Positions 1 through 64,000 of a DNA stretch of 64,000 nt are shown in pieces. Where the stretch lies: the NCBI GenBank assembly GCA_903904685.1, contig CAIVDS010000047.1, positions 1 to 64,000 on the forward strand. Direction: 5' to 3'. This stretch comes from an uncultured Verrucomicrobiota bacterium (GTDB lineage Bacteria; Verrucomicrobiota; Verrucomicrobiia; Opitutales; Opitutaceae). Within the stretch, counting starts at the first letter, position 1. Each line of letters opens with the position of its first letter. Below the pieces are notes generated by a model that was given only the letters and a program-made list of their open reading frames with translations, was not told the DNA's origin and searched no databases. The position numbers were made by a program, and so were the translations under genes.

Positions 1-2
1 AG

Positions 3-131
3 GTCGAAAATTACTTCCGAAAACTCTTCGACTTCCGCCGTGTCGCCACCCGTTACGACAAACTCGCCCGCTCTTATCTCGCATTCGTTCATCTCATCGC
101 CTCCATCGTCTTATTACGCAGTTTTCGTTAA
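3..131 (+). mobile_element. IS5-family transposase, C-terminal end (runs off left edge)
   Basis: An open frame entering from the left edge ends at TAA 129-131 and gives 42 residues. They match the C-terminal end of IS5/IS427-group DDE transposases: VENYF, then RRVATRYDK, then LAFVHLIAS and an LLR-type end. In this family the Glu of the VEN/IEN motif is the last acidic residue of the DDE triad. Only this end lies in the window, so it is not possible to say whether the element is intact upstream. I did not identify a terminal inverted repeat after the stop. Confidence 0.75.
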
Positions 132-209
132 CACTCCCTAACCTTAATAATCAACCAACAACGGCATCCCCCTTGGGATCGACCATCCATCGAGTGGTGT
201 ATCCGCCTA

Positions 210-971
210 TCATCGCATCGTCGCACTCAGATCGACCAACATCTGGTCATAACGATCGACTCGAATGAGTCCCCGGCGAGGAAACTCAAGATCGAGGATG
301 ACATAGATGGCCAGCAGCAGGCTGCCTGCAAAGCACAGGATATGGAGCCAACTGCGCGTCCTGCTCCCAGCCATCCCATACCCGGCCATCGCGGAGCAAA
401 TCAGGGCCAGCACCAGCAACAACACGAAGACCACCGGCGGTGGATGCGTCTCCCTTGCCACCTTTCGCTCGGTCGCGACGTCGAACATCTCGTTCAGGGC
501 TGGCAACACCAGTTGTGCGACCTTGGAATCACCCGAGTCACCAGCGACCGCCACAGCCTGCGACCAAATACGTTGCTGTGTTCTTGCGATGGTCTCCGCT
601 GCTGCGGTTGTCGGCGTACGGGTGGCGGCCAGTCGCAAATCGACATAGTGGACAAAATCCATCCGTAGCTTTTGGCGCGCGGGTTCTTGTAGCAGATCGA
701 GCCTCAACCAAGCGGTGCCAATTGCATTGGTTTCCTTAAGAATCAATTCGCGGCGCCCATCAAAACGTGTCGCGGCTCCGGAAAAGGTAAACGCCAGCAG
801 CAGGCCCATCAAGCCGAAGACGGCGCCCTCCAGCGCACCAACCCCACTATGAGCACCGGTCGCATCAGCCATCAATCGCCGCCGCCCAATGCGTCGGCCA
901 ACTTCCAGCAACACTAGCATGGCCGCAAACAGTCCCAGCAACAGTGCGCCGCTCTCGAGCAAGATAGACAT
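210..971 (-). CDS. DUF4239 (bestrophin-like) membrane protein
   Basis: 253 residues with two N-terminal membrane segments (about 5-25 and 47-68), a soluble loop of about 110 residues, and two C-terminal segments (about 180-200 and 208-230). The loop begins with RFDGRRELILKETNAIGTAW, and this arginine-rich start followed by NAIGTAWLR is typical of the DUF4239 bestrophin-like family, which is of usual length here. Bestrophins are anion channels in eukaryotes, but the function of the bacterial family is not established, so transport is only a guess. It stands alone on its strand between the IS remnant and the pilin-like gene. Confidence 0.7.
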   Translation of the reverse strand: MSILLESGALLLGLFAAMLVLLEVGRRIGRRRLMADATGAHSGVGALEGAVFGLMGLLLAFTFSGAATRFDGRRELILKETNAIGTAWLRLDLLQEPARQKLRMDFVHYVDLRLAATRTPTTAAAETIARTQQRIWSQAVAVAGDSGDSKVAQLVLPALNEMFDVATERKVARETHPPPVVFVLLLVLALICSAMAGYGMAGSRTRSWLHILCFAGSLLLAIYVILDLEFPRRGLIRVDRYDQMLVDLSATMR

Positions 972-1091
972 GGGGCCACACTAACGCTCCGAATCACATC
1001 GTCCAGACTGAGATGACGCGCTTCTTGCGCCAGAATTATTCTCGCCCCCGCTCGCCCGTGACGCTATTGGTTTTAGTCAATTCTTATTACC

Positions 1092-1340
1092 ATGACCATT
1101 CCCCAACGAGTCATTCTCTGCATGGGCTGCAATACGATCATCTGGATATGGATTCATCCACCCGTATACCAAGTGACCGCGCAAGGCCGCCTGGAGCACA
1201 ATCTCTATTACGCGTGGGAGGTGCCGATGGATTGGTCGGTCAACCTTCCCATGGTTGCGCTGCGCCTGCTTACCGTCGTCCTTGTGGCGACCGGCTTCTT
1301 TCTGGCGTTCTCTTCCAGTAAGAAAAAGGAGGGCGCATGA
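1092..1340 (+). CDS. small hypothetical membrane protein
   Basis: 82 residues. There is a hydrophobic N-terminal segment (VILCMGCNTIIWIWI) and a clear C-terminal membrane segment (about 55-74) followed by SSSKKKEGA. The stop overlaps the start of the next gene by four bases (ATGA), which suggests translational coupling with the pilin-like protein. I do not recognise a family. The conserved-looking feature is the hydrophobic/basic tail. A role with the pilin is inferred only from the overlap. Confidence 0.5.
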   Translation: MTIPQRVILCMGCNTIIWIWIHPPVYQVTAQGRLEHNLYYAWEVPMDWSVNLPMVALRLLTVVLVATGFFLAFSSSKKKEGA

Positions 1341-1750
1341 ATCCGCGGATTCGCCGCGACCGCGGTTTCACGTTGGTCGAAATCATGACCGTCGTGGTCA
1401 TCGTTGGCATCCTTAGCTCAATCGCCGTACCGGCGCTGATGCACGTCAAGCACAAGTCGGAGGACACACTTGCGTTGAACACCATTCGCCAACTCTACGA
1501 CGCCAAGGAGATTTATTTCACCGAGGACGGAGCCGGGAAGCCATGGGTGAATGTGCCGATGCTGGTAAAGGCCGGTTACGCGTCCCACTCGCTTGACGCC
1601 GCCACGCAGCACAACATCGGCCCTTGGAACACCACGGGGCTTCGAACCCTATGGAGCAAGCCCGGTAACGCCGTGAAGGTCTTGGAGCAGTTTCGCTCTG
1701 GGAATAGAATAACTTACGGTAGAACGATGGTCTACCCCGACGGAAAATGA
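1337..1750 (+). CDS. type IV pilin / pseudopilin-like protein
   Basis: 137 residues with a canonical class III (prepilin) leader. A short basic leader (MNPRIRRDRG) is cut before FTLVE, with Glu at mature position 5 and a hydrophobic helix VVVIVGILSSIAVPAL. The rest is short for a major pilin (about 127 mature residues) and resembles the small type II secretion/pilin-like proteins that are very numerous in Verrucomicrobiota. Processing would need a prepilin peptidase encoded elsewhere. The motor genes at 15-21 kb are a possible export machine. The globular part has no motif I recognise. Confidence 0.8.
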   Translation: MNPRIRRDRGFTLVEIMTVVVIVGILSSIAVPALMHVKHKSEDTLALNTIRQLYDAKEIYFTEDGAGKPWVNVPMLVKAGYASHSLDAATQHNIGPWNTTGLRTLWSKPGNAVKVLEQFRSGNRITYGRTMVYPDGK

Positions 1751-1762
1751 TTCCTGATATTT

Positions 1763-2128
1763 ATGGGGTTATTTGACTTCCTTCGGCCGAAGCCGCCGGT
1801 TCCTGTCGAACGAATTTTTGTCGTGCCGGTCGCAGCCCGCAAATTCACCAACACTGGCGCGGAGTCCAAGGAAACCTACATGTTCTACGCGTTCCTTTTC
1901 GCCGATTCGGCTGAAGCCGCCGTGGCCCGCCTGCGCAAGGAACTGCAAGACGAGGGCTTTGAATTTCTCGAACTGACGGGCAAGGTGCTCGTCACCACCA
2001 TACCTGAATGGACGAAATTCGTCTCTAACAAGTTCGACTGGATCAAGGACGCTCTTCCAACCGCCCGGCAACTGGACGACTACAGCCGCAGTGTCGTCCA
2101 TTATTCCCCGAAAATCACGCGGCTCTAA
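1763..2128 (+). CDS. hypothetical cytoplasmic protein
   Basis: 121 residues starting MGLFDFLRPKPPVPVERIF, 12 nt after the pilin-like gene on the same strand. There is no signal peptide and no membrane segment. Composition is a normal alpha/beta mix with the segment SAEAAVARLRKELQDEGFEF, likely one amphipathic helix. No family recognised. The position suggests it is co-transcribed with the pilin-like gene, but nothing in the sequence shows a secretion role. Confidence 0.55.
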   Translation: MGLFDFLRPKPPVPVERIFVVPVAARKFTNTGAESKETYMFYAFLFADSAEAAVARLRKELQDEGFEFLELTGKVLVTTIPEWTKFVSNKFDWIKDALPTARQLDDYSRSVVHYSPKITRL

Positions 2129-2223
2129 GGAAGATCCGGATAGGGTCATGTTTTCATTCTAATCCTCGCCCGATGGCGGCTAGGCTAACGCTCGCTCATT
2201 CCAAGACAACCGCATCAGGCCGA

Positions 2224-2380
2224 GTTTTCAGGACGAAAAAAGCTGCGCTGCACTTAAGCGGTTGGAACGGTCTGAATCGTCTTGAAGATGCTGGAAGCAA
2301 CCTCGTGAGGATTCGCAGTAGAGTTCAGATGCTGGTCATCGAGGTCGCCGTTGTTGGCGAAGCTGTGGGCAGAGCGGACA
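2224..2380 (-). pseudogene. decayed 3' end of a glnII-like gene
   Basis: This stretch aligns with the 3' end of glnII at 33450-33610. From the stop codon (2254-2256 here) inward, 63 of 72 bases match by hand count. The match extends about 30 bases past the stop into the 3' untranslated region. Read on the minus strand it gives HSFANNG, then a shortened and divergent segment, then STANPHEVASSIFKTIQ and TVPTA-stop, against STFV/NNG and NPYEVASRILKTIQTVPTA of the intact gene. About nine bases are missing in the middle. No upstream glutamine synthetase sequence is present, so this is a remnant. Confidence 0.75.
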
Positions 2381-2423
2381 AACCCTAATAATTCTAGATC
2401 AGAATGACATGCTTCTTGCATCC

Positions 2424-2675
2424 TTAGTTACACCGGGGTTCCTCCGGCTCAGCCACCGGTCCCCCATTCGGCTTCGCAGGGCTGTCACTTTCCATACTCT
2501 GCCCAGTCGGCGTTGGGGGCTGAGAGAGACGCGATTCGGCGAGGCGGATCTGCGGGTCGACGGCAAAAACGGAATTTTTAGCAAGAACGCAGCCGGGGCG
2601 CCCGCAGACGCATTCATCGTGCACGCGGTCGCACCAGTTGGTGGCGGGATCGAAGTGCGGGCAGGAAAAACTCAT
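2424..2675 (-). CDS. small cysteine-rich protein
   Basis: 83 residues. The N-terminal half has five to six cysteines in the pattern C-P-H-F, C-D-R-V, C-V-C, C-V-L (positions about 5-30), which could bind a metal. The C-terminal half is Pro/Ser-rich and probably disordered (SQPPTPTGQSMESDSPAKP). The N-terminal pattern looks conserved rather than accidental, and I prefer it to the longer plus-strand ORF over the same DNA, which has no recognisable fold. The function is unknown. Confidence 0.5.
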   Translation of the reverse strand: MSFSCPHFDPATNWCDRVHDECVCGRPGCVLAKNSVFAVDPQIRLAESRLSQPPTPTGQSMESDSPAKPNGGPVAEPEEPRCN

Positions 2676-2938
2676 GACGATGCGAAGATGTGCGAGAGAA
2701 CGAGGATTTTGCAGAAGCTACAACCGAGAAAGCGATACGCAACGGGATCGACGGAGATAAAACTCGCTCGCATCTCTTGGCTTGGCGCCGCCAATCGGCT
2801 TGCCAGACAGGCGGATATCATGGCCTATTCTGCCGTCATAGTCGTCTCCCTTTGGCTCGTTCATCAGCCATGCGCATCGTTGTCCCGCCATCCCCAATTC
2901 AAGATTCCCATTCGCATAGGAGGGGGCCCGGCCGATGC

Positions 2939-3607
2939 ATGATTGTTTTCGGCGCCGTCTGTTTTCTCCTGTTGCCACTGGCGACTCCCTCATTCGCCCA
3001 GTTTGCCAAGCTTGAACCGGAAACCACCCCCGCCGGTTATATCTCCAGTTTGCTCATCAACGAATCGCCGTTCCCCGGTGAACGCGGTTATGTGAGCGAG
3101 GAGGATACCAAGGCCGCCATGTTGGCCATTCTGTGGGTCCTGCACGGCCGCCTTTGCGCCGTGCCCGCGCCTTATACTCAATGGCAAGTGGCCGGAATCA
3201 AAACCAACCGCATCCTAGACATCATCACGGGTGATGGCGACCACCGACAATGCGAGGGGTTCTTTCGAAATTCTTCAGGCATCCCAGTCACCACACCCCG
3301 TGTGCAGGAACGGCTGCAATACCTGTCTGCCATTGCCAACAAGGGAACCCAGCCCGGCCGCTTCGCCCGTTTGCTCAACTTTGCCCAAGGCCTGTCAACG
3401 GCCTATGTCGAATCGGGCATCACGGGTGCCGACCGTTTTGCCCTGCTGCGCAAGATAGGTCCCGTCGAAGTGACCGGAGGTGCCTTTTCCTGGATGACCG
3501 ACAAGGATTACTACAAACCCGGAGGTAATTTTGTGCGCATCCCCGATGCCGACAGCGGCGCTTTGGGCGGAAACCGTTTCTTCACCCTTCGAAAATCTCC
3601 CAAATGA
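2939..3607 (+). CDS. secreted protein of unknown function
   Basis: The frame is open upstream to 2690, but the ATG at 2939 starts directly with a signal peptide (MIVFGAVCFLLLPLATPSFA, cut before QFAKLE) and has an AGGAGG at 2918-2923. The 15-nt spacing is longer than ideal. The mature part is about 200 residues with no membrane segment. It includes GDGDHRQCEGFF and a C-terminal segment ending in PDADSGALGGNRFF. I do not recognise the family; a cell-wall-acting enzyme is conceivable but unsupported. It overlaps the next gene by four bases (ATGA), so the two are probably co-translated. Confidence 0.6.
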   Translation: MIVFGAVCFLLLPLATPSFAQFAKLEPETTPAGYISSLLINESPFPGERGYVSEEDTKAAMLAILWVLHGRLCAVPAPYTQWQVAGIKTNRILDIITGDGDHRQCEGFFRNSSGIPVTTPRVQERLQYLSAIANKGTQPGRFARLLNFAQGLSTAYVESGITGADRFALLRKIGPVEVTGGAFSWMTDKDYYKPGGNFVRIPDADSGALGGNRFFTLRKSPK

Positions 3608-4518
3608 AAACTCTCACTCTCGCCGCCCTTGTCCTGTTCTGCGGTTTGGCCTGCGGCAAGGCCGAACCCATGGTCCCGACCATCCCCAGGGATGCAGTCC
3701 ACCCGTCCCTGCCTCCGGAACTGGTGGATCAGCGCATGCTCAGCGAAGTGGCGCGCTATCTCTACCGTTGGTATGTGGACGAAGCGGACATCGAACAGGC
3801 CTCAAATTTTCCCGATCTTATTTTGTGGATTGGCCTCTCGACGCCGCCCCTTGACGAGGAAGACAGGAGTATTTTCGCCACGATTCACCTGCCGCGCCAG
3901 AGCATCACCGTGCAGCTCAAGAAGGCCGACTATTTTATCGAGGAGACAAAAACGGCCGTGAAAAGCAGCGGCTTCAAAATCACCTCGGTCTCGCGCGGCC
4001 AGGTGCCGCCGGCTTTGCCCACCGGATACGCCGAGATCAAGATGGACATGGAAAAACTCAAGGAACACCTGTTTGCCACCCGCCACCAGTTGGATTTCCC
4101 GCAGGATATACTGATCAAGCGCCTGAAAGCCGAGCTCGTGGCCGAATTGGCCCAGGAGAAAATCTCCGTGATGGACGATCCCGCCGCAGCTCAGACAATT
4201 TACGTCGGCTCGCTTTCTCCGCTGGCCAACGACATTTGGGCTTATTGGGAAAACAAGAAATGGCTGGTGCATTGCACCTCTGACATCGACTTGGCCAACC
4301 CAGCCGTATGGTCGCAGGAACACATTCGTATCCGCTGGTTTGACACTTTCACGCAGGTGGTCGTTTCCATGGAAGAAGCGGCCGGCAGCAACCGCTTCAT
4401 GACGCGCGACCAGATTGGCCGAGCGCTCTACAACTGCATTGTGCTGGGCAAGCGGATTCAAATAGCCCCCGCCGCCATGCCCGAATTGGCTAAGCCGAAG
4501 ATTTTACACCGCAGATGA
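3604..4518 (+). CDS. secreted protein of unknown function
   Basis: 304 residues with an N-terminal signal (MKTLTLAALVLFCGLACGKAE). The Cys at position 17 is preceded by GLA, a poor lipobox, so either a lipoprotein or ordinary cleavage is possible. The mature region contains a long helical part (about 125-190, rich in Lys/Glu/Leu), then a segment resembling a small alpha/beta domain. No catalytic motif is visible. The start overlaps the preceding secreted protein's stop, so the two likely form a pair acting outside the cytoplasm. Confidence 0.6.
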   Translation: MKTLTLAALVLFCGLACGKAEPMVPTIPRDAVHPSLPPELVDQRMLSEVARYLYRWYVDEADIEQASNFPDLILWIGLSTPPLDEEDRSIFATIHLPRQSITVQLKKADYFIEETKTAVKSSGFKITSVSRGQVPPALPTGYAEIKMDMEKLKEHLFATRHQLDFPQDILIKRLKAELVAELAQEKISVMDDPAAAQTIYVGSLSPLANDIWAYWENKKWLVHCTSDIDLANPAVWSQEHIRIRWFDTFTQVVVSMEEAAGSNRFMTRDQIGRALYNCIVLGKRIQIAPAAMPELAKPKILHRR

Positions 4519-4563
4519 TGCTCTCATAGAGTTCCTAGCTGCCTCTCTTCGAAGTGACTTCGC
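4517..4563 (-). pseudogene. decayed 3' end of a xylA-like gene
   Basis: 47 bases align without gaps to the 3' end of xylA (6322-6368), with 39 identities by hand count. On the minus strand the fragment reads SEVTSKRG, an in-frame TAG, then ELYESI, against GEVTPKSGKQELYESI in the intact enzyme. The fragment lies just upstream of the abfA stop codon side of the pentose cluster, next to the end of the secreted-protein gene. No more of xylose isomerase is recognisable here. Confidence 0.65.
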
Positions 4564-4582
4564 TGTTCCCGACCTCGGTCGG

Positions 4583-6091
4583 TCAGACGGTCGCGATCAA
4601 CCGAATACAGTGCCATGAGTAGGCGGAGAGTCGGAGTGTAAGGTGGCCGTCGGCGGAAACCGGAGTGAGGCCGATTTTGCGGGGGGCGACCGTCGAGGGA
4701 GACTCAGGTGAGTTGGTGGCTTCAAGGTCGGTCGAGGACAGAAGTTCGTGCGCAACCATTTTCCAGCACACAGCACCATCCAGTCGGAGCTCCAGCGGGT
4801 GGGCGCCAGCTCCGCGATTAAGGGCAAACACCGTGAGTTGATCGCCATTGCGAGTGACGACGGTATCGAGATCTGGACTGGCGCCGTGGTTTTTGGTTTC
4901 CGTGACCGGGGTTCCGCTCATGCGGGTTTCGACAAGATCGCCGCGACCATGAAGCGAGCCGTGCAGGTAAATCCAGTAGATGGGCTGGCGCCACGCGGCT
5001 CCACCGGGGCGGGTCATGATGGGAGCGATGACGTTCACGAGCTGGGCGAGACAGGCCATGCGCACGCGTTTCGAGTGGCGGATCAAGCCGAGCATGAGGC
5101 CGGCAAAAAGCAGGGCGTCGGCAAACGTGTAGATCTGTTCCACCTGGGGCTGGGCTTCGCTCCAGCGCACCATGCCGGGAGGATTCGCCGGACCCTTCTT
5201 CATGTCCCAGACGTTCCACTCGTCAAAGGAGAGAGCCATGGGCTTTTTATGCCGTCCGCGGGCCTGCACGTAATCGCAGGTGGCGACGATGGCATTGATT
5301 TGATTCTCAAGGGTAACGGCGGAGGCGAGATAGTCGGCAAGCGAATGTTCGTAGCGCCCGAGGTAAAGGTGGAGCGAGATGGCGTCCACACTGTCGTAGG
5401 TGTGTTCGAGCACCTCTCGATCCCACTCGGGAAAGGTGATCATGAAGGCACCGCTGGATCCGCAGGCGACGAGTTCGAGCGTGGGGTCGAACTGGCGAAA
5501 CGCACGGGCGGTCTCGGCGGCGAGACGACCGTATTCCAACGCGGTCTTGTGGCCGGTCTGCCACGGACCGTCCATTTCGTTGCCGAGGCACCAGACACGG
5601 ACGTTGTGCGGATCGGCGTAGCCGTGGCTGCGGCGGAGGTCGGAGTATTTGGAATCACGCGGATGATTGCAGTATTCGAGCAGGGCGCGGGCGGCGTCGA
5701 GGCCACGGGTGCCAAGGTTGACGGCCATCATCGAGGTGGTACCGGCGAGTTTGCACCAATCCATGAATTCGTTGGTGCCGACCTGGTTCGTCTCGGTGCT
5801 GGCCCAGGCGAAATCGAGACGGCGGGGGCGTTTTGAGCGCGGGCCAACACCATCTTCCCAATCATAGGCGGACACAAAGTTGCCACCGGGATAGCGCACG
5901 ATGGGAACGTGCAACGGGCGGACCAGGTCGAGGACGTCGGTGCGCCAGCCGGCCGCGTCGGACGCGGGATGGCCTGGCTCGTAGATGCCGGTGTAAACGC
6001 AGCGGCCAAGATGCTCGATAAACGAACCGTAGAGCCGGGGGTCGATGGTGGCGATGGGGTCGTCGGAAAAAATGCGGAGAAGAGAGGACAT
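4583..6091 (-). CDS. abfA: alpha-L-arabinofuranosidase, GH51
   Basis: 502 residues from the ATG at 6091 (MSSLLRIFSDDP), the usual length for intracellular GH51. The frame is open further upstream, but that part (42 residues) has no family similarity. Motifs in order: YGSFIEHLGRCVY near residue 21, RYPGGNF near 66, the acid/base Glu in LGNEMDGPW (about E172), and the nucleophile Glu in SFDEWNVW (about E291). There is no signal peptide, so it acts inside the cell on imported arabino-oligosaccharides, releasing L-arabinose. It follows xylA on the same strand but is separated from it by a strong terminator. Confidence 0.95.
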   Translation of the reverse strand: MSSLLRIFSDDPIATIDPRLYGSFIEHLGRCVYTGIYEPGHPASDAAGWRTDVLDLVRPLHVPIVRYPGGNFVSAYDWEDGVGPRSKRPRRLDFAWASTETNQVGTNEFMDWCKLAGTTSMMAVNLGTRGLDAARALLEYCNHPRDSKYSDLRRSHGYADPHNVRVWCLGNEMDGPWQTGHKTALEYGRLAAETARAFRQFDPTLELVACGSSGAFMITFPEWDREVLEHTYDSVDAISLHLYLGRYEHSLADYLASAVTLENQINAIVATCDYVQARGRHKKPMALSFDEWNVWDMKKGPANPPGMVRWSEAQPQVEQIYTFADALLFAGLMLGLIRHSKRVRMACLAQLVNVIAPIMTRPGGAAWRQPIYWIYLHGSLHGRGDLVETRMSGTPVTETKNHGASPDLDTVVTRNGDQLTVFALNRGAGAHPLELRLDGAVCWKMVAHELLSSTDLEATNSPESPSTVAPRKIGLTPVSADGHLTLRLSAYSWHCIRLIATV

Positions 6092-6228
6092 GCGTTTAAG
6101 GGGAAGACGAGGCGGTTGGGAGTGATCGTGTCTGGCTCGGGGCGGTTTCCCAAGATCACAAAATTCATCGAGACAAAAGGGGCAGCCGCTCGGTGCCAGT
6201 TGTTGAAGCAGAATCACACCGCCTCATC

Positions 6229-6256
6229 AAAAAACCCGCACCAGTGACGGTGCGGG
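6229..6256 (-). terminator. rho-independent terminator after xylA
   Basis: CCCGCACC (6235-6242) pairs with GGTGCGGG (6249-6256) around a 6-nt loop. Read on the minus strand, the stem is followed by six T residues (6234-6229). It lies 48 bases after the xylA stop, so most transcripts of xylB-xylA should end here and abfA would need its own promoter within 6092-6228. Confidence 0.85.
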
Positions 6257-6303
6257 GGTTGGTTGAAATCGACTGAACGGCCCAAGCCGGGTTTAGCCGA
6301 ACC

Positions 6304-7641
6304 TCAGATGTGGCGGAGGAGGATGCTCTCGTAGAGCTCCTGCTTGCCGCTCTTCGGGGTGACTTCGCCCTGCTCATGGGCGATCTTGTGGAGGTCGGCG
6401 AGCGAAAGCTTGCCCTGCTCGTAGGCCTTGCCCTTGCCGGAGTTGAAGGAAGCGTAGCGGGTTTTCATCAGGCCGGGGATCTCGGACTTGGAGAGAACCT
6501 TGTCGGCGGCGATGGCGGCGCGGGCAAAAGCGTCCATGCCGGACACGTGGGCGATAAAGAGGTCGTCGAGGTCGGTCGAGTTGCGACGGATCTTGGCGTC
6601 GAAGTTGACGCCGCCGTGGGTGAAGCCGCCGGCCTTGATGATGACCATCATGGCTTCGGTGAGCTCGATCGGATCGATCGGGAACTGGTCGGTGTCCCAG
6701 CCGTTCTGCACGTCGCCGCGGTTGGCATCGACGCTGCCGAGGAGGCCGGCGTCGGCGGAGACTTGCAGCTCGTGCGGGAAGGTGTGGCCGGCGAGCGTGG
6801 CGTGGTTGACCTCGATGTTGAGCGCGAAGTCGCCGAGGAGATTGAATTCACGCAGGAAGCCGATGACGGTCGCGGCGTCGAAGTCATACTGGTGCTTGGT
6901 GGGCTCGCAGGGCTTGGGCTCGACGAAGAACTTGCCCTTGAATCCCTGGGAGCGGGCGTAGTCGCGACCGATGGTGAGGAAACGGGCGAAATGTTCGCGC
7001 TCGCGCTTCATGTCGGTGTTGAGGAGGGAGAGGTAGCCTTCGCGGCCGCCCCAGAACACGTAGCCTTCGCCGCCGAGGGCGATGGTGGCGTCGATGGCTC
7101 CCTTGAGCTGGCCGCCGGCTCGAGCAAGGACGGAGAACTCGGGGTTGGTGGACGCGCCGTTCATGAAGCGCGGGTTGCTGAAAAGGTTGGCGGTGCCCCA
7201 GAGGAGTTTCACGCCGGAAGCCGCCTGCTTCTCCTTTATGTAGGGAACGATCACGCCCATGCGTTTCTCGAACTCGGCGAGCGTGGTGCCGGCCTCGTCG
7301 ACGATGTCGGCATCGTGGAAGCAGTAGTAGGGCGTGCCGAGCTTGGTGATAAACTCGAAGGCGGCGTCAGCCTTGTCCTTGGCGCGCTGAATCGGATCGG
7401 CGGCGGAGAGCCAAGGCATCGGGCGGGTGGGCGCGCCGAACGGATCGGAGCCGTTGCCACAGAAGCTGTGCCAGTAGGAGACGGCGTAGCGCAGCCAGCT
7501 CTCGAGGGAGCGGCCGGCGACGACGCGCTTGGCATCGTAGTAGCGGAACGCGAGCGGATTGGTGCTTTCGGGGCCTTCGTAGGCGATGCGGCTAATTTTC
7601 GGGAAGTAGGTCTTAGAACCGGTGGTGAGTTTGGTGGGCAT
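6304..7641 (-). CDS. xylA: xylose isomerase
   Basis: 445 residues, matching the class II (E. coli-like) enzyme of about 440. It converts D-xylose to D-xylulose in the cytoplasm using two divalent metals. Visible motifs: catalytic His109 and Asp112 in CFHDAD, the signature YVFWGGREGY (194-203), the metal ligand Glu in FVEPKP (about 241), NIEVNHATLAGH (275-286) and LGSVDANRGD (301-310). The stop and product are intact. It lies 53 nt downstream of xylB on the same strand. A decayed second copy of its 3' end is present at 4517. Confidence 0.97.
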   Translation of the reverse strand: MPTKLTTGSKTYFPKISRIAYEGPESTNPLAFRYYDAKRVVAGRSLESWLRYAVSYWHSFCGNGSDPFGAPTRPMPWLSAADPIQRAKDKADAAFEFITKLGTPYYCFHDADIVDEAGTTLAEFEKRMGVIVPYIKEKQAASGVKLLWGTANLFSNPRFMNGASTNPEFSVLARAGGQLKGAIDATIALGGEGYVFWGGREGYLSLLNTDMKREREHFARFLTIGRDYARSQGFKGKFFVEPKPCEPTKHQYDFDAATVIGFLREFNLLGDFALNIEVNHATLAGHTFPHELQVSADAGLLGSVDANRGDVQNGWDTDQFPIDPIELTEAMMVIIKAGGFTHGGVNFDAKIRRNSTDLDDLFIAHVSGMDAFARAAIAADKVLSKSEIPGLMKTRYASFNSGKGKAYEQGKLSLADLHKIAHEQGEVTPKSGKQELYESILLRHI

Positions 7642-7694
7642 GGGAAGAGAAAAGGGGCAGTAAGAAGGGTAAATGTGGAGTTAAGAAGAGGTGA

Positions 7695-9172
7695 TCAAGC
7701 GATGGCGTGTTTCAAGGCTTTTTCCCAGCGGGCGTAGGCTTCGGAGCAGGGACCGACGAGGGCGGGATTGGGCTCGATGGTCTCAAGGACTTCGAGTCCA
7801 CGGAAGGCTTCTTCGGATGTTTTGAAAATTCCGGCGCCGAGACCGGCGGCGCGGGCGGCACCGGCGGCGCCGTCGGTGCTCACGAGCTCGATGGTAACAC
7901 CGAGCGTCGAGGCGAGCGTCTCGCGGAAGATCGGGCTGAGGAAAAGATTGGCGTTGCCCGCGCGGAGACGCTTCGGCGAGAGGCCGGTGGCCTCCATGCC
8001 TTTGATGCCGTAGCGAAAGGCGAAGGCGATGCCCTCTTGCGCGGCGCGGCAGAGGTGTCCGGGTTTGTGACGGTTGAAATCAAGTCCGAGCCACTGCGCG
8101 CCGACCTGGCGGTTGCCAAGCATGCGCTCGGAGCCGTTGCCAAAGGGAAGCACGGTGAGGCCGTCGCTGCCGGCGGGAACGGCGGCGGCAAGAGCGTTCA
8201 TCTTCTCGTAGGTCATGCCTTCGCCAAGGGTGCGGCGGAGCCAGGCGTTGAGAATGCCAGCGCCGTTGAGGCAGAGGAGCACGCCGAGACGGGGATCGGC
8301 GGCGGCGTGGTTGACGTGGGCGAAGCTGTTGACGCGCTGCTCGACATCGTAGGCGAGTTTGTCGGTGACGCCGTAAACGACGCCGGAGGTGCCGCCGGTC
8401 GCGGCGATGTCGCCGGGCTGAAGGACGTTGAGCGAAAGGCATTGTTGGGCTGGTCGCCGGCGCGGTAGGCGACGGGAATGTCGGCGGGCAAACCGAGGGC
8501 GGAGGCGACGGCAGGGAGCACGGAGGCCTGCATGCCGAAGGTGGGCGTGAGCGCGGGGAGAAGCGCTGAGTCGATGCCCCAGTGCTTGAGAAGGAAATCG
8601 GCAGGGGCGTTTTTGGAAAAATCCCAGAGCGCACCTTCGGAGAGACCGGAGGCCGTGGTGAGGGTTGCGCCGGTCAGCCGCAGGGCAAGGTAGTCGCCCG
8701 GAAGCATGATCTTGCGAATACGGGAGAAATTGGCAGGCTCGTTTTCTTGCACCCAACGGAGTTTCGAGGCGGTGAAATTTCCGGGAGAGTTGAGCAGGCG
8801 GCCGAGGCAGGTCTTGGCGCCGAGATCGGCGAAGGCCTTGGCACCGATGGAGACGGCGCGGCTGTCGCACCAGATGATGGCTGGACGGACGACTTCGTTG
8901 TTCGCATCAACAGTGACGAGACCATGCATCTGATAGGAGATGCCGATGGCGCGGACCTTTCTGGCGTCGGCTTTGGCGAGGACAACACCGATGGCCTTGA
9001 CGGCATGTTCCCACCAGACGACGGGATCCTGCTCGGCCCAGCCGGACTGTGGAGCATTGATCGGCATCTCGGCGGCGGGAGATTGCGCCGAAGAGACGAT
9101 GCGACCGGTGGCGGCATCAAGAAGGGTTGCTTTAACGGCAGAGCTGCCGAGATCGAGGCCGAGAAGAAACAT
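7695..9172 (-). pseudogene. xylB: xylulokinase, interrupted by a one-base frameshift
   Basis: Two overlapping frames together give one FGGY kinase of about 493 residues, the normal length. The N-terminal part starts at 9172 (MFLLGLDLGSSAVKATLLD, the FGGY phosphate-binding start). The C-terminal part continues with ATGGTSGVVYGV. The expected junction is GDQPNNA followed by LSLNVLQPGD; reading it needs one extra G (plus strand) at about 8438-8440, in the GG before CATTG. Everything on both sides is well conserved, so this is a very recent mutation or a sequencing/assembly error. The product would phosphorylate D-xylulose for the pentose phosphate pathway. Confidence 0.88.
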
Positions 9173-9178
9173 GGGGAG

Positions 9179-9191
9179 AATATTCAATATT
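9179..9191. promoter_or_regulatory. AATATT-C-AATATT element upstream of xylB
   Basis: Two copies of the self-complementary hexamer AATATT are separated by one base, 7 nt upstream of the xylB ATG and inside the 79-nt gap between the AraC-type regulator and xylB. It could be an operator or part of a -10 region. It is only a sequence observation; no second copy was found near xylA or abfA. Confidence 0.25.
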
Positions 9192-9251
9192 AACAAATAC
9201 CACCTCACATCACCTTAACAAAAAGACCATAAATTAGCACAATAGCGCCAG

Positions 9252-10154
9252 CTAGGTTTGAAGCCCCGATCGGCGGCGAAACGAAGACGGGGTGCAACCA
9301 CAAACACGACGGAACTGACGGGCAAAATAGTTGCTATCGGCGAAGCCGGTTTCGAGGGCGATTTCGGTGATGCTCAAGTCACTCCCCAGCAGCATGCGTT
9401 GCGCCGCCTCGACACGTAGGCTGATAAGATAATCAATCGGCGACTGGCCGGTGGCCTGACGGAAAATGCGCAGCAAACTGGTGCGCGAAAGATGCGCCAA
9501 CCGCGCCAATCGATCCAGCGTCCATGGTTCGCAAAATCGCTGCTCCACGGTGCTGATCAGTTCGCCAACCCGCAACAGAGCGCGACTCTCGGTAACATCG
9601 CTTTTCTCGTAAAGCCGGGAGAGGAAAACGATCAGCTCGATCAGTAATCCCAGTAAAATGGCCTCGTGGCCCGGCTGGCGAAGATTCGACTCGTGCTCAA
9701 TGCGTGCGGCCAGCAGATCGGCCATGCCCAACTCACTGCGATTAAGCATCAGCCGACTGGAGAACTGGTGCGCTCTGCGGAACGTGGGCTCAAGCACAAA
9801 CAGCGCGCTGTAGCCGGGCATTCGCCGCAAAAGCCCCGTCGGTAATGCCAGGCGTGCGGGGTCATACATCACATTGATAAGCCTCAAGCCCTTGCGCTCA
9901 CGGAAACAATGAATCTGTCTCCCCTGTACAACGAATACACTGCCTGCCGTCACTGGGAACGCCTCGCCTTCGAGTACGTGCAGTCCCCTTCCCCCGCACA
10001 CGATGGCAAGTTCGCAAAAATCGTGGTAGTGATCCACCTCGGTGACATCATGCGGATGCGAAGGACGTCCATCCGGTTCCGTAACCACGCGACGCACGGT
10101 AACAGAAAATCCATCCACGCCGAAATAATCGATACCTTGAGCAAGCAGAGCCAT
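9252..10154 (-). CDS. AraC-family regulator of pentose genes
   Basis: 300 residues. The N-terminal half is a cupin-type sugar-sensing domain (HYHDFCELAIVCGGRG, then VTAGSVFVVQGRQIHCF), as in RhaR/RhaS-type regulators. The C-terminal 100 residues form the double helix-turn-helix: LARLAHLSRTSLLRIFRQATG and LSITEIALETGFADSNYFAR, followed by CTPSSFRR. It precedes xylB and xylA on the same strand and is most simply a xylose- or arabinose-responsive activator of that cluster. The ligand is inferred from context. Confidence 0.88.
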   Translation of the reverse strand: MALLAQGIDYFGVDGFSVTVRRVVTEPDGRPSHPHDVTEVDHYHDFCELAIVCGGRGLHVLEGEAFPVTAGSVFVVQGRQIHCFRERKGLRLINVMYDPARLALPTGLLRRMPGYSALFVLEPTFRRAHQFSSRLMLNRSELGMADLLAARIEHESNLRQPGHEAILLGLLIELIVFLSRLYEKSDVTESRALLRVGELISTVEQRFCEPWTLDRLARLAHLSRTSLLRIFRQATGQSPIDYLISLRVEAAQRMLLGSDLSITEIALETGFADSNYFARQFRRVCGCTPSSFRRRSGLQT

Positions 10155-10240
10155 GTAGGAAAAGATAAAAAACTAGCATTAACGGTCTCACACCTTGGAA
10201 GACAAGAGGCACTTTTTTACAGCTCGTTAAAAGTCCTCGC

Positions 10241-10711
10241 TTGGCGACGAGTCGGCATCTCTATCCGGAAGTTGCAAACTCACATCGGCTGCATTCCTTG
10301 CAGATTGTGTCCGCTTCGCTCGCATTACCCGGCCTCACCGCCCGTCTCGACAAACTGGTCTACCACCACGGAGGCAAGACCCTGCCGCCGGACAAACCTC
10401 ATGCCTTCGTCTATTTCGTGACGTTGCAAAACAACTCCGAACACACGGTCACCCTGCTTGGCCGCAAGTGGATCGTCTATAATGAGGATGGCAACCAACT
10501 CATAATCGAAGGCGACAAGATCGTGGGTGAAACGCCGCGACTCGCTCCCGGCGAACAATTTTCCTACAACAGTTACCACATCACTGGCTGCAACGCGCGC
10601 GGCCATGGCAGCTTTCACGGAGTCGATGATCTGGGACGGCGGGTTCACGTCGTGCTACCGCCATTCCAAATGACAATCCCTCCCGAAGAGGCCGGCCCAT
10701 GCGATGTTTGA
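10241..10711 (+). CDS. apaG: ApaG-domain protein (DUF525)
   Basis: The core (residues about 20-150) carries the ApaG/DUF525 pattern: AFVYFVTLQNNSEHTVTLLG, then KWIVYNEDG, GDKIVGETPRLAPGEQFSY and a C-terminal VVLPPFQMTIP. This is a fibronectin-like beta sandwich of about 125 residues. ApaG was linked to Co/Mg resistance in enterics, but its biochemical role is uncertain. The longest frame starts at TTG 10241; in-frame TTG 10298 and GTG 10307 give lengths closer to the family, so the start is unresolved. It is divergent from the AraC-type gene. Confidence 0.8.
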   Translation: MATSRHLYPEVANSHRLHSLQIVSASLALPGLTARLDKLVYHHGGKTLPPDKPHAFVYFVTLQNNSEHTVTLLGRKWIVYNEDGNQLIIEGDKIVGETPRLAPGEQFSYNSYHITGCNARGHGSFHGVDDLGRRVHVVLPPFQMTIPPEEAGPCDV

Positions 10712-10797
10712 CTTCATTGACGTCGACCGCTCATTTGCACGAACTCAAACTTGCGCTTGCGCCCGCTCATCGCGGGTGTCTGTCTGACCGATTCTAA

Positions 10798-12156
10798 ATG
10801 AAGCTTATTGATCTGAACCGCAATGGCGGTATCGGCGCCAACTCCATGTATTTGAAGATTGGCGACTTAAACATCCTTATCGACTGCGGGCTGAATCCCA
10901 AGCTGGCCGGACGGCTGGCCACGCCGGACCTTGGCCTCTTGAAAGACGTCGATCTCGACCTGATTATAATCACGCATTGCCATCTCGACCACATCGGCAG
11001 TCTGCCGGTCGCGATGCGCCTGCATCCCAACACGCCGGTTCTGATGACGCAGTCCAGCCGCATGCTCATCGAGCGCATGCTGCACAACTCCGCCAACGTG
11101 ATGATGCGACAGAAAGAGGAGGCCAATATCCCCGACTACCCGCTCTTCACCCACGACGAGATCGATCGTTGCGCGCCGCGCATCGTCGGCCTGCCCTTCA
11201 ACCACGTCAAAAAAATCCACGGCAAGAAGGATGAGATCGAGATTATCTTTCATCGCGCCGGCCACGTCGCCGGCGCCGCCGCCGTCGAGATTCATCACAA
11301 GCACCGCCACTTCCTGTTCACCGGCGACGTGCTCTTCGAAAATCAACGCACCCTGCTCGGTGCCCAGTTCCCGTCCGGACACTTCGACACCATTTGCATC
11401 GAGACCACCCGAGGCACCACTGAGCGCCCCATCGGCAAGGAACGCGTGAACGAAGTCTCGCGCCTGACCACCTCGATCAACGACACCATCAAGCGCGGCG
11501 GCTCGTTTTTGCTGCCCGTGTTCGCCCTCGGCCGCATGCAGGAGGTTCTTTCAATTCTCCACGATGCGCGCAAATTCGGGCGCCTTGTCGAATGCCCGAT
11601 CTTTGCCGCCGGCCTGGGCATGGACCTCGCCGACTATTTCGACGAAATCTCCCGCAAGACGAAGGATGTTCAATTCAGCCGCGGCATCATCAAAGACCTC
11701 AAAATTAAGCCAGCTCCGCGCAAACTCATCCCTGGTGAGGATCCAAAACAAAACGCCCTTTACGTTATCAGTTCAGGCATGCTCGTGGAACGGACTCCCA
11801 GCTACACTCTGGCTTCCGGTCTCCTCAGCCATGCGCGCAATACCATAGGCTTCGTGGGCTATTGCGATCCCGATACGCCCGGCGGCCAGTTGCTCCAGGC
11901 GAAGACCGGCGATGATTTCCTTTTCGCTACCGCCAACGTAAAGGCCAAGGTCAACGCCCGCGTCGAACGCTTTGAGCTCAGCGGTCACGCCGACCGAGAA
12001 GAACTGCTGGAGTTCGCAATCCAGACGCAGGCCCGTGCCGTTATTCTCACCCACGGTGATCCCGAAGCCCGCGCTTGGTTCATGGCGCAACTCACCGCCA
12101 AGATGCCCAACGCCAAGATCCTCGACCCGGTGCCATTGAAGACCTATCAGGTCTAA
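10798..12156 (+). CDS. MBL-fold beta-CASP RNA-processing-type nuclease
   Basis: 452 residues. Metallo-beta-lactamase motif ITHCHLDHIGSLP (HxHxDH at about 60-65) with a second conserved His in FHRAGHVAGAAAVEI and Asp in FLFTGDVLF. A beta-CASP insertion follows (FLLPVFALGRMQEVL), and the C-terminal RMMBL motif reads FELSGHADREELLEF and ILTHGDPEA. Such proteins are zinc-dependent RNA 3'-end processing nucleases in archaea and eukaryotes (CPSF73-like), and the bacterial versions are presumed RNases. There is no signal peptide. It ends at a strong convergent terminator. Confidence 0.88.
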   Translation: MKLIDLNRNGGIGANSMYLKIGDLNILIDCGLNPKLAGRLATPDLGLLKDVDLDLIIITHCHLDHIGSLPVAMRLHPNTPVLMTQSSRMLIERMLHNSANVMMRQKEEANIPDYPLFTHDEIDRCAPRIVGLPFNHVKKIHGKKDEIEIIFHRAGHVAGAAAVEIHHKHRHFLFTGDVLFENQRTLLGAQFPSGHFDTICIETTRGTTERPIGKERVNEVSRLTTSINDTIKRGGSFLLPVFALGRMQEVLSILHDARKFGRLVECPIFAAGLGMDLADYFDEISRKTKDVQFSRGIIKDLKIKPAPRKLIPGEDPKQNALYVISSGMLVERTPSYTLASGLLSHARNTIGFVGYCDPDTPGGQLLQAKTGDDFLFATANVKAKVNARVERFELSGHADREELLEFAIQTQARAVILTHGDPEARAWFMAQLTAKMPNAKILDPVPLKTYQV

Positions 12157-12164
12157 GTTTCGAA

Positions 12165-12193
12165 AAGGCGGACGAGGCTCTCTCGTCCGCCTT
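12165..12193. terminator. bidirectional terminator
   Basis: AAGGCGGACGAG (12165-12176) pairs perfectly with CTCGTCCGCCTT (12182-12193) around a 5-nt loop, between two convergent genes. The plus-strand 3' side is only moderately T-rich (ATTTGTG). On the minus strand the stem is followed by TTCG, so the U-tracts are weak, but the stem is long. Confidence 0.75.
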
Positions 12194-12207
12194 ATTTGTG
12201 TTCCCCG

Positions 12208-12765
12208 TCAAGCAACTCCGTCTTGCGCCTTGGCGACGATCGCCGACTCCTGCTCGGCTTTAGGTGCGGGGCCACCCACTAGCACGCTCAATTGTTCTTG
12301 AATGGATATAAAAAACTCAGGGCTGAGCTCACCCGCCGGAACGCGATAAAGCTGTTTCGTCTTAATATGCTCGAAAATATCCCTGTTGCTCTCAGGGTCT
12401 CGTCCCTTGGGTCTCAGGACTCGTTTTCGCTCAAGCATAATGGCTAAAAACTGAACCAGTCGTTCGTTTTCGGGGGCGATTTCGACCGCTGTATCCGCGA
12501 GAGTGAGAAACAGATTTTCGGCTGTCAGCTTGAGTTCACGCTCGGGATTCTCACCTGCCTTGCGGGGCTTGTACGCATGAGTCCAGCTACATGCGATGAA
12601 TCCCTCTGTTGTGAATCCCTCACGAGCGGATGCTAGCACATCATAGCGCATCACTTCCGTGGACGCCTTGCTGCTGACGAGGAAACTGATCACACGGTCA
12701 CCCTCCTGAAAAGCTTGACCGGATACAAAACAAGAGGAGGCCAGCGGCTGAAGATTCAATTCCAT
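12208..12765 (-). CDS. conserved hypothetical protein
   Basis: 185 residues starting MELNLQPLASSCFVSGQ. There is no signal or membrane segment. The central part contains KGRDPESNRDIFEHIKTKQLY and then FISIQEQLSVL, a pattern I associate with uncharacterised proteins of Planctomycetes/Verrucomicrobiota, but I cannot name a Pfam family. The N-terminal four Cys/Trp-containing segments (SSCF, ACSWTH) may form a small zinc-ribbon-like domain. It is divergent from the metallophosphatase, with 59 nt between. Confidence 0.65.
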   Translation of the reverse strand: MELNLQPLASSCFVSGQAFQEGDRVISFLVSSKASTEVMRYDVLASAREGFTTEGFIACSWTHAYKPRKAGENPERELKLTAENLFLTLADTAVEIAPENERLVQFLAIMLERKRVLRPKGRDPESNRDIFEHIKTKQLYRVPAGELSPEFFISIQEQLSVLVGGPAPKAEQESAIVAKAQDGVA

Positions 12766-12824
12766 AGGCTTTCTTGTTTACTTTCATAGGGTGCAGACGC
12801 TAGCAAATTTGCGCACCAGCACGA

Positions 12825-13484
12825 ATGAACGGCCGCCTCATCGCCATCGGCGACATCCACGGGTGTCATCAGGAGTTCTCCGAACTCCTTGAACGCCTAT
12901 CCCTCACCAAGGATGACAGGCTTATTATCCTTGGTGATCTGGTGAATCGCGGCCCTGACAGCGGTCGGGTGATCGACCTCGCCCGACAGCACGATGCCAT
13001 CTCTCTGCTCGGCAACCATGAACTCCGGTTGCTTAATTACCGGCGCACCCACGAGACCAATATCGTTCGGGAAACGGATGCTGATACTTTTTCAAAGCTG
13101 CGCACGGAGGACTGGACTTATCTTGAGGCGATGCCCCTCACCCACTACGTGGAGGAATTGAACACCGTATTTGTGCACGGGGGGTTTCTGCCCACTGAAC
13201 CTTGGCAGCAGCAGCCTGCGTCCATCGTCACCCGCATTCAGGCAATCGATAAAACAGGGCAGCCTTGCAAACGAGCCGAGTCGCCTGATTCGCCTGTTTG
13301 GGCCGATCTGTGGAATGGCCCGCCCTTCGTCGTGTATGGACACACCCCGCGGCCAGAAATCTATAAGCTCAAATGGTCCGTGGGTATCGACACCGCTTGC
13401 GTAATGGGCGGCTATCTTACCGCCTATATCCTACCCGAAAAACGATTCGTGCAGGTCAAGGCCCGCCGACGTTACTTTCCCTGA
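12825..13484 (+). CDS. calcineurin-like (PPP-type) metallophosphatase
   Basis: 219 residues with all phosphoesterase metal-site motifs: GDIHG (D10, H12), GDLVNRGPDS (D38), LLGNHELR (N64, H65, E66), and later VHGGFLP and YGHTP with conserved histidines. The arrangement and length match bacterial serine/threonine protein phosphatases of the PrpA/lambda-phosphatase type, which also cleave diadenosine polyphosphates in some cases. The substrate is unknown. It is followed after 2 nt by the isochorismatase-like gene. Confidence 0.88.
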   Translation: MNGRLIAIGDIHGCHQEFSELLERLSLTKDDRLIILGDLVNRGPDSGRVIDLARQHDAISLLGNHELRLLNYRRTHETNIVRETDADTFSKLRTEDWTYLEAMPLTHYVEELNTVFVHGGFLPTEPWQQQPASIVTRIQAIDKTGQPCKRAESPDSPVWADLWNGPPFVVYGHTPRPEIYKLKWSVGIDTACVMGGYLTAYILPEKRFVQVKARRRYFP

Positions 13485-13486
13485 TC

Positions 13487-14050
13487 ATGCCCACATCCTC
13501 CCATTCATCCGTTGCCGGTGTCTTATTGCTATGCGTGGACCTACAGCCGGTTTTCATCAAGGCTATGGCAGACAGAGATGAATTATTGAAGCGTTGCTCC
13601 TTCGCCATCGAAGTCGCCTCCGGTTTCGGCATGACAGTTATGTTTACCGAGCAGGTTCCACTAAAACTCGGCGGCACTGACGAGAGGTTACTCAAGCTGG
13701 CCAAGGCCCCCATCGTTTATGCCAAGACTACCTTTTCAGCTTTCGAAGATAACGGCATCCATGACGCGTTGCTGGCCCAGAACATCGAACACGTGATCAT
13801 ATGCGGACTGGAAACACCGGTGTGCATCTATCAGACTGCTCTGGGGGCGCTAAATGAGAATATGCAGGTGACCGTGCTAACCGACGCCATCGGTGCCAGA
13901 AGGCCGGATGATGCGGCATCCTGTCTTGCCTCTCTGTCCCGCAGCGGCGTTCATCTGTTGCCGTCCGAGACCGTATTTTATTCGCTACTGCACGACGTGA
14001 AACACCCATTTTTCAAAGATTACACCCGGCTCGTTAAGCATTATGCCTGA
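13487..14050 (+). CDS. isochorismatase-like cysteine hydrolase
   Basis: 187 residues from ATG 13487, two bases after the metallophosphatase stop (the frame extends upstream inside that gene, which I reject). The fold and triad are visible: Asp in LLLCVDLQPVF, Lys in VYAKTTFSAF, and Cys in ICGLETPVCIYQTA. This hydrolase family includes nicotinamidase, isochorismatase and YcaC-like proteins; the sequence is closest in layout to YcaC-type members of unknown substrate. It lies in a tight run with the flanking genes. Confidence 0.83.
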   Translation: MPTSSHSSVAGVLLLCVDLQPVFIKAMADRDELLKRCSFAIEVASGFGMTVMFTEQVPLKLGGTDERLLKLAKAPIVYAKTTFSAFEDNGIHDALLAQNIEHVIICGLETPVCIYQTALGALNENMQVTVLTDAIGARRPDDAASCLASLSRSGVHLLPSETVFYSLLHDVKHPFFKDYTRLVKHYA

Positions 14051-14058
14051 TCAATTCC

Positions 14059-15054
14059 ATGGCCGACGAAATCCCCCTCCTCTCAGTCCGTGAACTAAAA
14101 GCCTTGGAAGAGGCTTCCGGCAAACCGTTCGCCAGTGTGCTGGTCATCAAGAAGCTCGCAGGCAAAACCGCCTCCAACGGAAATCCATTTCTAGTCCTTG
14201 AACTGGGGGATCGCACCGGATCTTTTGGCTGCACGCTGTTCAGCGACGGTGCGGTGTTCGATACCGTCAAGGCGGCGGACGAAGGCGGTGTTCTCCGGGT
14301 CGAAGGCCGTATCGATTATTATCAAGGTCGGTTTTCCCCAAAATTGCTCAAAGTCGTCCCGCTAGCTGAAGAGGAATTGTCCGCCCCTGGACTGATCGAC
14401 AACCTAGTCGAAGTCGCCCCTGAATCGGCCACCGCGCTCTGGGAGGAATTTCAGACCTTCATTGAGTCTATTAAACACGACGAACTGCGCATGACCGTAC
14501 GTGGTGTTTTTGAAGAAATCGGCGACATTTTCCGTTGGAGCCCTGCAGCGGTTTCGATGCACCACGCCTACCGCCACGGCCTGCTGGAACACACCCTCCA
14601 CATGGCCCGTGCCTGCAAGGTACTCCTGCCACTCTACCCGGAGGTGGATGGCGATCTCGCGATGTCGGGAATTCTCCTGCACGACACCGGCAAGACCATC
14701 GAATACGAGGGGACGCTCGCCACCAAGCGCAGTCGACGTGGCCTTCTCCAGGGGCATGTGGTGCTGGGCTATCAACTCGCCCGCAAGCACGGCATCAAGG
14801 CCCGGCTCGATGCCGAATACCTCGAACGATTGGAACACATCATTCTCAGCCACCAAGGCGAGCCCGAGTGGGGCGCAGCCGTTTATGCCGCCACGCCCGA
14901 AGGCGTCTTTGTTTCCATGATTGATAATCTGGACGCAAAAATGGGCATGGTGCAACGAGCCCTGCGGCAGGCCAACAAGCACGATGAATTCTCAGAACGC
15001 CTTCCCGGGTTGAATACCTCGCTTTTGACCAAGCCACTTGGGAAACATGACTGA
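14059..15054 (+). CDS. YhaM-like 3'-5' exoribonuclease (OB fold + HD domain)
   Basis: 331 residues. An N-terminal OB-fold nucleic-acid-binding domain (about 18-105; KKLAGKTASNGNPFLVLEL, VEGRIDYYQGRFSPKLLKV) is followed by an HD domain with MHHAYRHGLLEHTLHMAR (about 168-184) and ILLHDTGKTIEYE (HD at 208-209). This is the architecture of YhaM/CBF1, which degrades RNA or single-stranded DNA 3' to 5' with Mn/Co. It starts 8 nt after the isochorismatase-like gene and ends at a convergent terminator. Confidence 0.88.
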   Translation: MADEIPLLSVRELKALEEASGKPFASVLVIKKLAGKTASNGNPFLVLELGDRTGSFGCTLFSDGAVFDTVKAADEGGVLRVEGRIDYYQGRFSPKLLKVVPLAEEELSAPGLIDNLVEVAPESATALWEEFQTFIESIKHDELRMTVRGVFEEIGDIFRWSPAAVSMHHAYRHGLLEHTLHMARACKVLLPLYPEVDGDLAMSGILLHDTGKTIEYEGTLATKRSRRGLLQGHVVLGYQLARKHGIKARLDAEYLERLEHIILSHQGEPEWGAAVYAATPEGVFVSMIDNLDAKMGMVQRALRQANKHDEFSERLPGLNTSLLTKPLGKHD

Positions 15055-15066
15055 TTAAAAAATAGC

Positions 15067-15095
15067 AAAGCGGAGGCGTTCAGGCCTCAGCTTTT
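15067..15095. terminator. terminator between convergent yhaM-like gene and pilC
   Basis: AAAGCGGAGGC (15067-15077) pairs with GCCTCAGCTTT (15084-15094) with one G-A mismatch and a short loop. It lies in the 65-nt gap between the two convergent genes and could serve both, with A/T runs on each side. Confidence 0.6.
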
Positions 15096-15119
15096 CCCCC
15101 CGGCCAAATTTCTCCATTT

Positions 15120-16415
15120 TCAGCTGAGACTTTGAATGATTCTGATGATGGGCAGGAATAGCGCGATAACGATGGTGCCAACTACCACAGCCATGAACAC
15201 GATCATGATCGGCTCGATGATGGAGGTCAGGGCCGCGACGGAGTTGTCAACTTCCTCGTCATAGGTATCGGCCACGCGGTTCAACATTTCTGGAAGAGCA
15301 CCGGTTTCCTCGCCGACCTCGATCATGGATGTCACCATCGTTGGAAATACATTGGTCGAGTCCAACGGGCGGGCGACATTATCACCCTCCTTGACGCGAT
15401 CATGAACGATATTCAAGGCATCCGCAACGTGAACATTACCCGACGTATCACGGGTGATCAATAGCGCCTGCAGAATGGGAACGCCAGACGAGAGAAGTGT
15501 GCCTAGAGTGCGCGTAAAACGACTGATCGACGCCTTCAAGAACAAGGGGCCCAGCGCGGGAGCATGCAGGAAAAGCCAATCCACCACACGGGTTCCCTGC
15601 CGCGTCTTGTGATAGACCTTGAAGGCAAAATAGAGCACAGTCCCGATACCAATGGTGATAACGATATGGTTTTTAATGAAATTACTCACGTTCAAGACGG
15701 CCTGAGTGAGGAGAGGCAGGCTCTGCCCCTTAAGCATACCGGTGAAGATTTCCTGAAATTTTGGAATAACAAATACCATGAGCGCACTGACGATGGCGAC
15801 AGCCACGCAGAGAATGATGACCGGATACATCATAGCGGACTTCACCTTTCCCTTGATTTTCTCGGCCTTTTCCATGAACCGGGCGAGACGCTCAAGCACG
15901 GTGCCAAGCACGCCGCCAGCTTCACCAGCCTTCACCATATTCACGTAGAGTCGATCGAAAACCTTGGGATGCTGCAACAGGCCGTCAGAGAAATTACCAC
16001 CGGAGCGAATGCTTTCGACCAAGGATTCAATGATCTCCTTAAAAGCGGGATTTTTCTCTTGGCGTCCCAGAGTCTCTAGACTGCGCATGATGGGCAGACC
16101 GGCATTGACGAGGGTGGCGAGTTGACGGGTAAAAACGGTAAGACCGGCGGTGTTGATAACTTTCCCAAAGGTCATCCCCTTACTCTTTTTCTTGGCGTGA
16201 AGAGGCGCGGCTGTCCCCAAAGAGGATGATACGTCTGATTTCTTTTTGGTCGGCAAGCCCTGCCTCGGGGTAGCTCCATCGGCGGCGAGGGCGGTGGGGA
16301 TGAGTCCCATGGCCTTTAGATCGGCGGAAGCCTGTTCCGAGGAAACGCTGTCAATAGAACCTTTTTTTTCTTTGCCTGATGATGACTCGATGGCGCTGTA
16401 ATTAAACTTGGGCAT
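15120..16415 (-). CDS. pilC: type IV pilus inner-membrane platform protein PilC
   Basis: 431 residues from ATG 16415 (MPKFNYSAIESSSG, the typical GspF/PilC start); the frame opens nine codons earlier at a TTG. Two GspF domains follow: FTRQLATLVNAGLPIMRSLE and ANAGEAG-type VKAGEAGGVLGTVLERL in the first, and ISRFTRTLGTLLSSGVPILQ and MIEVGEETGALPEML in the second, with three membrane segments. PilC forms the platform on which the PilB/PilT motors act. It is the last gene of a six-gene minus-strand run. Confidence 0.93.
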   Translation of the reverse strand: MPKFNYSAIESSSGKEKKGSIDSVSSEQASADLKAMGLIPTALAADGATPRQGLPTKKKSDVSSSLGTAAPLHAKKKSKGMTFGKVINTAGLTVFTRQLATLVNAGLPIMRSLETLGRQEKNPAFKEIIESLVESIRSGGNFSDGLLQHPKVFDRLYVNMVKAGEAGGVLGTVLERLARFMEKAEKIKGKVKSAMMYPVIILCVAVAIVSALMVFVIPKFQEIFTGMLKGQSLPLLTQAVLNVSNFIKNHIVITIGIGTVLYFAFKVYHKTRQGTRVVDWLFLHAPALGPLFLKASISRFTRTLGTLLSSGVPILQALLITRDTSGNVHVADALNIVHDRVKEGDNVARPLDSTNVFPTMVTSMIEVGEETGALPEMLNRVADTYDEEVDNSVAALTSIIEPIMIVFMAVVVGTIVIALFLPIIRIIQSLS

Positions 16416-16487
16416 AGGGGATGAGAGTTTTAGTTTTTTCAAATAAGCTTATTCTACGAGTCGACAGGGCAAAATAAATAATCGACC

Positions 16488-18185
16488 TTAGGTGTACTTA
16501 ACGATTTCCTCGATGGAGGTAGCTCCGTCGAAAATGGCGCGCAATCCGTCATCTCGCAGGGTACGCATACCCTGTTCCAAGGCCTTTTGCTTGATCACCA
16601 TCGTGGAGGAGCGCTCCACGACCAAATCACGCACCGCCTCACTCAACCGCAACCATTCGTAGACGCCCATGCGTCCCTTATATCCGGTGTTATTGCACTG
16701 ATCACAGCCACGACCATAGAAAAATTCACGATTACCGATATCAACCACGTCGATGCCCAACTGTTGAAGAAGAGATGCCGGTGGCTCATAGGCTGTTCTG
16801 CAATTCTTGCAGATACGACGCACCAGACGTTGGGCAAGGACCGCCTCCAGTGAAGAGGCGATAAGGAACGGTTCCACTCCCATATCTACAAGGCGCGTGA
16901 TAGCGCCGGATGCATCATTCGTGTGCAGAGTAGAGAGAACCAGATGCCCCGTGAGCGAAGCTTGAATGGCAATCTGAGCAGTTTCGAGATCGCGAATTTC
17001 ACCCACCATGATCACATCCGGATCTTGACGAAGAAAAGAGCGTAAGGCTGCGGCAAAAGTAAGTCCGACAGCATGATTAACAGGCACCTGCATGATTCCC
17101 TCGATTTCATATTCGACGGGATCTTCAGCGGTCAGAAGTTTAAGATCCGTGGTGTTGATGACCCGGAGGGCACTATAAAGAGTGGTTGTTTTGCCCGAAC
17201 CAGTGGGTCCAGTGACAATGAAAATACCATTAGGGCGCTTGATGATCTCGTTGATACCATCAAACACATCTGTCGGCATACCGAGGGAACTGATATCGAG
17301 TTGGACTGCAGATTGGTCCAACACGCGCAACACGACCGATTCGCCAAACTGGGTAGGTAGTGTCGATACACGCAAATCGACAGAACGCCCCCCCAGTGTG
17401 AGCTTGATACGTCCGTCTTGAGGGATACGCCGTTCGGCAATATTGAGATTGGCGAGCACTTTGACACGCGAGGTAATAGGCAACGCCAGATGCTTTGGAG
17501 GTGGCGCCATTTCATAAAGCGCCCCATCGATCCGGTAACGAATCTTGAATTCATGCTCAAACGGCTCGAAGTGAATATCGGACGCCTTGTCTCGAATCGC
17601 CTGACCGATTACCAGATTCACGAAACGAATAATCGGTGTCTGACCGGCCATCGCTTCCAAATCATGCTCGGACAGATCCTGCTCTGCTTTCGCGCCGTCA
17701 TGATCATCGCTCGTCATCTCCTGCAGGAGATCATCCATCGAGGTGTTGTCTTCTCCGTAGTGGAGCTTCAGCATGACATCAATCCGCACAGGGTCGCCCA
17801 CAACAAGACGGACATCTTTGCCCAACGCGAACGTAAGATCGTCAACAATTTGATTGTTGAATGGATCGCTGGCAAACAGATCGATACTGTGGGAATCCAT
17901 CCGGATCGGCACCACTCCATACATACGGGCGAGACTGCCCGATACCGTTGCGATGACCTCGCCTGATATTTCACCCGGCGATCCTTCGATGTATTCGCAA
18001 CCAAGCATATCGGCGATTTTTTTCAACAACACCGATTTTTCGATCATACCCATTTCGATGAGTATATCGGCTAAAGATTTGCCCGTGGCCTTATGTTCCT
18101 CGTTAAGGTCATTGAGCACGAGAGGAGGCACGAGTTGTTGATCGCGGCAAAGTTCGAGAATTGCCTGACTGTGGCTTTCAAACAT
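16488..18185 (-). CDS. pilB: type IV pilus extension ATPase PilB
   Basis: 565 residues. The N-terminal MshEN/T2SSE_N region (about 1-150) is followed by the secretion ATPase domain: Walker [14 protein letters not shown], Asp box [15 protein letters not shown], Walker [17 protein letters not shown], His box [14 protein letters not shown]. The tetracysteine zinc site is present (RICKNC and [17 protein letters not shown]). It powers pilus polymerisation or a related secretion system. A second full-length paralogue lies at 19342; either could be the dedicated PilB. It lies 49 nt downstream of pilT. Confidence 0.92.
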
Positions 18186-18234
18186 AGGGGGACGGCAGAG
18201 CAGTCGAAGTAAAATGGTTAGATTAAAAAAGGGC

Positions 18235-19317
18235 TCAAACTTGGCGAAGCTGAGCCCCCATCGAAAGGAGTTTCTCTTTCATAACTATCGAATCTTGAGC
18301 TTTTTCAAGTGCTTCGTCAGCGGTGATGAGATTGCGGTTAACCAAACTCATGAGATGCGAGTCTAGCGTGATCATGCCTAAACTCGCCCCAGTTTGAATA
18401 TCAGATGAGATACGGAAGGTTTTGTTCTCACGGATCAGAGAGGCAATCGAAGTCGTGTTGACCATAATTTCATAAGCAGCAATACGTCCGCCGCCGATTT
18501 TCTTGCACAGCACCTGTGAAATGACCGACACGATCGAAGACGCTAACTGGGTGCGAATCATATCCTTCATGTTGGCTGGAAACGCATCCACAATACGGTC
18601 GATGGTTTTGGCGGCACCATTGGTATGCAACGTGCCAAAAACCAAATGCCCGGTTTCAGCCGCACTAATGGCTGCTTCGATGGTTTCAAGATCACGCATT
18701 TCACCCACCATCACAATATCGGGGTCCTGGCGCAAGGCACGTCGGATGGCTTCGGAAAAACCAGGAACGTCCACCCCCACTTCGCGCTGGGTGACGATGC
18801 AGTGTTTGTGAGAATGATAATACTCGATCGGATCCTCGATGGTAATTATATGACCGTCCCGGCTCTCGTTGATGTAATTGATCATCGATGCGAGCGTCGT
18901 GGATTTACCTGATCCAGTCGGGCCCGTGACCAAAATCAATCCACGCGGACGATAAAGCAGTTCTCTTATTTTATCCGGCATCCCGATATCGCGGAGCCCA
19001 AACATTCGGTTGGGTATTTGCCGCAGAACCAATCCATAGTTGCCCTTCGATTTGAGCACGCTCACGCGAAAACGCGCTTTCTCAAGAAACGCGAAACCGA
19101 AATCGGCCCCGCCGTTCAACTTCACGCTTTGCTGATGGTTATCAGGCGTGATGGAAAGCATCAGTTTCTCCGTGTCGGTCGGGGTGAGCGCAGGGCCTTC
19201 GATGGGAACCATGCTGCCACTAAGGCGCAAAGTGGGAGGCTGGCCGACCTGCAGGTGCAAATCCGACGCTCCTTGCTCAACCACCAGATCCAGCAAGTCG
19301 TTCATTTCATAGCTCAT
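18235..19317 (-). CDS. pilT: type IV pilus retraction ATPase PilT
   Basis: 360 residues, PilT length. Start [21 protein letters not shown] with the PAS-like N-terminal domain. ATPase motifs are Walker [15 protein letters not shown], Asp box [12 protein letters not shown], Walker [18 protein letters not shown] and His box [13 protein letters not shown]; the AIRNLIRE-type motif is represented by [13 protein letters not shown]. There is no zinc tetracysteine, as expected for PilT. It drives pilus retraction (twitching, DNA uptake). It lies between the two PilB-like genes with gaps of 24 and 49 nt. Confidence 0.94.
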
Positions 19318-19341
19318 GGTTTATTGAAAATGACACACAGG

Positions 19342-21069
19342 TCAGTTGGCATCTCCTACGGTGATTGAAACAACTTCCTCAATGGTGGTCATACCGGAGG
19401 TCACCTTGCGGATGCCGTCTTCGCGCATCGTGCGCATGCCCAGAGAACGGGCCTTGTCACGCAATTTTGAGGTGCCGGCATTGTCGTAAATCATACGCTG
19501 GATCTCCTCGTTCACCACGAACATTTCGAAAATGCCCATGCGCCCGCGGAAACCGGTCGTATTGCAGTTTGGACAACCTTCACCGTGCATAAACGTGGCT
19601 GATGACGCCTGCTGCGGCGTGATATTAAGCGACCGCAGTTCCTTGGCATCGGGTGTATACGCCTTTTTGCACTGCTTGCATATCTTTCGCACGAGACGCT
19701 GGGCCACGGCGGCACGCAGCGATGTCGAAACAAGAAATGGCTTCACTCCGATGTCGATGAGACGCGTGATCGCTCCTGGCGCATCATTGGTGTGCAGGGT
19801 TGAAAACACCATATGACCGGTCAACGAGGCATTGATGGCGATCTCGGCCGTTTCCAAATCGCGAATCTCACCCACCATCACGATATTGGGCGCTTGACGC
19901 AGCATGGCGCGCAAAGCCGAGGCGAAGGTCATACCGACTTCGTGGCGGACCGGAACTTGATTGATGCCCGCAAGCACATACTCGACCGGATCCTCAACCG
20001 TGATGATTTTCCGATCCGGCTTGTTGATAAAGTGAAGACAGGAATACAGCGTGGTTGTCTTACCTGAACCGGTCGGCCCGGTGACCAACATGATACCGTC
20101 GGGCAGCGCGATCAGGCGTTCCACGATTTGCTGGTCGTCGCTAAGGAATCCCAGCTCAGGAAGGCCGAGTTGAAGGCCATCCTTGTCCAGAATACGCATC
20201 ACGATACTTTCGCCATGTGCGGTGGGAAGCGATGAAACACGTAAATCAATCTGTTTACCGGACGTATTGATCTGAATGCGGCCATCCTGCGGAATACGTT
20301 TTTCGGCGATCGAGATATTGGCCATGATCTTGAGTCGGGCGATCATGGAAAGTTGCAGGCGCTTGGGCGGGTTTTCGATTTCGAGCAAAACACCGTCGAT
20401 GCGGTAGCGAACACGGAACCGTTTTTCCAAGGGCTCCAAATGAATGTCGGATGCACGGCGCTGGATCGCCTCAAGAATAATCTGGTTAACCAGTTTGATA
20501 ATGGGTGCATCTCCCTCGTCGGTTGATGTCCCTCCATCGGCGGCGACGGTTTTGACCTCAACTTCCGCTCCACTCATGGAGAAATCCCCTATCATGGCAT
20601 TGAGTTCCGTCTCGTCCTTACCGTAAAAACGTTCGATGGTGCGCTTAATGTCGTCGACCGGGGCAATAGACGGTTCTATGGTCAGTTTCAGGATGTGTCC
20701 GAGACTGTCGATCGTATCGACGTCAAGAGGATCGCTGATCGCAAGCTTTAGGACACTCCCTTCTTTCGCCAATGGGAATACTGTATAGCGAACAGCCATT
20801 GCCCGTGAAAGCGTCGCCAGTGCCTCTTGGTTGGGAATACGCAGACTGGGAAGATCCACGATAGGCATGCCAAACTCGTCAGCGAGGAGCTTGCTGAGCT
20901 GGAGAACATCAACCGCTTTCCCCTCGATGAGTGCATCGACGAGTTTAGGCGGCGCCGTGGTCAAATCAGTGTGCGCGTCAATTCTAGCCTGCGCGACATT
21001 GATCTGGCTTTGGGTGATCACACCCTTTTCCAAGGCTAGCTGAATTACGAAATCGTCGGCAGAAGTCAC
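19342..21069 (-). CDS. second PilB/GspE-type secretion ATPase
   Basis: 575 residues. N-terminal MshEN domains, then Walker [14 protein letters not shown], Asp box [16 protein letters not shown], Walker [16 protein letters not shown] (preceded by RQAP instead of RQDP), and His box [14 protein letters not shown]. The zinc site is kept (KICKQC and [15 protein letters not shown]). All catalytic residues are present, so it should be active. It may be GspE of a type II-like system or a second pilus motor. It lies 63 nt downstream of rho and 24 nt upstream of pilT. Confidence 0.88.
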
Positions 21070-21132
21070 AGGGAGGTATCGTTTGGGCCGCTTAAAATGG
21101 GTAGAAGAGGGGCGATGAGATAAGAGAAAGGC

Positions 21133-23025
21133 CTAACGGTTCAGGCTCATAAGGAATTCCGCGTTAGTTTGGGTTTTCTTCAAGCGTTGAATCAGCATAT
21201 CCATCGCCTCGATCGGTGGGATGCCCTGCATGGCGCGACGCAATCCATAAACGCGCTGCATTTCCTCCGGGTGGTAGATGAGCTCTTCTTTGCGCGTGCC
21301 AGAACGATCCATGTTGATCGCAGGGAAAATTCGTTTGTCCGAAAGACCTCGATCCAAGTGAAGCTCCATGTTTCCGGTGCCCTTGAATTCCTCGAAAATG
21401 ACCTCGTCCATGCGACTGCCGGTATCAATGAGAGCCGTGCCGATGATGGTGATGCTGCCGCCGCCTTCTATGTTGCGAGCGGAGCCGAAGAAACGCTTGG
21501 GCTTCTGGAGCGCGGTTGCCTCGACACCACCGGACATGATCTTACCGGAATTGGCGGCCAGGGCATTGTAAGCGCGCGCCAGACGAGTAATGGAATCAAG
21601 AAGGATGATAACATGCTGACCCTGCTCAACCAGGCGGCGGGACTTTTCAATGACCATTTCTGCGGCATGCACATGGCTTTCGGGGGCCTCGTCAAACGTC
21701 GAGCTAACCACCTCACCCTTGGTATGCCGGCGGAAATCCGTGACCTCCTCGGGGCGTTCGTCAATCAGCAGCAGAATAAGTTTTTTCTCCGGGAAATTAT
21801 GCGAGATCGAGTTGGCGATGCTTTGCAACAAAACGGTCTTGCCCGTGCGCGGCGGAGCCACCAGCAATCCTCGCTGACCAAACCCGATCGGGGTGAGCAA
21901 ATCAACCGCCCGCATTGAAATATCTTTGTGAATTTCGGGAGCTTCCAGCAGGATTCTTTGGAGCGGATAATACGGCACCAACTCTTCAAAGGGCGTAACT
22001 CGTGAAATGGCATCGGGAGCCCCGCCCATGACGGATTTAATTCCGACCACCGCCGGACACCGATCGTTGCCCTGCGGTGTCTGCAACACAACCTCGACCT
22101 GATGGCCGCGCTTGAGTCCGTAGCGTTTGATGAGCACCTCGGGGACATACGAGTTGTCCGGATAGAGACGGTAATTGACCTGCTCGTGAACGATGAATGC
22201 ATACCCCTTGTCGTTCAGGTCGATCAACCCGCGATCAATCAGAGGAATCTTGGCATCGGCAACATGCTTGAAAATCGCCTCCAAAACTTGAATGCGATTA
22301 GGCACACCTTCAATCGTCACACCAAGTGCGCGCGCCTGCGGGGTCAGTTCACTCAAATGGAGCGCGTATAGCTGGTCTAGGTAAATAGGCTCGGCCCCGC
22401 TGCCTGTGGCAAGTTCGGCAGCCAGCGTGTCCAAGGCGGCCATATCCGTGAACCGCACCGGATCAGGCAAATCACCATAGTGCTGCACGAAAACAGGTGG
22501 CGGCGGCTGGGGCGGATGCTGAGGATGGGGATGACCACCATGATGGCCTCCACGAGCCTGCTGTTTTTCCATCCACTTGTTCTTTTTTTTGTCTTTTTTC
22601 CGCTTCCACCATGGGCCGCGATCTTCTTCAGATACGTAGGGTTGAGCAAAGCCACCGGTCGGTGCGGGCGTTGAAGGGGCGCTTTCAGATGGAGCGGCGC
22701 TAGCCTCAACCGGAATACTCACCGCGGCTTCAGCTGCGAGCGATTCGACCCTTGGGACAAAGACTGCCCTTTCGGGGGCTGGCACAGCCGGTTCCTCGCG
22801 AATAGGTGCCGCCGGTTCAGGCGCCGGCTCACGATAAAGAGGAGGCGGGGTTTCCGTGAACAACGTCGGCTCTGAAGCCTGGGCTTTGATCGCGGCGGTC
22901 TTGCTGATCTTGGCCTTTGTTACACGGGCACGTGTCGTCGTCGTGCGCGGGCGTTTGGCTTTGGATTTACTGGCTCCACTCTTGGTCTTGGCCGAGGCGG
23001 CGTTTTTCGAATCAGATTCTTCCAT
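21133..23025 (-). CDS. rho: transcription termination factor Rho with long N-terminal extension
   Basis: 630 residues from ATG 23025 ([17 protein letters not shown]); the frame opens 17 codons earlier without support. The first ~190 residues are a low-complexity extension: Lys/Ala/Thr-rich, then Pro/Ala/Glu-rich, then a His/Gly/Pro segment ([19 protein letters not shown]). The canonical Rho follows: N-terminal helical domain, RNA-binding cold-shock-like domain ([15 protein letters not shown]), and hexameric ATPase with Walker [17 protein letters not shown] and the Q/R-loop region [19 protein letters not shown]. It helps terminate transcription. It lies 47 nt after coaE. Confidence 0.94.
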
Positions 23026-23072
23026 TGTAAAATTACGTCGAGGAAACCCTTGCGGCAGAAATATCTGAAAGA

Positions 23073-23654
23073 TCAACCACGATCCGCCAAAATTCTGGCA
23101 AGCCGCGCCACTTGCAGACGCAAGGTGCGGGGGGTGCCATCATTGGTTAGGACGAAGTCGGCTTTTTCTATTTTCTGTGCCAAGGGTAATTGCTTGGATA
23201 TTCTCTGCTCGGCGAGCGTTTGGGAAATTCCACGCTCTTTCAACCGGGCGAGTTGATGGGGAGACGATGTCGCCACGCATACGATGAAATCAAACCAATT
23301 TTCCAATCCTTTTTCGAAAAGTAGAGGAACCTCCACCACCCACGAGGCATTGGGAGCGGTTGCCAATGTCTCTCGCCAATACGAATACAGCCTCGGATGA
23401 AGCAGTCCTTCCAGCCAACCACGCGTTTCATCATTGGCAAAAACATGCCGGGCAAGGATGGATCGCTGCACCCAGTTTTGCTCATCGATGACATCGGGTA
23501 ACCGTTGACGTATCAATTCTACAACCTCGGGATTGGTCAATAAATGGTCGCGCACGATCTCATCGGAATCGATCCGCCGATATCCTATATCTTCAAAAAA
23601 ACGAGCGGCAGTCGATTTGCCGCCGCCCATACCGCCTGTAAGTCCAAGAATCAT
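23073..23654 (-). CDS. coaE: dephospho-CoA kinase
   Basis: 193 residues, standard CoaE length. The P-loop is [18 protein letters not shown] at residues 4-21; [12 protein letters not shown] and [13 protein letters not shown] are the substrate/CoA-binding and lid segments; [16 protein letters not shown] is the conserved VPLLFE box. It carries out the last step of coenzyme A synthesis. It heads the minus-strand run that continues into rho and the pilus genes, and is divergent from the HD-domain gene (127 nt between). Confidence 0.94.
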
Positions 23655-23781
23655 TGAGTGAAAGTAAGCTATTGCAAAGAGATTGGGCTTGCCCGCACTT
23701 TGCGCAAATCATTACTCACAGCTCGCTTCATCACTGCTTTTCACCTCATCCTTGTCCCCTCAGACTAAGCCAAGTCCAGGC

Positions 23782-24627
23782 ATGCCTCTCACGACTGATA
23801 CTACCAACCCTGCTGCGGTCACGGAGATTACGCTGAGCGTCGCCCGGCGACTCTTTGCCCAATCGTCGCAGGCGTTTATTCCCAATGTCTTCGCCGGCGC
23901 TGAAACTTTTTTCTCGGGAAGGCATCAGGATTATCAGGCGATCGATCTTAAATATCACGATTTTCGGCACACGTTGCAGGTTACGATGGCGTATGTCGAT
24001 TTGATCGCGGCGCGCCAGATGACGGACGCGCCTCCCGTCACACCTCGCGAGTTCGAACTGGGACTAGCCGCCGCGCTTTTTCACGACAGCGGTTATCTGA
24101 AGTTGCGCTCCGACCATGAAGGCACCGGCGCAAAATATACATGGTGCCATGTATTGCGCAGTTGTGCTCTGGCGGCTTCCTATCTGCCCACGCTGGGACT
24201 GACCATTGACGAAGTGGATGTTGTCCTCGGCGCGATCCGCGCCACCGGTTCTTCGATGATTGGGATGCGCCTGAAATTCACCCGCAAGGAAGATCACCTC
24301 CTCTCCTGCATCGTCGCGAGCGCCGATTATCTGGCCCAGATGGCGGCGTCCGATTATCCCGACAAACTCGGGATGCTCTTCGATGAATTTGCGGAAGCCG
24401 ACGACTTCATGCACATGCCTGCCGACCGTCGGCCCTTTAAAACTGCCGCCGGATTGGCCGCCGGGACCACGGAGTTTTGGCAGCGCGTCGTAAAACCGAA
24501 GTTGGAAAATGATTTTCGAGGGGTCTATCGCTTCCTCGGCGCCGACGACGGTTCGCATCCTTACGTCGACGCCATCGAACATAATCTGCGTATCATCACG
24601 CAACGCGCCGCTCGTGGCGCTCCTTGA
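23782..24627 (+). CDS. HD-domain phosphohydrolase
   Basis: 281 residues from ATG 23782 (the upstream in-frame extension lacks similarity). The domain has a PDEase-like first histidine motif, KYHDFRHTLQVTMAYVDL, and the HD dyad in AALFHDSGYLKL, followed by HVLRSCALAASYL. This spacing resembles cyclic-nucleotide phosphodiesterase-type HD domains more than HD-GYP, but the substrate cannot be told. There is no signal peptide. It is followed after 3 nt by the ComM-like gene, so the two are probably one transcript. Confidence 0.75.
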   Translation: MPLTTDTTNPAAVTEITLSVARRLFAQSSQAFIPNVFAGAETFFSGRHQDYQAIDLKYHDFRHTLQVTMAYVDLIAARQMTDAPPVTPREFELGLAAALFHDSGYLKLRSDHEGTGAKYTWCHVLRSCALAASYLPTLGLTIDEVDVVLGAIRATGSSMIGMRLKFTRKEDHLLSCIVASADYLAQMAASDYPDKLGMLFDEFAEADDFMHMPADRRPFKTAAGLAAGTTEFWQRVVKPKLENDFRGVYRFLGADDGSHPYVDAIEHNLRIITQRAARGAP

Positions 24628-24630
24628 GTC

Positions 24631-26169
24631 ATGCTTGCCACGATTTCGTCTGCGGCGCTTCAAGGGATCGATGCCGAACTCGTGCACGTCGAGGTTAACT
24701 CGGGGGAAACCGGCGAGCCAAAATTAATTTTGGTGGGGCTGCCGGATGCCGCGGTAAAAGAATCGGACGACCGCGTCTTCTCCGCGTTGAGCAACAGCGG
24801 TTTCAAGGCTCCGCGCACCCGCACCACCATCAACTTGGCGCCCGGCAATCTGCGCAAGGAAGGCCCGTTCTATGACCTGCCCATCGCGCTGGGCATCCTC
24901 GTGGCCACCGAGCAGATCCCCGCGGTCGATACCGCGGACTATTTGATAGCGGGGGAACTCAGCCTGTCCGGTGCCACCCGCCCCGTGCGCGGAGCTCTGG
25001 CCATCGCCAGACTGGCGAGGAAACTGGGCAAACGCGGCGTGCTCCTCCCTCCCGTTTCCGCGCAGGAGGCGGCTCTCGTCGAGGGCGTGGCCGCTTATCC
25101 GGTAAAGTCCCTTGATCAAGCCGTGCGTTTTCTTACCGGCGAAATCACCATTGCCCCGGTCGAGCACGTGACCGCCATCGGCATCACGCCCGATCCGGAA
25201 ACACGCGCGGGCGATTTTTCCGAAATCAAAGGACAACACGCCCTGCGCAGGGCCGTGGAAGTCGCCGCAGCCGGTGGTCATAATCTGCTGATCATCGGAC
25301 CCCCCGGTGCCGGCAAATCGATGGTGGCAAAACGCATCCCCGCCATCCTGCCGGATCCGACTCTGGATGAATCCCTCGAAATCCTCAGCATCCACTCCGC
25401 CGCCGGGCAAACCCTGGGCGGCGGACGCGTGTTCGGCAAACGCCCGGTGCGCGCACCGCACCATACGATTTCCGACGTGGGCCTGCTAGGCGGCGGCGCG
25501 ATTCCCGGCCCCGGCGAGATTTCCCTCGCCCACCACGGCGTGCTCTTTCTCGACGAACTTCCCGAGTTTAAACGCAGCGCCCTTGAAGTGCTCCGCCAAC
25601 CGCTCGAAGACGGGGTGGTCTCCATTTCCCGCAGTGCGGGCAAAGTCACCCTCCCATGCAGCTTCATGCTCGTCGCGGCGATGAACCCCTGCCCCTGCGG
25701 CTACCTCGGCGATCCCCGTCACGAATGCCGCTGCGCCCCCGCCCAGATCCAGCGCTATCGGGCCCGCATCAGTGGTCCGCTGCTGGACCGCATCGACCTG
25801 CATGTCGAGGCCCCGGCCTTGTCCATCACCGAACTCCGTGACGAAAAATCCGGCGAGACCTCCGCCGCCATTCGCCAGCGCGTGCAAACCGCCCGTCGCC
25901 GTCAACTGGCCCGCTTTCATGGCACCTGCACGCCGGCAAACGCCCGCATGACGCATGCGCAAATCCGTTCGCATTGCGCCATCGACGCTTCGCTGGGCGA
26001 CCTCCTGCAGCAGGCCATGGAACAACTTTCGCTCTCGGCGCGGGCTTATGATCGCATCCTCAAAGTCTCCCGCACCATTGCCGATTTGGCGGCTTCGGAG
26101 CGCATTGAAGCCCCCCACCTGCTCGAAGCCATCCAATACCGGAGTCTGGACCGGAACCTTTTTTACTAG
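24631..26169 (+). CDS. comM: YifB/ComM family Mg-chelatase-like AAA+ ATPase
   Basis: 512 residues, family length. The N-terminal ChlI-like (Lon-type) domain starts [23 protein letters not shown]. The AAA+ core has Walker [16 protein letters not shown], Walker [14 protein letters not shown] and sensor [17 protein letters not shown] Mg_chelatase_C domain closes the protein ([19 protein letters not shown]). ComM is a helicase promoting branch migration in natural transformation, which fits a genome with type IV pilus motors close by, although the link is inference. The repeat region begins 20 nt after its stop. Confidence 0.93.
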
Positions 26170-26189
26170 GGAACACCGCCGGCCGTCGT

Positions 26190-26567
26190 GAACTTTTGGG
26201 TGCTAAAATCGAACGGATTCTCTCTAAAATTGAAACGATTCTTCATAACAATGAAGCGACTTGAGATAAAAAGTAATGGATTATCGCCAAAACGGAACGG
26301 ATTCACGCTAATTTTGAACGGATTCTGTCTAAAAAGTAAGCGATCTCTGTTAATTAGTAACCGACAGTAACAAAAAATGAACCGACAGCTTCTAAGAATG
26401 AAGCGATCTTTTTCAAAGTTGAACCAAGACCACTTGATAATGAACAAATTCAATCTGTAATCGAAAGGATTTTATCCAAAAAGTAACCCACACAGCCTAG
26501 AATTGAAGAACCCTTTGTTAATAATAAAGGAATACAGGCTAATAAGTAACGGATACAGGCCAAAATT
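26190..26567. repeat. array A: 18 degenerate 21-nt units, no indels
   Basis: Beginning 20 nt after comM, 18 consecutive units of exactly 21 nt can be laid out (26190, 26211, 26232 ... 26547). Each unit begins GAA or TAA, usually followed by CGGATT or CGAT, then a variable centre, then an A-rich tail (TAAAAAG or TAAAATT); an approximate consensus is GAACGGATTC-N4-TAAAAT. No two units are identical, yet the period never slips. The array is AT-rich (about one third G+C per unit) in GC-rich DNA. The layout was done by hand; a nineteenth, weak unit may follow at 26568. Confidence 0.85.
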
Positions 26568-26624
26568 GATGGAAAACATCTGACTTGGACACGTTGGCGG
26601 TCATAGAACCTTAAAAATCACAGA

Positions 26625-26729
26625 GTCGGGATACAATTTTGTCGATTCGGGAAGCCATTCCGCCCTGTCGGATTATGATTTTATGAAGTCGGGAAACAAT
26701 TATACCCTGTCAGGAAACAATCAAACAGA
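26625..26729. repeat. array B: five 21-nt units with a different consensus
   Basis: Five units of exactly 21 nt start at 26625, 26646, 26667, 26688 and 26709. The shared part is GTCGGGAAACAAT (best in the fourth and fifth units) and the remaining bases are variable, often ending CCCT. The consensus is unrelated to array A, but the period is the same. A sixth unit may overlap the start of the small ORF at 26740. About 57 nt of weakly periodic sequence separates A from B. Confidence 0.75.
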
Positions 26730-26739
26730 GTCGCCCACG

Positions 26740-26886
26740 ATGTCCGAAGAAATTCCCACCGCCGGCGCGGAGTCCGCGCCCGCACGCGCCAAAACCTGGT
26801 GCACCCGCTCCGCCGAGGTCACGGAACTGCGCCGCAAGCTGAATCCGTTACTTTTTAACAGGTTTCCGTTACGAAATATCTATTAA
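26740..26886 (+). CDS. small GC-rich orphan ORF between repeat arrays, possibly a truncated gene
   Basis: From ATG 26740 the frame gives MSEEIPTAGAESAPARAKTW, then CTRSAEVTELRRKLN, then residues encoded by array C. The first 35 codons are GC-rich and look like ordinary coding sequence (an acidic/Ala-rich start and the beginning of a coiled-coil helix), quite unlike the flanking AT-rich repeats. The frame then runs straight into repeat units and stops after them. I read it as the 5' end of a gene whose remainder was replaced or never present. No function can be assigned. Confidence 0.35.
   Translation: MSEEIPTAGAESAPARAKTWCTRSAEVTELRRKLNPLLFNRFPLRNIY
26842..26883 (-). repeat. array C: two units of array A in inverted orientation
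   Basis: Two 21-nt units (26842-26862 and 26863-26883) contain CCGTTAC and match array A when reverse-complemented: TAACGGATTC, then TAAAAAG in the same spacing as several array A units. They lie directly after the GC-rich part of the small ORF, so that part is bracketed by array A on the left and an inverted copy on the right. Confidence 0.7.
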
Positions 26887-26906
26887 ACATCTCCCCGACT
26901 ACCTCT

Positions 26907-27178
26907 GATATATCCCAGATTACCTCTGGTGAAGCCCAGATCAGCGTTGGGGAAGGGTTTTTCGACGCCGATGAAAGGTTTTTTGGCATTGGTGGAGGGT
27001 TTTCCCCTTCCGATGAAGCCCAGGACGCCTCCGATGCAGACTTTCTCTCCTTCGATGCAGTCTTTTTCGGTTCCAGCGGAGTCTTTTCGGCTTCGATGAA
27101 ACCTTGGACGACTCTGGTGAAGGCTTTTTCTGCCGAGGTGGAGGTTTTGAGGGCTCCGATGCAGCCAAAGAAGGCTCC
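26907..27178. repeat. array D: 13 degenerate 21-nt units
   Basis: Thirteen units start at 26907, 26928, 26949, 26970, 26991, 27012, 27033, 27054, 27075, 27095, 27116, 27137 and 27158. Twelve are exactly 21 nt; the one at 27075 is 20 nt. Each begins GATG or GGTG followed by AAG or CAG, a T-rich centre (CTTTTTC) and a CTCC or TTC end. Consensus about GATGAAG-N2-TTTTTCG-N2-TCC. Base composition is much more GC-rich than array A, so the families differ in sequence and composition but share the period. Confidence 0.85.
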
Positions 27179-27200
27179 ATCATATCCTGCCTGCGCGTCG

Positions 27201-27284
27201 GGAAATCCCCGCCGGGTATTGGTTAAACCCGTTCGCGTGCCGGTTAATCCTGACGGGACGTTGGTTCACCCCCCTGCCCTATCC
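27201..27284. repeat. array E: four 21-nt units
   Basis: Units at 27201, 27222, 27243 and 27264, three of them starting GTTAA or GTTCA followed by CCC/TCC and ending with a G-rich part and TTG. The last unit fades into unique sequence about 65 nt before the stop codon of the TPR gene. The family is short and its boundaries are approximate. Confidence 0.6.
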
Positions 27285-27350
27285 GCCAATGGCGGCGGGC
27301 GTTCAGGGGATGGCCGTTTCATGCCGGCGCGGCAAAAAAACATCCGGGGT

Positions 27351-29324
27351 CTATTTCGCCGAAACCGGCGGTTCCCAGGCGGAAAGCAGTCGCTTGGCCG
27401 GAGGATAGTCGGGTGTCTTGCGCAACACTTCCTTGAGGAGCAACCGGGCCGCCTCCTTGCAGTTGTTCGCATACAAATCACGGGCCAGCACAATGCCATG
27501 GGCCGCACGATCACGACTGCCATTGAAGTATTCATTCACCACCATGCGAAAGGCCAGCATGTCGCCGATTCGTCCGTTGAAACGGATTTCCTCGTATTGA
27601 ATGTCATCCTCGCGCCCTCGAAACCACGACGGCTTCGCCAGACGCAGGTCAAGAATCTGACGCAAGCCCGCGCCGAAGTCCTTTTTTTGGTCAAACTCAA
27701 CCAACCGTTTGAAGAACACGTCCGCGGAAAGCTCCTCGTGGACAATCACAGGTTGCGGCACCACCGCCGGTGCGGGCGCCCTGACGGAGAACAACTTTAT
27801 TTTTTGCGTCTGGGCGGCGACTTCCGTTTTGGCCAGCTCGGCGTCAATTTCATCACGCCAGCCCTTGAGCGTACGGTTCTCAGGATAAACATTCTGGGCA
27901 TAGACGACCAACAAACGTGCGGTGGCCGGCCGCCCGGCACGGCGCAAGATGTCGACGAATTCACGATCCGTCTTAAATGACAACTGGCGCTTCGAGACAA
28001 AATCAATCAGATGGGATTGCACGCCCTCGGACGGATTGATCGCCGCCTTGATCAAACGTCCCATCAACTCGATCCAGAGAGTCGTGGCGAGATCGGGGGT
28101 TTTCAAAGAGTCCTTGAGAGTGTTCAGATCCTCCAGCGCCCCCGCCCAATCCGATGCGTCCAGCAGCACCTTGATGCGCGCCAGACGATAAGGCTCCAAG
28201 GCAAACCCCTGCTCGCGGGCGTGGTCGATGAGACGCTCGATCTGGGGCAATGCGGATATCTCGGCCAGCGGGGAAACAAGCGTGGCCACCGCCTCTGGCG
28301 AACCGCCAAAGCGCAGCAGAAATTGCTCGATGCTCTGATCCGCGTCCTTGCGCCGCCCGGCCAGATAGCGCTGGGTGATTCCATAAATGTAAGGATGCGG
28401 ATCGGCCGGGTCCAGTGCGCGCAGTTGATCGATGGCCTTGTCCATTTCGTCCAACCGACCGGTCTCGCGAAACGCCCGCACCTGCAGGCGCAGCACTTGC
28501 GGATCAAGGCCGGCGATCTCGCGCCAGTTCTGAAGGAACGCCACGGCTTCCTGCGTTCGGCCTTCCTTTAACAGGGCGAGGACCTTGAACTCCTTGAAGA
28601 ACGCACGATCACTCCCTTTGTCCGCATCAACCAAGCGCAGCACCTCGCCCGTGCGACCGGCCGCCATGAGGGCGCTCAGTTTTTGCTGCATGATCTCCTG
28701 GTATTCCGCAGTCTGCCCCAGGGTGTAGGAAAGCTGGGCAAGGGCCACGTTGCAGGTGGATATCCACCAATCATAATCCTCGCTGTCGGCCGCCAGCGTG
28801 CACACATGCCGGACATAGGCACGGCCCGGATAGCCGAAATCAAAGGCATCGCGTAGCAGTTGCTTCGCCTGCTTGCGCTGATTCGCCGCCACATAAAAAC
28901 TGGCCAGTTCGATACGCGCTTTGGTGGCCTCGGGATAGCGATTGACGCCTAGCTGCAGCTTCATCGCCCCCTCACGCCATTTGTGCTTACGGAGATCATC
29001 CAGGCCTTCGGAGATATACGCCTGGCCGCGCAGTTTTTGGATTCGAGACCAATGCGAGGGCAGCACGAGGTCCTTATAGGCCACAAAATTATAGGGGCGC
29101 CGATCCAGCACCAGCCAAAGCATGCCCGCGCCCATAAAATACGCCACCAGCGTCAGCATCCCCAGCCATGCGAACAAGCCGCGCAAGCTGATCAACAGTT
29201 CGTTCGAACGCACTCGGCTCGCACTCCCCGGATGACGATCATAGAGCACAAATAAACCGGCGCGCCACTTCGTGGCGAATATCCGCGAGGTTCCCCAAGT
29301 GAGTTTGAGTTGAGGGAGTGCCAT
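27351..29324 (-). CDS. membrane-anchored TPR-like repeat protein
   Basis: 657 residues. A cytoplasmic basic N-terminus (about 1-48) precedes one membrane segment (LRGLFAWLGMLTLVAYFMGAGMLWLVL, about 47-73). The rest is helical repeats of TPR type, for example AFFKEFKVLALLKEGRTQEAVAFL, VLRLQVRAFRETGRLDEMDKAI and a C-terminal AARLLLKEVLRKTPDYPPAKRLL. This would place a large protein-interaction scaffold on the far side of the membrane. It starts 20 nt after smc on the same strand and is probably co-transcribed. The partner is unknown. Confidence 0.7.
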   Translation of the reverse strand: MALPQLKLTWGTSRIFATKWRAGLFVLYDRHPGSASRVRSNELLISLRGLFAWLGMLTLVAYFMGAGMLWLVLDRRPYNFVAYKDLVLPSHWSRIQKLRGQAYISEGLDDLRKHKWREGAMKLQLGVNRYPEATKARIELASFYVAANQRKQAKQLLRDAFDFGYPGRAYVRHVCTLAADSEDYDWWISTCNVALAQLSYTLGQTAEYQEIMQQKLSALMAAGRTGEVLRLVDADKGSDRAFFKEFKVLALLKEGRTQEAVAFLQNWREIAGLDPQVLRLQVRAFRETGRLDEMDKAIDQLRALDPADPHPYIYGITQRYLAGRRKDADQSIEQFLLRFGGSPEAVATLVSPLAEISALPQIERLIDHAREQGFALEPYRLARIKVLLDASDWAGALEDLNTLKDSLKTPDLATTLWIELMGRLIKAAINPSEGVQSHLIDFVSKRQLSFKTDREFVDILRRAGRPATARLLVVYAQNVYPENRTLKGWRDEIDAELAKTEVAAQTQKIKLFSVRAPAPAVVPQPVIVHEELSADVFFKRLVEFDQKKDFGAGLRQILDLRLAKPSWFRGREDDIQYEEIRFNGRIGDMLAFRMVVNEYFNGSRDRAAHGIVLARDLYANNCKEAARLLLKEVLRKTPDYPPAKRLLSAWEPPVSAK

Positions 29325-29344
29325 GCGGTGCGTTCCGGTTCGGG

Positions 29345-32300
29345 TCAGACGCCGGCGGCGGATTTAGCTCCACGCACGGATTCAGCCATGTTTTCCGGCT
29401 GAAGTTCGCCATCGCCATGGGTCGAATTGAAACGCATCGAAACAGTCTTCGACACGCCGCGCTCCTCCATCGTCACACCGTAGATCGCCTGCGCGGCGGA
29501 CACGGTGCGCTTGTTATGCGTAATGATGATGAACTGAGACTCGCTCACAAACTTCTTCAGGAGATCGGTGAAACGGCCGATGTTTGACTCGTCGAGCGGG
29601 GCGTCCAATTCGTCGAGCAAGCAGAAGGGCGACGGCTTCACCATGTAGAGAGCAAAAAGCAGCGCCACGGCCGTCAGTGTTTTTTGTCCGCCGGAGAGGA
29701 GTGTTATTGACTTAAGCCTTGTGCCCGGAGGTTGGGCGGTAATCTCGATGCCACTCTCCAAAATATCGTCGGCTATGACCAACTCGAGATTGGCCACACC
29801 GCCGCCGAAGAGCGTCTGGAAGGTGTATGCAAAGTTCTTTTTGATCTGGTCGAAGGTGATCTGAAACTGCGACATCGAGGTCGCGTTGATCTCGTCGATC
29901 GTCTTCACGAGGGCGGCCTTGGCGTTGTTCAAGTCATTGCTCTGGGCCCGCAAAAAATCGTAACGTTGCTTAAGTTCGGCGTATTCCTCAATCGCCACGA
30001 GATTGACCGCACCCATGCCGGCGAGTCGCTGGCGCAGGGCGTCGATCTCGGCTTTGATGTCATCCCACTTCGTCGAGGTTTCGAGCGCGACCAAGTCTTC
30101 CTCGGTCGGATCGGGTTTCGGACCTTTCTTCTTCCGCCGTTTGACAGGCGCCGCCGCCACCTCGGCCACGACCGGTTTGGCTTCACCCTCGGCGGGCTGA
30201 ACCTCTATCACCGCTGCGGGTGTTCCGAGCTTTGCCTCGGTTTCATCCTCGTCATCGTCGAGGTCGAGCGTCTTCAGATCGGGCGGATCATCCTCGGCTC
30301 GCCAAAGCAGCGCACGCCAATCGTATTGGCCGACACGAATCTGGAACTCTCGCTGCACGTCCTCTTCGATGAACTGGGCGCGGGATTTGTTCTGCGCGAG
30401 GGCGATCTCGCAGCGGCTGAGTTCGCTCTGGGCTTTATCGGCGTCGGTGCGGATGCCGTCCTGCGCATTCTCGACGCCACCGATCTCGCGCTCGACTTCG
30501 ACGAGTTCAACCCTGATCTGTTCCACCTGCTGCTGGGCGACCACGAGGGTCTCGGCGATTTGGGAGCCGCGGGCGCGCTGGCCGGCGCTTTCCCGCTCCA
30601 ATTGGTCGATCTGCTCGGTCCAGACCTCGATCTCCTGCTGGCGCTGGACAAGAATCTCCGAGAGTTGCGCACGGCGTCGCTCCATGTCGGCGATGCCGCG
30701 GTCGAGGACTTCGACCTTCTGGCGGCGCTCGGCAAGTTCAAGACGGGCCTGCGCCAGCGTCTCGCGCTTCACATCGCGGTCGGTGCGGAATTCCGCAATG
30801 CGCGTCTCCAGTTCGCCGATGCGCACGCGGCCCTGTTCGACCGCCGTGGCGGCCTCGGTGAGAGCCGTCTGAGCGCGATCAAAGCGGGCCTGCGTCTCGT
30901 TGCGCTGGGTTTCGAGGCCCTGCAACTCCGACTCCATGCGGGCGGCACGGACGCCGATTTCGTCAACGGCACGCTGGGCGTTGCGCTCCTCGGACTGCAC
31001 CGTGGCGAGAGTCTGGGAGGCTTCGAGCACTTCGGCGCGCTTGGCTTCGAGCGTGGACTCGGCCTCGGCGAGACGGGTGTTGAGACTGTCGATGATCGCC
31101 TTCTGATCGTCGTGTTGCTTTTGGTCGTCGGCGAGCGCCTTGCCCGTCTCGCGCAGGTCGATCTCGCGCTGGACGATACTGTTGCTGTTCTTCTTGGCGA
31201 AGCCGCCGAAGATCAGACCGCGGCGGTCAACCACCTCGCCCTTCGGCGTGGCGACGGCGAGGAACGAAAAGGCGGGATTCGCCTTCCAGAAATCGAGAAA
31301 CACGTGGAGATCGTCGGCGACATAACACGCGCCGAGCAAGGCGGTGGCGGGATGGTCGGCGTCAAAATTGAGCAACGCACCGGTGGCGGGACGCAGACCA
31401 GCAGGCAAACCACCCTGCCCGTGCACCGCCTGCCGCAAATTGGCGATCTGCAACACGGCGCTGCCGATCTGCTCGGTTTCAAGCTGCGAGAGGATTTTCT
31501 GCGCGGTAGCGACGTCGGCCACGCTGATGGCCTCCACGGCGGAACCAAGAAGCGACTCGACGGCCTTCGCGTAGGCAGGCTGCACCTCGAGTCCGCGCGT
31601 GATCGGAGTGGCTTTGCCCTCGCCGAGCACCGGAGCGAAACGACCTTGAAGAATGGCCTTCGCACCTTCGCCGAAGCCTTCGAATTTTTCCGCGAGCTGC
31701 TTGAGCAGGTTCAGGCGCGCGGTGCGCTGGGCCAATTGGCGGTCGATGTCCTGGAGCTTTTTCTGCGCCTCACGGAATTCCTTGGTAAGATCGCCAATCT
31801 GAATCTGCACGTCTTGCGTTTCCTGATGGGCTCGGGCCTTGGCAACGTTGGCTTCCTCGACGCGGGCGTTGAGCTCGGCGGCAAGCTGCGCAGCGGAAGA
31901 CTGCTGCTGGCGGACCTGATCCAGTTCGCCGACGACGGACTCGTGGCGGTGCGCGGAGGTTTTTTGATCAACCTCGTAGCTGGAACAATCGGTGCGGAGA
32001 CGGGCGACGTTGCTCTCAAACTGGAGCAACTGGAATTTCGTCTGCTGAAGCTCCTGCTCGGACTTCGACAACTCGGCCTCGACGACGGCGAGCTCGCGAT
32101 TGCGATCTTGGAAAACCGCGTCGGAACCGCCGAGAAGAGTCAACTGGAGCTGCTTATCCTGCGAACCGGTGTCCACCTGTGACGACAACTCGTGGAGCTG
32201 CATCTCGAGTTCGCCGAGATTGGCACGCGAGGATTCCAAGCGGTCCATCAGACCGGAGCGTTTGATTTGTGAAAGATTGGCGGAATTTTCGGCCTGTTCT

Positions 32301-33190
32301 TTCTCGGAACGAAGATCGAACACCGCCTGCTGGGCTTCCTGCACGCGCTGGTTGAGAAGGGAGCGGCGGGTCTTCTGCTCTTCCAGCGCCGACTGCTGCT
32401 GCTGGAGATGCACGCGGCGCGTCTCGGCGGCGGCGCGGAGTCGCACAACCTGTTCCTCAAGTTGAGCCAGACTGCTGCTGACCTGAGCATGATGAAAACC
32501 ATGATGCGAAAGCGCGAGGTGGCGTAGGCGCCAGGAGAGTTTCTTGTAACGAAGCGCCTTCGACGCCTGGCGGCGGAGAGAGCCTATCTGGCGACCGATC
32601 TCGGCGACGACGTCGGCCACGCGCACGAGATTCTGATCGGTCAACGCGAGCTTGGAGAGAGCTTCCTTGCGCTGGGATTTGTATTTGGTGATGCCGGCAG
32701 CCTCTTCGAAAACGGCGCGGCGTTCCTCGGGTTTGGACGAAAGGATCTGGTCAATCTGACCCTGCGCCATGATCGAGTAGGATGTGCGGCCGATGCCGGT
32801 ATCCATGAAGAGTTTTTGAATGTCCTTCAGGCGGCAGGCCTGGCCGTTGAAGAAATACTCGCCCTGCCCGTCGCGGTGGACGCGGCGCATGATCTCGATC
32901 TCGTGAAACTCGCTGCCGAGTTGTTTTTCGCAATCGGTCAGGAGCAGAGAAACCTCGCATAACTGGGCGGGCTTGCGGGTATCGACGCCCTCGAAAATGA
33001 CGTCCTGCATCTTGCCACCGCGGAGAGCTTTTGCGCTTTGTTCGCCCAAGACCCAGCGGATGGCATCGGCAATATTGGATTTCCCGCAGCCGTTGGGTCC
33101 GACCACGGCGGTGACACCGGGTTCGAAACGAAGGGTAGTGGGATCGGCAAATGACTTGAAACCTTGAAGCTTGAGCGCCTTGAGATGCAT
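29345..33190 (-). CDS. smc: chromosome segregation protein SMC
   Basis: 1281 residues, at the long end for bacterial SMC. The N-terminal ATPase half has Walker A VGPNGCGKSN (about 30-39) and GTGIGRTSYSIMAQGQID. Long coiled coils flank a hinge near residues 500-680 (PAYAKAVESLLGSAVEAI). The C-terminal half has the signature LLSGGQKTLTAVALLF and Walker B PFCLLDELDAPLDESN. Between about 965 and 1035 there is an extra acidic then lysine-rich segment (LDDDEDETEAK, KRRKKKGPKPD) that interrupts the coil. It condenses and segregates the chromosome with ScpA/ScpB, which are not in this window. Confidence 0.96.
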   Translation of the reverse strand: MHLKALKLQGFKSFADPTTLRFEPGVTAVVGPNGCGKSNIADAIRWVLGEQSAKALRGGKMQDVIFEGVDTRKPAQLCEVSLLLTDCEKQLGSEFHEIEIMRRVHRDGQGEYFFNGQACRLKDIQKLFMDTGIGRTSYSIMAQGQIDQILSSKPEERRAVFEEAAGITKYKSQRKEALSKLALTDQNLVRVADVVAEIGRQIGSLRRQASKALRYKKLSWRLRHLALSHHGFHHAQVSSSLAQLEEQVVRLRAAAETRRVHLQQQQSALEEQKTRRSLLNQRVQEAQQAVFDLRSEKEQAENSANLSQIKRSGLMDRLESSRANLGELEMQLHELSSQVDTGSQDKQLQLTLLGGSDAVFQDRNRELAVVEAELSKSEQELQQTKFQLLQFESNVARLRTDCSSYEVDQKTSAHRHESVVGELDQVRQQQSSAAQLAAELNARVEEANVAKARAHQETQDVQIQIGDLTKEFREAQKKLQDIDRQLAQRTARLNLLKQLAEKFEGFGEGAKAILQGRFAPVLGEGKATPITRGLEVQPAYAKAVESLLGSAVEAISVADVATAQKILSQLETEQIGSAVLQIANLRQAVHGQGGLPAGLRPATGALLNFDADHPATALLGACYVADDLHVFLDFWKANPAFSFLAVATPKGEVVDRRGLIFGGFAKKNSNSIVQREIDLRETGKALADDQKQHDDQKAIIDSLNTRLAEAESTLEAKRAEVLEASQTLATVQSEERNAQRAVDEIGVRAARMESELQGLETQRNETQARFDRAQTALTEAATAVEQGRVRIGELETRIAEFRTDRDVKRETLAQARLELAERRQKVEVLDRGIADMERRRAQLSEILVQRQQEIEVWTEQIDQLERESAGQRARGSQIAETLVVAQQQVEQIRVELVEVEREIGGVENAQDGIRTDADKAQSELSRCEIALAQNKSRAQFIEEDVQREFQIRVGQYDWRALLWRAEDDPPDLKTLDLDDDEDETEAKLGTPAAVIEVQPAEGEAKPVVAEVAAAPVKRRKKKGPKPDPTEEDLVALETSTKWDDIKAEIDALRQRLAGMGAVNLVAIEEYAELKQRYDFLRAQSNDLNNAKAALVKTIDEINATSMSQFQITFDQIKKNFAYTFQTLFGGGVANLELVIADDILESGIEITAQPPGTRLKSITLLSGGQKTLTAVALLFALYMVKPSPFCLLDELDAPLDESNIGRFTDLLKKFVSESQFIIITHNKRTVSAAQAIYGVTMEERGVSKTVSMRFNSTHGDGELQPENMAESVRGAKSAAGV

Positions 33191-33422
33191 TTAAAAGAAG
33201 CGGTCATTCAGACGCCCTCGGTGCCCGCGGCAAACGCAAAGTTTAACCGTTTAATGTAAGGTGGCGGAACCCAAACAATGCTTACGGGCTGAACCACCCC
33301 ATTCGACAGATTCTTCGCCGATGCCAAATTGACAGGTGGAGGCGAGCCTAAGTGGTGGCGGACGTTGCCTGTTGCTTTCGCCTCGTTGAAAATGAGGTGC
33401 CAGGCTGGGTTTTAAGACACAA

Positions 33423-33454
33423 AAAACCGCGCCACCCGAAGGCGGCGCGGTTTT
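33423..33454 (-). terminator. rho-independent terminator of glnII
   Basis: AAAACCGCGCC (33423-33433) pairs with GGCGCGGTTTT (33444-33454) around a 10-nt loop. On the minus strand the stem is followed by a T-run (TTTTTTGTGTC). It lies 27 bases after the glnII stop. The 232 bases between here and the smc start hold no gene I can support and should contain the smc promoter. Confidence 0.88.
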
Positions 33455-33480
33455 CAAAGCGGCGATAAATCGCGCTGAAC

Positions 33481-34515
33481 TTAAGCGGTCGGAACCGTCT
33501 GGATCGTCTTGAGGATGCGGGAGGCAACCTCGTAAGGATTCGCAGCGGAGTTAGGACGGCGGTCCTCGAGGTATCCCTTGTAGCCGTTGTTGACGAAGCT
33601 GTGGGGGACACGAACCGAGGCGCCGCGATCGGCCACGCCGTGGCTGAACTTGTCGATCGACTGGGTCTCGTGAAGACCGGTGAGGCGCAGATGGTTGTCC
33701 GGGCCGTAAACCGCGATGTGCTCGGCGGTGAACTTGGAGAACGCCGCCATGAGCTTCTCGAAGTATTTCTTGCCGCCGACTTCGCGCATAAACTTCGTGG
33801 AGAAGTTGGAATGCATGCCGGAACCGTTCCAATCGAGGGCCTGATTATAGGCGCCGAGAATCGGCTTGCAGTGGAACTCGACGTCCACCTGGTATTTCTC
33901 ACAGAGACGCTGCAGGAGGTAGCGGGCCATCCAGACATCGTCGGCGGCCTTCTTGGAGCCCTTGCCGAAAATCTGGAATTCCCACTGGCCCTTGGCCACT
34001 TCGGCGTTGATGCCTTCGTGGTTGATGCCGGCATCAAGACACAGGTCGAGATGTTCTTCAACAATCTGGCGGGCGATGTCGCCTACGGCCGCATAGCCCA
34101 CGCCGGTGTAATAAGGACCTTGGGGAGCGGGATAACCACCCTCGGGGAACCCGAGAGGACGGCCATCCTGCATAAGGAAATATTCCTGCTCGAAACCAAA
34201 CCAAGTTTCGGGATCGTCAACAATGGTCGCACGCGAGTTGGACATATGCGGGGTCTTCCCGTCGGGCATCATGACTTCGCACATCACGAGGGCGCCATTC
34301 TTGCGAGTGGTGTCAGGATAGACGGCCACCGGCTTCAGCACGCAATCGGAGCTTTTGCCCTCGGCCTGTTGGGTCGAGCTGCCGTCGAAACCCCATAGGG
34401 GAAGATCCTTGAGCTTCGGGAAGCTATCAAAGTCCTTGATTTGCGTCTTACCGCGGAGGCTCGCGACGGGTTTGTAACCGTCGAGCCAGATGTATTCCAG
34501 TTTGTATTTAGCCAT
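33481..34515 (-). CDS. glnII: glutamine synthetase, GSII type
   Basis: 344 residues: the short, eukaryote-like GSII class (about 330-360), not the 470-residue GSI. Motifs: WGFDGSSTQQAEGKSSD near residue 41, FGFEQEYFL near 107, INHEGINAEVAKGQWEFQI, GSGMHSNFSTK near 213, and ADRGASVRVPHSF near 296. It makes glutamine from glutamate, ammonia and ATP. It is monocistronic: it has its own terminator and a candidate sigma-54 promoter about 90 nt upstream. A decayed second copy of the 3' end lies at 2224-2380. Confidence 0.96.
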   Translation of the reverse strand: MAKYKLEYIWLDGYKPVASLRGKTQIKDFDSFPKLKDLPLWGFDGSSTQQAEGKSSDCVLKPVAVYPDTTRKNGALVMCEVMMPDGKTPHMSNSRATIVDDPETWFGFEQEYFLMQDGRPLGFPEGGYPAPQGPYYTGVGYAAVGDIARQIVEEHLDLCLDAGINHEGINAEVAKGQWEFQIFGKGSKKAADDVWMARYLLQRLCEKYQVDVEFHCKPILGAYNQALDWNGSGMHSNFSTKFMREVGGKKYFEKLMAAFSKFTAEHIAVYGPDNHLRLTGLHETQSIDKFSHGVADRGASVRVPHSFVNNGYKGYLEDRRPNSAANPYEVASRILKTIQTVPTA

Positions 34516-34603
34516 AGAGTTAGGTCGGTTTAGGTGGATTCACACCGTAGTGAAAAACATCTTTGGCGACGTCAATCATAGGTGTAAACTCTGCGCTGGT
34601 ATG

Positions 34604-34619
34604 AGCACCTTACATGCCA
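34604..34619 (-). promoter_or_regulatory. candidate sigma-54 promoter of glnII
   Basis: On the minus strand the sequence reads TGGCATG-TAAG-GTGCT, against the consensus TGGCACG-N4-TTGCT. Both invariant dinucleotides (GG and GC) are present with exactly the required spacing, and only two other positions differ. It lies about 90 nt upstream of the glnII ATG. Nitrogen control of glutamine synthetase by RpoN is common, so the site is plausible, but no NtrC-type site was recognised. Confidence 0.5.
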
Positions 34620-34737
34620 GAGGCAAACGTAACTTGACGAAGTCTTCGCCTTTTTTGACGGATGGCTCCTGTCCAGCTGATGGGAAAACCCACCCTTGCC
34701 AGAATCCCGCCCTCGGCGGATGGTCTGGCCAACTTCC

Positions 34738-35142
34738 ATGCACGAGGTAAAAGACACCGCCCGCGCTTTGGTGCGTATTGGCTACGATGGCCGGGTTCAC
34801 AAAACCTTTCGCGGCCATCAGGCCAAAGAGCGGTTTGAGAATGAGGTTTTGGTGCTTAAACACCTCGAAAAACAAGGCTGCGACTTCGTGCCACGCCTGC
34901 TGGAAGTCGAACCGGAGAACCTGAAATTTATCACCACCAACTGCGGGATGCGCGTGGAGCACCTGAGTGACGAACGCATCAAGGATATCTTCGGTGAACT
35001 CGAGCGCTATGGCGTTCGCCACGACGATGCCTTCATGCGCAATATCACCTACCGGACTTCCGACGGCCGATTTTGCATCATCGACTTTGAATTTGCCACA
35101 CTGCTCGACGGCAGCAACCACCCGCCCGAACAAACCGGCTGA
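34738..35142 (+). CDS. small kinase-fold protein (Rio/ABC1-like)
   Basis: 134 residues from ATG 34738 (MHEVKDTARALVRIGYDGRV). It keeps a reduced set of kinase motifs: KTFRGHQAKERFENEVLVL (a Lys and a Glu as in the N-lobe), a catalytic-loop-like HDDAFMRNITY (HxDxxxxN) and IDFEFATLL in place of DFG. It lacks most of the N-lobe and the C-terminal extension of a full protein kinase. It lies 99 nt upstream of a PP2C phosphatase on the same strand. A phosphotransferase role is plausible but not shown. Confidence 0.6.
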   Translation: MHEVKDTARALVRIGYDGRVHKTFRGHQAKERFENEVLVLKHLEKQGCDFVPRLLEVEPENLKFITTNCGMRVEHLSDERIKDIFGELERYGVRHDDAFMRNITYRTSDGRFCIIDFEFATLLDGSNHPPEQTG

Positions 35143-35241
35143 ACTCCGTGTGCAATTTTGTCCAAAGACTTCCCTCCTTTGATCAAATATGAGCAAATCT
35201 CATTTCTACTCCTGACACATTTTCCCGCCGGCTTCCGTTCT

Positions 35242-36102
35242 ATGCCTCCCCATTCTTCCGCAAAAAAAAACGTCTCGCCTTGTTTAAGCTGGTCCGGCTT
35301 GACCGACAAAGGCCGCATCCGATCGAATAACGAAGACGCCTTCCTCGGCCTGACCTTCGACGGCCACGAGGTCCGTTATCTGGGAAAAACGGGCGAAGGA
35401 TCGACGGCGTCATCCGATTTCGTTTTCGCCGTGAGCGATGGCATGGGAGGCGCCCAATCCGGCGAATTCGCCAGCCGCATCGCCATCGACAAGATCACCA
35501 AGCTCATGCCCAAAGGTTACCGTCTGTCGGCCCGCGGCATGGCGAGCGATTTCCAGGATTTGCTGGCGGAGCTTTTTGAGGACACCCACCACGAGTTGCT
35601 CAAGCTTGGCCAGTCCTACGAGGAATGCGCCGGCATGGGGGCCACGCTCAGTCTATGCTGGTTTTCCCCCGAATGGATGTATTTCGCCCACATTGGCGAC
35701 AGCCGTATCTACTACCTGCCGAAAGAAGGCGGACTCAACCAAATCACCCACGACCACAGCCAAGTCGGCTGGATGCGGCGCGCCGGCCAGCTCAACGAGC
35801 GCGAAGCCCGCACCCATCCGCGTCGCAACGTCCTCCACCAAGCCCTCGGCGCGAGCAACCAGTTTATCGACCCGCAAATCGGCGCGGTTGGTTACCGCCC
35901 CGGAGATCGTTTTGTCATCTGCTCCGACGGCCTCGTGGACGGCCTCTGGGATCATCACATCGAGGAAATCATCCGAACAACGCCGCCCTCCGAGCGCGCC
36001 GATCAATCCCCCGCCCGCCGCCTCGTTGAGCAAGCATTGGAGAACTCCGGCCAAGACAACATCACCACCGTCGTGATCGAAGTGATGAAACCCGCCGACT
36101 GA
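35242..36102 (+). CDS. PP2C-type serine/threonine phosphatase
   Basis: 286 residues from ATG 35242; an earlier TTG frame start is unsupported. Motifs of the PPM family occur in order: RIRSNNEDAFLGL (metal Asp), VSDGMGGAQSGEFAS, HIGDSRIYYL, ICSDGLVDGLWDHH and SGQDNITTVVIEV. All metal-binding aspartates are present, so it should be an active Mn/Mg-dependent protein phosphatase. It is cytoplasmic, with no signal peptide. The upstream kinase-like gene suggests a reversible phosphorylation pair. It is followed after 31 nt by a GGCT-like gene. Confidence 0.92.
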   Translation: MPPHSSAKKNVSPCLSWSGLTDKGRIRSNNEDAFLGLTFDGHEVRYLGKTGEGSTASSDFVFAVSDGMGGAQSGEFASRIAIDKITKLMPKGYRLSARGMASDFQDLLAELFEDTHHELLKLGQSYEECAGMGATLSLCWFSPEWMYFAHIGDSRIYYLPKEGGLNQITHDHSQVGWMRRAGQLNEREARTHPRRNVLHQALGASNQFIDPQIGAVGYRPGDRFVICSDGLVDGLWDHHIEEIIRTTPPSERADQSPARRLVEQALENSGQDNITTVVIEVMKPAD

Positions 36103-36133
36103 AGGCACGTTCCCTGCACTCCACCGGCCTGCG

Positions 36134-36493
36134 ATGAAACGCATCTTCGTTTACGGCACACTCAAGCGCGGCTGCAAAAACCACCGCCATCTCGCCGGCC
36201 AAACTTACGTCGGCGAGGCGCGCACCGTTCCGGGGTTTCGTCTCTACGACCTCGGTGATTATCCCGGCATGGCAGCCGATCCGACCGACCTCGAAGGCGT
36301 GACCGGCGAAGTCTGGGGAATTGACGCCGCCACGCTCGTTCGCCTCGACGCTTTTGAAAGTATTGCCGAAGGTCTCTACCGTCGGGAAGCGGTCCCGTTG
36401 GAGGCTCCCTTTGCCCAAGTCGAAGTGCATGCCTACATCTATGCCCGCCCCATCGAAGGCCTTCCGGAAATCGGTGCGACGTGGCGCGAATAA
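36134..36493 (+). CDS. gamma-glutamylcyclotransferase-like protein (AIG2/GGACT)
   Basis: 119 residues. The start FVYGTLKRGCKNH carries the YGTLxxG substrate-binding motif, then GFRLYDLGDYPGMA and GEVWGI, then LDAFESIAEGLYRRE with the conserved acidic residue. The length is that of the AIG2/BtrG/GGACT family. Enzymes of the family cyclise gamma-glutamyl or epsilon-lysine-glutamyl compounds to 5-oxoproline; the substrate here is not known. It follows PP2C by 31 nt on the same strand. Confidence 0.88.
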   Translation: MKRIFVYGTLKRGCKNHRHLAGQTYVGEARTVPGFRLYDLGDYPGMAADPTDLEGVTGEVWGIDAATLVRLDAFESIAEGLYRREAVPLEAPFAQVEVHAYIYARPIEGLPEIGATWRE

Positions 36494-36653
36494 TCACATC
36501 ATGCCAACGCCGTCTTCACCTATGAACCGACACCGACACGGTTCCCGAAGCAGTGCTTTCGCTTAGGACGGGGAGCGGCATGGCGGGACATTCTTCATCT
36601 CTGGCAGGATAATCAAGGTTGAGAAGGACGCCATCTGCCCTCCATATAAAACA

Positions 36654-38939
36654 ATGTCCACCCACCACGCCTTTACCCTCGCCTCCTGGATCGCCGCCTC
36701 GCACGGCGGCGGCAAACACAGCTCGGCCCCCGCGCCCCACCTGCGCAAGACCTTCATCGTCCCCGGTCCTGTCGCCTCGGCCCGTCTCGCCGTCACCGCC
36801 TTGGGCCTTTACGAATGCGAACTCAACGGCCGTCGCGTCGGCGACCTCGTATTCGCCCCCGGCTGGACCGACTACCGCTTCCGCCTGCACTACCAGACCT
36901 ACGACGTCGCCTCGTTCCTCACCGAGGGAGAAAACGCCCTCGGCGCCATTCTCGGCGAAGGGTGGTATTCCGGCCACATCGGATGGCTCCAGCGGCAGAA
37001 CTACGGCGACCGCCCCCGCCTGCTCGCCCAGCTCGAGATCACGTTGACCGACGGTCGAGTGCTGCAGATCGCATCCGACGCCACGTGGAAAGTCACCCAA
37101 GGCCCGATCCTCGAAAACGATTTCATGCAGGGCGAAACCTACGACGCCCGGCTCGAACTCGGCGCATGGTCCTCACCCGGTTACGACGACTCCTCCTGGC
37201 TCCCCGCAACGCCAGTCGAGGCACCCTCCGCCAACCTCATCCTCGTCGAATCACCCGGCCCGGGAGTGAAGCGGCACGAGGAAATCGCCCCCACCCTGCT
37301 GCCCGCGAAGACGGCCAACACACGCCTTTTCGATTTCGGCCAAAACTTCTCGGGACGTGTCCGTCTCAGCATCGAGGCGCCCGCGGGCACCACTATCAAG
37401 CTCCGCCACGCCGAAGTGCTCAACACCGATGGCGCCCCCTACTACGAGAACCTCCGTGATGCGGTCTCCACCGATTACTACACCTGCAAAGGCGGCGGCC
37501 CCGAAACATGGGAACCGCGCTTTACGTTTCACGGTTTTCGCTATGCAGAGGTGTCTTGGTTGGGCGAGAAACAGCCTCTGAGCCTGGTCGGAATCGCGCT
37601 CTATTCGGACGTCCCCGCGACCGGCCATTTCGCCTGTTCGCATCCATTGCTCAATCAGCTCCAAAGCAACATCGTGTGGGGACAGAAGGGCAACTTCCTC
37701 GAAATTCCCACCGACTGCCCGCAGCGCAACGAACGCCTCGGATGGACCGGCGACGCCCAAGTGTTTGTCCGCACCGCCTGCTTCAACCGCGACGTGCGTG
37801 GATTCTTCCACAAGTGGACGCAGGACCTGCGCGACTCCCAGCTTCCCGGTGGCTCTATCCCTCCATTCGCCCCTGACGCCTCGATGGGCAAAGGCACGCT
37901 CGACGGCGGCCCCGCGTGGGCCGACGCCACGATCATCTGCCCGTGGACGATCTATCTTTGCTACGGTGACACGAAAATCCTCGCCGATCATTATACCTCG
38001 CTGAAGGCGTGGTTCGACGACCAGAAAAAGGAACGGTGCCTCGGTTATATCCGCGCCCACCCCGATCTTGAAAAATGGGCCGGCTTCGGCGACTGGCTCG
38101 CGCTCGACGGGCACGACAACTGGAGAGGCTCCACGCCCTCCGAGATCATCGGCACCGCCTTCCTCGCCTACGATCTCGATCTGATGGCTCGCATCGCCGC
38201 CGTGCTCGGCCATGCCGACGATGCGAAGGTTTATTCCGCGTGGCGCGCCGAGGTTGTCGCCGCCTTTCAACGCCGCTACCTTACCGGAGAAGGCCTGATC
38301 GCCTCCGGCACCCAGACCTCGCATGTGCTCGCGCTCCACTTCGATCTCGTGCCAGAAGCGCACCGTGCGACCGTCGCCCTGACTCTGGTCCGCAGTTTGA
38401 AAGAGCGCAAATTCCATCTTGCCACCGGATTTGTCGGCACGCCCTACCTGCTCGACGTGCTCGAGCGCCACGGCCACCTCGACACCGCCTACAAGCTTCT
38501 GGAACAAGAGACGTATCCGTCGTGGCTCTTCCCCGTGAAGAACGGCGCCACCACCATCTGGGAGCGCTGGGATGGCTGGTCTCCTCAAAAAGGATTCCAG
38601 AGCGCGGACATGAACTCCTTCAACCACTACGCCTACGGCGCGGTCGGCGCATGGATGTATCGCACCGTGGCGGGCCTCGACCTCGATCCCGCCGAGCCGG
38701 GCTATCGCCATATCATCTTTCGTCCGCATCCCGGTGGCTCGCTCACGTGGGCCGAAGCCCGCCTGCAAACGGCCTTTGGGGAAACATCCATCCGATGGGA
38801 TCTGGGTGCGGACGAACTCCGCATCCAGTTGCTCGTGCCCAACGGGGCACACGCCACGTTTATGCCTCCTCCCGGCTACTCAAAGACTCAACCCCTGACC
38901 TTCGCACCCGGCCGTCACCAGCTCACGCTTACTCGTTAG
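36654..38939 (+). CDS. alpha-L-rhamnosidase, GH78
   Basis: 761 residues without a signal peptide, so intracellular or exported by another route. The domain order fits GH78: an N-terminal beta-sandwich (about 20-170; KTFIVPGPVASARLAVTALG, NGRRVGDLVFAPGWTDY), a second beta domain (about 180-330), then the alpha/alpha barrel with FLEIPTDCPQRNERLGWTGD (the acid region), KWAGFGDWLALDGHDN, and GATTIWERWDGWSP, closed by a C-terminal beta-sandwich. It removes terminal L-rhamnose from oligosaccharides such as rhamnogalacturonan fragments. It is alone on the plus strand, facing the transporter operon, and its last 11 bases overlap the convergent SGNH gene. Confidence 0.93.
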   Translation: MSTHHAFTLASWIAASHGGGKHSSAPAPHLRKTFIVPGPVASARLAVTALGLYECELNGRRVGDLVFAPGWTDYRFRLHYQTYDVASFLTEGENALGAILGEGWYSGHIGWLQRQNYGDRPRLLAQLEITLTDGRVLQIASDATWKVTQGPILENDFMQGETYDARLELGAWSSPGYDDSSWLPATPVEAPSANLILVESPGPGVKRHEEIAPTLLPAKTANTRLFDFGQNFSGRVRLSIEAPAGTTIKLRHAEVLNTDGAPYYENLRDAVSTDYYTCKGGGPETWEPRFTFHGFRYAEVSWLGEKQPLSLVGIALYSDVPATGHFACSHPLLNQLQSNIVWGQKGNFLEIPTDCPQRNERLGWTGDAQVFVRTACFNRDVRGFFHKWTQDLRDSQLPGGSIPPFAPDASMGKGTLDGGPAWADATIICPWTIYLCYGDTKILADHYTSLKAWFDDQKKERCLGYIRAHPDLEKWAGFGDWLALDGHDNWRGSTPSEIIGTAFLAYDLDLMARIAAVLGHADDAKVYSAWRAEVVAAFQRRYLTGEGLIASGTQTSHVLALHFDLVPEAHRATVALTLVRSLKERKFHLATGFVGTPYLLDVLERHGHLDTAYKLLEQETYPSWLFPVKNGATTIWERWDGWSPQKGFQSADMNSFNHYAYGAVGAWMYRTVAGLDLDPAEPGYRHIIFRPHPGGSLTWAEARLQTAFGETSIRWDLGADELRIQLLVPNGAHATFMPPPGYSKTQPLTFAPGRHQLTLTR

Positions 38940-39573
38940 ACTCGCGTCTGCTCACGCCCAGCCGGCGTAAGATTTCGGGTGTGACCAGCTGTGCATATCC
39001 CTCGGCCTGCGGATGCAGGCCATCGGGCACCCATGTCCGAAAAGCATTCAAGTCACGCTCGAGCAAACTGCTCCAGGCCGGCATGTGATCGATGACGAGC
39101 AATCCGCGCTCGCGGCCGATCTGACGATAGCCCTGCTGATAATGGTCGAGGTGCGGACGATGCCCGGTATGGCCGAGAGGGCGGTCGAGCACTGGATTCA
39201 TCACCTGCAGGATCACTTTGCAATCGGGATGCCGCGCGCGGATGCGATCAAGCATGGATTCAAGATTGGAGCGGGCTTCCTCCATGGTGATGCCAAAGCG
39301 GGCACAGGCGTCATTCACCGAAAACTCGATGAACACCACATCAGGAGCATGCGCCAGAACACGCCCCTCGAGGTTTTCAAGCCCCCAGCGGGAATGCATG
39401 CCCGGCTCCGCTCCATTTGAAAAGGAAACCTGCCCTGGGAAACGTTCCTGCAAAGCCGCCAGCACCTGAGGCACCCAAGCGCCTTCCGCCGTCAGGCTTG
39501 TACCGAAGAAAACGATATGTTGATGGCTGCCAGCGACGAGTCGGACGACAAAGGAATGGGCAGGCGCGGTCAC
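38929..39573 (-). CDS. SGNH/GDSL-family hydrolase
   Basis: 214 residues. The catalytic Ser is in VFFGTSLTAEG (GTS replacing GDS), the block III Asn in FIEFSVNDACARFG, and the Asp-His pair in VPDGLHPQAEGYAQL. It has no signal peptide, though members of the family often act as carbohydrate deacetylases. It is the last gene of the minus-strand run (6 nt from the ATPase gene) and ends inside the convergent rhamnosidase gene. Probably it removes acetyl or other ester groups from imported oligosaccharides; the substrate is inferred from context. Confidence 0.85.
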   Translation of the reverse strand: MTAPAHSFVVRLVAGSHQHIVFFGTSLTAEGAWVPQVLAALQERFPGQVSFSNGAEPGMHSRWGLENLEGRVLAHAPDVVFIEFSVNDACARFGITMEEARSNLESMLDRIRARHPDCKVILQVMNPVLDRPLGHTGHRPHLDHYQQGYRQIGRERGLLVIDHMPAWSSLLERDLNAFRTWVPDGLHPQAEGYAQLVTPEILRRLGVSRRESNE

Positions 39574-39579
39574 GATGCC

Positions 39580-40710
<1,131 letters not shown>

Positions 40711-40729
40711 GTGGAGAGATGGATAGAGG

Positions 40730-42898
40730 TTATTTCATGGAGGGCACGATGATGCCACGCATGATAATTTTCTGGCAGAAAAGGAAGACGATCAAGGTCG
40801 GGATGGAAGTCACCACAAACCCGGCGGTGGTTACCCAAGGCGAACCCGCCCACCAGGTGTTGGCCTGATAAAGCCAGACGGAAAGGGTCCACATGCTCTT
40901 GTCCTGACAAATGAGCAGCGCCCAAGCCCAGCCGTCGTAGGCGGCGATAAAGGCGTTAAGAGCATTGATCGCGAGGATGGGCGTAACCATCGGGATGATG
41001 ACAAAAGAGAATATCTGCCATTCTCGGGCCCCGTCGATGGTGGCGGCCTCGTAAAGTTCCTGCGGAAGCGAGTCAAAGAAACCTTTCAGGATGAAAATGC
41101 TCATGCCGCTGGCCGCTCCGGGCAGCACCAAGGCGAAGAAGGTGTTCAACAACCCTAGGTCGCGCATGAGCAGGTAGCCGGGGATTGCGCTGACCATCGC
41201 CGGGAAGGCCGAGGTCGCCAGACAGAACAGGATGATCCTGTCCTTCCTTTTGAGGTTGAAGCGAGAGAGGGCGTAGCCGGCGATGGGATTGACCGTGAGC
41301 GAGGAGACGATGCTCAGGATGATCAGCCACAGCGTGACGGGGAGCGAGTTGCCCTGATCGACGAGGAAGCTGAGAATCGTGCGGTAGTTGAAAAGGGCGG
41401 GCTCCAGAGCGAGGGCCAGTTTGTGATTAGAGTAGGTGACGGCGTAGGCCTTGTCCAAGGGCAGTTGGGCCTCCTCCCAATGGGCGAGTTTCCAGCCATA
41501 GGCCGCGTTGAGAGCGTCGAGTGTGCCGTATTTCGCCTTCAACAAAGCCTGATACGACGCGTTGGCCGACGTAGGGTGACGCTCGGCAGCGGGCAGTCCT
41601 TTGACAAAGGAAACCCAGACTTGGCGAAGGCTAGGAACATCGTTGACGCTGGCGGGAGGCATGGTCCGCTCCAGCGGCACTTCCACCCAATCGCGATAGT
41701 CCGTGCCTAGCTGTTTATTCAGAGTGCCGATACTCTTGTAAGTCGTAGCCAAGAAGTCCGCGTAGCGCGCCTTCATGTCCGGGGTAACGTCAAGGATGAG
41801 CAGACGCAGCGGATACTGCGTCTCGATGAAACGTTGCCAGACAGGCTGAAGCCCGGCGAAGCCCTCCGTCGGCAGAGGGAAAGGAGTGTCCTCCAAGCGT
41901 GCGTAACTCGTGCCGGCAAGCTGGTTGTAGCGGGCGATGTCGAAGCGTTCGCCGTCTGTCAGCTTCAGCAGCTTGCGAATATCATCGCTGCTCAAATACG
42001 CCTGCCAAACCGGACTTAGCGAATAGGGGATGACGGGCGACAGCGGTGCGTTCCAACGGGCAAACTCACCCCAGAGCGCCTTATCCTTCTCCGAGGCGTC
42101 CTTCGGGAGCGTGGTCAGCCGCTCGATGTCGGTGTCCGGATAGTCGTGCTTCGCCAAAAAATCGCGCCAAGCCGACAGCACGCCGGGCGTGCAGGCGCCA
42201 TGCTGGAGGGCAAAGCGCATGACGTTGAAATCATTCCACTTTTCGCTGGTGGACGGCGCCCACGACTGCTGGCCGAGAGGAAACCCGCGTTCGCGGTCAA
42301 AACGGATGGCAATATAGTTCTCAAACGGCACCCCCCAAGCCTCGGAAAGGAGCGCAAGAGCGGCCTTTTCCCTTTGGCCTCGGCGCAGGGCGGCGACGGG
42401 CGGATCCAAGTCTGTCGCGAGTTTCACATATCTCCGTAAAATGAACGCTGAGGCGTTCTCATTATTAAACGTCGCTTGCGTGTCGTCCAAAGGATGATGA
42501 AGGGCAAAGTCGGAGTAATCGGCCGCCTGTAGGCGCCAGAAGGCGAGCTGTCGATCATCGGCGTCCAAATAGCTATGCGCGAGGCGATCAACCCCCTTGG
42601 TGTCGAGACCGATCGCCCGCCAAGTAGTCCACTGCACCGGGGCGGCGGGGAAAAGAGCGACGCGACCTGCATCCCTGAAAAAAGGCACGCCCTTCATGAA
42701 ACGATCCGAATCCGACCACAACGACCGTGGTAGGATGGAATAGCGGTCGTAGTCGAACGAGTTCGACATCGAACTCGTCAGCATGATCAGGAACGGCACC
42801 GCCATGGAGGCGCCGAAGATGCTCAACATGCCATAGAGGAGCCAAACGAAGCACTTCTGCGACCAAGTTTTGTTTCCGATTGTCGACAGGATAGGCAT
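40730..42898 (-). CDS. sugar ABC permease (MalG-type) with a ~440-residue insertion
   Basis: 722 residues where MalG-type permeases have about 280-300. The first membrane segment (about 16-45; [21 protein letters not shown]) is followed by a hydrophilic part of about 440 residues, then the usual permease core from about residue 494, with the EAA loop [17 protein letters not shown] and the end [12 protein letters not shown]. By topology the insertion lies outside the cytoplasmic membrane. It contains repeated segments such as [16 protein letters not shown] and [18 protein letters not shown] that resemble the helical parts of family GH42 beta-galactosidases. It probably helps bind the sugar. 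Confidence 0.9.
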
Positions 42899-42903
42899 GG
42901 CGA

Positions 42904-45606
42904 TTAGTCCTTGGCTCGACGAAACTCGACCCGTTTAAGAAGCTGCATCTGCAGGAAGGTAAAGCTGATCAAACACGCGCCCACAATCCACGCCATGGAG
43001 GTGGCAATGCTGAAGCGCAGGTTGTTGTAGGCTTCGATCCAGATTTTCATACTCACAACCATGGTCGTTTCTCCGGGACCTCCGAAAGTGAGCAGGAAGA
43101 TGTTGCCCATGTTCTGGAACGTGGCGATGAAAGCGCCGAGGAAATTGATGATGATGAGCGGCAGCAGCACCGGCAGGGTGATGTGGCGCAGCTTAACCAA
43201 GATGCCGCCTCCGTCGATCTCGCAGGCCTCGTAGGTATCCTCCGGCACGCTCTTGAGCGCGGCCAGATAAATAAGGCTGGCCATGCCGGCGCTGGCCCAC
43301 GCACCCGGGAGAATCACACACAGCATCGCCAACTTGGGATCCTCCAGCCAGACCTGCGGATGGATGTTGACGCCGGGAATGTAGTTAAAGATCGAAATCA
43401 TCTGGTTGAAGATGCCGTTCGGCCTAGGGTCGAACATCAGCTTCCACAACAGGGCTATAACGAGACCGCTGGTGACCTGCGGCAGAAAGAACAGGGTGCG
43501 GTATAAAATCTTACCACGCGGCACCTCGGAAAGCATGATCGCCAGCACAATCGGCGCGGTGAACGAAATGGCCATTGTGAGCGTCGCGTAATAGACGGTC
43601 GTCCCCATGCTCGCCCAGAAACTGCGGTCCAAAGCCAGAGTAATGAAGTTGTCCAGCCCCACAAACACGCTTCCCCCTGCCACGCGGAAATTTTGGAATG
43701 CCATCACCAGACCACGGACGAGGGGATAGTAACCCCAGAGGCCGATCAAAACAAGAGCCGGCAGGAGAAGTAGCCAAGGCAAGTAGGGATTGTCCACCAT
43801 GCCAGAAACGGCCGCCACCTTTGCGCGGCGCTGAAACATAGAGCGCACGATCATCACGGACATACCCACAAACGCGATGGCGATGACCGCGAAGACGATG
43901 CGCGCGGTGCCGCGGTGCTCGTCTAACTCGGCCCGAGAACGGGCGAACATGACGCCACTGTTAGCCTTGCGGTTGACCTCGTGGAGCGCGGAACGGTAGT
44001 CGAAATTTTCCCCGCTCTGCGAGATGACGATACCCAACACCTCGCGATTGATGGCGCCGTCCATCGTCGTCCAGAAGCCCTGATAAGGCTCGGTGAAACT
44101 CTTCACCTCACCCGAGTCGATGCGTCTATAGACATCGCGCAGCGCTTCGGGAATGTTGCGGATGTAATCCTCGTAGCCCAGGTGCTCGAGCATCTTCGGG
44201 TGGACAAACCGAGAGAGACCAAAGGCGACCATTTTGCGCGCTTCCTCGTCGCGCGCCTGCGAGGTGGTTATACCGGTCATGACCTTCCAGACCTTGTCCC
44301 GCTCAGCCTTGGAACGCAGACCGACATTCACCGCCATCGCGGCATAATGCCTCTGCAACTGAACCACGGGAGACGTGGTAGCCGAGCTCGCCGGAAAAGG
44401 AAACCAGCTGAGCAAGTCAGGATTGAGCCCGGACTGGCTCCCCGAGTATACCAAGTTGGTAACAAACCAAGTCAGCATCGCCACTTCTCCGCGGCCGAGC
44501 AGTTGCAGCGGATCAGTGTCGCGGGAGCCAAGATGCGAACGGGAGACACCGTGCTGCACATCAGCGGGATCAAAATGCACCATGCGTCCACCCACCGATA
44601 CTGACCCCGCCGCGACAGCATCATCATCAAGACTCACCGGATCGCCCGTCACAGGATCGACAATCCATTTTCCCCAGCGTAAATGATGATAGAAGTCGGT
44701 GGCCTTGATGGCCTCCGGCGAGTCAAAATTGGCACGATATTCGGGTTTGATCTTGGACAAATCCGTGCCGTCCGGCAGAAGGAATGATTTCTCCTCCAGC
44801 GGAAAAAAATGAGCCGTGCCGGTGCGAGGATCGGTGCGCACCTGAATGATGGGTTCGCCGCCGGCAGACTGCACCCATGGGAGCCAGGTAAAACCGAAAG
44901 GCACCATGGCGATCGCCTTCTGTCCCTGATTATAAACTCGACCCGGCACCGGACGTCCGGGATCCGACAATATCATGCACCAGCGGTAAAACTCCTCCCA
45001 CGTCGCGGGCGGATGGTTGGGATCGAGACCGGCATTGCGAACAAGATCGGTTCGGAACAGCACGCCCATCGTCGATATTCCAGGCTGAGGAAGGCCATAT
45101 ATCTTGCCGTTCTTGGTCGCAACCTTGCGCCACAGTTCGGGCACATCCTTCCAACCCTTCCACTTCGCCTCGGCTATGCTGACCTCGCCGTCGCCGTCGA
45201 GATCGTCGCCAATCCACTCATTGAGCGGGTAAAGAAACCCCTGATCGATGTCATTCCGAATAACGTGAAAGAAAGAGTCCATGATATCCGGCGAGGTCCG
45301 ACCGGCGATGGACATGATAAGAGTCGCACGCCCCCCGCCGCCCGGCAGGCTCAGCCCGCTCCACTTATTGATCTTAAGATTTGGATCTTCCTGCATCATC
45401 TTGAGCAGGTATGGAGTATTCTCCGGCTGGTTCGGATCGTAGAACCGGTCTACGACACTGACCTTCACGGGATTATCGGCGGACACAGGCGCAGCACCTT
45501 GCAAAAAAGAAAGTCCCCACCACAGACAAAAAAAGGTCAAAAAAACGAGTCGCCTAGAAGGCAAAAATGCGGATGAGGAAAGACGAAAAGGAGCACAACC
45601 ATTCAT
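42904..45606 (-). CDS. substrate-binding protein fused to sugar ABC permease (MalF-type)
   Basis: About 900 residues from ATG 45606 (MNGCAPFRLSSSAFLPSRR); the frame opens 58 codons upstream with no family sequence. A membrane anchor/signal (about 20-40) is followed by a CUT1 solute-binding domain (about 45-590; VLFRTDLVRNAGLDP and similar SBP_bac_1 blocks). A canonical EF-hand loop, DLDGDGEVSIAE, sits near residue 135. A membrane segment at about 610-635 then leads into a MalF-type permease with DNFITLALDRSFWASM and the EAA loop EACEIDGGGILVKLRH. SBP and permease are normally separate; here one polypeptide tethers them. It pairs with the downstream permease (5 nt) and ATPase. Confidence 0.88.
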   Translation of the reverse strand: MNGCAPFRLSSSAFLPSRRLVFLTFFCLWWGLSFLQGAAPVSADNPVKVSVVDRFYDPNQPENTPYLLKMMQEDPNLKINKWSGLSLPGGGGRATLIMSIAGRTSPDIMDSFFHVIRNDIDQGFLYPLNEWIGDDLDGDGEVSIAEAKWKGWKDVPELWRKVATKNGKIYGLPQPGISTMGVLFRTDLVRNAGLDPNHPPATWEEFYRWCMILSDPGRPVPGRVYNQGQKAIAMVPFGFTWLPWVQSAGGEPIIQVRTDPRTGTAHFFPLEEKSFLLPDGTDLSKIKPEYRANFDSPEAIKATDFYHHLRWGKWIVDPVTGDPVSLDDDAVAAGSVSVGGRMVHFDPADVQHGVSRSHLGSRDTDPLQLLGRGEVAMLTWFVTNLVYSGSQSGLNPDLLSWFPFPASSATTSPVVQLQRHYAAMAVNVGLRSKAERDKVWKVMTGITTSQARDEEARKMVAFGLSRFVHPKMLEHLGYEDYIRNIPEALRDVYRRIDSGEVKSFTEPYQGFWTTMDGAINREVLGIVISQSGENFDYRSALHEVNRKANSGVMFARSRAELDEHRGTARIVFAVIAIAFVGMSVMIVRSMFQRRAKVAAVSGMVDNPYLPWLLLLPALVLIGLWGYYPLVRGLVMAFQNFRVAGGSVFVGLDNFITLALDRSFWASMGTTVYYATLTMAISFTAPIVLAIMLSEVPRGKILYRTLFFLPQVTSGLVIALLWKLMFDPRPNGIFNQMISIFNYIPGVNIHPQVWLEDPKLAMLCVILPGAWASAGMASLIYLAALKSVPEDTYEACEIDGGGILVKLRHITLPVLLPLIIINFLGAFIATFQNMGNIFLLTFGGPGETTMVVSMKIWIEAYNNLRFSIATSMAWIVGACLISFTFLQMQLLKRVEFRRAKD

Positions 45607-45611
45607 GCGGG

Positions 45612-45624
45612 GTTTACGATAAAC
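45612..45624. promoter_or_regulatory. GTTTA-CGA-TAAAC inverted repeat before the SBP-permease gene
   Basis: A perfect 5-bp inverted repeat with a 3-base centre sits 5 nt upstream of the ATG at 45606, inside the 133-nt gap to the esterase-like gene. It may be an operator or a small hairpin over the ribosome-binding region. It is a single observation without a second copy. Confidence 0.25.
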
Positions 45625-45739
45625 GGGACAACCTTTGGAAAGGCGATGGGAAGCGCATGCCCGAGAAGCGGCTTGTGGCTCGAATTGCGTGAAAATCCAC
45701 GCTGCTTTGATCGTTTCTAAATGCACGTAAAAACACCTT

Positions 45740-48628
45740 CTATTGAGTCGTCTCCGGTTTCGATAGCAGAGTCGGATCATACTTCCAATGATTGTCGAAC
45801 AATCCGTGCGCCTCTATTGCAATTTCTGTCGTTCCCCCAACCGGCGCTCCATGAACCAGCACATAATCCACACCGGCGCGTTCAGCCCACACCTTGTAGC
45901 CAGAATCGTCGGCTGCGGTAATAATCACGACATAGCGGCCGGCCGTCTCCGGATTCGGATAAATCATGCACGCGCCTGCCCCCGGACCCGTGACGCTAGT
46001 TTCCCCGATCCGCAACGATCCGCCATCCCATTTCAAGGGCAGCTTTCCGGCGATCTTCGCAAGGACCGCGTTCGTTTGAGGCGTGCCCACGAGCACGAGG
46101 TTCGCACTTGCCCGATCCTCGTCCGTAAGATCGCGATCCGCTTTCACAGTGAAATCAGTACCCAACCCGCGATTGGCGAGTTTACGCGTCGCTTTCTCCA
46201 GCGCGGTCGTCTCCTCGGCGGCGCCTAGAGTTCCATAAATGTAAATGAAACGCCCGAATTGGAAATCGTCGATCGGGCCGGACAACCCGTGATGCTTGTC
46301 GGTCATCGGCACGCTTCCACGACTCCACTTTCCGTCGGCATCCCTCATCAGCGACGCATCCGTTCCGATGTCCGGCAGGGATTGCCCGTCGATGACGAGA
46401 GCAACCTTTTCCCCGCCCTTCAAAAGCGGCGACAACGCCGACACACCTGTCGTGGTGATCGTAAGTTTTTTGCCGTCACGAACGACCTTCACCCGGCCCG
46501 GCTCGACCGGAGAGGTCAACGCATCGATGCGCGTCAACCAAGCGGCATTGTCGCGCAGCCCGGTTGCCGTGAACGAGTAGGTCTGCGGCGCTGGCGGACG
46601 ACGCTGATCCAGCAGCCAGCGATAAAACTCCGGCTCGTCCAATTCGGTGGGCTGATTGCCATGCTGGGCACCGATCTCATGACGCACGGCAACCTGGGCG
46701 CCCAGCGTCTGCAAGCGCGCCAGCAACGCCAGCCGCTCCGCCGCCGCATCGGGCTGCGCCTCGCCATGCACGAGGCGGATTGGCAACGCGGCGATGTTCT
46801 CGGCCCGCGTGGCCAGCGAAAGCATTTCCATAATCTTTTTTTCCAACGGATCGGTCAGGGGTGCGGGTGCCGGAGGTGTCTTGTAAATGGGAGCGGGGAT
46901 AAGATTCCCCAAGGCGGCCTGTTCGTAATACTGCGGATAAAGCCGGAGCGCCGCATAGGCGGGCTTCGTGTCGATGCCCGGATACATTGGGGCCAGGGCC
47001 GCGAACAGATCGGGCCGGTCCATCGCCAACTGCAGGACTCCTCGTCCGCCGATGTGATGGCCGATCAGATATATCCGGTCATGGTCCACCGCGTACTCGG
47101 CCAGCACTTGGTCGAGCCCCGCCCACGTCTCCGCCGCCGATATGTCCGCCCAGTCAAACTGCCGGTAGGACGCCGCCTGATAAACAATCGCTCCTAGGTT
47201 GCGCACCGCCGCGAGTTGCTGGAACAGGTGCCGGTCATCCCCGAATATCCCATGTAAAACAACGATCAGCGGACGCGGTTTCTGCGGCTGATCGGATGGC
47301 GGCACATAAAGCGAGTGCGGACGAAAATCTCCGGTCAATGGCGAGCGATACGCGCATACGAACGATCCCGTGCGCCCTGCATAAGGATTCTTGCCCTGCT
47401 CCAACTGGTCGAGCGCGCCGGCGATATCTTTCAACTCGACCAGCATCTGATCCAGCATGGGCGCCCGCACCGCCTCCGGACGCGCCTCGTTGGCCGCCAA
47501 GGCGGCGGTGCGCTGCACCCAGAAGCCCAAGCCTGCGAGCGCCGCCGGGTCGGCTGCGGTCAGGGCGGGCGATTTCAACCGACTTTGCACCACCTTTAAC
47601 CGCGCAAGCATCTCAACGTAACGCCTGCCAGCCAGCTCGGTTTGGAAACGCCGCTCCGCAAGGACTCCGCCGTCCGTCGCCAGCACCGTGGCGGTGAAAT
47701 CGGCCTTCCCTTCCCTTGCCGAAATCGGAAATGCGCCTGCTGCCACCGCGAGATGCTCCCCGGATTTTTCCAGCGGCAGCACCAACGGTTCGGCTCCTTC
47801 AAGGCTGATGCGCACGGACGCTGCACCGGGCACCGCAGTCAGAACTGAAAAGGCGGCCTGCTTCGGATTGGTAATGATCGCCGACGACGGCCCCACTAAC
47901 AGGGGCGGACCGATCAACCCCGCCCCCGTCACACCCAAATGCAGCACGTTCATATCAAGCGGATACACATAGGTGACGGCCGATGGATACCAGCAAAGCT
48001 GCGACTTGCGACCCTTGCCGTCACGGTCGTTGAGCATGACCTGAAAGCCAAGCGCAGCCCCCTCCGTCGGGTTGAAGCCCACGAGATTTTTCCAAGGGAT
48101 ACGACACTCAAGGGTGTAACCGTTGGCCCGGGTCTTGGCTGTGCCCTCAACCTCCACAAAATCGCCTTGCGGGCACAGCACGGCCAGCTTCGCACCGGGA
48201 ACGAGCGGAGGCACGAGTGCAACCTGCCAGAATCCGGTTTTGCGCTGTTCGCCGGGATGCACGTTGAAAAACAGCTCCATCGAGTCGCCTGCCCATGGTT
48301 CCGCGCCGGTGGCGGCGGCTTGCATGAGCTTGTCGTCCACCACCTCCGCCGCAAAATAAAGGAACGTCGCATCCCAAGCAAGGTGCACCGCACCCGAAAT
48401 ATCCCGCGTCCCTTCCCACTTGGCCGGACGAGACAGCGTATTCGCTGCCTCACCGAGGAGGATAGTGGTCGCATCGGCCGGCCAGTCATCAAGCCGTCCA
48501 TCAAGCACGGGCGCAACCGCCATGCGCCCGATACCCACGATCTGCGCCTCCGGACGGGTGGAGGCATTGACGATGCACATTCCGGCCAACATCAGCAACA
48601 GTCGACACACGCAAGGGGCAGTTTTCAT
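45740..48628 (-). CDS. secreted CBM9-like / alpha-beta hydrolase-like protein, nucleophile Ser absent
   Basis: 962 residues. A signal peptide (MKTAPCVCRLLLMLAGMCIV) is followed by a CBM9/DOMON-like sugar-binding domain (about 30-230; APVLDGRLDDWPAD, HLAWDATFLYFAAEV, YTLECRIPW). A central alpha/beta hydrolase of the PHB-depolymerase/esterase type (about 450-700) has RPLIVVLHGIFGD as oxyanion region. Where the nucleophile elbow GxSxG should be, the sequence reads LIGHHIGGRG, with His instead of Ser. A C-terminal region of about 250 residues is unassigned (VRDGKKLTITTTGVSAL). It is probably periplasmic or surface-bound; it may bind rather than hydrolyse. Its neighbours suggest a role in polysaccharide use. 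Confidence 0.78.
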   Translation of the reverse strand: MKTAPCVCRLLLMLAGMCIVNASTRPEAQIVGIGRMAVAPVLDGRLDDWPADATTILLGEAANTLSRPAKWEGTRDISGAVHLAWDATFLYFAAEVVDDKLMQAAATGAEPWAGDSMELFFNVHPGEQRKTGFWQVALVPPLVPGAKLAVLCPQGDFVEVEGTAKTRANGYTLECRIPWKNLVGFNPTEGAALGFQVMLNDRDGKGRKSQLCWYPSAVTYVYPLDMNVLHLGVTGAGLIGPPLLVGPSSAIITNPKQAAFSVLTAVPGAASVRISLEGAEPLVLPLEKSGEHLAVAAGAFPISAREGKADFTATVLATDGGVLAERRFQTELAGRRYVEMLARLKVVQSRLKSPALTAADPAALAGLGFWVQRTAALAANEARPEAVRAPMLDQMLVELKDIAGALDQLEQGKNPYAGRTGSFVCAYRSPLTGDFRPHSLYVPPSDQPQKPRPLIVVLHGIFGDDRHLFQQLAAVRNLGAIVYQAASYRQFDWADISAAETWAGLDQVLAEYAVDHDRIYLIGHHIGGRGVLQLAMDRPDLFAALAPMYPGIDTKPAYAALRLYPQYYEQAALGNLIPAPIYKTPPAPAPLTDPLEKKIMEMLSLATRAENIAALPIRLVHGEAQPDAAAERLALLARLQTLGAQVAVRHEIGAQHGNQPTELDEPEFYRWLLDQRRPPAPQTYSFTATGLRDNAAWLTRIDALTSPVEPGRVKVVRDGKKLTITTTGVSALSPLLKGGEKVALVIDGQSLPDIGTDASLMRDADGKWSRGSVPMTDKHHGLSGPIDDFQFGRFIYIYGTLGAAEETTALEKATRKLANRGLGTDFTVKADRDLTDEDRASANLVLVGTPQTNAVLAKIAGKLPLKWDGGSLRIGETSVTGPGAGACMIYPNPETAGRYVVIITAADDSGYKVWAERAGVDYVLVHGAPVGGTTEIAIEAHGLFDNHWKYDPTLLSKPETTQ

Positions 48629-48769
48629 AATATCAGGCGATTTTGAAAAGAGTTCACGAACAACCTAAGGTCATTCCAAAGGCGAGATTCTTATTCCCGA
48701 ATTGGATCGGCCGTCGCTTGCAAACCCATTTCACACGCAATCGACCGGATTCCAATGGTCCAGAAACGC

Positions 48770-49402
48770 TCATCCGATGACACCGGGCCAGGTCGCGGGC
48801 CAGCCAAGCGCGCGCAACTTCGCCAGCACGGTGCGGGCGAGCACGATTTCGCCACCGGGGTTGAGGTGAATGCCATCCACCGGGCTCGCCAGACTGGCCA
48901 GCGAACAAGTCTTCGCCGCCTCGTCAAAAGCCGTCCGCAAATTCAACACCGACACACCTGTCTCGGCGGCCACTTCATCCGCGACCGGGTTGCCCGCGTC
49001 GCAGTGAGTCCAGACCTTGTCCATCACCTCCGCTCGAGGAACGGGATATTGGAGCAACAGCACACGAATGCCCGCAGCCTGCGCGCATCGCACGATCTCG
49101 CGCAAATCGGCGCGCAGACGGACCGAGGCCTCTTCGCGCGGAGCGTTGTGCCCGAAATTGTTCGCACCGATGAGCAGGACGACGACATCAGGGGAGTGTC
49201 TAAGCAGGCGTTCCTCCAATGCCGCGCATACACCGGCGGAAGTCTCCCCAGCCTTGCCTTGGTTCACCACCTCGATGCGCCCCTCCCCGAAGGCGGCATC
49301 GAGCCCGATCTGCAGGAGGTCGGACCACTTGATGTATTTATCCAGATAGCGGGCTCCGGGCGTGGGGCCGGTAAGCGAATCACCGAGACAGACGATCTTC
49401 AT
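48770..49402 (-). CDS. SGNH/GDSL-family hydrolase (acetylesterase-like)
   Basis: 210 residues. The sequence starts KIVCLGDSLTGPTPG with the GDSL block (Ser 9-10), block II Gly in GKAGETSAG, block III LLIGANNFGHNAP, and block V VDGIHLNPGGEIVLA. No signal peptide is visible. This layout is that of small rhamnogalacturonan acetylesterase-type and lysophospholipase-like enzymes. It follows the GH-D-like gene by 31 nt, and its context favours carbohydrate deacetylation. The first gene downstream, 141 nt away, is the CBM9-like protein. Confidence 0.85.
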   Translation of the reverse strand: MKIVCLGDSLTGPTPGARYLDKYIKWSDLLQIGLDAAFGEGRIEVVNQGKAGETSAGVCAALEERLLRHSPDVVVLLIGANNFGHNAPREEASVRLRADLREIVRCAQAAGIRVLLLQYPVPRAEVMDKVWTHCDAGNPVADEVAAETGVSVLNLRTAFDEAAKTCSLASLASPVDGIHLNPGGEIVLARTVLAKLRALGWPATWPGVIG

Positions 49403-49433
49403 AAAATTTATGAGTGGGGACCGATCAGGCGGA

Positions 49434-51473
49434 TCAGAACGTGTAGACGCAGCCGCCCTTCAGCATGGCGCCTGCGGGCTTGCTCGTTTCTGCATCGATC
49501 AATGCGCCAGTCGGTGCCGGTACATCCTTGAATGCCCAGATGACGGAAGGCCTTCCTTCCGCATCATGCCAGATGACATGCGTACCGTTTTCCTGCAGGC
49601 GCGGGCGGTCCATGCGCGGGACCAGACGATTATAAAGGTGGTTCACGCGAGCATAGGCCTCGGCCTGATCGCCGCCGGGCAAACGATCCTTGGCGCCACC
49701 GAGTTCCCACGGATCGGCGTTGATGCCGGGCACCGATCGATGCGCGACCATCCAGAAATAGCGTTCGGGGCTCAACCGGTCGGGCCCGACATGACTTTTC
49801 TTGCCGCTGAAGAAGGCAGGACTGTTGTCGATGAGGGCGAACGCCTGGTCGCCCTTGACGAAATCGTCCCACAGGCGGCGACGGAATTTGTCGCTTTCGA
49901 ACCCAAAAGTGGCGACCTGGCTGACGCCGAAGATCGTCACAACCTCGACGCGCTGCCTAAAGCCCTTGCGCTGCAATTCCGCCTGCATTCGAAAAATCTC
50001 ATCCGCCTGCGGCGCCTTGTCGGGAGAGCCCCAATCGATGCAAGTCACGCCAAGGTTTTGGTAGGAATCCCAGAAGATGCCGGCGATACCGGTGTCGGTG
50101 TTGACGTCCAAAATCTGGTTTTTGAACCAGTCACCAAAACCGCTTCGCACGCGGCCACTCCAGAGCGAACCATAATTGCCGTCCCAAGGATCGCCGTTGG
50201 CCTCCTTGAGCACCCAATCGGGATTTTTTTTCCAGATGGGCGCGCATCGGGAGAGGTGGAACGAGAACCATTGCATCAGACGCAGGCCGTTCTTTGCCGC
50301 GGCGTCGTTGAGCTTCTTCATTCGCTTCGGACCACCGAAGGCCTCGGCAAACGTGAAGGTGTAGGGGCAACAGATATTGCCCGGGATTTCCGGACTCGGA
50401 TCGGAGGTAATGCTATCCCACACGCCGTGGATAAACGCCTGTTTATACCCGAGGCGGGCATACTCAGGCATGTCGTGCTCAAGCGGATCGAGCCACTTGT
50501 CCATGCGCTCCTTCAGGTCCTTGTCCCACAGGTGACCGCCGCTGCACGGTTCGGGGATTTCCAATTTAAAGCCATACTGACCGAGGATGCGGCGACGCAC
50601 CTCCATGAAGCAGTCGAGCCAGAGGTTGCGGCGCTCGTAGCGTTTGAGCGGCTGCGACGCCTGAAAAACGACCAACTTGCGCTCGGGCGACTGCACTTTG
50701 GTGCCGAGTCCGAAATAGGCACGATCCAGATGATGGATGACGTTTTCACCGGCAAATTTGTCGATGCGCACCCGCGTCATGCCGGGATTTTCGGCAAAGA
50801 GGCACAGCGCAAGATTCCCCTTGGATTGAAAGTCGCAGATCCCCGCGCCGGCGGCGCGCGGCATCATGTCCATGGGGTAGCTGCCACCCCACCCGTCGGT
50901 GAAAAATTTCTCGATGGTCGAGTAGGCGCCGTCGACGGTCGTCTCCTGTTCCAGCTGGACCGTCGAGACGTCCTGCTGGATAAGCGTCGCCCCCGCAGCC
51001 TCGCCACCGATTTCCCAAGTGGCTACTTCCATCAGCCAATGGATGGGCGCATCGGCGCACTCATAACCGATCTTCATGGCGAGACCGTGCCATTCATTCT
51101 CGTAGATTTTCTCAACGACGGGGCGGAAGCTCCACGTGAATACCGCCTCGGGTGTGTCCACGCGGCGGGTTTTGATACGAGCCTCGCCCATGGCGTCCGC
51201 CTCCTGCGCACGCGGCATCCAGCTTCCCTTCGAGCGCAGCACGAGCGAGACGCCTCCATCGGCTTCCTTGCACACCTTCTGCAGGGAAAAAGTCTCGAAG
51301 CGCACGGCGGCGTCAACGCCTTCGCTCTCGGTGTAGATTGTCCACGGCAGGCGCGCAGACCTCAGCGACGTGCCGCGATAGGATACGTTGCCAAGGCCAA
51401 GAAAACAGCCGGCCTCAATCTGCAGTTCAAAAGCGAAGCCGTTGGGGAAAGTGATCCGTTGCGGGGTGTTCAT
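49434..51473 (-). CDS. putative glycoside hydrolase, clan GH-D-like barrel
   Basis: 679 residues without a signal peptide. An N-terminal beta-sandwich (about 1-270) is followed by a TIM-barrel-like region: YARLGYKQAFIHGVWDSI, LRLMQWFSFHLSRCAP, then GIAGIFWDSYQNLGV, which could carry the catalytic Asp on a beta strand, and GDQAFALIDNSPAFFSG. A C-terminal beta domain follows (about 610-679). The arrangement resembles GH27/31/36-type enzymes, but no family signature is decisive, so the substrate cannot be named. It lies between the HTH-less sensor and an SGNH hydrolase in the minus-strand run. Confidence 0.62.
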   Translation of the reverse strand: MNTPQRITFPNGFAFELQIEAGCFLGLGNVSYRGTSLRSARLPWTIYTESEGVDAAVRFETFSLQKVCKEADGGVSLVLRSKGSWMPRAQEADAMGEARIKTRRVDTPEAVFTWSFRPVVEKIYENEWHGLAMKIGYECADAPIHWLMEVATWEIGGEAAGATLIQQDVSTVQLEQETTVDGAYSTIEKFFTDGWGGSYPMDMMPRAAGAGICDFQSKGNLALCLFAENPGMTRVRIDKFAGENVIHHLDRAYFGLGTKVQSPERKLVVFQASQPLKRYERRNLWLDCFMEVRRRILGQYGFKLEIPEPCSGGHLWDKDLKERMDKWLDPLEHDMPEYARLGYKQAFIHGVWDSITSDPSPEIPGNICCPYTFTFAEAFGGPKRMKKLNDAAAKNGLRLMQWFSFHLSRCAPIWKKNPDWVLKEANGDPWDGNYGSLWSGRVRSGFGDWFKNQILDVNTDTGIAGIFWDSYQNLGVTCIDWGSPDKAPQADEIFRMQAELQRKGFRQRVEVVTIFGVSQVATFGFESDKFRRRLWDDFVKGDQAFALIDNSPAFFSGKKSHVGPDRLSPERYFWMVAHRSVPGINADPWELGGAKDRLPGGDQAEAYARVNHLYNRLVPRMDRPRLQENGTHVIWHDAEGRPSVIWAFKDVPAPTGALIDAETSKPAGAMLKGGCVYTF

Positions 51474-51519
51474 TCACCGACACATCTGGAGAAACTTATC
51501 CATGACAGTAAGTCATACG

Positions 51520-51529
51520 GTATGCATAC
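51520..51529. promoter_or_regulatory. GTATGCATAC palindrome upstream of the GH-D-like gene
   Basis: A perfect 10-base palindrome lies 46 nt upstream of the GH-D-like gene's ATG, in the 82-nt gap after the sensor gene. Next to it, ATGAC (51502-51506) and GTCAT (51512-51516) form another inverted repeat. The core TATGCATAC is also found in the divergent promoter region at 52472, so both may bind the same regulator. Confidence 0.45.
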
Positions 51530-51555
51530 AATCACCTACGCCACCCGACCTGAAT

Positions 51556-52422
51556 TCAATTCATGCCTTTTACCAAACGCAATGGAAGGGTCTGATTGGG
51601 CACCGATTGGCCGGCCCAATGTGCCTCCAAATTATCCATCAGGGCCGTTGCGATCCTACTCACGCTGACCTCGAGCCAATCGCAGGGCATCGGAACAACA
51701 TAAGGGAGCTCCGCATTGCGGTGTAAAACCAGCCGAAGTTCACCGGGAACCTTTATTCGCTTTTCCAGTATGGCCGACACCACGCCGCGTGCCATGCGGT
51801 CTGGAAACACCACCAGTCCTTCCGGGCGCTGCTTGAGCTCCCAGAGCGCGGCCAGTTGATCGTAACCGCTTTGCTCCTGTCCCTCCATGGAAACAAGGAT
51901 CCATTCGTAGTTCACCTTAATGCCAAGTTCCTCCGAAATTGCATCCACCTGCTCCAAAAAATTGGCGGTTGGCATACTCGGCGGAATCATGAGCCCTGCC
52001 GTATTACAGCCGAGGTCAGTCAGGCGTTTGAGCGAATCACGAACCATGCCCGTATAATCGAGATCCACATAGCGATCTTTTCCACCCTCGCAAAATACGG
52101 TCCAAGGGAGGCCCGATTCCTCCATCCACACGGTCATTGCCGGGTATATCATAAACCCGATCAGGCCGTCTGCCCCGCCCTCCCGCTGAATGCGCTCGAA
52201 CTCGGGAGGTATCATCACACCCATCGGTCCCGGACGCTGATCAATCACCGGAATCATCTCCACTCCGCGCTGCTGCCCCAAGGTCATCAGACACCAGAAC
52301 AGGTTGAGGTAGAACATCGAACTGTCGCGCTTAGGATCACTTCCGATGTATAGAACCACGCGCCGTCCAAATCTCAAAACCGCTGACAAAGCCAGTTTGG
52401 TTTCATGTGCTGCAGGCTCCAT
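51556..52422 (-). CDS. LacI/GntR-type sugar-sensor domain without DNA-binding domain
   Basis: 288 residues of a periplasmic-binding-like fold as in the effector half of LacI regulators: VVLYIGSDPKRDSSMFYLNL, GVMIPPEFERIQREGGADGL, FFEGGKD-type VFCEGGKDRYVDLDY, and a C-terminal VSMEGQEQSGYDQLAALWEL and VPMPCDWLEVSVSRIATALM. There is no helix-turn-helix at the N-terminus, and an in-frame stop lies six codons before the start, so none was missed. No signal peptide, hence cytoplasmic. It may act as a sensor subunit for the divergent GntR-like gene. It heads the minus-strand run. Confidence 0.75.
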   Translation of the reverse strand: MEPAAHETKLALSAVLRFGRRVVLYIGSDPKRDSSMFYLNLFWCLMTLGQQRGVEMIPVIDQRPGPMGVMIPPEFERIQREGGADGLIGFMIYPAMTVWMEESGLPWTVFCEGGKDRYVDLDYTGMVRDSLKRLTDLGCNTAGLMIPPSMPTANFLEQVDAISEELGIKVNYEWILVSMEGQEQSGYDQLAALWELKQRPEGLVVFPDRMARGVVSAILEKRIKVPGELRLVLHRNAELPYVVPMPCDWLEVSVSRIATALMDNLEAHWAGQSVPNQTLPLRLVKGMN

Positions 52423-52471
52423 ACTATGTTCTTTGCTGCATCAATCACTCGATTTAATCGACATGGAACAA

Positions 52472-52500
52472 TATGCATACTTTAATTAATTTAATGCATT
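52472..52500. promoter_or_regulatory. paired ATGCAT palindromes in the divergent promoter region
   Basis: TATGCATA (52472-52479) and AATGCATT (52493-52500) are two palindromes whose ATGCAT cores start 21 bp apart, two turns of the helix, separated by an AT-rich centre containing TTAATTAA. They lie in the 123-nt space between the two divergent regulatory genes. A third ATGCAT-centred palindrome is at 51520. Such phased sites are typical of a dimeric regulator. Confidence 0.5.
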
Positions 52501-52545
52501 CACCTTGTCACCAGACAGTCAGCTTGGCGAGCCGCCTGCGCTAGA

Positions 52546-53718
52546 ATGGCTCGCAAGCGGATCACCAACGACCTGCCCCCGATCAAGGAGGCCTTTCCCT
52601 GCTTTCGAGGCTTCACGCCCGATCAGAGCAGGCAACGGGCAATCACTTTATTGCTGCGTGAATGCGCCCGGTCACTCCAGCGCAAGGACGCACGGCCGTT
52701 TTACACCATGCGCGAAGTCGCCGCGTTTTTCGGTGCTCCGCTCCGCACCGTCGCCATCAGCTATGAGACCCTCGACATGGAAGGTTTCCTAGCCCGAATC
52801 CGCGGTTCGCAGACCATGTTGGCAGGCAAAAGAGCATCTCCTCGCCAACCCATCAACGCCATCGTCGGCCTGCCAATCTCGCTTCAATCCATGCTGGCAT
52901 CCCCTTTCGAATGCCAACTCCAGATGGAGCTTGAGGAACGCCTGCGGGTGCGCGGCTTTGTCGCCGATTCGATTTTTTTCCGCCCCAACGAGGACTACGA
53001 ACCCGCCTTCACCGACCGCCTCCTGCGCCACAATCTCGACATCGTCATCTGGCACTCGCCGCACCCGCTCGCTTCGCACGTTCTCATGTCACTGCGCGAA
53101 CGCGGTGTGCGCCTTGTACTCCTGCAATCCGCCGAGGCCCCACTCCGTGTCGCAGCGCGCGGGCACCTTCTCGTCTGGCAAAACGCCTATCACGAAATGG
53201 CCGCGTATTGGGTCAAAGCGGGTATTCGCAAGGCTTTTTTTGTCGAGCCGATCAACCTGTTGTCGCGTCGCGCCCTCCGCCAACTGCCCCCTATCCTCGA
53301 TGAACACGGGATCACCTTGCATACGATCGATGCAACCGAGATCGCCCTCTCTCAGCATCTTGCCAACCAAGCGGCTATTCCCGGCCAGACCGTCCTCGGT
53401 TTCATGGACTTCATCACTGCGGACACACTCTGCAACGGCTACCCCGAACTCATCGAGCGGATATCCACACACACACGGCTCGCCTTCTGCCGGGGCGCAG
53501 TGCGTGTCCCACGTCTCGTCACCCGTCGCATCTGCGTCGACGTCGTTGACCTGAATCCCGTCACGCTCGCAGACGGCGTGGTGGCGGACCTGTGCGACGT
53601 GCAAAATACCCAAGAGGGTCTCCGCGCAACCTTTCAGGCCGAATACCATCCCCAAGTGATCGTAAGTTCAGGCGTTGAGCGCCCATACCATAACAGAACT
53701 CCGTTGAGTAGTAATTGA
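52546..53718 (+). CDS. GntR-like regulator with LacI-type sensor domain
   Basis: 390 residues. An N-terminal winged helix-turn-helix (about 50-95; FYTMREVAAFFGAPLRTVAI, YETLDMEGFLARIRGSQTML) joins a LacI-like effector domain (about 105-380; QMELEERLRVRGFVADSIFF, LDIVIWHSPHPLASHVLM). This architecture is found in GntR/LacI-hybrid sugar regulators. It is transcribed away from the HTH-less sensor gene and the whole transporter run, so it is the natural candidate controller. The ligand is inferred from context. Confidence 0.8.
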   Translation: MARKRITNDLPPIKEAFPCFRGFTPDQSRQRAITLLLRECARSLQRKDARPFYTMREVAAFFGAPLRTVAISYETLDMEGFLARIRGSQTMLAGKRASPRQPINAIVGLPISLQSMLASPFECQLQMELEERLRVRGFVADSIFFRPNEDYEPAFTDRLLRHNLDIVIWHSPHPLASHVLMSLRERGVRLVLLQSAEAPLRVAARGHLLVWQNAYHEMAAYWVKAGIRKAFFVEPINLLSRRALRQLPPILDEHGITLHTIDATEIALSQHLANQAAIPGQTVLGFMDFITADTLCNGYPELIERISTHTRLAFCRGAVRVPRLVTRRICVDVVDLNPVTLADGVVADLCDVQNTQEGLRATFQAEYHPQVIVSSGVERPYHNRTPLSSN

Positions 53719-54145
53719 ACTAAAAGTGATGCTGTTAAATGAGCGGACATGATGACCGCGCGGCAAGCCATAGATGTTCGGTAACCATTGCAGGATTTTG
53801 CGGAGGAGTCCTCCGTGGATGCCGACATTGGCAAGGCAGGTAGTGCTAGTTATCTCTCAAACAACTTGAACCATCCCTTAATTCCGGCGGGACTGCGGCG
53901 GGCGGCGGGAAAAAGGAAAGAGGTTGTCTGTCTCGATGACGGACGTAGAAACCGCAGGCCTCGGCAATGCAACTGAATCGGCCGTGGGAAGCCTGCTCTG
54001 CTGCAAATACTGGGCTAAGCGGCCCAAAAAATTTGATTCGTTGTTTTCGTTTCCTTCTGGCGGTAATGCTCTCCGTCTTTTTTTAATCATCCCAATCTGT
54101 AATTTCGCACCCCGATACGCGTCGTTGTCACTCCTAAGTCTTTTC
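53719..54145. other. 427-nt intergenic region
   Basis: No supportable gene. It contains a perfect inverted repeat, CGGAGGA-G-TCCTCCG (53801-53815), that is not followed by a T-run. A short minus-strand frame overlapping the end of the regulator gene reads into it but has no recognisable protein character. It should contain the promoter of the next gene. The plus-strand frame continues open from 53924 to 54145, but it lacks protein-like character, so I start the next gene at 54146. Confidence 0.4.
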
Positions 54146-56641
54146 ATGAACGCCGATCCTTCCGCCCCAACCGCCCACACCAGCCACCGCTCCTCCTGGT
54201 TTTTCAAGCTCCTGCTCGGCGCCTCGGCCCTCTTCATCGCCGGTTGCTCCGCCTATTTCTCCGTCCGCGGCCTGGGGCTTCTCTTCATCGGCTCGGCCAC
54301 CGCCGTCATGGTCATGGCTGCCAGTCTCGAAATGGGCAAGCTGGTCGCGGCCTCGTTCCTCTATCGCTACTGGTCGCAAATCACCATTCCCCTGCGCATC
54401 TACCTCACCCTGGCGGTGGTGGCGCTCATCGCGATCACCTCGCTGGGCAACTACGGCTATCTGGCCCGCGCCTACGAAGTCACCCACACGCAGCTCGCCG
54501 GCATCGAACAGCGGATTCTCCCCCTTCAGCAGGACATCGACGCCACCCAGATCCAGATCGACGCCTCGCGGAACCAGATCGGCAAGTTCACCGACACGGG
54601 CCGTGAAGACCGTGAAAAAATCCAGGCTCAGATCGCCGAGGCCAACCAGGCCCTCGACCAATCTCTCTCCCGCCTCGAAGACCGCCGCAAGGCCGCCAAA
54701 GATCGTCAGGACCACGACAGCCAGACTTTTTCCTCCCGCCTGCCCGAGGCCGCCGAACTCCTCAAAAAGGATCTCGCCTCCGAGGACGCGGCCGTCGCCA
54801 AGCTGAACGAGCGCGTCGCCGTACTTGATCGCGCCGTCGACGCCTACACCGCCCAGGGCGGCCCCAGCATCCTGCTGTTCAAGAGCGATGCCATCAAAAA
54901 AGGTCAGGTCCTGCGTGAGCAGCAGGAGCTCGAACGCAAGGCCATCGCCGACGAAATCATCGTCCACCAAAACAAGCAGGACCGGCTCCGCGCCGATTAC
55001 GCGAAAAACACCGATGCCATGAACCGCGATCTCACCGGCGTGCAGACCCAGTATCGCCAGGATCTCGCCGCCCTCGACTCCGAGGAACAGTCCCTCCGCA
55101 AAAACTGCGCCGACACCATCGCCAAGGTCGAGAAGCAGATCAGCTCGCTCCAGACCCAGACGACTACCGTCAGCCGCCAGGGCCAGGACCAGATCGCCGC
55201 CCTCTACCAGCGCATCGAAACCGACAATCAGGAAATCGCCCACCTGCGCCAGCAGATGGCCGGCGTCGATATCGGCCCCTACCGTTTCATCGCCCGCACC
55301 TTCAACACGGGTGCCGATGATGTCGTCAAGTGGCTCGTCCTGCTGCTGGTCTCCGTGTTCGATCCGCTGGCGGTCGTCCTCACCGTCGGCCTGAACGTCG
55401 CGCTCATGCATGATCGCCGCGCCTCCGCCTTCGTCCGCACCGGCGCCACGCTTCCTCCAGCGCGCAGTCGCACCGCCAGAATCGTCATTTGGGTTATCCT
55501 GCTCCTCATCGTCGCGGCATTCGCGTTTGCGGCCAAACGTTTCGGACCCGCCTTGCTCAAGCAGTGGCAGAACCACACCGAGCAACGTGCCACCGCGGGG
55601 CTGATTCCAGCCGACAGCTTTGCCGTCCTCGCCTTGAGGCCCGACCGGATGAGCGACCCCACTGGCAATTTCGTCTGGAACAGGACCGTCTCCAGCCTTC
55701 TCGGAAAATCCGCCTTGAGCCAGCTCGCCGACCTCTTTGGCGACAGCCTCGATGCCGGCTCGGACGTCTATGTTTTCGTCAAGTACCCCGCGCGGCAAAA
55801 TTCCGCGCAGGCGCAAAGCCCCGTCATGCTCTGCGGCCTGATTGCGCGTCTCAAGGACCCCGCCGCCGCCGAGACCGGCCTGAATCGTTTTGCCGACGCC
55901 TTCGCCGACAGCCTCCGCCACGGTGCCCCCGCCGGCCAGCCGCGCCACAACAGCATGGTTCGCTACGGCAGCGGCCGCTATCTAGACCCGCAGGGCAACT
56001 TCCTGTCCTTCGCGATCACCGGTCAACACGCCATCCTGCTGCTCGAGATCGACGGCGACCCGGCCAAGCCGGCCGTCGAGGACGAAATCCGCCACATCCT
56101 CGCCCCCGTCACCACCGACGTAGTCGCCAGCGGCGGCGCCACCGTCCTTCCCAAACGCGCCCTCGACACCGATGCCGCCGTCTCCCTCTGGTTCGATTCC
56201 TCCCGCTGCTTCGCCGACATGCCCAAGAACATCGCCGCCCAGAACCGTTACCAGCAACTCGCCGGCCGCATCAATTTCGACCTGCTCCTGACCCTCAATC
56301 CCACCACTGAGGGCCAGCTCGATCTCGCGGCCGACTACAACTACGCCGGCGAACGCTTCAAACCCCAGCCCTCGCTGCAGGACATCTTTGGCAAACTCGG
56401 CCCGGTTGAACCCTCCGGCGTGCCCGGCCGCCTCATGGATCGCTGCGCCGTCACCCTCGACATGGAGGCGCTGATGGACCGACTGCCCGCGATGCTCTCC
56501 GACTCCGCCAACGCCGCCGCGCAAATCCACGTCGAGAAAACCATCGCGTCAACGCGCAGCGGCCGGTTCGAACTCGTCGCCCAGTATGACTCAAAAGCCG
56601 GCCTGCCGTTTCAAGCCGCGCTCCGCAACCTCGTGCGCTGA
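54146..56641 (+). CDS. large membrane/coiled-coil protein with C-terminal domain
   Basis: 831 residues from ATG 54146. Three hydrophobic segments (about 20-42, 48-68 and 76-100) resemble the N-terminal part of uncharacterised phage-like and bacterial membrane proteins (LEMGKLVAASFLYRYW). A long coiled coil (about 110-385) follows, rich in Gln/Asp/Arg/Lys, then a second pair of membrane segments (about 395-425, DPLAVVLTVGLNVALM, and 448-470). The last 360 residues form an unrecognised extramembrane domain (MLCGLIARLKDPAAAETGLNR). It starts 427 nt after the regulator and is followed by a lipoprotein gene with a 6-nt gap. The function is unknown. Confidence 0.72.
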   Translation: MNADPSAPTAHTSHRSSWFFKLLLGASALFIAGCSAYFSVRGLGLLFIGSATAVMVMAASLEMGKLVAASFLYRYWSQITIPLRIYLTLAVVALIAITSLGNYGYLARAYEVTHTQLAGIEQRILPLQQDIDATQIQIDASRNQIGKFTDTGREDREKIQAQIAEANQALDQSLSRLEDRRKAAKDRQDHDSQTFSSRLPEAAELLKKDLASEDAAVAKLNERVAVLDRAVDAYTAQGGPSILLFKSDAIKKGQVLREQQELERKAIADEIIVHQNKQDRLRADYAKNTDAMNRDLTGVQTQYRQDLAALDSEEQSLRKNCADTIAKVEKQISSLQTQTTTVSRQGQDQIAALYQRIETDNQEIAHLRQQMAGVDIGPYRFIARTFNTGADDVVKWLVLLLVSVFDPLAVVLTVGLNVALMHDRRASAFVRTGATLPPARSRTARIVIWVILLLIVAAFAFAAKRFGPALLKQWQNHTEQRATAGLIPADSFAVLALRPDRMSDPTGNFVWNRTVSSLLGKSALSQLADLFGDSLDAGSDVYVFVKYPARQNSAQAQSPVMLCGLIARLKDPAAAETGLNRFADAFADSLRHGAPAGQPRHNSMVRYGSGRYLDPQGNFLSFAITGQHAILLLEIDGDPAKPAVEDEIRHILAPVTTDVVASGGATVLPKRALDTDAAVSLWFDSSRCFADMPKNIAAQNRYQQLAGRINFDLLLTLNPTTEGQLDLAADYNYAGERFKPQPSLQDIFGKLGPVEPSGVPGRLMDRCAVTLDMEALMDRLPAMLSDSANAAAQIHVEKTIASTRSGRFELVAQYDSKAGLPFQAALRNLVR

Positions 56642-56647
56642 CCGGCC

Positions 56648-57589
56648 ATGTCGCCACGCAGGCACCTGTTTATTTGCCTGATCGCCCTCGCCGCGCTCGC
56701 CGGCTGCCATACGAAAACCACCCGGACTTCCGCCGACACTGCGGTCGCAATCACGGGCGACGGCCATGATCACGGCGGCTCACCGGCCCGCCATGCCGCC
56801 CGCCACGCCAAACAGGAAGTCTCTCAAAACGATGCGCCCAAAGACGCCAACCCGACCGACACGTCCTCGGCATCGGTGGCATCACCAAGCAAGGCAAGCC
56901 CGCCCGGCAAGGTCTCCCCCAATTTACCCTCAGCGCATTCTGATTCCCGCAAGTCGGCAGCCGCGCAGCCGGCAAAGCCCGCCAAACTCTCAGCCTCCGG
57001 CATCGCCTCATCCCCCGCGAAACCTGCGCAGGACGGACGGATTTCCATCACCATGCCTCCAGCCACCCCCACCCCTCAACGGACCGTCGCGAGCCTGAGA
57101 CTTGGTGAATCGTCACGCTCGACTGCCGCGCCCAAAATAACCCCGCTCTCCGTTGACCTGCCCGGCCTCGTCACCAGCGCACCAACGACAGCGCCCACCC
57201 AACGGTTGTCCGCCGTCATCCCCGCTCCGTCACTCTCGGATGTCATGTCATCACGGACCAAGCCGCAGTCCATCGACCTCTTCTCACGACTCTCTTCACC
57301 GCAAGTTGCCGCCGGTTCACAGGATCAGCCCCTGTCATGGTCGTTACCACGTGCCATGGCACCCGCCCAAATCCAAACCACTAGCTTCGATCAAACCATC
57401 ATGGCGCTTCCGTCCGACACGATGCCGGTCCTGTGGCAAACCAAGGGAGGGCCAGTTTACTCCGTCCCAATTTTGTCAAATTGGCTTTCCGCCCCGGCCC
57501 CGCCGCCTCCACCAGATTCCTCCACCACCCGCGAGGATCGGGAAATTCTTCACGTTAAAATTTACCAAATCCTCCTCGGCCATCAGTAA
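56648..57589 (+). CDS. lipoprotein with low-complexity body
   Basis: 313 residues. Signal peptide MSPRRHLFICLIALAALAGC with lipobox LAGC and Cys at position 20, so it is an exported lipoprotein. The mature protein is Pro/Ala/Ser/Thr-rich throughout and probably disordered (ASPSKASPPGKVSPN), ending with PPPPPDSSTTREDREI. No domain recognised. It starts 6 nt after the large membrane protein on the same strand, so the two are likely functionally linked; the low-complexity body could bridge the periplasm. Confidence 0.72.
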   Translation: MSPRRHLFICLIALAALAGCHTKTTRTSADTAVAITGDGHDHGGSPARHAARHAKQEVSQNDAPKDANPTDTSSASVASPSKASPPGKVSPNLPSAHSDSRKSAAAQPAKPAKLSASGIASSPAKPAQDGRISITMPPATPTPQRTVASLRLGESSRSTAAPKITPLSVDLPGLVTSAPTTAPTQRLSAVIPAPSLSDVMSSRTKPQSIDLFSRLSSPQVAAGSQDQPLSWSLPRAMAPAQIQTTSFDQTIMALPSDTMPVLWQTKGGPVYSVPILSNWLSAPAPPPPPDSSTTREDREILHVKIYQILLGHQ

Positions 57590-57687
57590 GACGACCGGAT
57601 TCCCGTGGCCTATTTGCGACTGGCAGGTGGTGGTGCGCATCATCAGACGCGTTTTCCGCAACTGCTGCTAGAGGAGATTCTGCCGGG

Positions 57688-58812
57688 CTAAAAAACGCCG
57701 GTACTCCGGGCCTGGCTCTCGAGGGCGGCTTCGCTTTGGAGGATTTTGTCGGCGGCACGGCCGCCGGTTGACTGCGACACATTTGGAAGGAAGACGTAGC
57801 TGGGGTCAGTCTGTTGCCGGCGATGGATTTCCAGCATGCCTTGCCAAGTCTTCCAGAGCCCTTGTGGAGCTGGAGGGAGGTCTTGCGCAATGGCCGCTCG
57901 CAGTTTTGGCAGGTTGTAGAACGGCACGGCGGGGAACATGTGGTGTTCGATGTGATATTGCATGTTCCAGTAAAGGAGGGAGGGGAGCCAAGAACAGGTG
58001 AAGGTGCGGCAACAGAGGCGGTGGTCTGGGACGTTCGCCGTGAGGCCGTAGTGCTGGGGCATGCCGCAAAGAAAGCAAAGCCAGCCACAGTAATGGGCGC
58101 CGAGGTTGAAGATAAAGATCAGGAACCAGTGCCCGGTCGCGATGAAGAGGGCGGCGAGCAGCGCGTGACCGAGCAGGGTGAAGCGGGCCCAGTTGCGATG
58201 TTCGCGGCGGAGTTTTTCGTTCTCTTCGGGCAGCACGAATTCATACCATGCGTTGTCCACATGTCCGGTGGCTCGCCGATAGCAAGTCCGGATCGTTTTC
58301 CACGTTTGTTCCGGGTTCCAGGCGAACAGGCCCAGCCAAAAGCGCCAGTCTTCGAGCGAGATCTTTTGCGGCAAGACAACTTCGCCGTCGTAGTCGTTGT
58401 GGACGGTGACCTGATGATGGCGGATGTGGCTTGGACGATACCAGACTTGGTCGTGCCAACCCAAGAAGGCGAAGAGCTTGAGGAAGAATTCGTTGATGGC
58501 TTTTGTTTTGAATGGAGTTTTGTGGCTCAACTCATGGCAGGCGATTCCGCCGAGAAATGAGCCGACGGTTCCATGCGCAAACAATGCCAAAAGCAGGAGC
58601 GGTAGCATCCACATCCAGTTATTGCCATTCATCTTATAAAAACTCAGATATGCCAATGCGCCGGTCGCAAACCAGAGCCCGAGATGTCCCAGCGCTTGAC
58701 GAAAGCCTTGGTAATCGCTGCATTGCATCAGCTTAGTCATGACTTTCGGATCAACCTCACAGCGATACCAATTGATTCTTATATCATTGCGGAACTTTTG
58801 CGTTGTTTCCAT
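57688..58812 (-). CDS. membrane fatty acid desaturase
   Basis: 374 residues with four to five membrane segments and the three histidine boxes of the desaturase superfamily: HELSHKT (HxxxH), HIRHHQVTV (HxxHH) and YHIEHHMFP (HxxHH), which together hold the di-iron site. The N-terminus MRETTQKF-type start METTQKFRNDIRINWY is cytoplasmic. It introduces double bonds into acyl lipids; the position of desaturation cannot be told. It is monocistronic by layout, convergent with the lipoprotein gene. Confidence 0.9.
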   Translation of the reverse strand: METTQKFRNDIRINWYRCEVDPKVMTKLMQCSDYQGFRQALGHLGLWFATGALAYLSFYKMNGNNWMWMLPLLLLALFAHGTVGSFLGGIACHELSHKTPFKTKAINEFFLKLFAFLGWHDQVWYRPSHIRHHQVTVHNDYDGEVVLPQKISLEDWRFWLGLFAWNPEQTWKTIRTCYRRATGHVDNAWYEFVLPEENEKLRREHRNWARFTLLGHALLAALFIATGHWFLIFIFNLGAHYCGWLCFLCGMPQHYGLTANVPDHRLCCRTFTCSWLPSLLYWNMQYHIEHHMFPAVPFYNLPKLRAAIAQDLPPAPQGLWKTWQGMLEIHRRQQTDPSYVFLPNVSQSTGGRAADKILQSEAALESQARSTGVF

Positions 58813-59228
58813 AAATAAAAAGAGTCGGATAAAGAGAAAATAGCCGCGGGGTAGGCTAAGGCGGGGCAGGCAGCCACGATGTGATTCCAGCGGCTGTCAC
58901 GTCAAGTGCAACAGTGCCTGTCTTTATGATTGAGTAATGGAATCAGACAAAGATTTAAAGAGGAGTGCAGTGGAAGGATTAAACACCTCACCTTCCTATC
59001 TCGCTGGCCTCACTAGGCTGCGTCGTCTGCCTCATGCAGCAATCTTCTCCCTTCAGATGCCATTAACCACCTTAGGTTGGGTTCCACCTGTTTTTACGTG
59101 ATTTCGTCCGTGATCGCCAATCTTTTCCCTCCTCAAATTCAGGAGTTGCACAATCCCCACGGTTTCGTTTGAACGCTGCCGTCAGTATTTGAACTAACCT
59201 CCGTCAGAAAACTTAACCGAGGCACATC
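58813..59228. other. 416-nt intergenic region upstream of accB
   Basis: It separates the divergent desaturase and accB genes and should hold both promoters. A short ATG frame (58937-59101, 54 residues) is the only plus-strand ORF, but it has no recognisable protein character or supported ribosome-binding site, so I do not call it. No tRNA or riboswitch was recognised. Confidence 0.4.
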
Positions 59229-59723
59229 TTGGACCTAAAAGAGATCAAACAAATCATCGACTTAATGAAAAAATCCGAGCTGACCGAATTTGCGGTCGAG
59301 GAAGAAGGCTTTAAGTTGAAGATCCGTCGCGGTAGCAACGGCATACCAATCGTAAGCACCAGCCAAGGTTCTGGCACGCCCTTTCAGGCGACGCAGCAGA
59401 ACCCCATCCCTCCTGCACCAGCACCAGCCACACCTGTCGTCGCACCCGCCACCGCACCTGTTCCTGCGGCAGAAGAAGCCGGAGTCTCCTACATCAAGTC
59501 CCCCATGGTGGGCACTTTTTACCGTTCTGGCTCGCCAGAGAGTAAACCCTATGCCGAAGCCGGCACCAAGATTACCGAGACTTCGGTGGTTTGCATCATC
59601 GAGGCCATGAAAATCATGAACGAGATCCAAGCCGAAACCAAAGGCGTGATCGTCGAAGCTTTGGTTGAAAGCGGCCAACCTGTGGAATACGGCCAGAAGC
59701 TGTTCAAAGTAAAACAAGCCTGA
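59229..59723 (+). CDS. accB: biotin carboxyl carrier protein of acetyl-CoA carboxylase
   Basis: 164 residues from TTG 59229, a start supported by the family-typical beginning [17 protein letters not shown]. The N-terminal domain is followed by a Pro/Ala linker (about 55-82; [20 protein letters not shown]) and the biotinyl domain with the biotinylated Lys128 in [16 protein letters not shown] carries carboxyl groups between biotin carboxylase and the carboxyltransferase in the first step of fatty acid synthesis. It is 109 nt upstream of accC, with a hairpin in between. Confidence 0.96.
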
Positions 59724-59750
59724 TTTCCCTTCCTCCCGCAAATCTTCTTA

Positions 59751-59812
59751 AAACCGCTAATCCCACTAGCTTCGCTTCTAAATTAGCGTATCTTAGTGTG
59801 AATTAGCGGTTT
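59751..59812 (+). other. inverted-repeat hairpin between accB and accC
   Basis: AAACCGCTAAT (59751-59761) is an exact inverted repeat of ATTAGCGGTTT (59802-59812). Inside, CACTA (59764-59768) pairs with TAGTG (59794-59798). The 5' arm could alternatively pair with ATTAGCG (59782-59788). The 3' side is AT-rich but without a U-run, so it is more likely an RNA regulatory or processing element than a terminator. Confidence 0.5.
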
Positions 59813-59832
59813 ATTTATATACTACCTTTCCG

Positions 59833-61197
59833 ATGATCCAAAAAATTCTCATCGCCAACCGTGGAGAAATAGCCCTGCGTATTGTGCGCGCCTGCCGCGA
59901 ACTTGGCATCAAGACCCTCGCGGTTTACTCCGAAGCCGATGTGCAATCTCTCCATGTCCAACTCGCCGATGAAGCCATCTGCATCGGCGGCCCTCGCAGT
60001 TCGGATAGCTACCTCAAGGCCGATCGCATCATTGCGGCGGCGGAAATCGCCGACGTTGACGCCATTCACCCCGGCTACGGTTTTCTTTCTGAAAACGCCA
60101 AATTTGCCGAGCAATGCGAATCGTGCAATATCAAGTTTATAGGACCTAAATCACATTCCATCAAAATGATGGGAGACAAGGCAGTCGCAAAGGATACGGT
60201 TAAAAAAGCCGGTGTGCCCACCGTGCCCGGTTCTGATGGCCCCGTCGAAAATGAAACCGAAGCCGTCAAGATTGCTCGTAAAATTGGGTATCCCGTGATC
60301 ATCAAAGCTGTCGCTGGCGGCGGCGGGCGCGGCATGCGTATCGCGCACAACGACATCTCCTTCGCGAAGGAATATCACGTCGCACGCAACGAAGCTGAAA
60401 AAGCCTTCGGCAACGGCTCCGTTTACATCGAGAAATACATCGAGAAACCCCGTCATATCGAATTTCAGATCCTCGCCGACAGCCATGGCAAAGTGCTTCA
60501 GCTTGGCGAACGCGACTGCTCAGTGCAACGTCGGCATCAGAAGCTCATCGAAGAATCACCTTCCCCGTTCCTCACTCCCGACCTGCGCAAGCGCATGGGC
60601 AAGTTCGCTGTCAAGGCCGCCGAGGCCGCCGAATACGAGAACGCCGGCACAATCGAGTTTCTCGTCGATGCCAAGGGCAACTTCTACTTCATCGAGATGA
60701 ACACGCGCATTCAGGTCGAGCATGCCGTGACCGAGGAATGCACCGGCATTGACCTCATCAAACAGCAGATCCTCATCGCCAACGGCGAAAAACTCGACTT
60801 CGACCAAAGTGACGTGAAGTTTGAGAAGCACGCCATCGAATGCCGTATCAATGCCGAGGATCCCGCGCGCAACTTCGCGCCCTCCCCCGGCACCATCGGC
60901 CTCTACTACGCCCCCGGCGGCCATGGCGTGCGCGTCGATTCTCATGCATATTCCGGCTACGCCATCCCGCCCTATTACGATTCAATGATCGGTAAGCTCA
61001 TCTGCTTCGGTCACGACCGGCCCACCGCCCTCAAGCGCACCTATCGCGCCCTCAGCGAATACATCATCAACGGCATCAAGACCACCATCCCCCTCCACAA
61101 GGCGATCATGAGCGATCCCACCTTCATGGAAGGCAAGGCGACCACCGCCTACATGGAGGACTTCTTTGCCCGCACGCCGACCGATCTCTTCTCTTAA
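59833..61197 (+). CDS. accC: biotin carboxylase
   Basis: 454 residues, normal length. The start [20 protein letters not shown] is the BC N-terminal domain; the ATP-grasp domain has [17 protein letters not shown] and the catalytic segment [18 protein letters not shown]; the C-terminal domain runs [18 protein letters not shown]. It carboxylates biotin on AccB using bicarbonate and ATP. It is followed by a strong terminator and then Asp23 family genes, a neighbourhood also seen as accB-accC-yqhY in Firmicutes. Confidence 0.97.
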
Positions 61198-61224
61198 ATC
61201 GTCTCGCCAACGCCAACTTCACTG

Positions 61225-61257
61225 CTCCCGCGAACCAACCGTCGCGGGAGTTTTTTT
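61225..61257 (+). terminator. rho-independent terminator after accC
   Basis: CTCCCGCGA (61225-61233) pairs with TCGCGGGAG (61242-61250) around an 8-nt loop and is followed by seven T residues. It lies 28 nt after the accC stop. Confidence 0.93.
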
Positions 61258-61316
61258 GCCCGATCTTGCGGGCCGGTCTTGCAACTCCCGCCTCAACCGC
61301 GTTTCTTAAACTCATC

Positions 61317-61766
61317 ATGACGCCATCGTCCGCGTTTAATCCCACCCCCCGCTTCGACGACCAACCGGAACTGGGCGACATCAAGATCAACCACAATGTC
61401 GTGGCCAGCATCGTGCGCCTCGCCGCCATGCAAGTTCCGGGCGTGGCCGGTGTCGGCGGCGGTATTGTGGACGGCATCAGCGAACTTTTCGCCAAGCGTG
61501 AATCCGACCACCGCGGCGTAAAAGTCAGCGAAGACAACCAAGACACCTACGCCATCGAGCTGCGTCTCGTCGTCAACTACGGCGCCGAGATCGGCAAGAC
61601 CTCCTACGAAGTTCAACTGGCCGTGCGCAAACAAGTCATCGCCATGACCGGTAAAAACATCTCCCGCGTCGATGTCATCATCGAAGGCGTGCGCCTCCCC
61701 ACCGATCTCGCGGCCGGCCGTGATAAAGCCGACGACCTCTGGCCCGACGCCCCGACAACCGATTAA
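61317..61766 (+). CDS. Asp23/Gls24 family protein
   Basis: 149 residues from ATG 61317; the in-frame sequence upstream overlaps the terminator. The family core is ELGDIKINHNVVASIVRLAA followed by VPGVAGVGGG and later a second half VKVSEDNQDTYAIELRLVVN and YEVQLAVRKQVIAMTGKNIS. In Firmicutes such proteins (Asp23, YqhY) lie next to accB-accC and link acetyl-CoA carboxylase control or the cell envelope, so the neighbourhood supports the call. It follows the terminator, so it may have its own promoter, and it is 16 nt from the next gene. Confidence 0.9.
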   Translation: MTPSSAFNPTPRFDDQPELGDIKINHNVVASIVRLAAMQVPGVAGVGGGIVDGISELFAKRESDHRGVKVSEDNQDTYAIELRLVVNYGAEIGKTSYEVQLAVRKQVIAMTGKNISRVDVIIEGVRLPTDLAAGRDKADDLWPDAPTTD

Positions 61767-61782
61767 CCCCCAAAGTGCCGCC

Positions 61783-62196
61783 ATGCCGCCTTGGATCGAG
61801 TTTCTGCAACCGACCGCCTTTCAGGTCACCCTGCTATGGTCCGCGCTGGCTTTGTTGGCCTTGATGATTTTGCTGCGCCAGCCCAGCACGTTGGTGCTCT
61901 CAACCAGTGAAACGGGCCGGTTGGAAATCTCCCGTCACGCCCTGCATCGCCTCGTCGAGGCCTGCTGCGAACAGCTCAAAGGCGTCGCCTCGGCCCGCGC
62001 CACCATTTCGCGCCGTCGCGGTAAATTCGAGACCGTCATCCGGCTCAAAATCCGCCCGAACGCAAAGCTTGACGCCATCCAAGGTTATTTGACCCAGGAA
62101 GTCGGCGACATTTACCGCGAAAATCTGGGCATCGATGCCGTGGGCCGCATCGAAATCAAAGTGGTGGGCATCACACCCGAAGCCACCGGCTTCTGA
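61783..62196 (+). CDS. small membrane protein with Asp23-like C-terminus (AmaP-like)
   Basis: 137 residues from ATG 61783. One N-terminal membrane segment (about 15-33; TLLWSALALLALMILL) is followed by a soluble domain with LEISRHALHRLVEACCEQL and KFETVIRLKIRPNAKLDAI, resembling the Asp23/AmaP-like domain. AmaP anchors Asp23 at the membrane in Staphylococcus, so this may be the anchor for the preceding Asp23 protein. That role is inferred from similarity of layout and the 16-nt spacing. Confidence 0.6.
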   Translation: MPPWIEFLQPTAFQVTLLWSALALLALMILLRQPSTLVLSTSETGRLEISRHALHRLVEACCEQLKGVASARATISRRRGKFETVIRLKIRPNAKLDAIQGYLTQEVGDIYRENLGIDAVGRIEIKVVGITPEATGF

Positions 62197-62281
62197 GTCA
62201 AAAGATCAGGTGGCCATCAACCGGTGGTCGCTGCACTCCGCGGCTTGCCTTGCGCCCGCCGCCCTCTTCACTCCACCGCCA

Positions 62282-62911
62282 ATGTCCGTCCGCCGCTCAT
62301 CGAAGGAAAAATCCTGGCCCATGAAGTGGATCGTGATCGCGATCATCGCCTTGGTCGTGCCCTACACCTACCTGACGCTGCACTACCGCAAACCCGGACC
62401 TGCCTACCGTCCTTATGAAGCGTTGAAGGAGCGCGCCAATGTCGAGCGCCTGCTCGCCGCCGGCTACCGGCGCATCAACACCCTCGCCGAACGTCCCGCC
62501 GATCCGCAGCGCATCGCCAAAATTCTGGGCGCCTCCGCCACCGTGACCGACGCGCCCGGCGGGCTCCCCGCCGGCCTTGCCACGACTCTGGTCGAGACTC
62601 CGCTGCTGCCTCGTGCGTTTCAATCGGTCTCGGCCCCGCGCGAGGCCGTCGCCTTCCTGCCCTACACGATCCTTTTCAATTGCACGCTCGCCAACCAGAA
62701 GGAGCAACTCGGCGGCTCGCAGGTGTTCGTCAGGGGCGACACGCTCGTGATCATTCCTCAATTCGAGCCCATCGAAGGCGGCCTGATCGCCCGCACCAAC
62801 GAAAGCGTCGTGACCATCACCGTGCCCGCCGGTACGCTGAAATCGGGTCGCTACACCGTTGTTCTCGCCGCCAGCCAGCACTCGAAGCAGTGGACGGTTG
62901 ACGTGAAGTGA
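62282..62911 (+). CDS. hypothetical membrane-anchored protein
   Basis: 209 residues from ATG 62282; an ATG at 62321 gives a shorter version starting MKWIVIAII. One membrane segment near the N-terminus (MKWIVIAIIALVVPYTYLTL) is followed by a roughly 160-residue soluble region with YRPYEALKERANVERLLAAG and SRYTVVLAASQHSKQW-type C-terminal SGRYTVVLAASQHS. No family recognised. It lies 85 nt after the AmaP-like gene on the same strand and may belong to that group. Confidence 0.5.
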   Translation: MSVRRSSKEKSWPMKWIVIAIIALVVPYTYLTLHYRKPGPAYRPYEALKERANVERLLAAGYRRINTLAERPADPQRIAKILGASATVTDAPGGLPAGLATTLVETPLLPRAFQSVSAPREAVAFLPYTILFNCTLANQKEQLGGSQVFVRGDTLVIIPQFEPIEGGLIARTNESVVTITVPAGTLKSGRYTVVLAASQHSKQWTVDVK

Positions 62912-63040
62912 CGAAAAACGCCCGGCCTCGTCTTGTGCAATGACGGTTGGCGGCATTGGGCGTTGGCGTTTGCGGTTATTGAAAACATGGCCATGGTTTT
63001 TGCGTCCTGGCCTACATCCTGTTCCGTTTTCACCCCCGTC

Positions 63041-64000
63041 ATGCCGTTGTCGTTGCGATTCCTGTTTTTTATACCGCTCGCCGCATCCGTTTCCGCCGCC
63101 GAATTCGGGCAGGAAGATATCGCCTTTTTCGAGAAAAACATCCGCCCGCTCCTCTCGTCCAAGTGCTACCAATGTCACTCGGTCGCCGAGGGGAAATCCA
63201 AGGGTGGCATGGTGCTCGACACCCGGGTCGGCCTGCTTGCAGGCGGCAATGACGGTGCGGTCATCGTGCCGGGGAAACCCGCCGACAGCCTTCTCTTGCG
63301 AGCGCTTTCCTACGAAGACGAGGACTTGAAGATGCCGCCCCAAAAGGCCGGAGGGCGGCTCACCGACGGGCAGATCGAACTTATGCGCACTTGGATCGAG
63401 CGCGGCGCGCCCGACCCGCGTGACAGCCCCTCCAATCGGCTCACCGGCCTCACCCCCAAGGCGCGCGCCCACTGGTCGTTTCAACCCGTCAAAAACCCCG
63501 CGAGTCCCCGCGTGATCGACCGGGCGTGGTGCCAGAGTCCGATTGATTTTTTCGTGCTCGCGAAGCTGGAGGCCGCCGGCCTCAAACCCACTCCGCCGGC
63601 CGATCCCGAAGGCCTGCTGCGCCGCATGTATTACGACATGATCGGGCTGCCGCCCACGCTGGAGGAGGTGAACGCCTTTTCCCACGACTACGAAACCGCC
63701 GCCGCCAAGGAACAACGCTACATCGAATACGGCCGCATTCCCTACGGCGAAGGGGCGAAGGGCTTTTATCCGCCCCGCCGCGTCGTGCTCGAAAAGTGGA
63801 TCGACCAGCTCCTCGCCAACCCGCACTACGGCGAACGCTGGGGCCGCCACTGGCTCGACACCGCCCGCTACGCCGACACTCAAGGCGCAAGACCCAAAAA
63901 CCGGCTCGAAAGTTACCGCTACGAATACGCCTGGACATATCGCGACTACGTCATCAACGCGTTCAACGGCGACAAACCCTACGACCAGTTCGTCATCGAG
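63041..64000 (+). CDS. DUF1549-type c-type cytochrome protein (planctomycete cytochrome C), partial
   Basis: The frame starts at ATG 63041 and is open to the right edge (320 residues, incomplete). A signal peptide ([19 protein letters not shown]) precedes a cytochrome c motif CYQCH (42-46), giving a periplasmic haem protein, then [17 protein letters not shown], and from about 165 the DUF1549/DUF1553 part ([52 protein letters not shown]). Such proteins (PSCyt1-PSCyt2-PSD1) are abundant in Planctomycetes and Verrucomicrobiota and linked to degradation of complex compounds. Confidence 0.88.

Follow-up and report, generated by a model that had tools for sequence, protein, structure and literature searches.

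A dispersed genetic element, composed of one or more degenerate arrays of 21-bp direct repeats followed by a gene, is present in many copies in an Opitutaceae genome. The gene product is either an all-helical protein of ~240–290 aa or a MarR/ArsR-like winged-helix protein of ~103 aa. The window, which is the whole stretch of 64,000 nucleotides that was analysed, carries a rearranged, gene-dead copy of this element. The arrays evolve by substitution and, in large part, by gaining or losing whole units; their period is conserved but their sequence is not. Judging from sequence comparison, we read the element as a putative phased DNA-binding array that would control the downstream gene, and give this reading a probability of roughly 0.4.

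The region at 26190–27284 of the window has a lag-21 identity of 0.482, compared with 0.252 ± 0.013 in 200 dinucleotide shuffles (z 17.6), and shows additional peaks at lags 42, 63, and 84. The 21-nt period proposed in the initial annotation is thus real. When the 64 kb was scanned with 160-nt windows at lags 9–69, the best-lag identity exceeded the threshold of 0.47 only in this region and in one other place, at lag 33. Tandem Repeats Finder returned nothing beyond ~2-copy pieces of the region. Laid out in rows, the region contains ~18 in-phase units of array A, 5–6 of B, 13–14 of D, and 4 of E, with two inverted A units at ~26846–26880 and a single 20-nt row in array D near 27081. The counts given earlier (18, 5, 13, and 4, plus two inverted A units) are correct within about one unit. 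The companion claim that every family has period 21 holds for A, B, and D individually; array E is weak by itself, with an identity of 0.473 that does not reach the 0.581 marking the 99% any-lag limit of the shuffles. The four arrays have no detectable relation to each other. The ~100 bp separating arrays B and D is a gene remnant rather than an array, and 26755–26840 has no periodicity of its own (z 1.4).

Table 1. Positions of the arrays, the gene remnant and the flanking genes in the window, and of 7-nt repeat runs on other stretches
Feature	Position	Strand	Description and evidence
Array A	26202–26579	+	~18 units of 21 nt, consensus GATTCTAGCTAAAAATGAACG (any phase); lag-21 z 10.8, row layout
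Array B	26612–26740	+	~6 units, consensus ACAATTTTACCGAGTCGGGAA, reaches the start codon of the gene remnant; lag-21 z 5.4, profile fit
Helical-protein gene remnant	26740–26841	+	blastn pieces with 80, 84, and 93% identity to the intact C113 gene
Inverted array A start (two units) and A/D junction	26839–26888	−	opposite orientation on C92 and C87
Array D	26889–27185	+	~13–14 units, consensus GCCTCCGATGAAGCCTTTTTC; lag-21 z 11.7
Array E	27200–27275	+	~4 units; lag-21 z 3.5; region recurs beside the C113 element
comM (Mg chelatase-like), flanking, outside the element	24631–26169	+	Pfam PF01078, PF13541, PF13335
TPR protein gene, flanking, outside the element	27351–29324	−	Pfam TPR_19, TPR_14
7-nt repeat runs	L015 ~2544–2671 (−); L026 2018–2269; L010 ~6490–6530; L064 204–452

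The genome that contains the window is 3.23 Mb in 114 contigs, which are designated by C-numbers; G-numbers refer to other genomes and L-numbers to DNA stretches. A DNA search of this genome with the array region finds clear relatives on C92, C87, and C113. Array D is 94% identical over 210 nt to the C92 copy (26850–27185 compared), the array E region matches at 83% over 77 nt beside the C113 element, and array A is grouped with arrays on C87 and C113 by profile comparison. Because related arrays recur on other contigs, a local assembly artefact, one of the outcomes considered beforehand, is refuted. The C113 element is intact. It runs from E and D, both in reverse, through A and B to a 289-aa open frame that begins with ~60 codons of in-frame 21-nt repeats. 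The gene remnant in the window retains an N-terminal stretch, to which a short segment from close to the C terminus is joined; the middle and the 3′ end are missing. The inverted start of array A lies 3′ of the remnant and is followed by D and E. A GC-rich inverted-repeat element (GGTAGGGCGAGGCGTCCCCG...), REP-like by eye, is present on either side of the C113 element (L011:5741–5866 and 7631–7720).

The initial annotation placed the arrays after comM, which is true of the window. However, comM was not found adjacent to the TPR-protein gene in the 10 genomes of the same genus in which its downstream side is readable (~1.0–1.5 kb); an eleventh ended at a contig end. Thus, the position is not conserved in relatives. 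Their rearrangement also defeated a search for an empty site by comM synteny.

Counted by hand, the genome contains 39 array places. Helical genes accompany 9 of them, winged-helix genes 8, and gene remnants 4 (the window, C49, C112, and C12); the other 18 have no recognisable gene or are cut by a contig end. A sample of 20 stretches of the genome (five all N, the others totalling 224,755 letters) contributed three more strong arrays. We fitted 38 arrays with a cyclic 21-column profile. The best lag among lags 5–40 is 21 in all 38, a set chosen by its 21-nt signal or a family gene and not an unbiased census.

The sequences of the arrays are diverse. Among the first 28 arrays, compared in all phases and on both strands, 13 of 378 pairs score above z 4 and 7 between z 3 and 4. 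Single linkage at z > 4 places 37 arrays in 21 sequence groups, the mosaic C85 array being excluded; one group is coding and corresponds to the N terminus of the C113 protein. Two groups span helical and winged-helix genes, always on the same strand. One joins the helical-gene array of L018 to the winged-helix array of C39, and the other joins the helical-gene arrays of L021 and L024 to the winged-helix arrays of C31, C114, and C99.

An orthologous winged-helix locus is found on C56 and in G006. The upstream flank is 85.5% identical over 1092 nt, and the leader and gene are 75% identical over 424 nt. The two arrays between these shared flanks do not align, yet both have period 21 (in G006, 0.443 versus 0.282, z 5.35, 0 of 2000 shuffles). 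The G006 consensus scores z 1.5 against C56 and 5.0 against C100, so some ancestral resemblance of the arrays may remain.

In the more similar array pairs, whole-unit gaps predominate (21, 21+20, 21, 41, and 21+1+21 nt; also 25, 1+125, and 1+1 nt), and the gaps in dissimilar pairs are irregular. Array and gene can be copied as a unit, since C114 and C99 are 90–91% identical in array, leader, and gene and 56% identical, that is, unrelated, downstream. They have also reassorted: C31 and C99 are 97.7% identical in the array (173 nt) and 92.3% in the gene, and C31 and C114 are 96.2% identical in the gene and 91.3% in the array. Because all 21 groups keep lag 21 and the C56 and G006 arrays have diverged beyond alignment, the earlier proposal of a conserved period without a conserved sequence is borne out.

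The arrays occupy a fixed place relative to the genes. We examined up to 900 nt before each gene in 147-nt windows at lags 15–30. All 12 helical-family genes that are complete or nearly so have an array upstream, namely nine from this genome (that of C14 is cut at the 3′ end) and those of G010, G011, and G154; a tenth own gene, on C43, starts at a contig end and is outside this count. The best window has a lag-21 identity of 0.51–0.86, above all other lags. An upstream array is likewise found for 9 of 9 winged-helix genes, with a lag-21 identity of 0.48–0.83. None of 23 readable downstream stretches, from genes of all kinds, contains an array. Lag-21 identity downstream never exceeds 0.44, a narrow margin from the weakest upstream array, 0.48 in G006. 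On the terms of the upstream test, 18 of 921 background stretches of 900 nt (~2%), taken from the window and the sample at a step of 300, reach 0.48. Thirteen of the 18 are arrays known already, and five are weaker places on L091, L108, and L109, where the best lags nearby fall on other multiples of three.

The picture is mixed for fragments and distant relatives of the helical genes. Gene fragments in relatives have an array at G003 and G066, and none was seen at G250, G008, and G033. In the own genome, a fragment on C49 has an array, one on C42 has none, and one on C4 shows just a 39-bp match. A distant helical family was reached via G144 (L039, array present). Arrays accompany two of its four long members, both in G514, and are absent from those of G332 and G015; three more fragments in G332 have no visible array.

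The helical protein encoded on C113, P0001, has nine more long paralogues in the genome. It has no Pfam or NCBIfam match that reaches the cut-off, and six members and distant relatives of the family are likewise below the cut-offs. An AlphaFold2 model of the L018 protein, built on a 15-row alignment, is predicted to be all helix with two helices of ~55 residues (pLDDT 76.5, pTM 0.50). A Foldseek search with the fold gave no match with E < 0.001 in PDB or BFVD. At E 0.001, 10 of 252 genomes from the taxonomic family contain this protein family, the own genome included; at E 0.01 it is found in 9 of 387 genomes across the phylum, several of these weak. Its distribution is patchy, and the sole named record that matches is an Opitutaceae MAG. 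A mobile vehicle was considered and dropped: the plasmids searched contain no relatives of the L018 or L067 proteins, and the viral contigs searched contain none of A2.

The winged-helix family has eight copies in the genome, one cut by a contig end, and one in G006; it was detected in 2 of 252 genomes of the taxonomic family. The C100 array, for example, precedes a 102-aa winged-helix gene that is followed by genes for a C5 methyltransferase and an HNH protein. The protein matches PF12802 with an E value of 1.7e-5 and 25.3 bits, slightly below the 27-bit cut-off. Its structure model has a pLDDT of 67 and retrieves MarR/ArsR chains with Foldseek at probability 1.00, the best E value being 3.2e-3 and none below 0.001. 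PADLOC matches it weakly to CARF/Csa3 (0.0016 and 0.0051). The most variable 10-residue stretch among the paralogues, with an identity of 0.41 versus 0.71 overall, is the start of the predicted recognition helix. Such variation would fit a changing specificity. The leader of ~105 nt between array and start codon is 67–96% identical in the nine pairs compared. In L014, L017, and L020, the last ~130 nt before the gene form strong predicted stems of −48 to −49 kcal/mol. This leader has no Rfam match; a further occurrence of its start lies at the end of contig C70.

The preferred reading is that each array forms a homotypic series of binding sites spaced by two helical turns. A protein would assemble on a single face of the DNA ahead of the gene and would control its expression, by cooperative repression, by silencing, or as a nucleation platform. 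The most likely candidates for this protein are the winged-helix paralogues, and selection would maintain the phase, each array drifting together with the protein that binds it. This reading is favoured because the arrays lie upstream, lag 21 is best in all 38 fitted arrays across 21 groups and is kept at the C56 and G006 locus, conservation within units has no 3-nt component and has excess power at 10.5 bp, one of the two gene types encodes a winged helix that varies most at the start of its predicted recognition helix, and some array groups are shared between the gene types on the same strand. It is weakened by the marginal standing of the 10.5-bp signal, the lack of palindromes, array similarity that follows the recognition helix less well than the remainder of the protein, the small number of cross-type groups, and the detection of the winged-helix family in just 2 of 252 genomes. 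A phased DNA-binding scaffold is the best of the three guesses first made about the region and is retained as a candidate.

Helical phasing of the arrays is suggestive. Conservation within units shows excess power at 10.5 bp (0.178 versus 0.100 ± 0.020, 2 of 5000), a signal that becomes marginal (20 of 400) once the null also matches neighbour correlation. The A+T content of the units has no 10.5-bp signal. In 21 array families it has excess power at 7 nt (0.193 versus 0.099, 0 of 2000), one of twenty components tested. A hidden 7-nt sub-unit was rejected, as base identity at multiples of 7 is not raised (156 of 500). Palindromic operators were set aside, only 1 of 38 arrays being palindromic at z 3.0, and so was A-tract curvature, several consensuses having no A-tracts by eye. 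Across 21 pairs from seven winged-helix proteins, array similarity correlates with the recognition helix at r 0.46 and with the remainder of the protein at r 0.84, so a match of recognition helix to array was discarded. For most arrays of helical genes, A, B, D, and E among them, there is no winged-helix partner with a matching array, and helical genes with arrays also occur in genomes without the winged-helix family.

Two known arrangements resemble such a row of sites. Plasmid iterons and par centromeres, bound by Rep and ParR (parC), are rows of ~11–22 bp direct repeats upstream of the gene for a DNA-binding protein. The present arrays are similar in that their direct repeats do not exceed about two helical turns (21 in all 38 fitted), in lying upstream of a gene, and in the suggestive phasing. 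They differ in being chromosomal, in 39 places and with 21 unrelated sequences. No replication initiator, partition ATPase, or ParA/ParM was seen among the neighbours, and the products are unclassified helical or winged-helix proteins. By these membership tests the element is not a plasmid iteron or par locus, though by analogy it may work like one. Autoregulated MarR/ArsR operators are usually one or two palindromes before a winged-helix gene. The nine winged-helix copies likewise have their gene directly behind candidate operators. The difference is that there are ~8–20 asymmetric direct repeats here, and that arrays also precede the unrelated helical-protein genes, whose product is not a winged helix.

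The main rival to a DNA-binding row is a mutational process with a 21-nt ruler, which we consider doubtful. DNA would be duplicated in 21-nt steps whatever its sequence, perhaps by the element's own protein or by repair synthesis; arrays would be born in the element, then decay, and would be selfish or neutral. This rival takes in the replication or recombination product suggested in the initial annotation. It would account for one period across 21 sequence groups, for the same period in degenerate arrays and near-identical ones (lag-21 identity 0.92 upstream of G514b), and for the extension of the repeats into the coding part on C113. The C100 and C96 loci also agree with it, their array cores differing far more than the gene and flanks. 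Over the 113 nt that precede the array core they differ by three mismatches; identity is 96.2% in the leader and 99.3% in the gene (141 nt). The arrays are 79.9% identical with a 21-nt gap, certain columns are changed preferentially, and none of the ten core units of C96 is identical to any C100 unit. However, we know of no enzyme that duplicates DNA in 21-nt steps, and none of such kind was found in this analysis. Conserved and variable columns within units suggest that sequence is constrained too, and copying of existing 21-nt units would preserve the period equally well.

Ordinary functionless minisatellites, descended from one old 21-nt array and carried with multi-copy genes, are an unlikely source of the pattern. 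Like minisatellites or VNTRs and intergenic direct repeats such as STAR, the arrays gain and lose tandem units whole. The degeneracy of the units, the many arrays without a recognisable gene, and the seven distant between-group resemblances at z between 3 and 4 are as such a descent would have them. However, unit length does not vary from locus to locus as in VNTRs (38 of 38 at 21, in arrays picked by the 21-nt signal or gene), and the arrays, unlike both minisatellites and STAR, keep one period over 21 groups and a constant position ahead of two unrelated gene families. A neutral array as diverged as those of C56 and G006 would be expected to lose phase through small indels, and these unalignable arrays persist in theirs.

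It is improbable that the units are transcribed and processed into guide or small RNAs. Each unit has constant and variable columns and a protein gene adjoins the array, but 15 arrays show no consistent RNA fold (mean z −0.33 and −0.35; single outliers in both directions, L021 −4.0 and L014 +3.4). The units have no Rfam match, and neither a Nop domain, a Cas protein, nor a nuclease was detected in the helical proteins. For the Nop domain, Pfam was searched up to E 10 with P0001 and up to E 1 with six others; among seven array neighbours scanned in PADLOC, no Cas-family protein was found. CRISPR arrays also adjoin genes; the present units are contiguous and degenerate, without exact repeats and unique spacers, and there are no cas genes. 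TIGR arrays have alternating edge and loop repeats of 8–12 nt, 9-nt spacers, and 36-nt units, and belong with a Nop-domain protein (PMC12045711). The likeness to TIGR-Tas lies in an array of short units with constant and variable parts beside one protein gene, and the difference in the 21-nt unit and the lack of a Nop domain here. By membership tests the element is neither CRISPR nor TIGR.

That the arrays encode heptapeptide repeats, present or decayed, is the least credible reading: 21 nt is seven codons, open frames span the arrays, and the C113 gene has in-frame repeats, but conservation within units has no codon-period component (3-nt power 0.070 versus 0.100), the array ORFs have no Pfam match, and open frames are expected because the period is a multiple of three, so the heptad peptide region first suggested is unsupported for the non-coding arrays, with the C113 repeats as the exception.

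That a 21-letter spacing persists while the letters change suggests that the arrays serve as a kind of ruler, a role as yet unnamed. More tentatively, the arrays may represent a new class of bacterial element, in which unit length rather than sequence would be heritable and functional. A protein or process would read or write 21-bp steps, array cores would be renewed quickly, and similar arrays would serve two unrelated effector families. We found no description of such an array and gene element in openly licensed PMC full texts; its newness is a judgement and not proof, because these papers were the extent of the literature search. If length is selected or written independently of sequence, the arrays are a natural DNA ruler. 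Such a ruler would imply a protein lattice that tolerates drift of letters but not of phase, or a process that generates repeats with an inherent step length. The arrays also provide an entry point to two gene families present in many copies, of which the all-helical one has no match in Pfam or NCBIfam.

Two minor features are seen beside the arrays. Runs of 7-nt repeats of the TTCACCC/TTCACTC type, with lag 14, adjoin some 21-nt arrays (Table 1). Two array places adjoin restriction-modification genes, at L108:834–3118 (C100) and L157:423–1094 (C21, near 73.5 kb); the neighbour on C21 is an Eco29kI-type endonuclease (PF09517, 1.6e-69).
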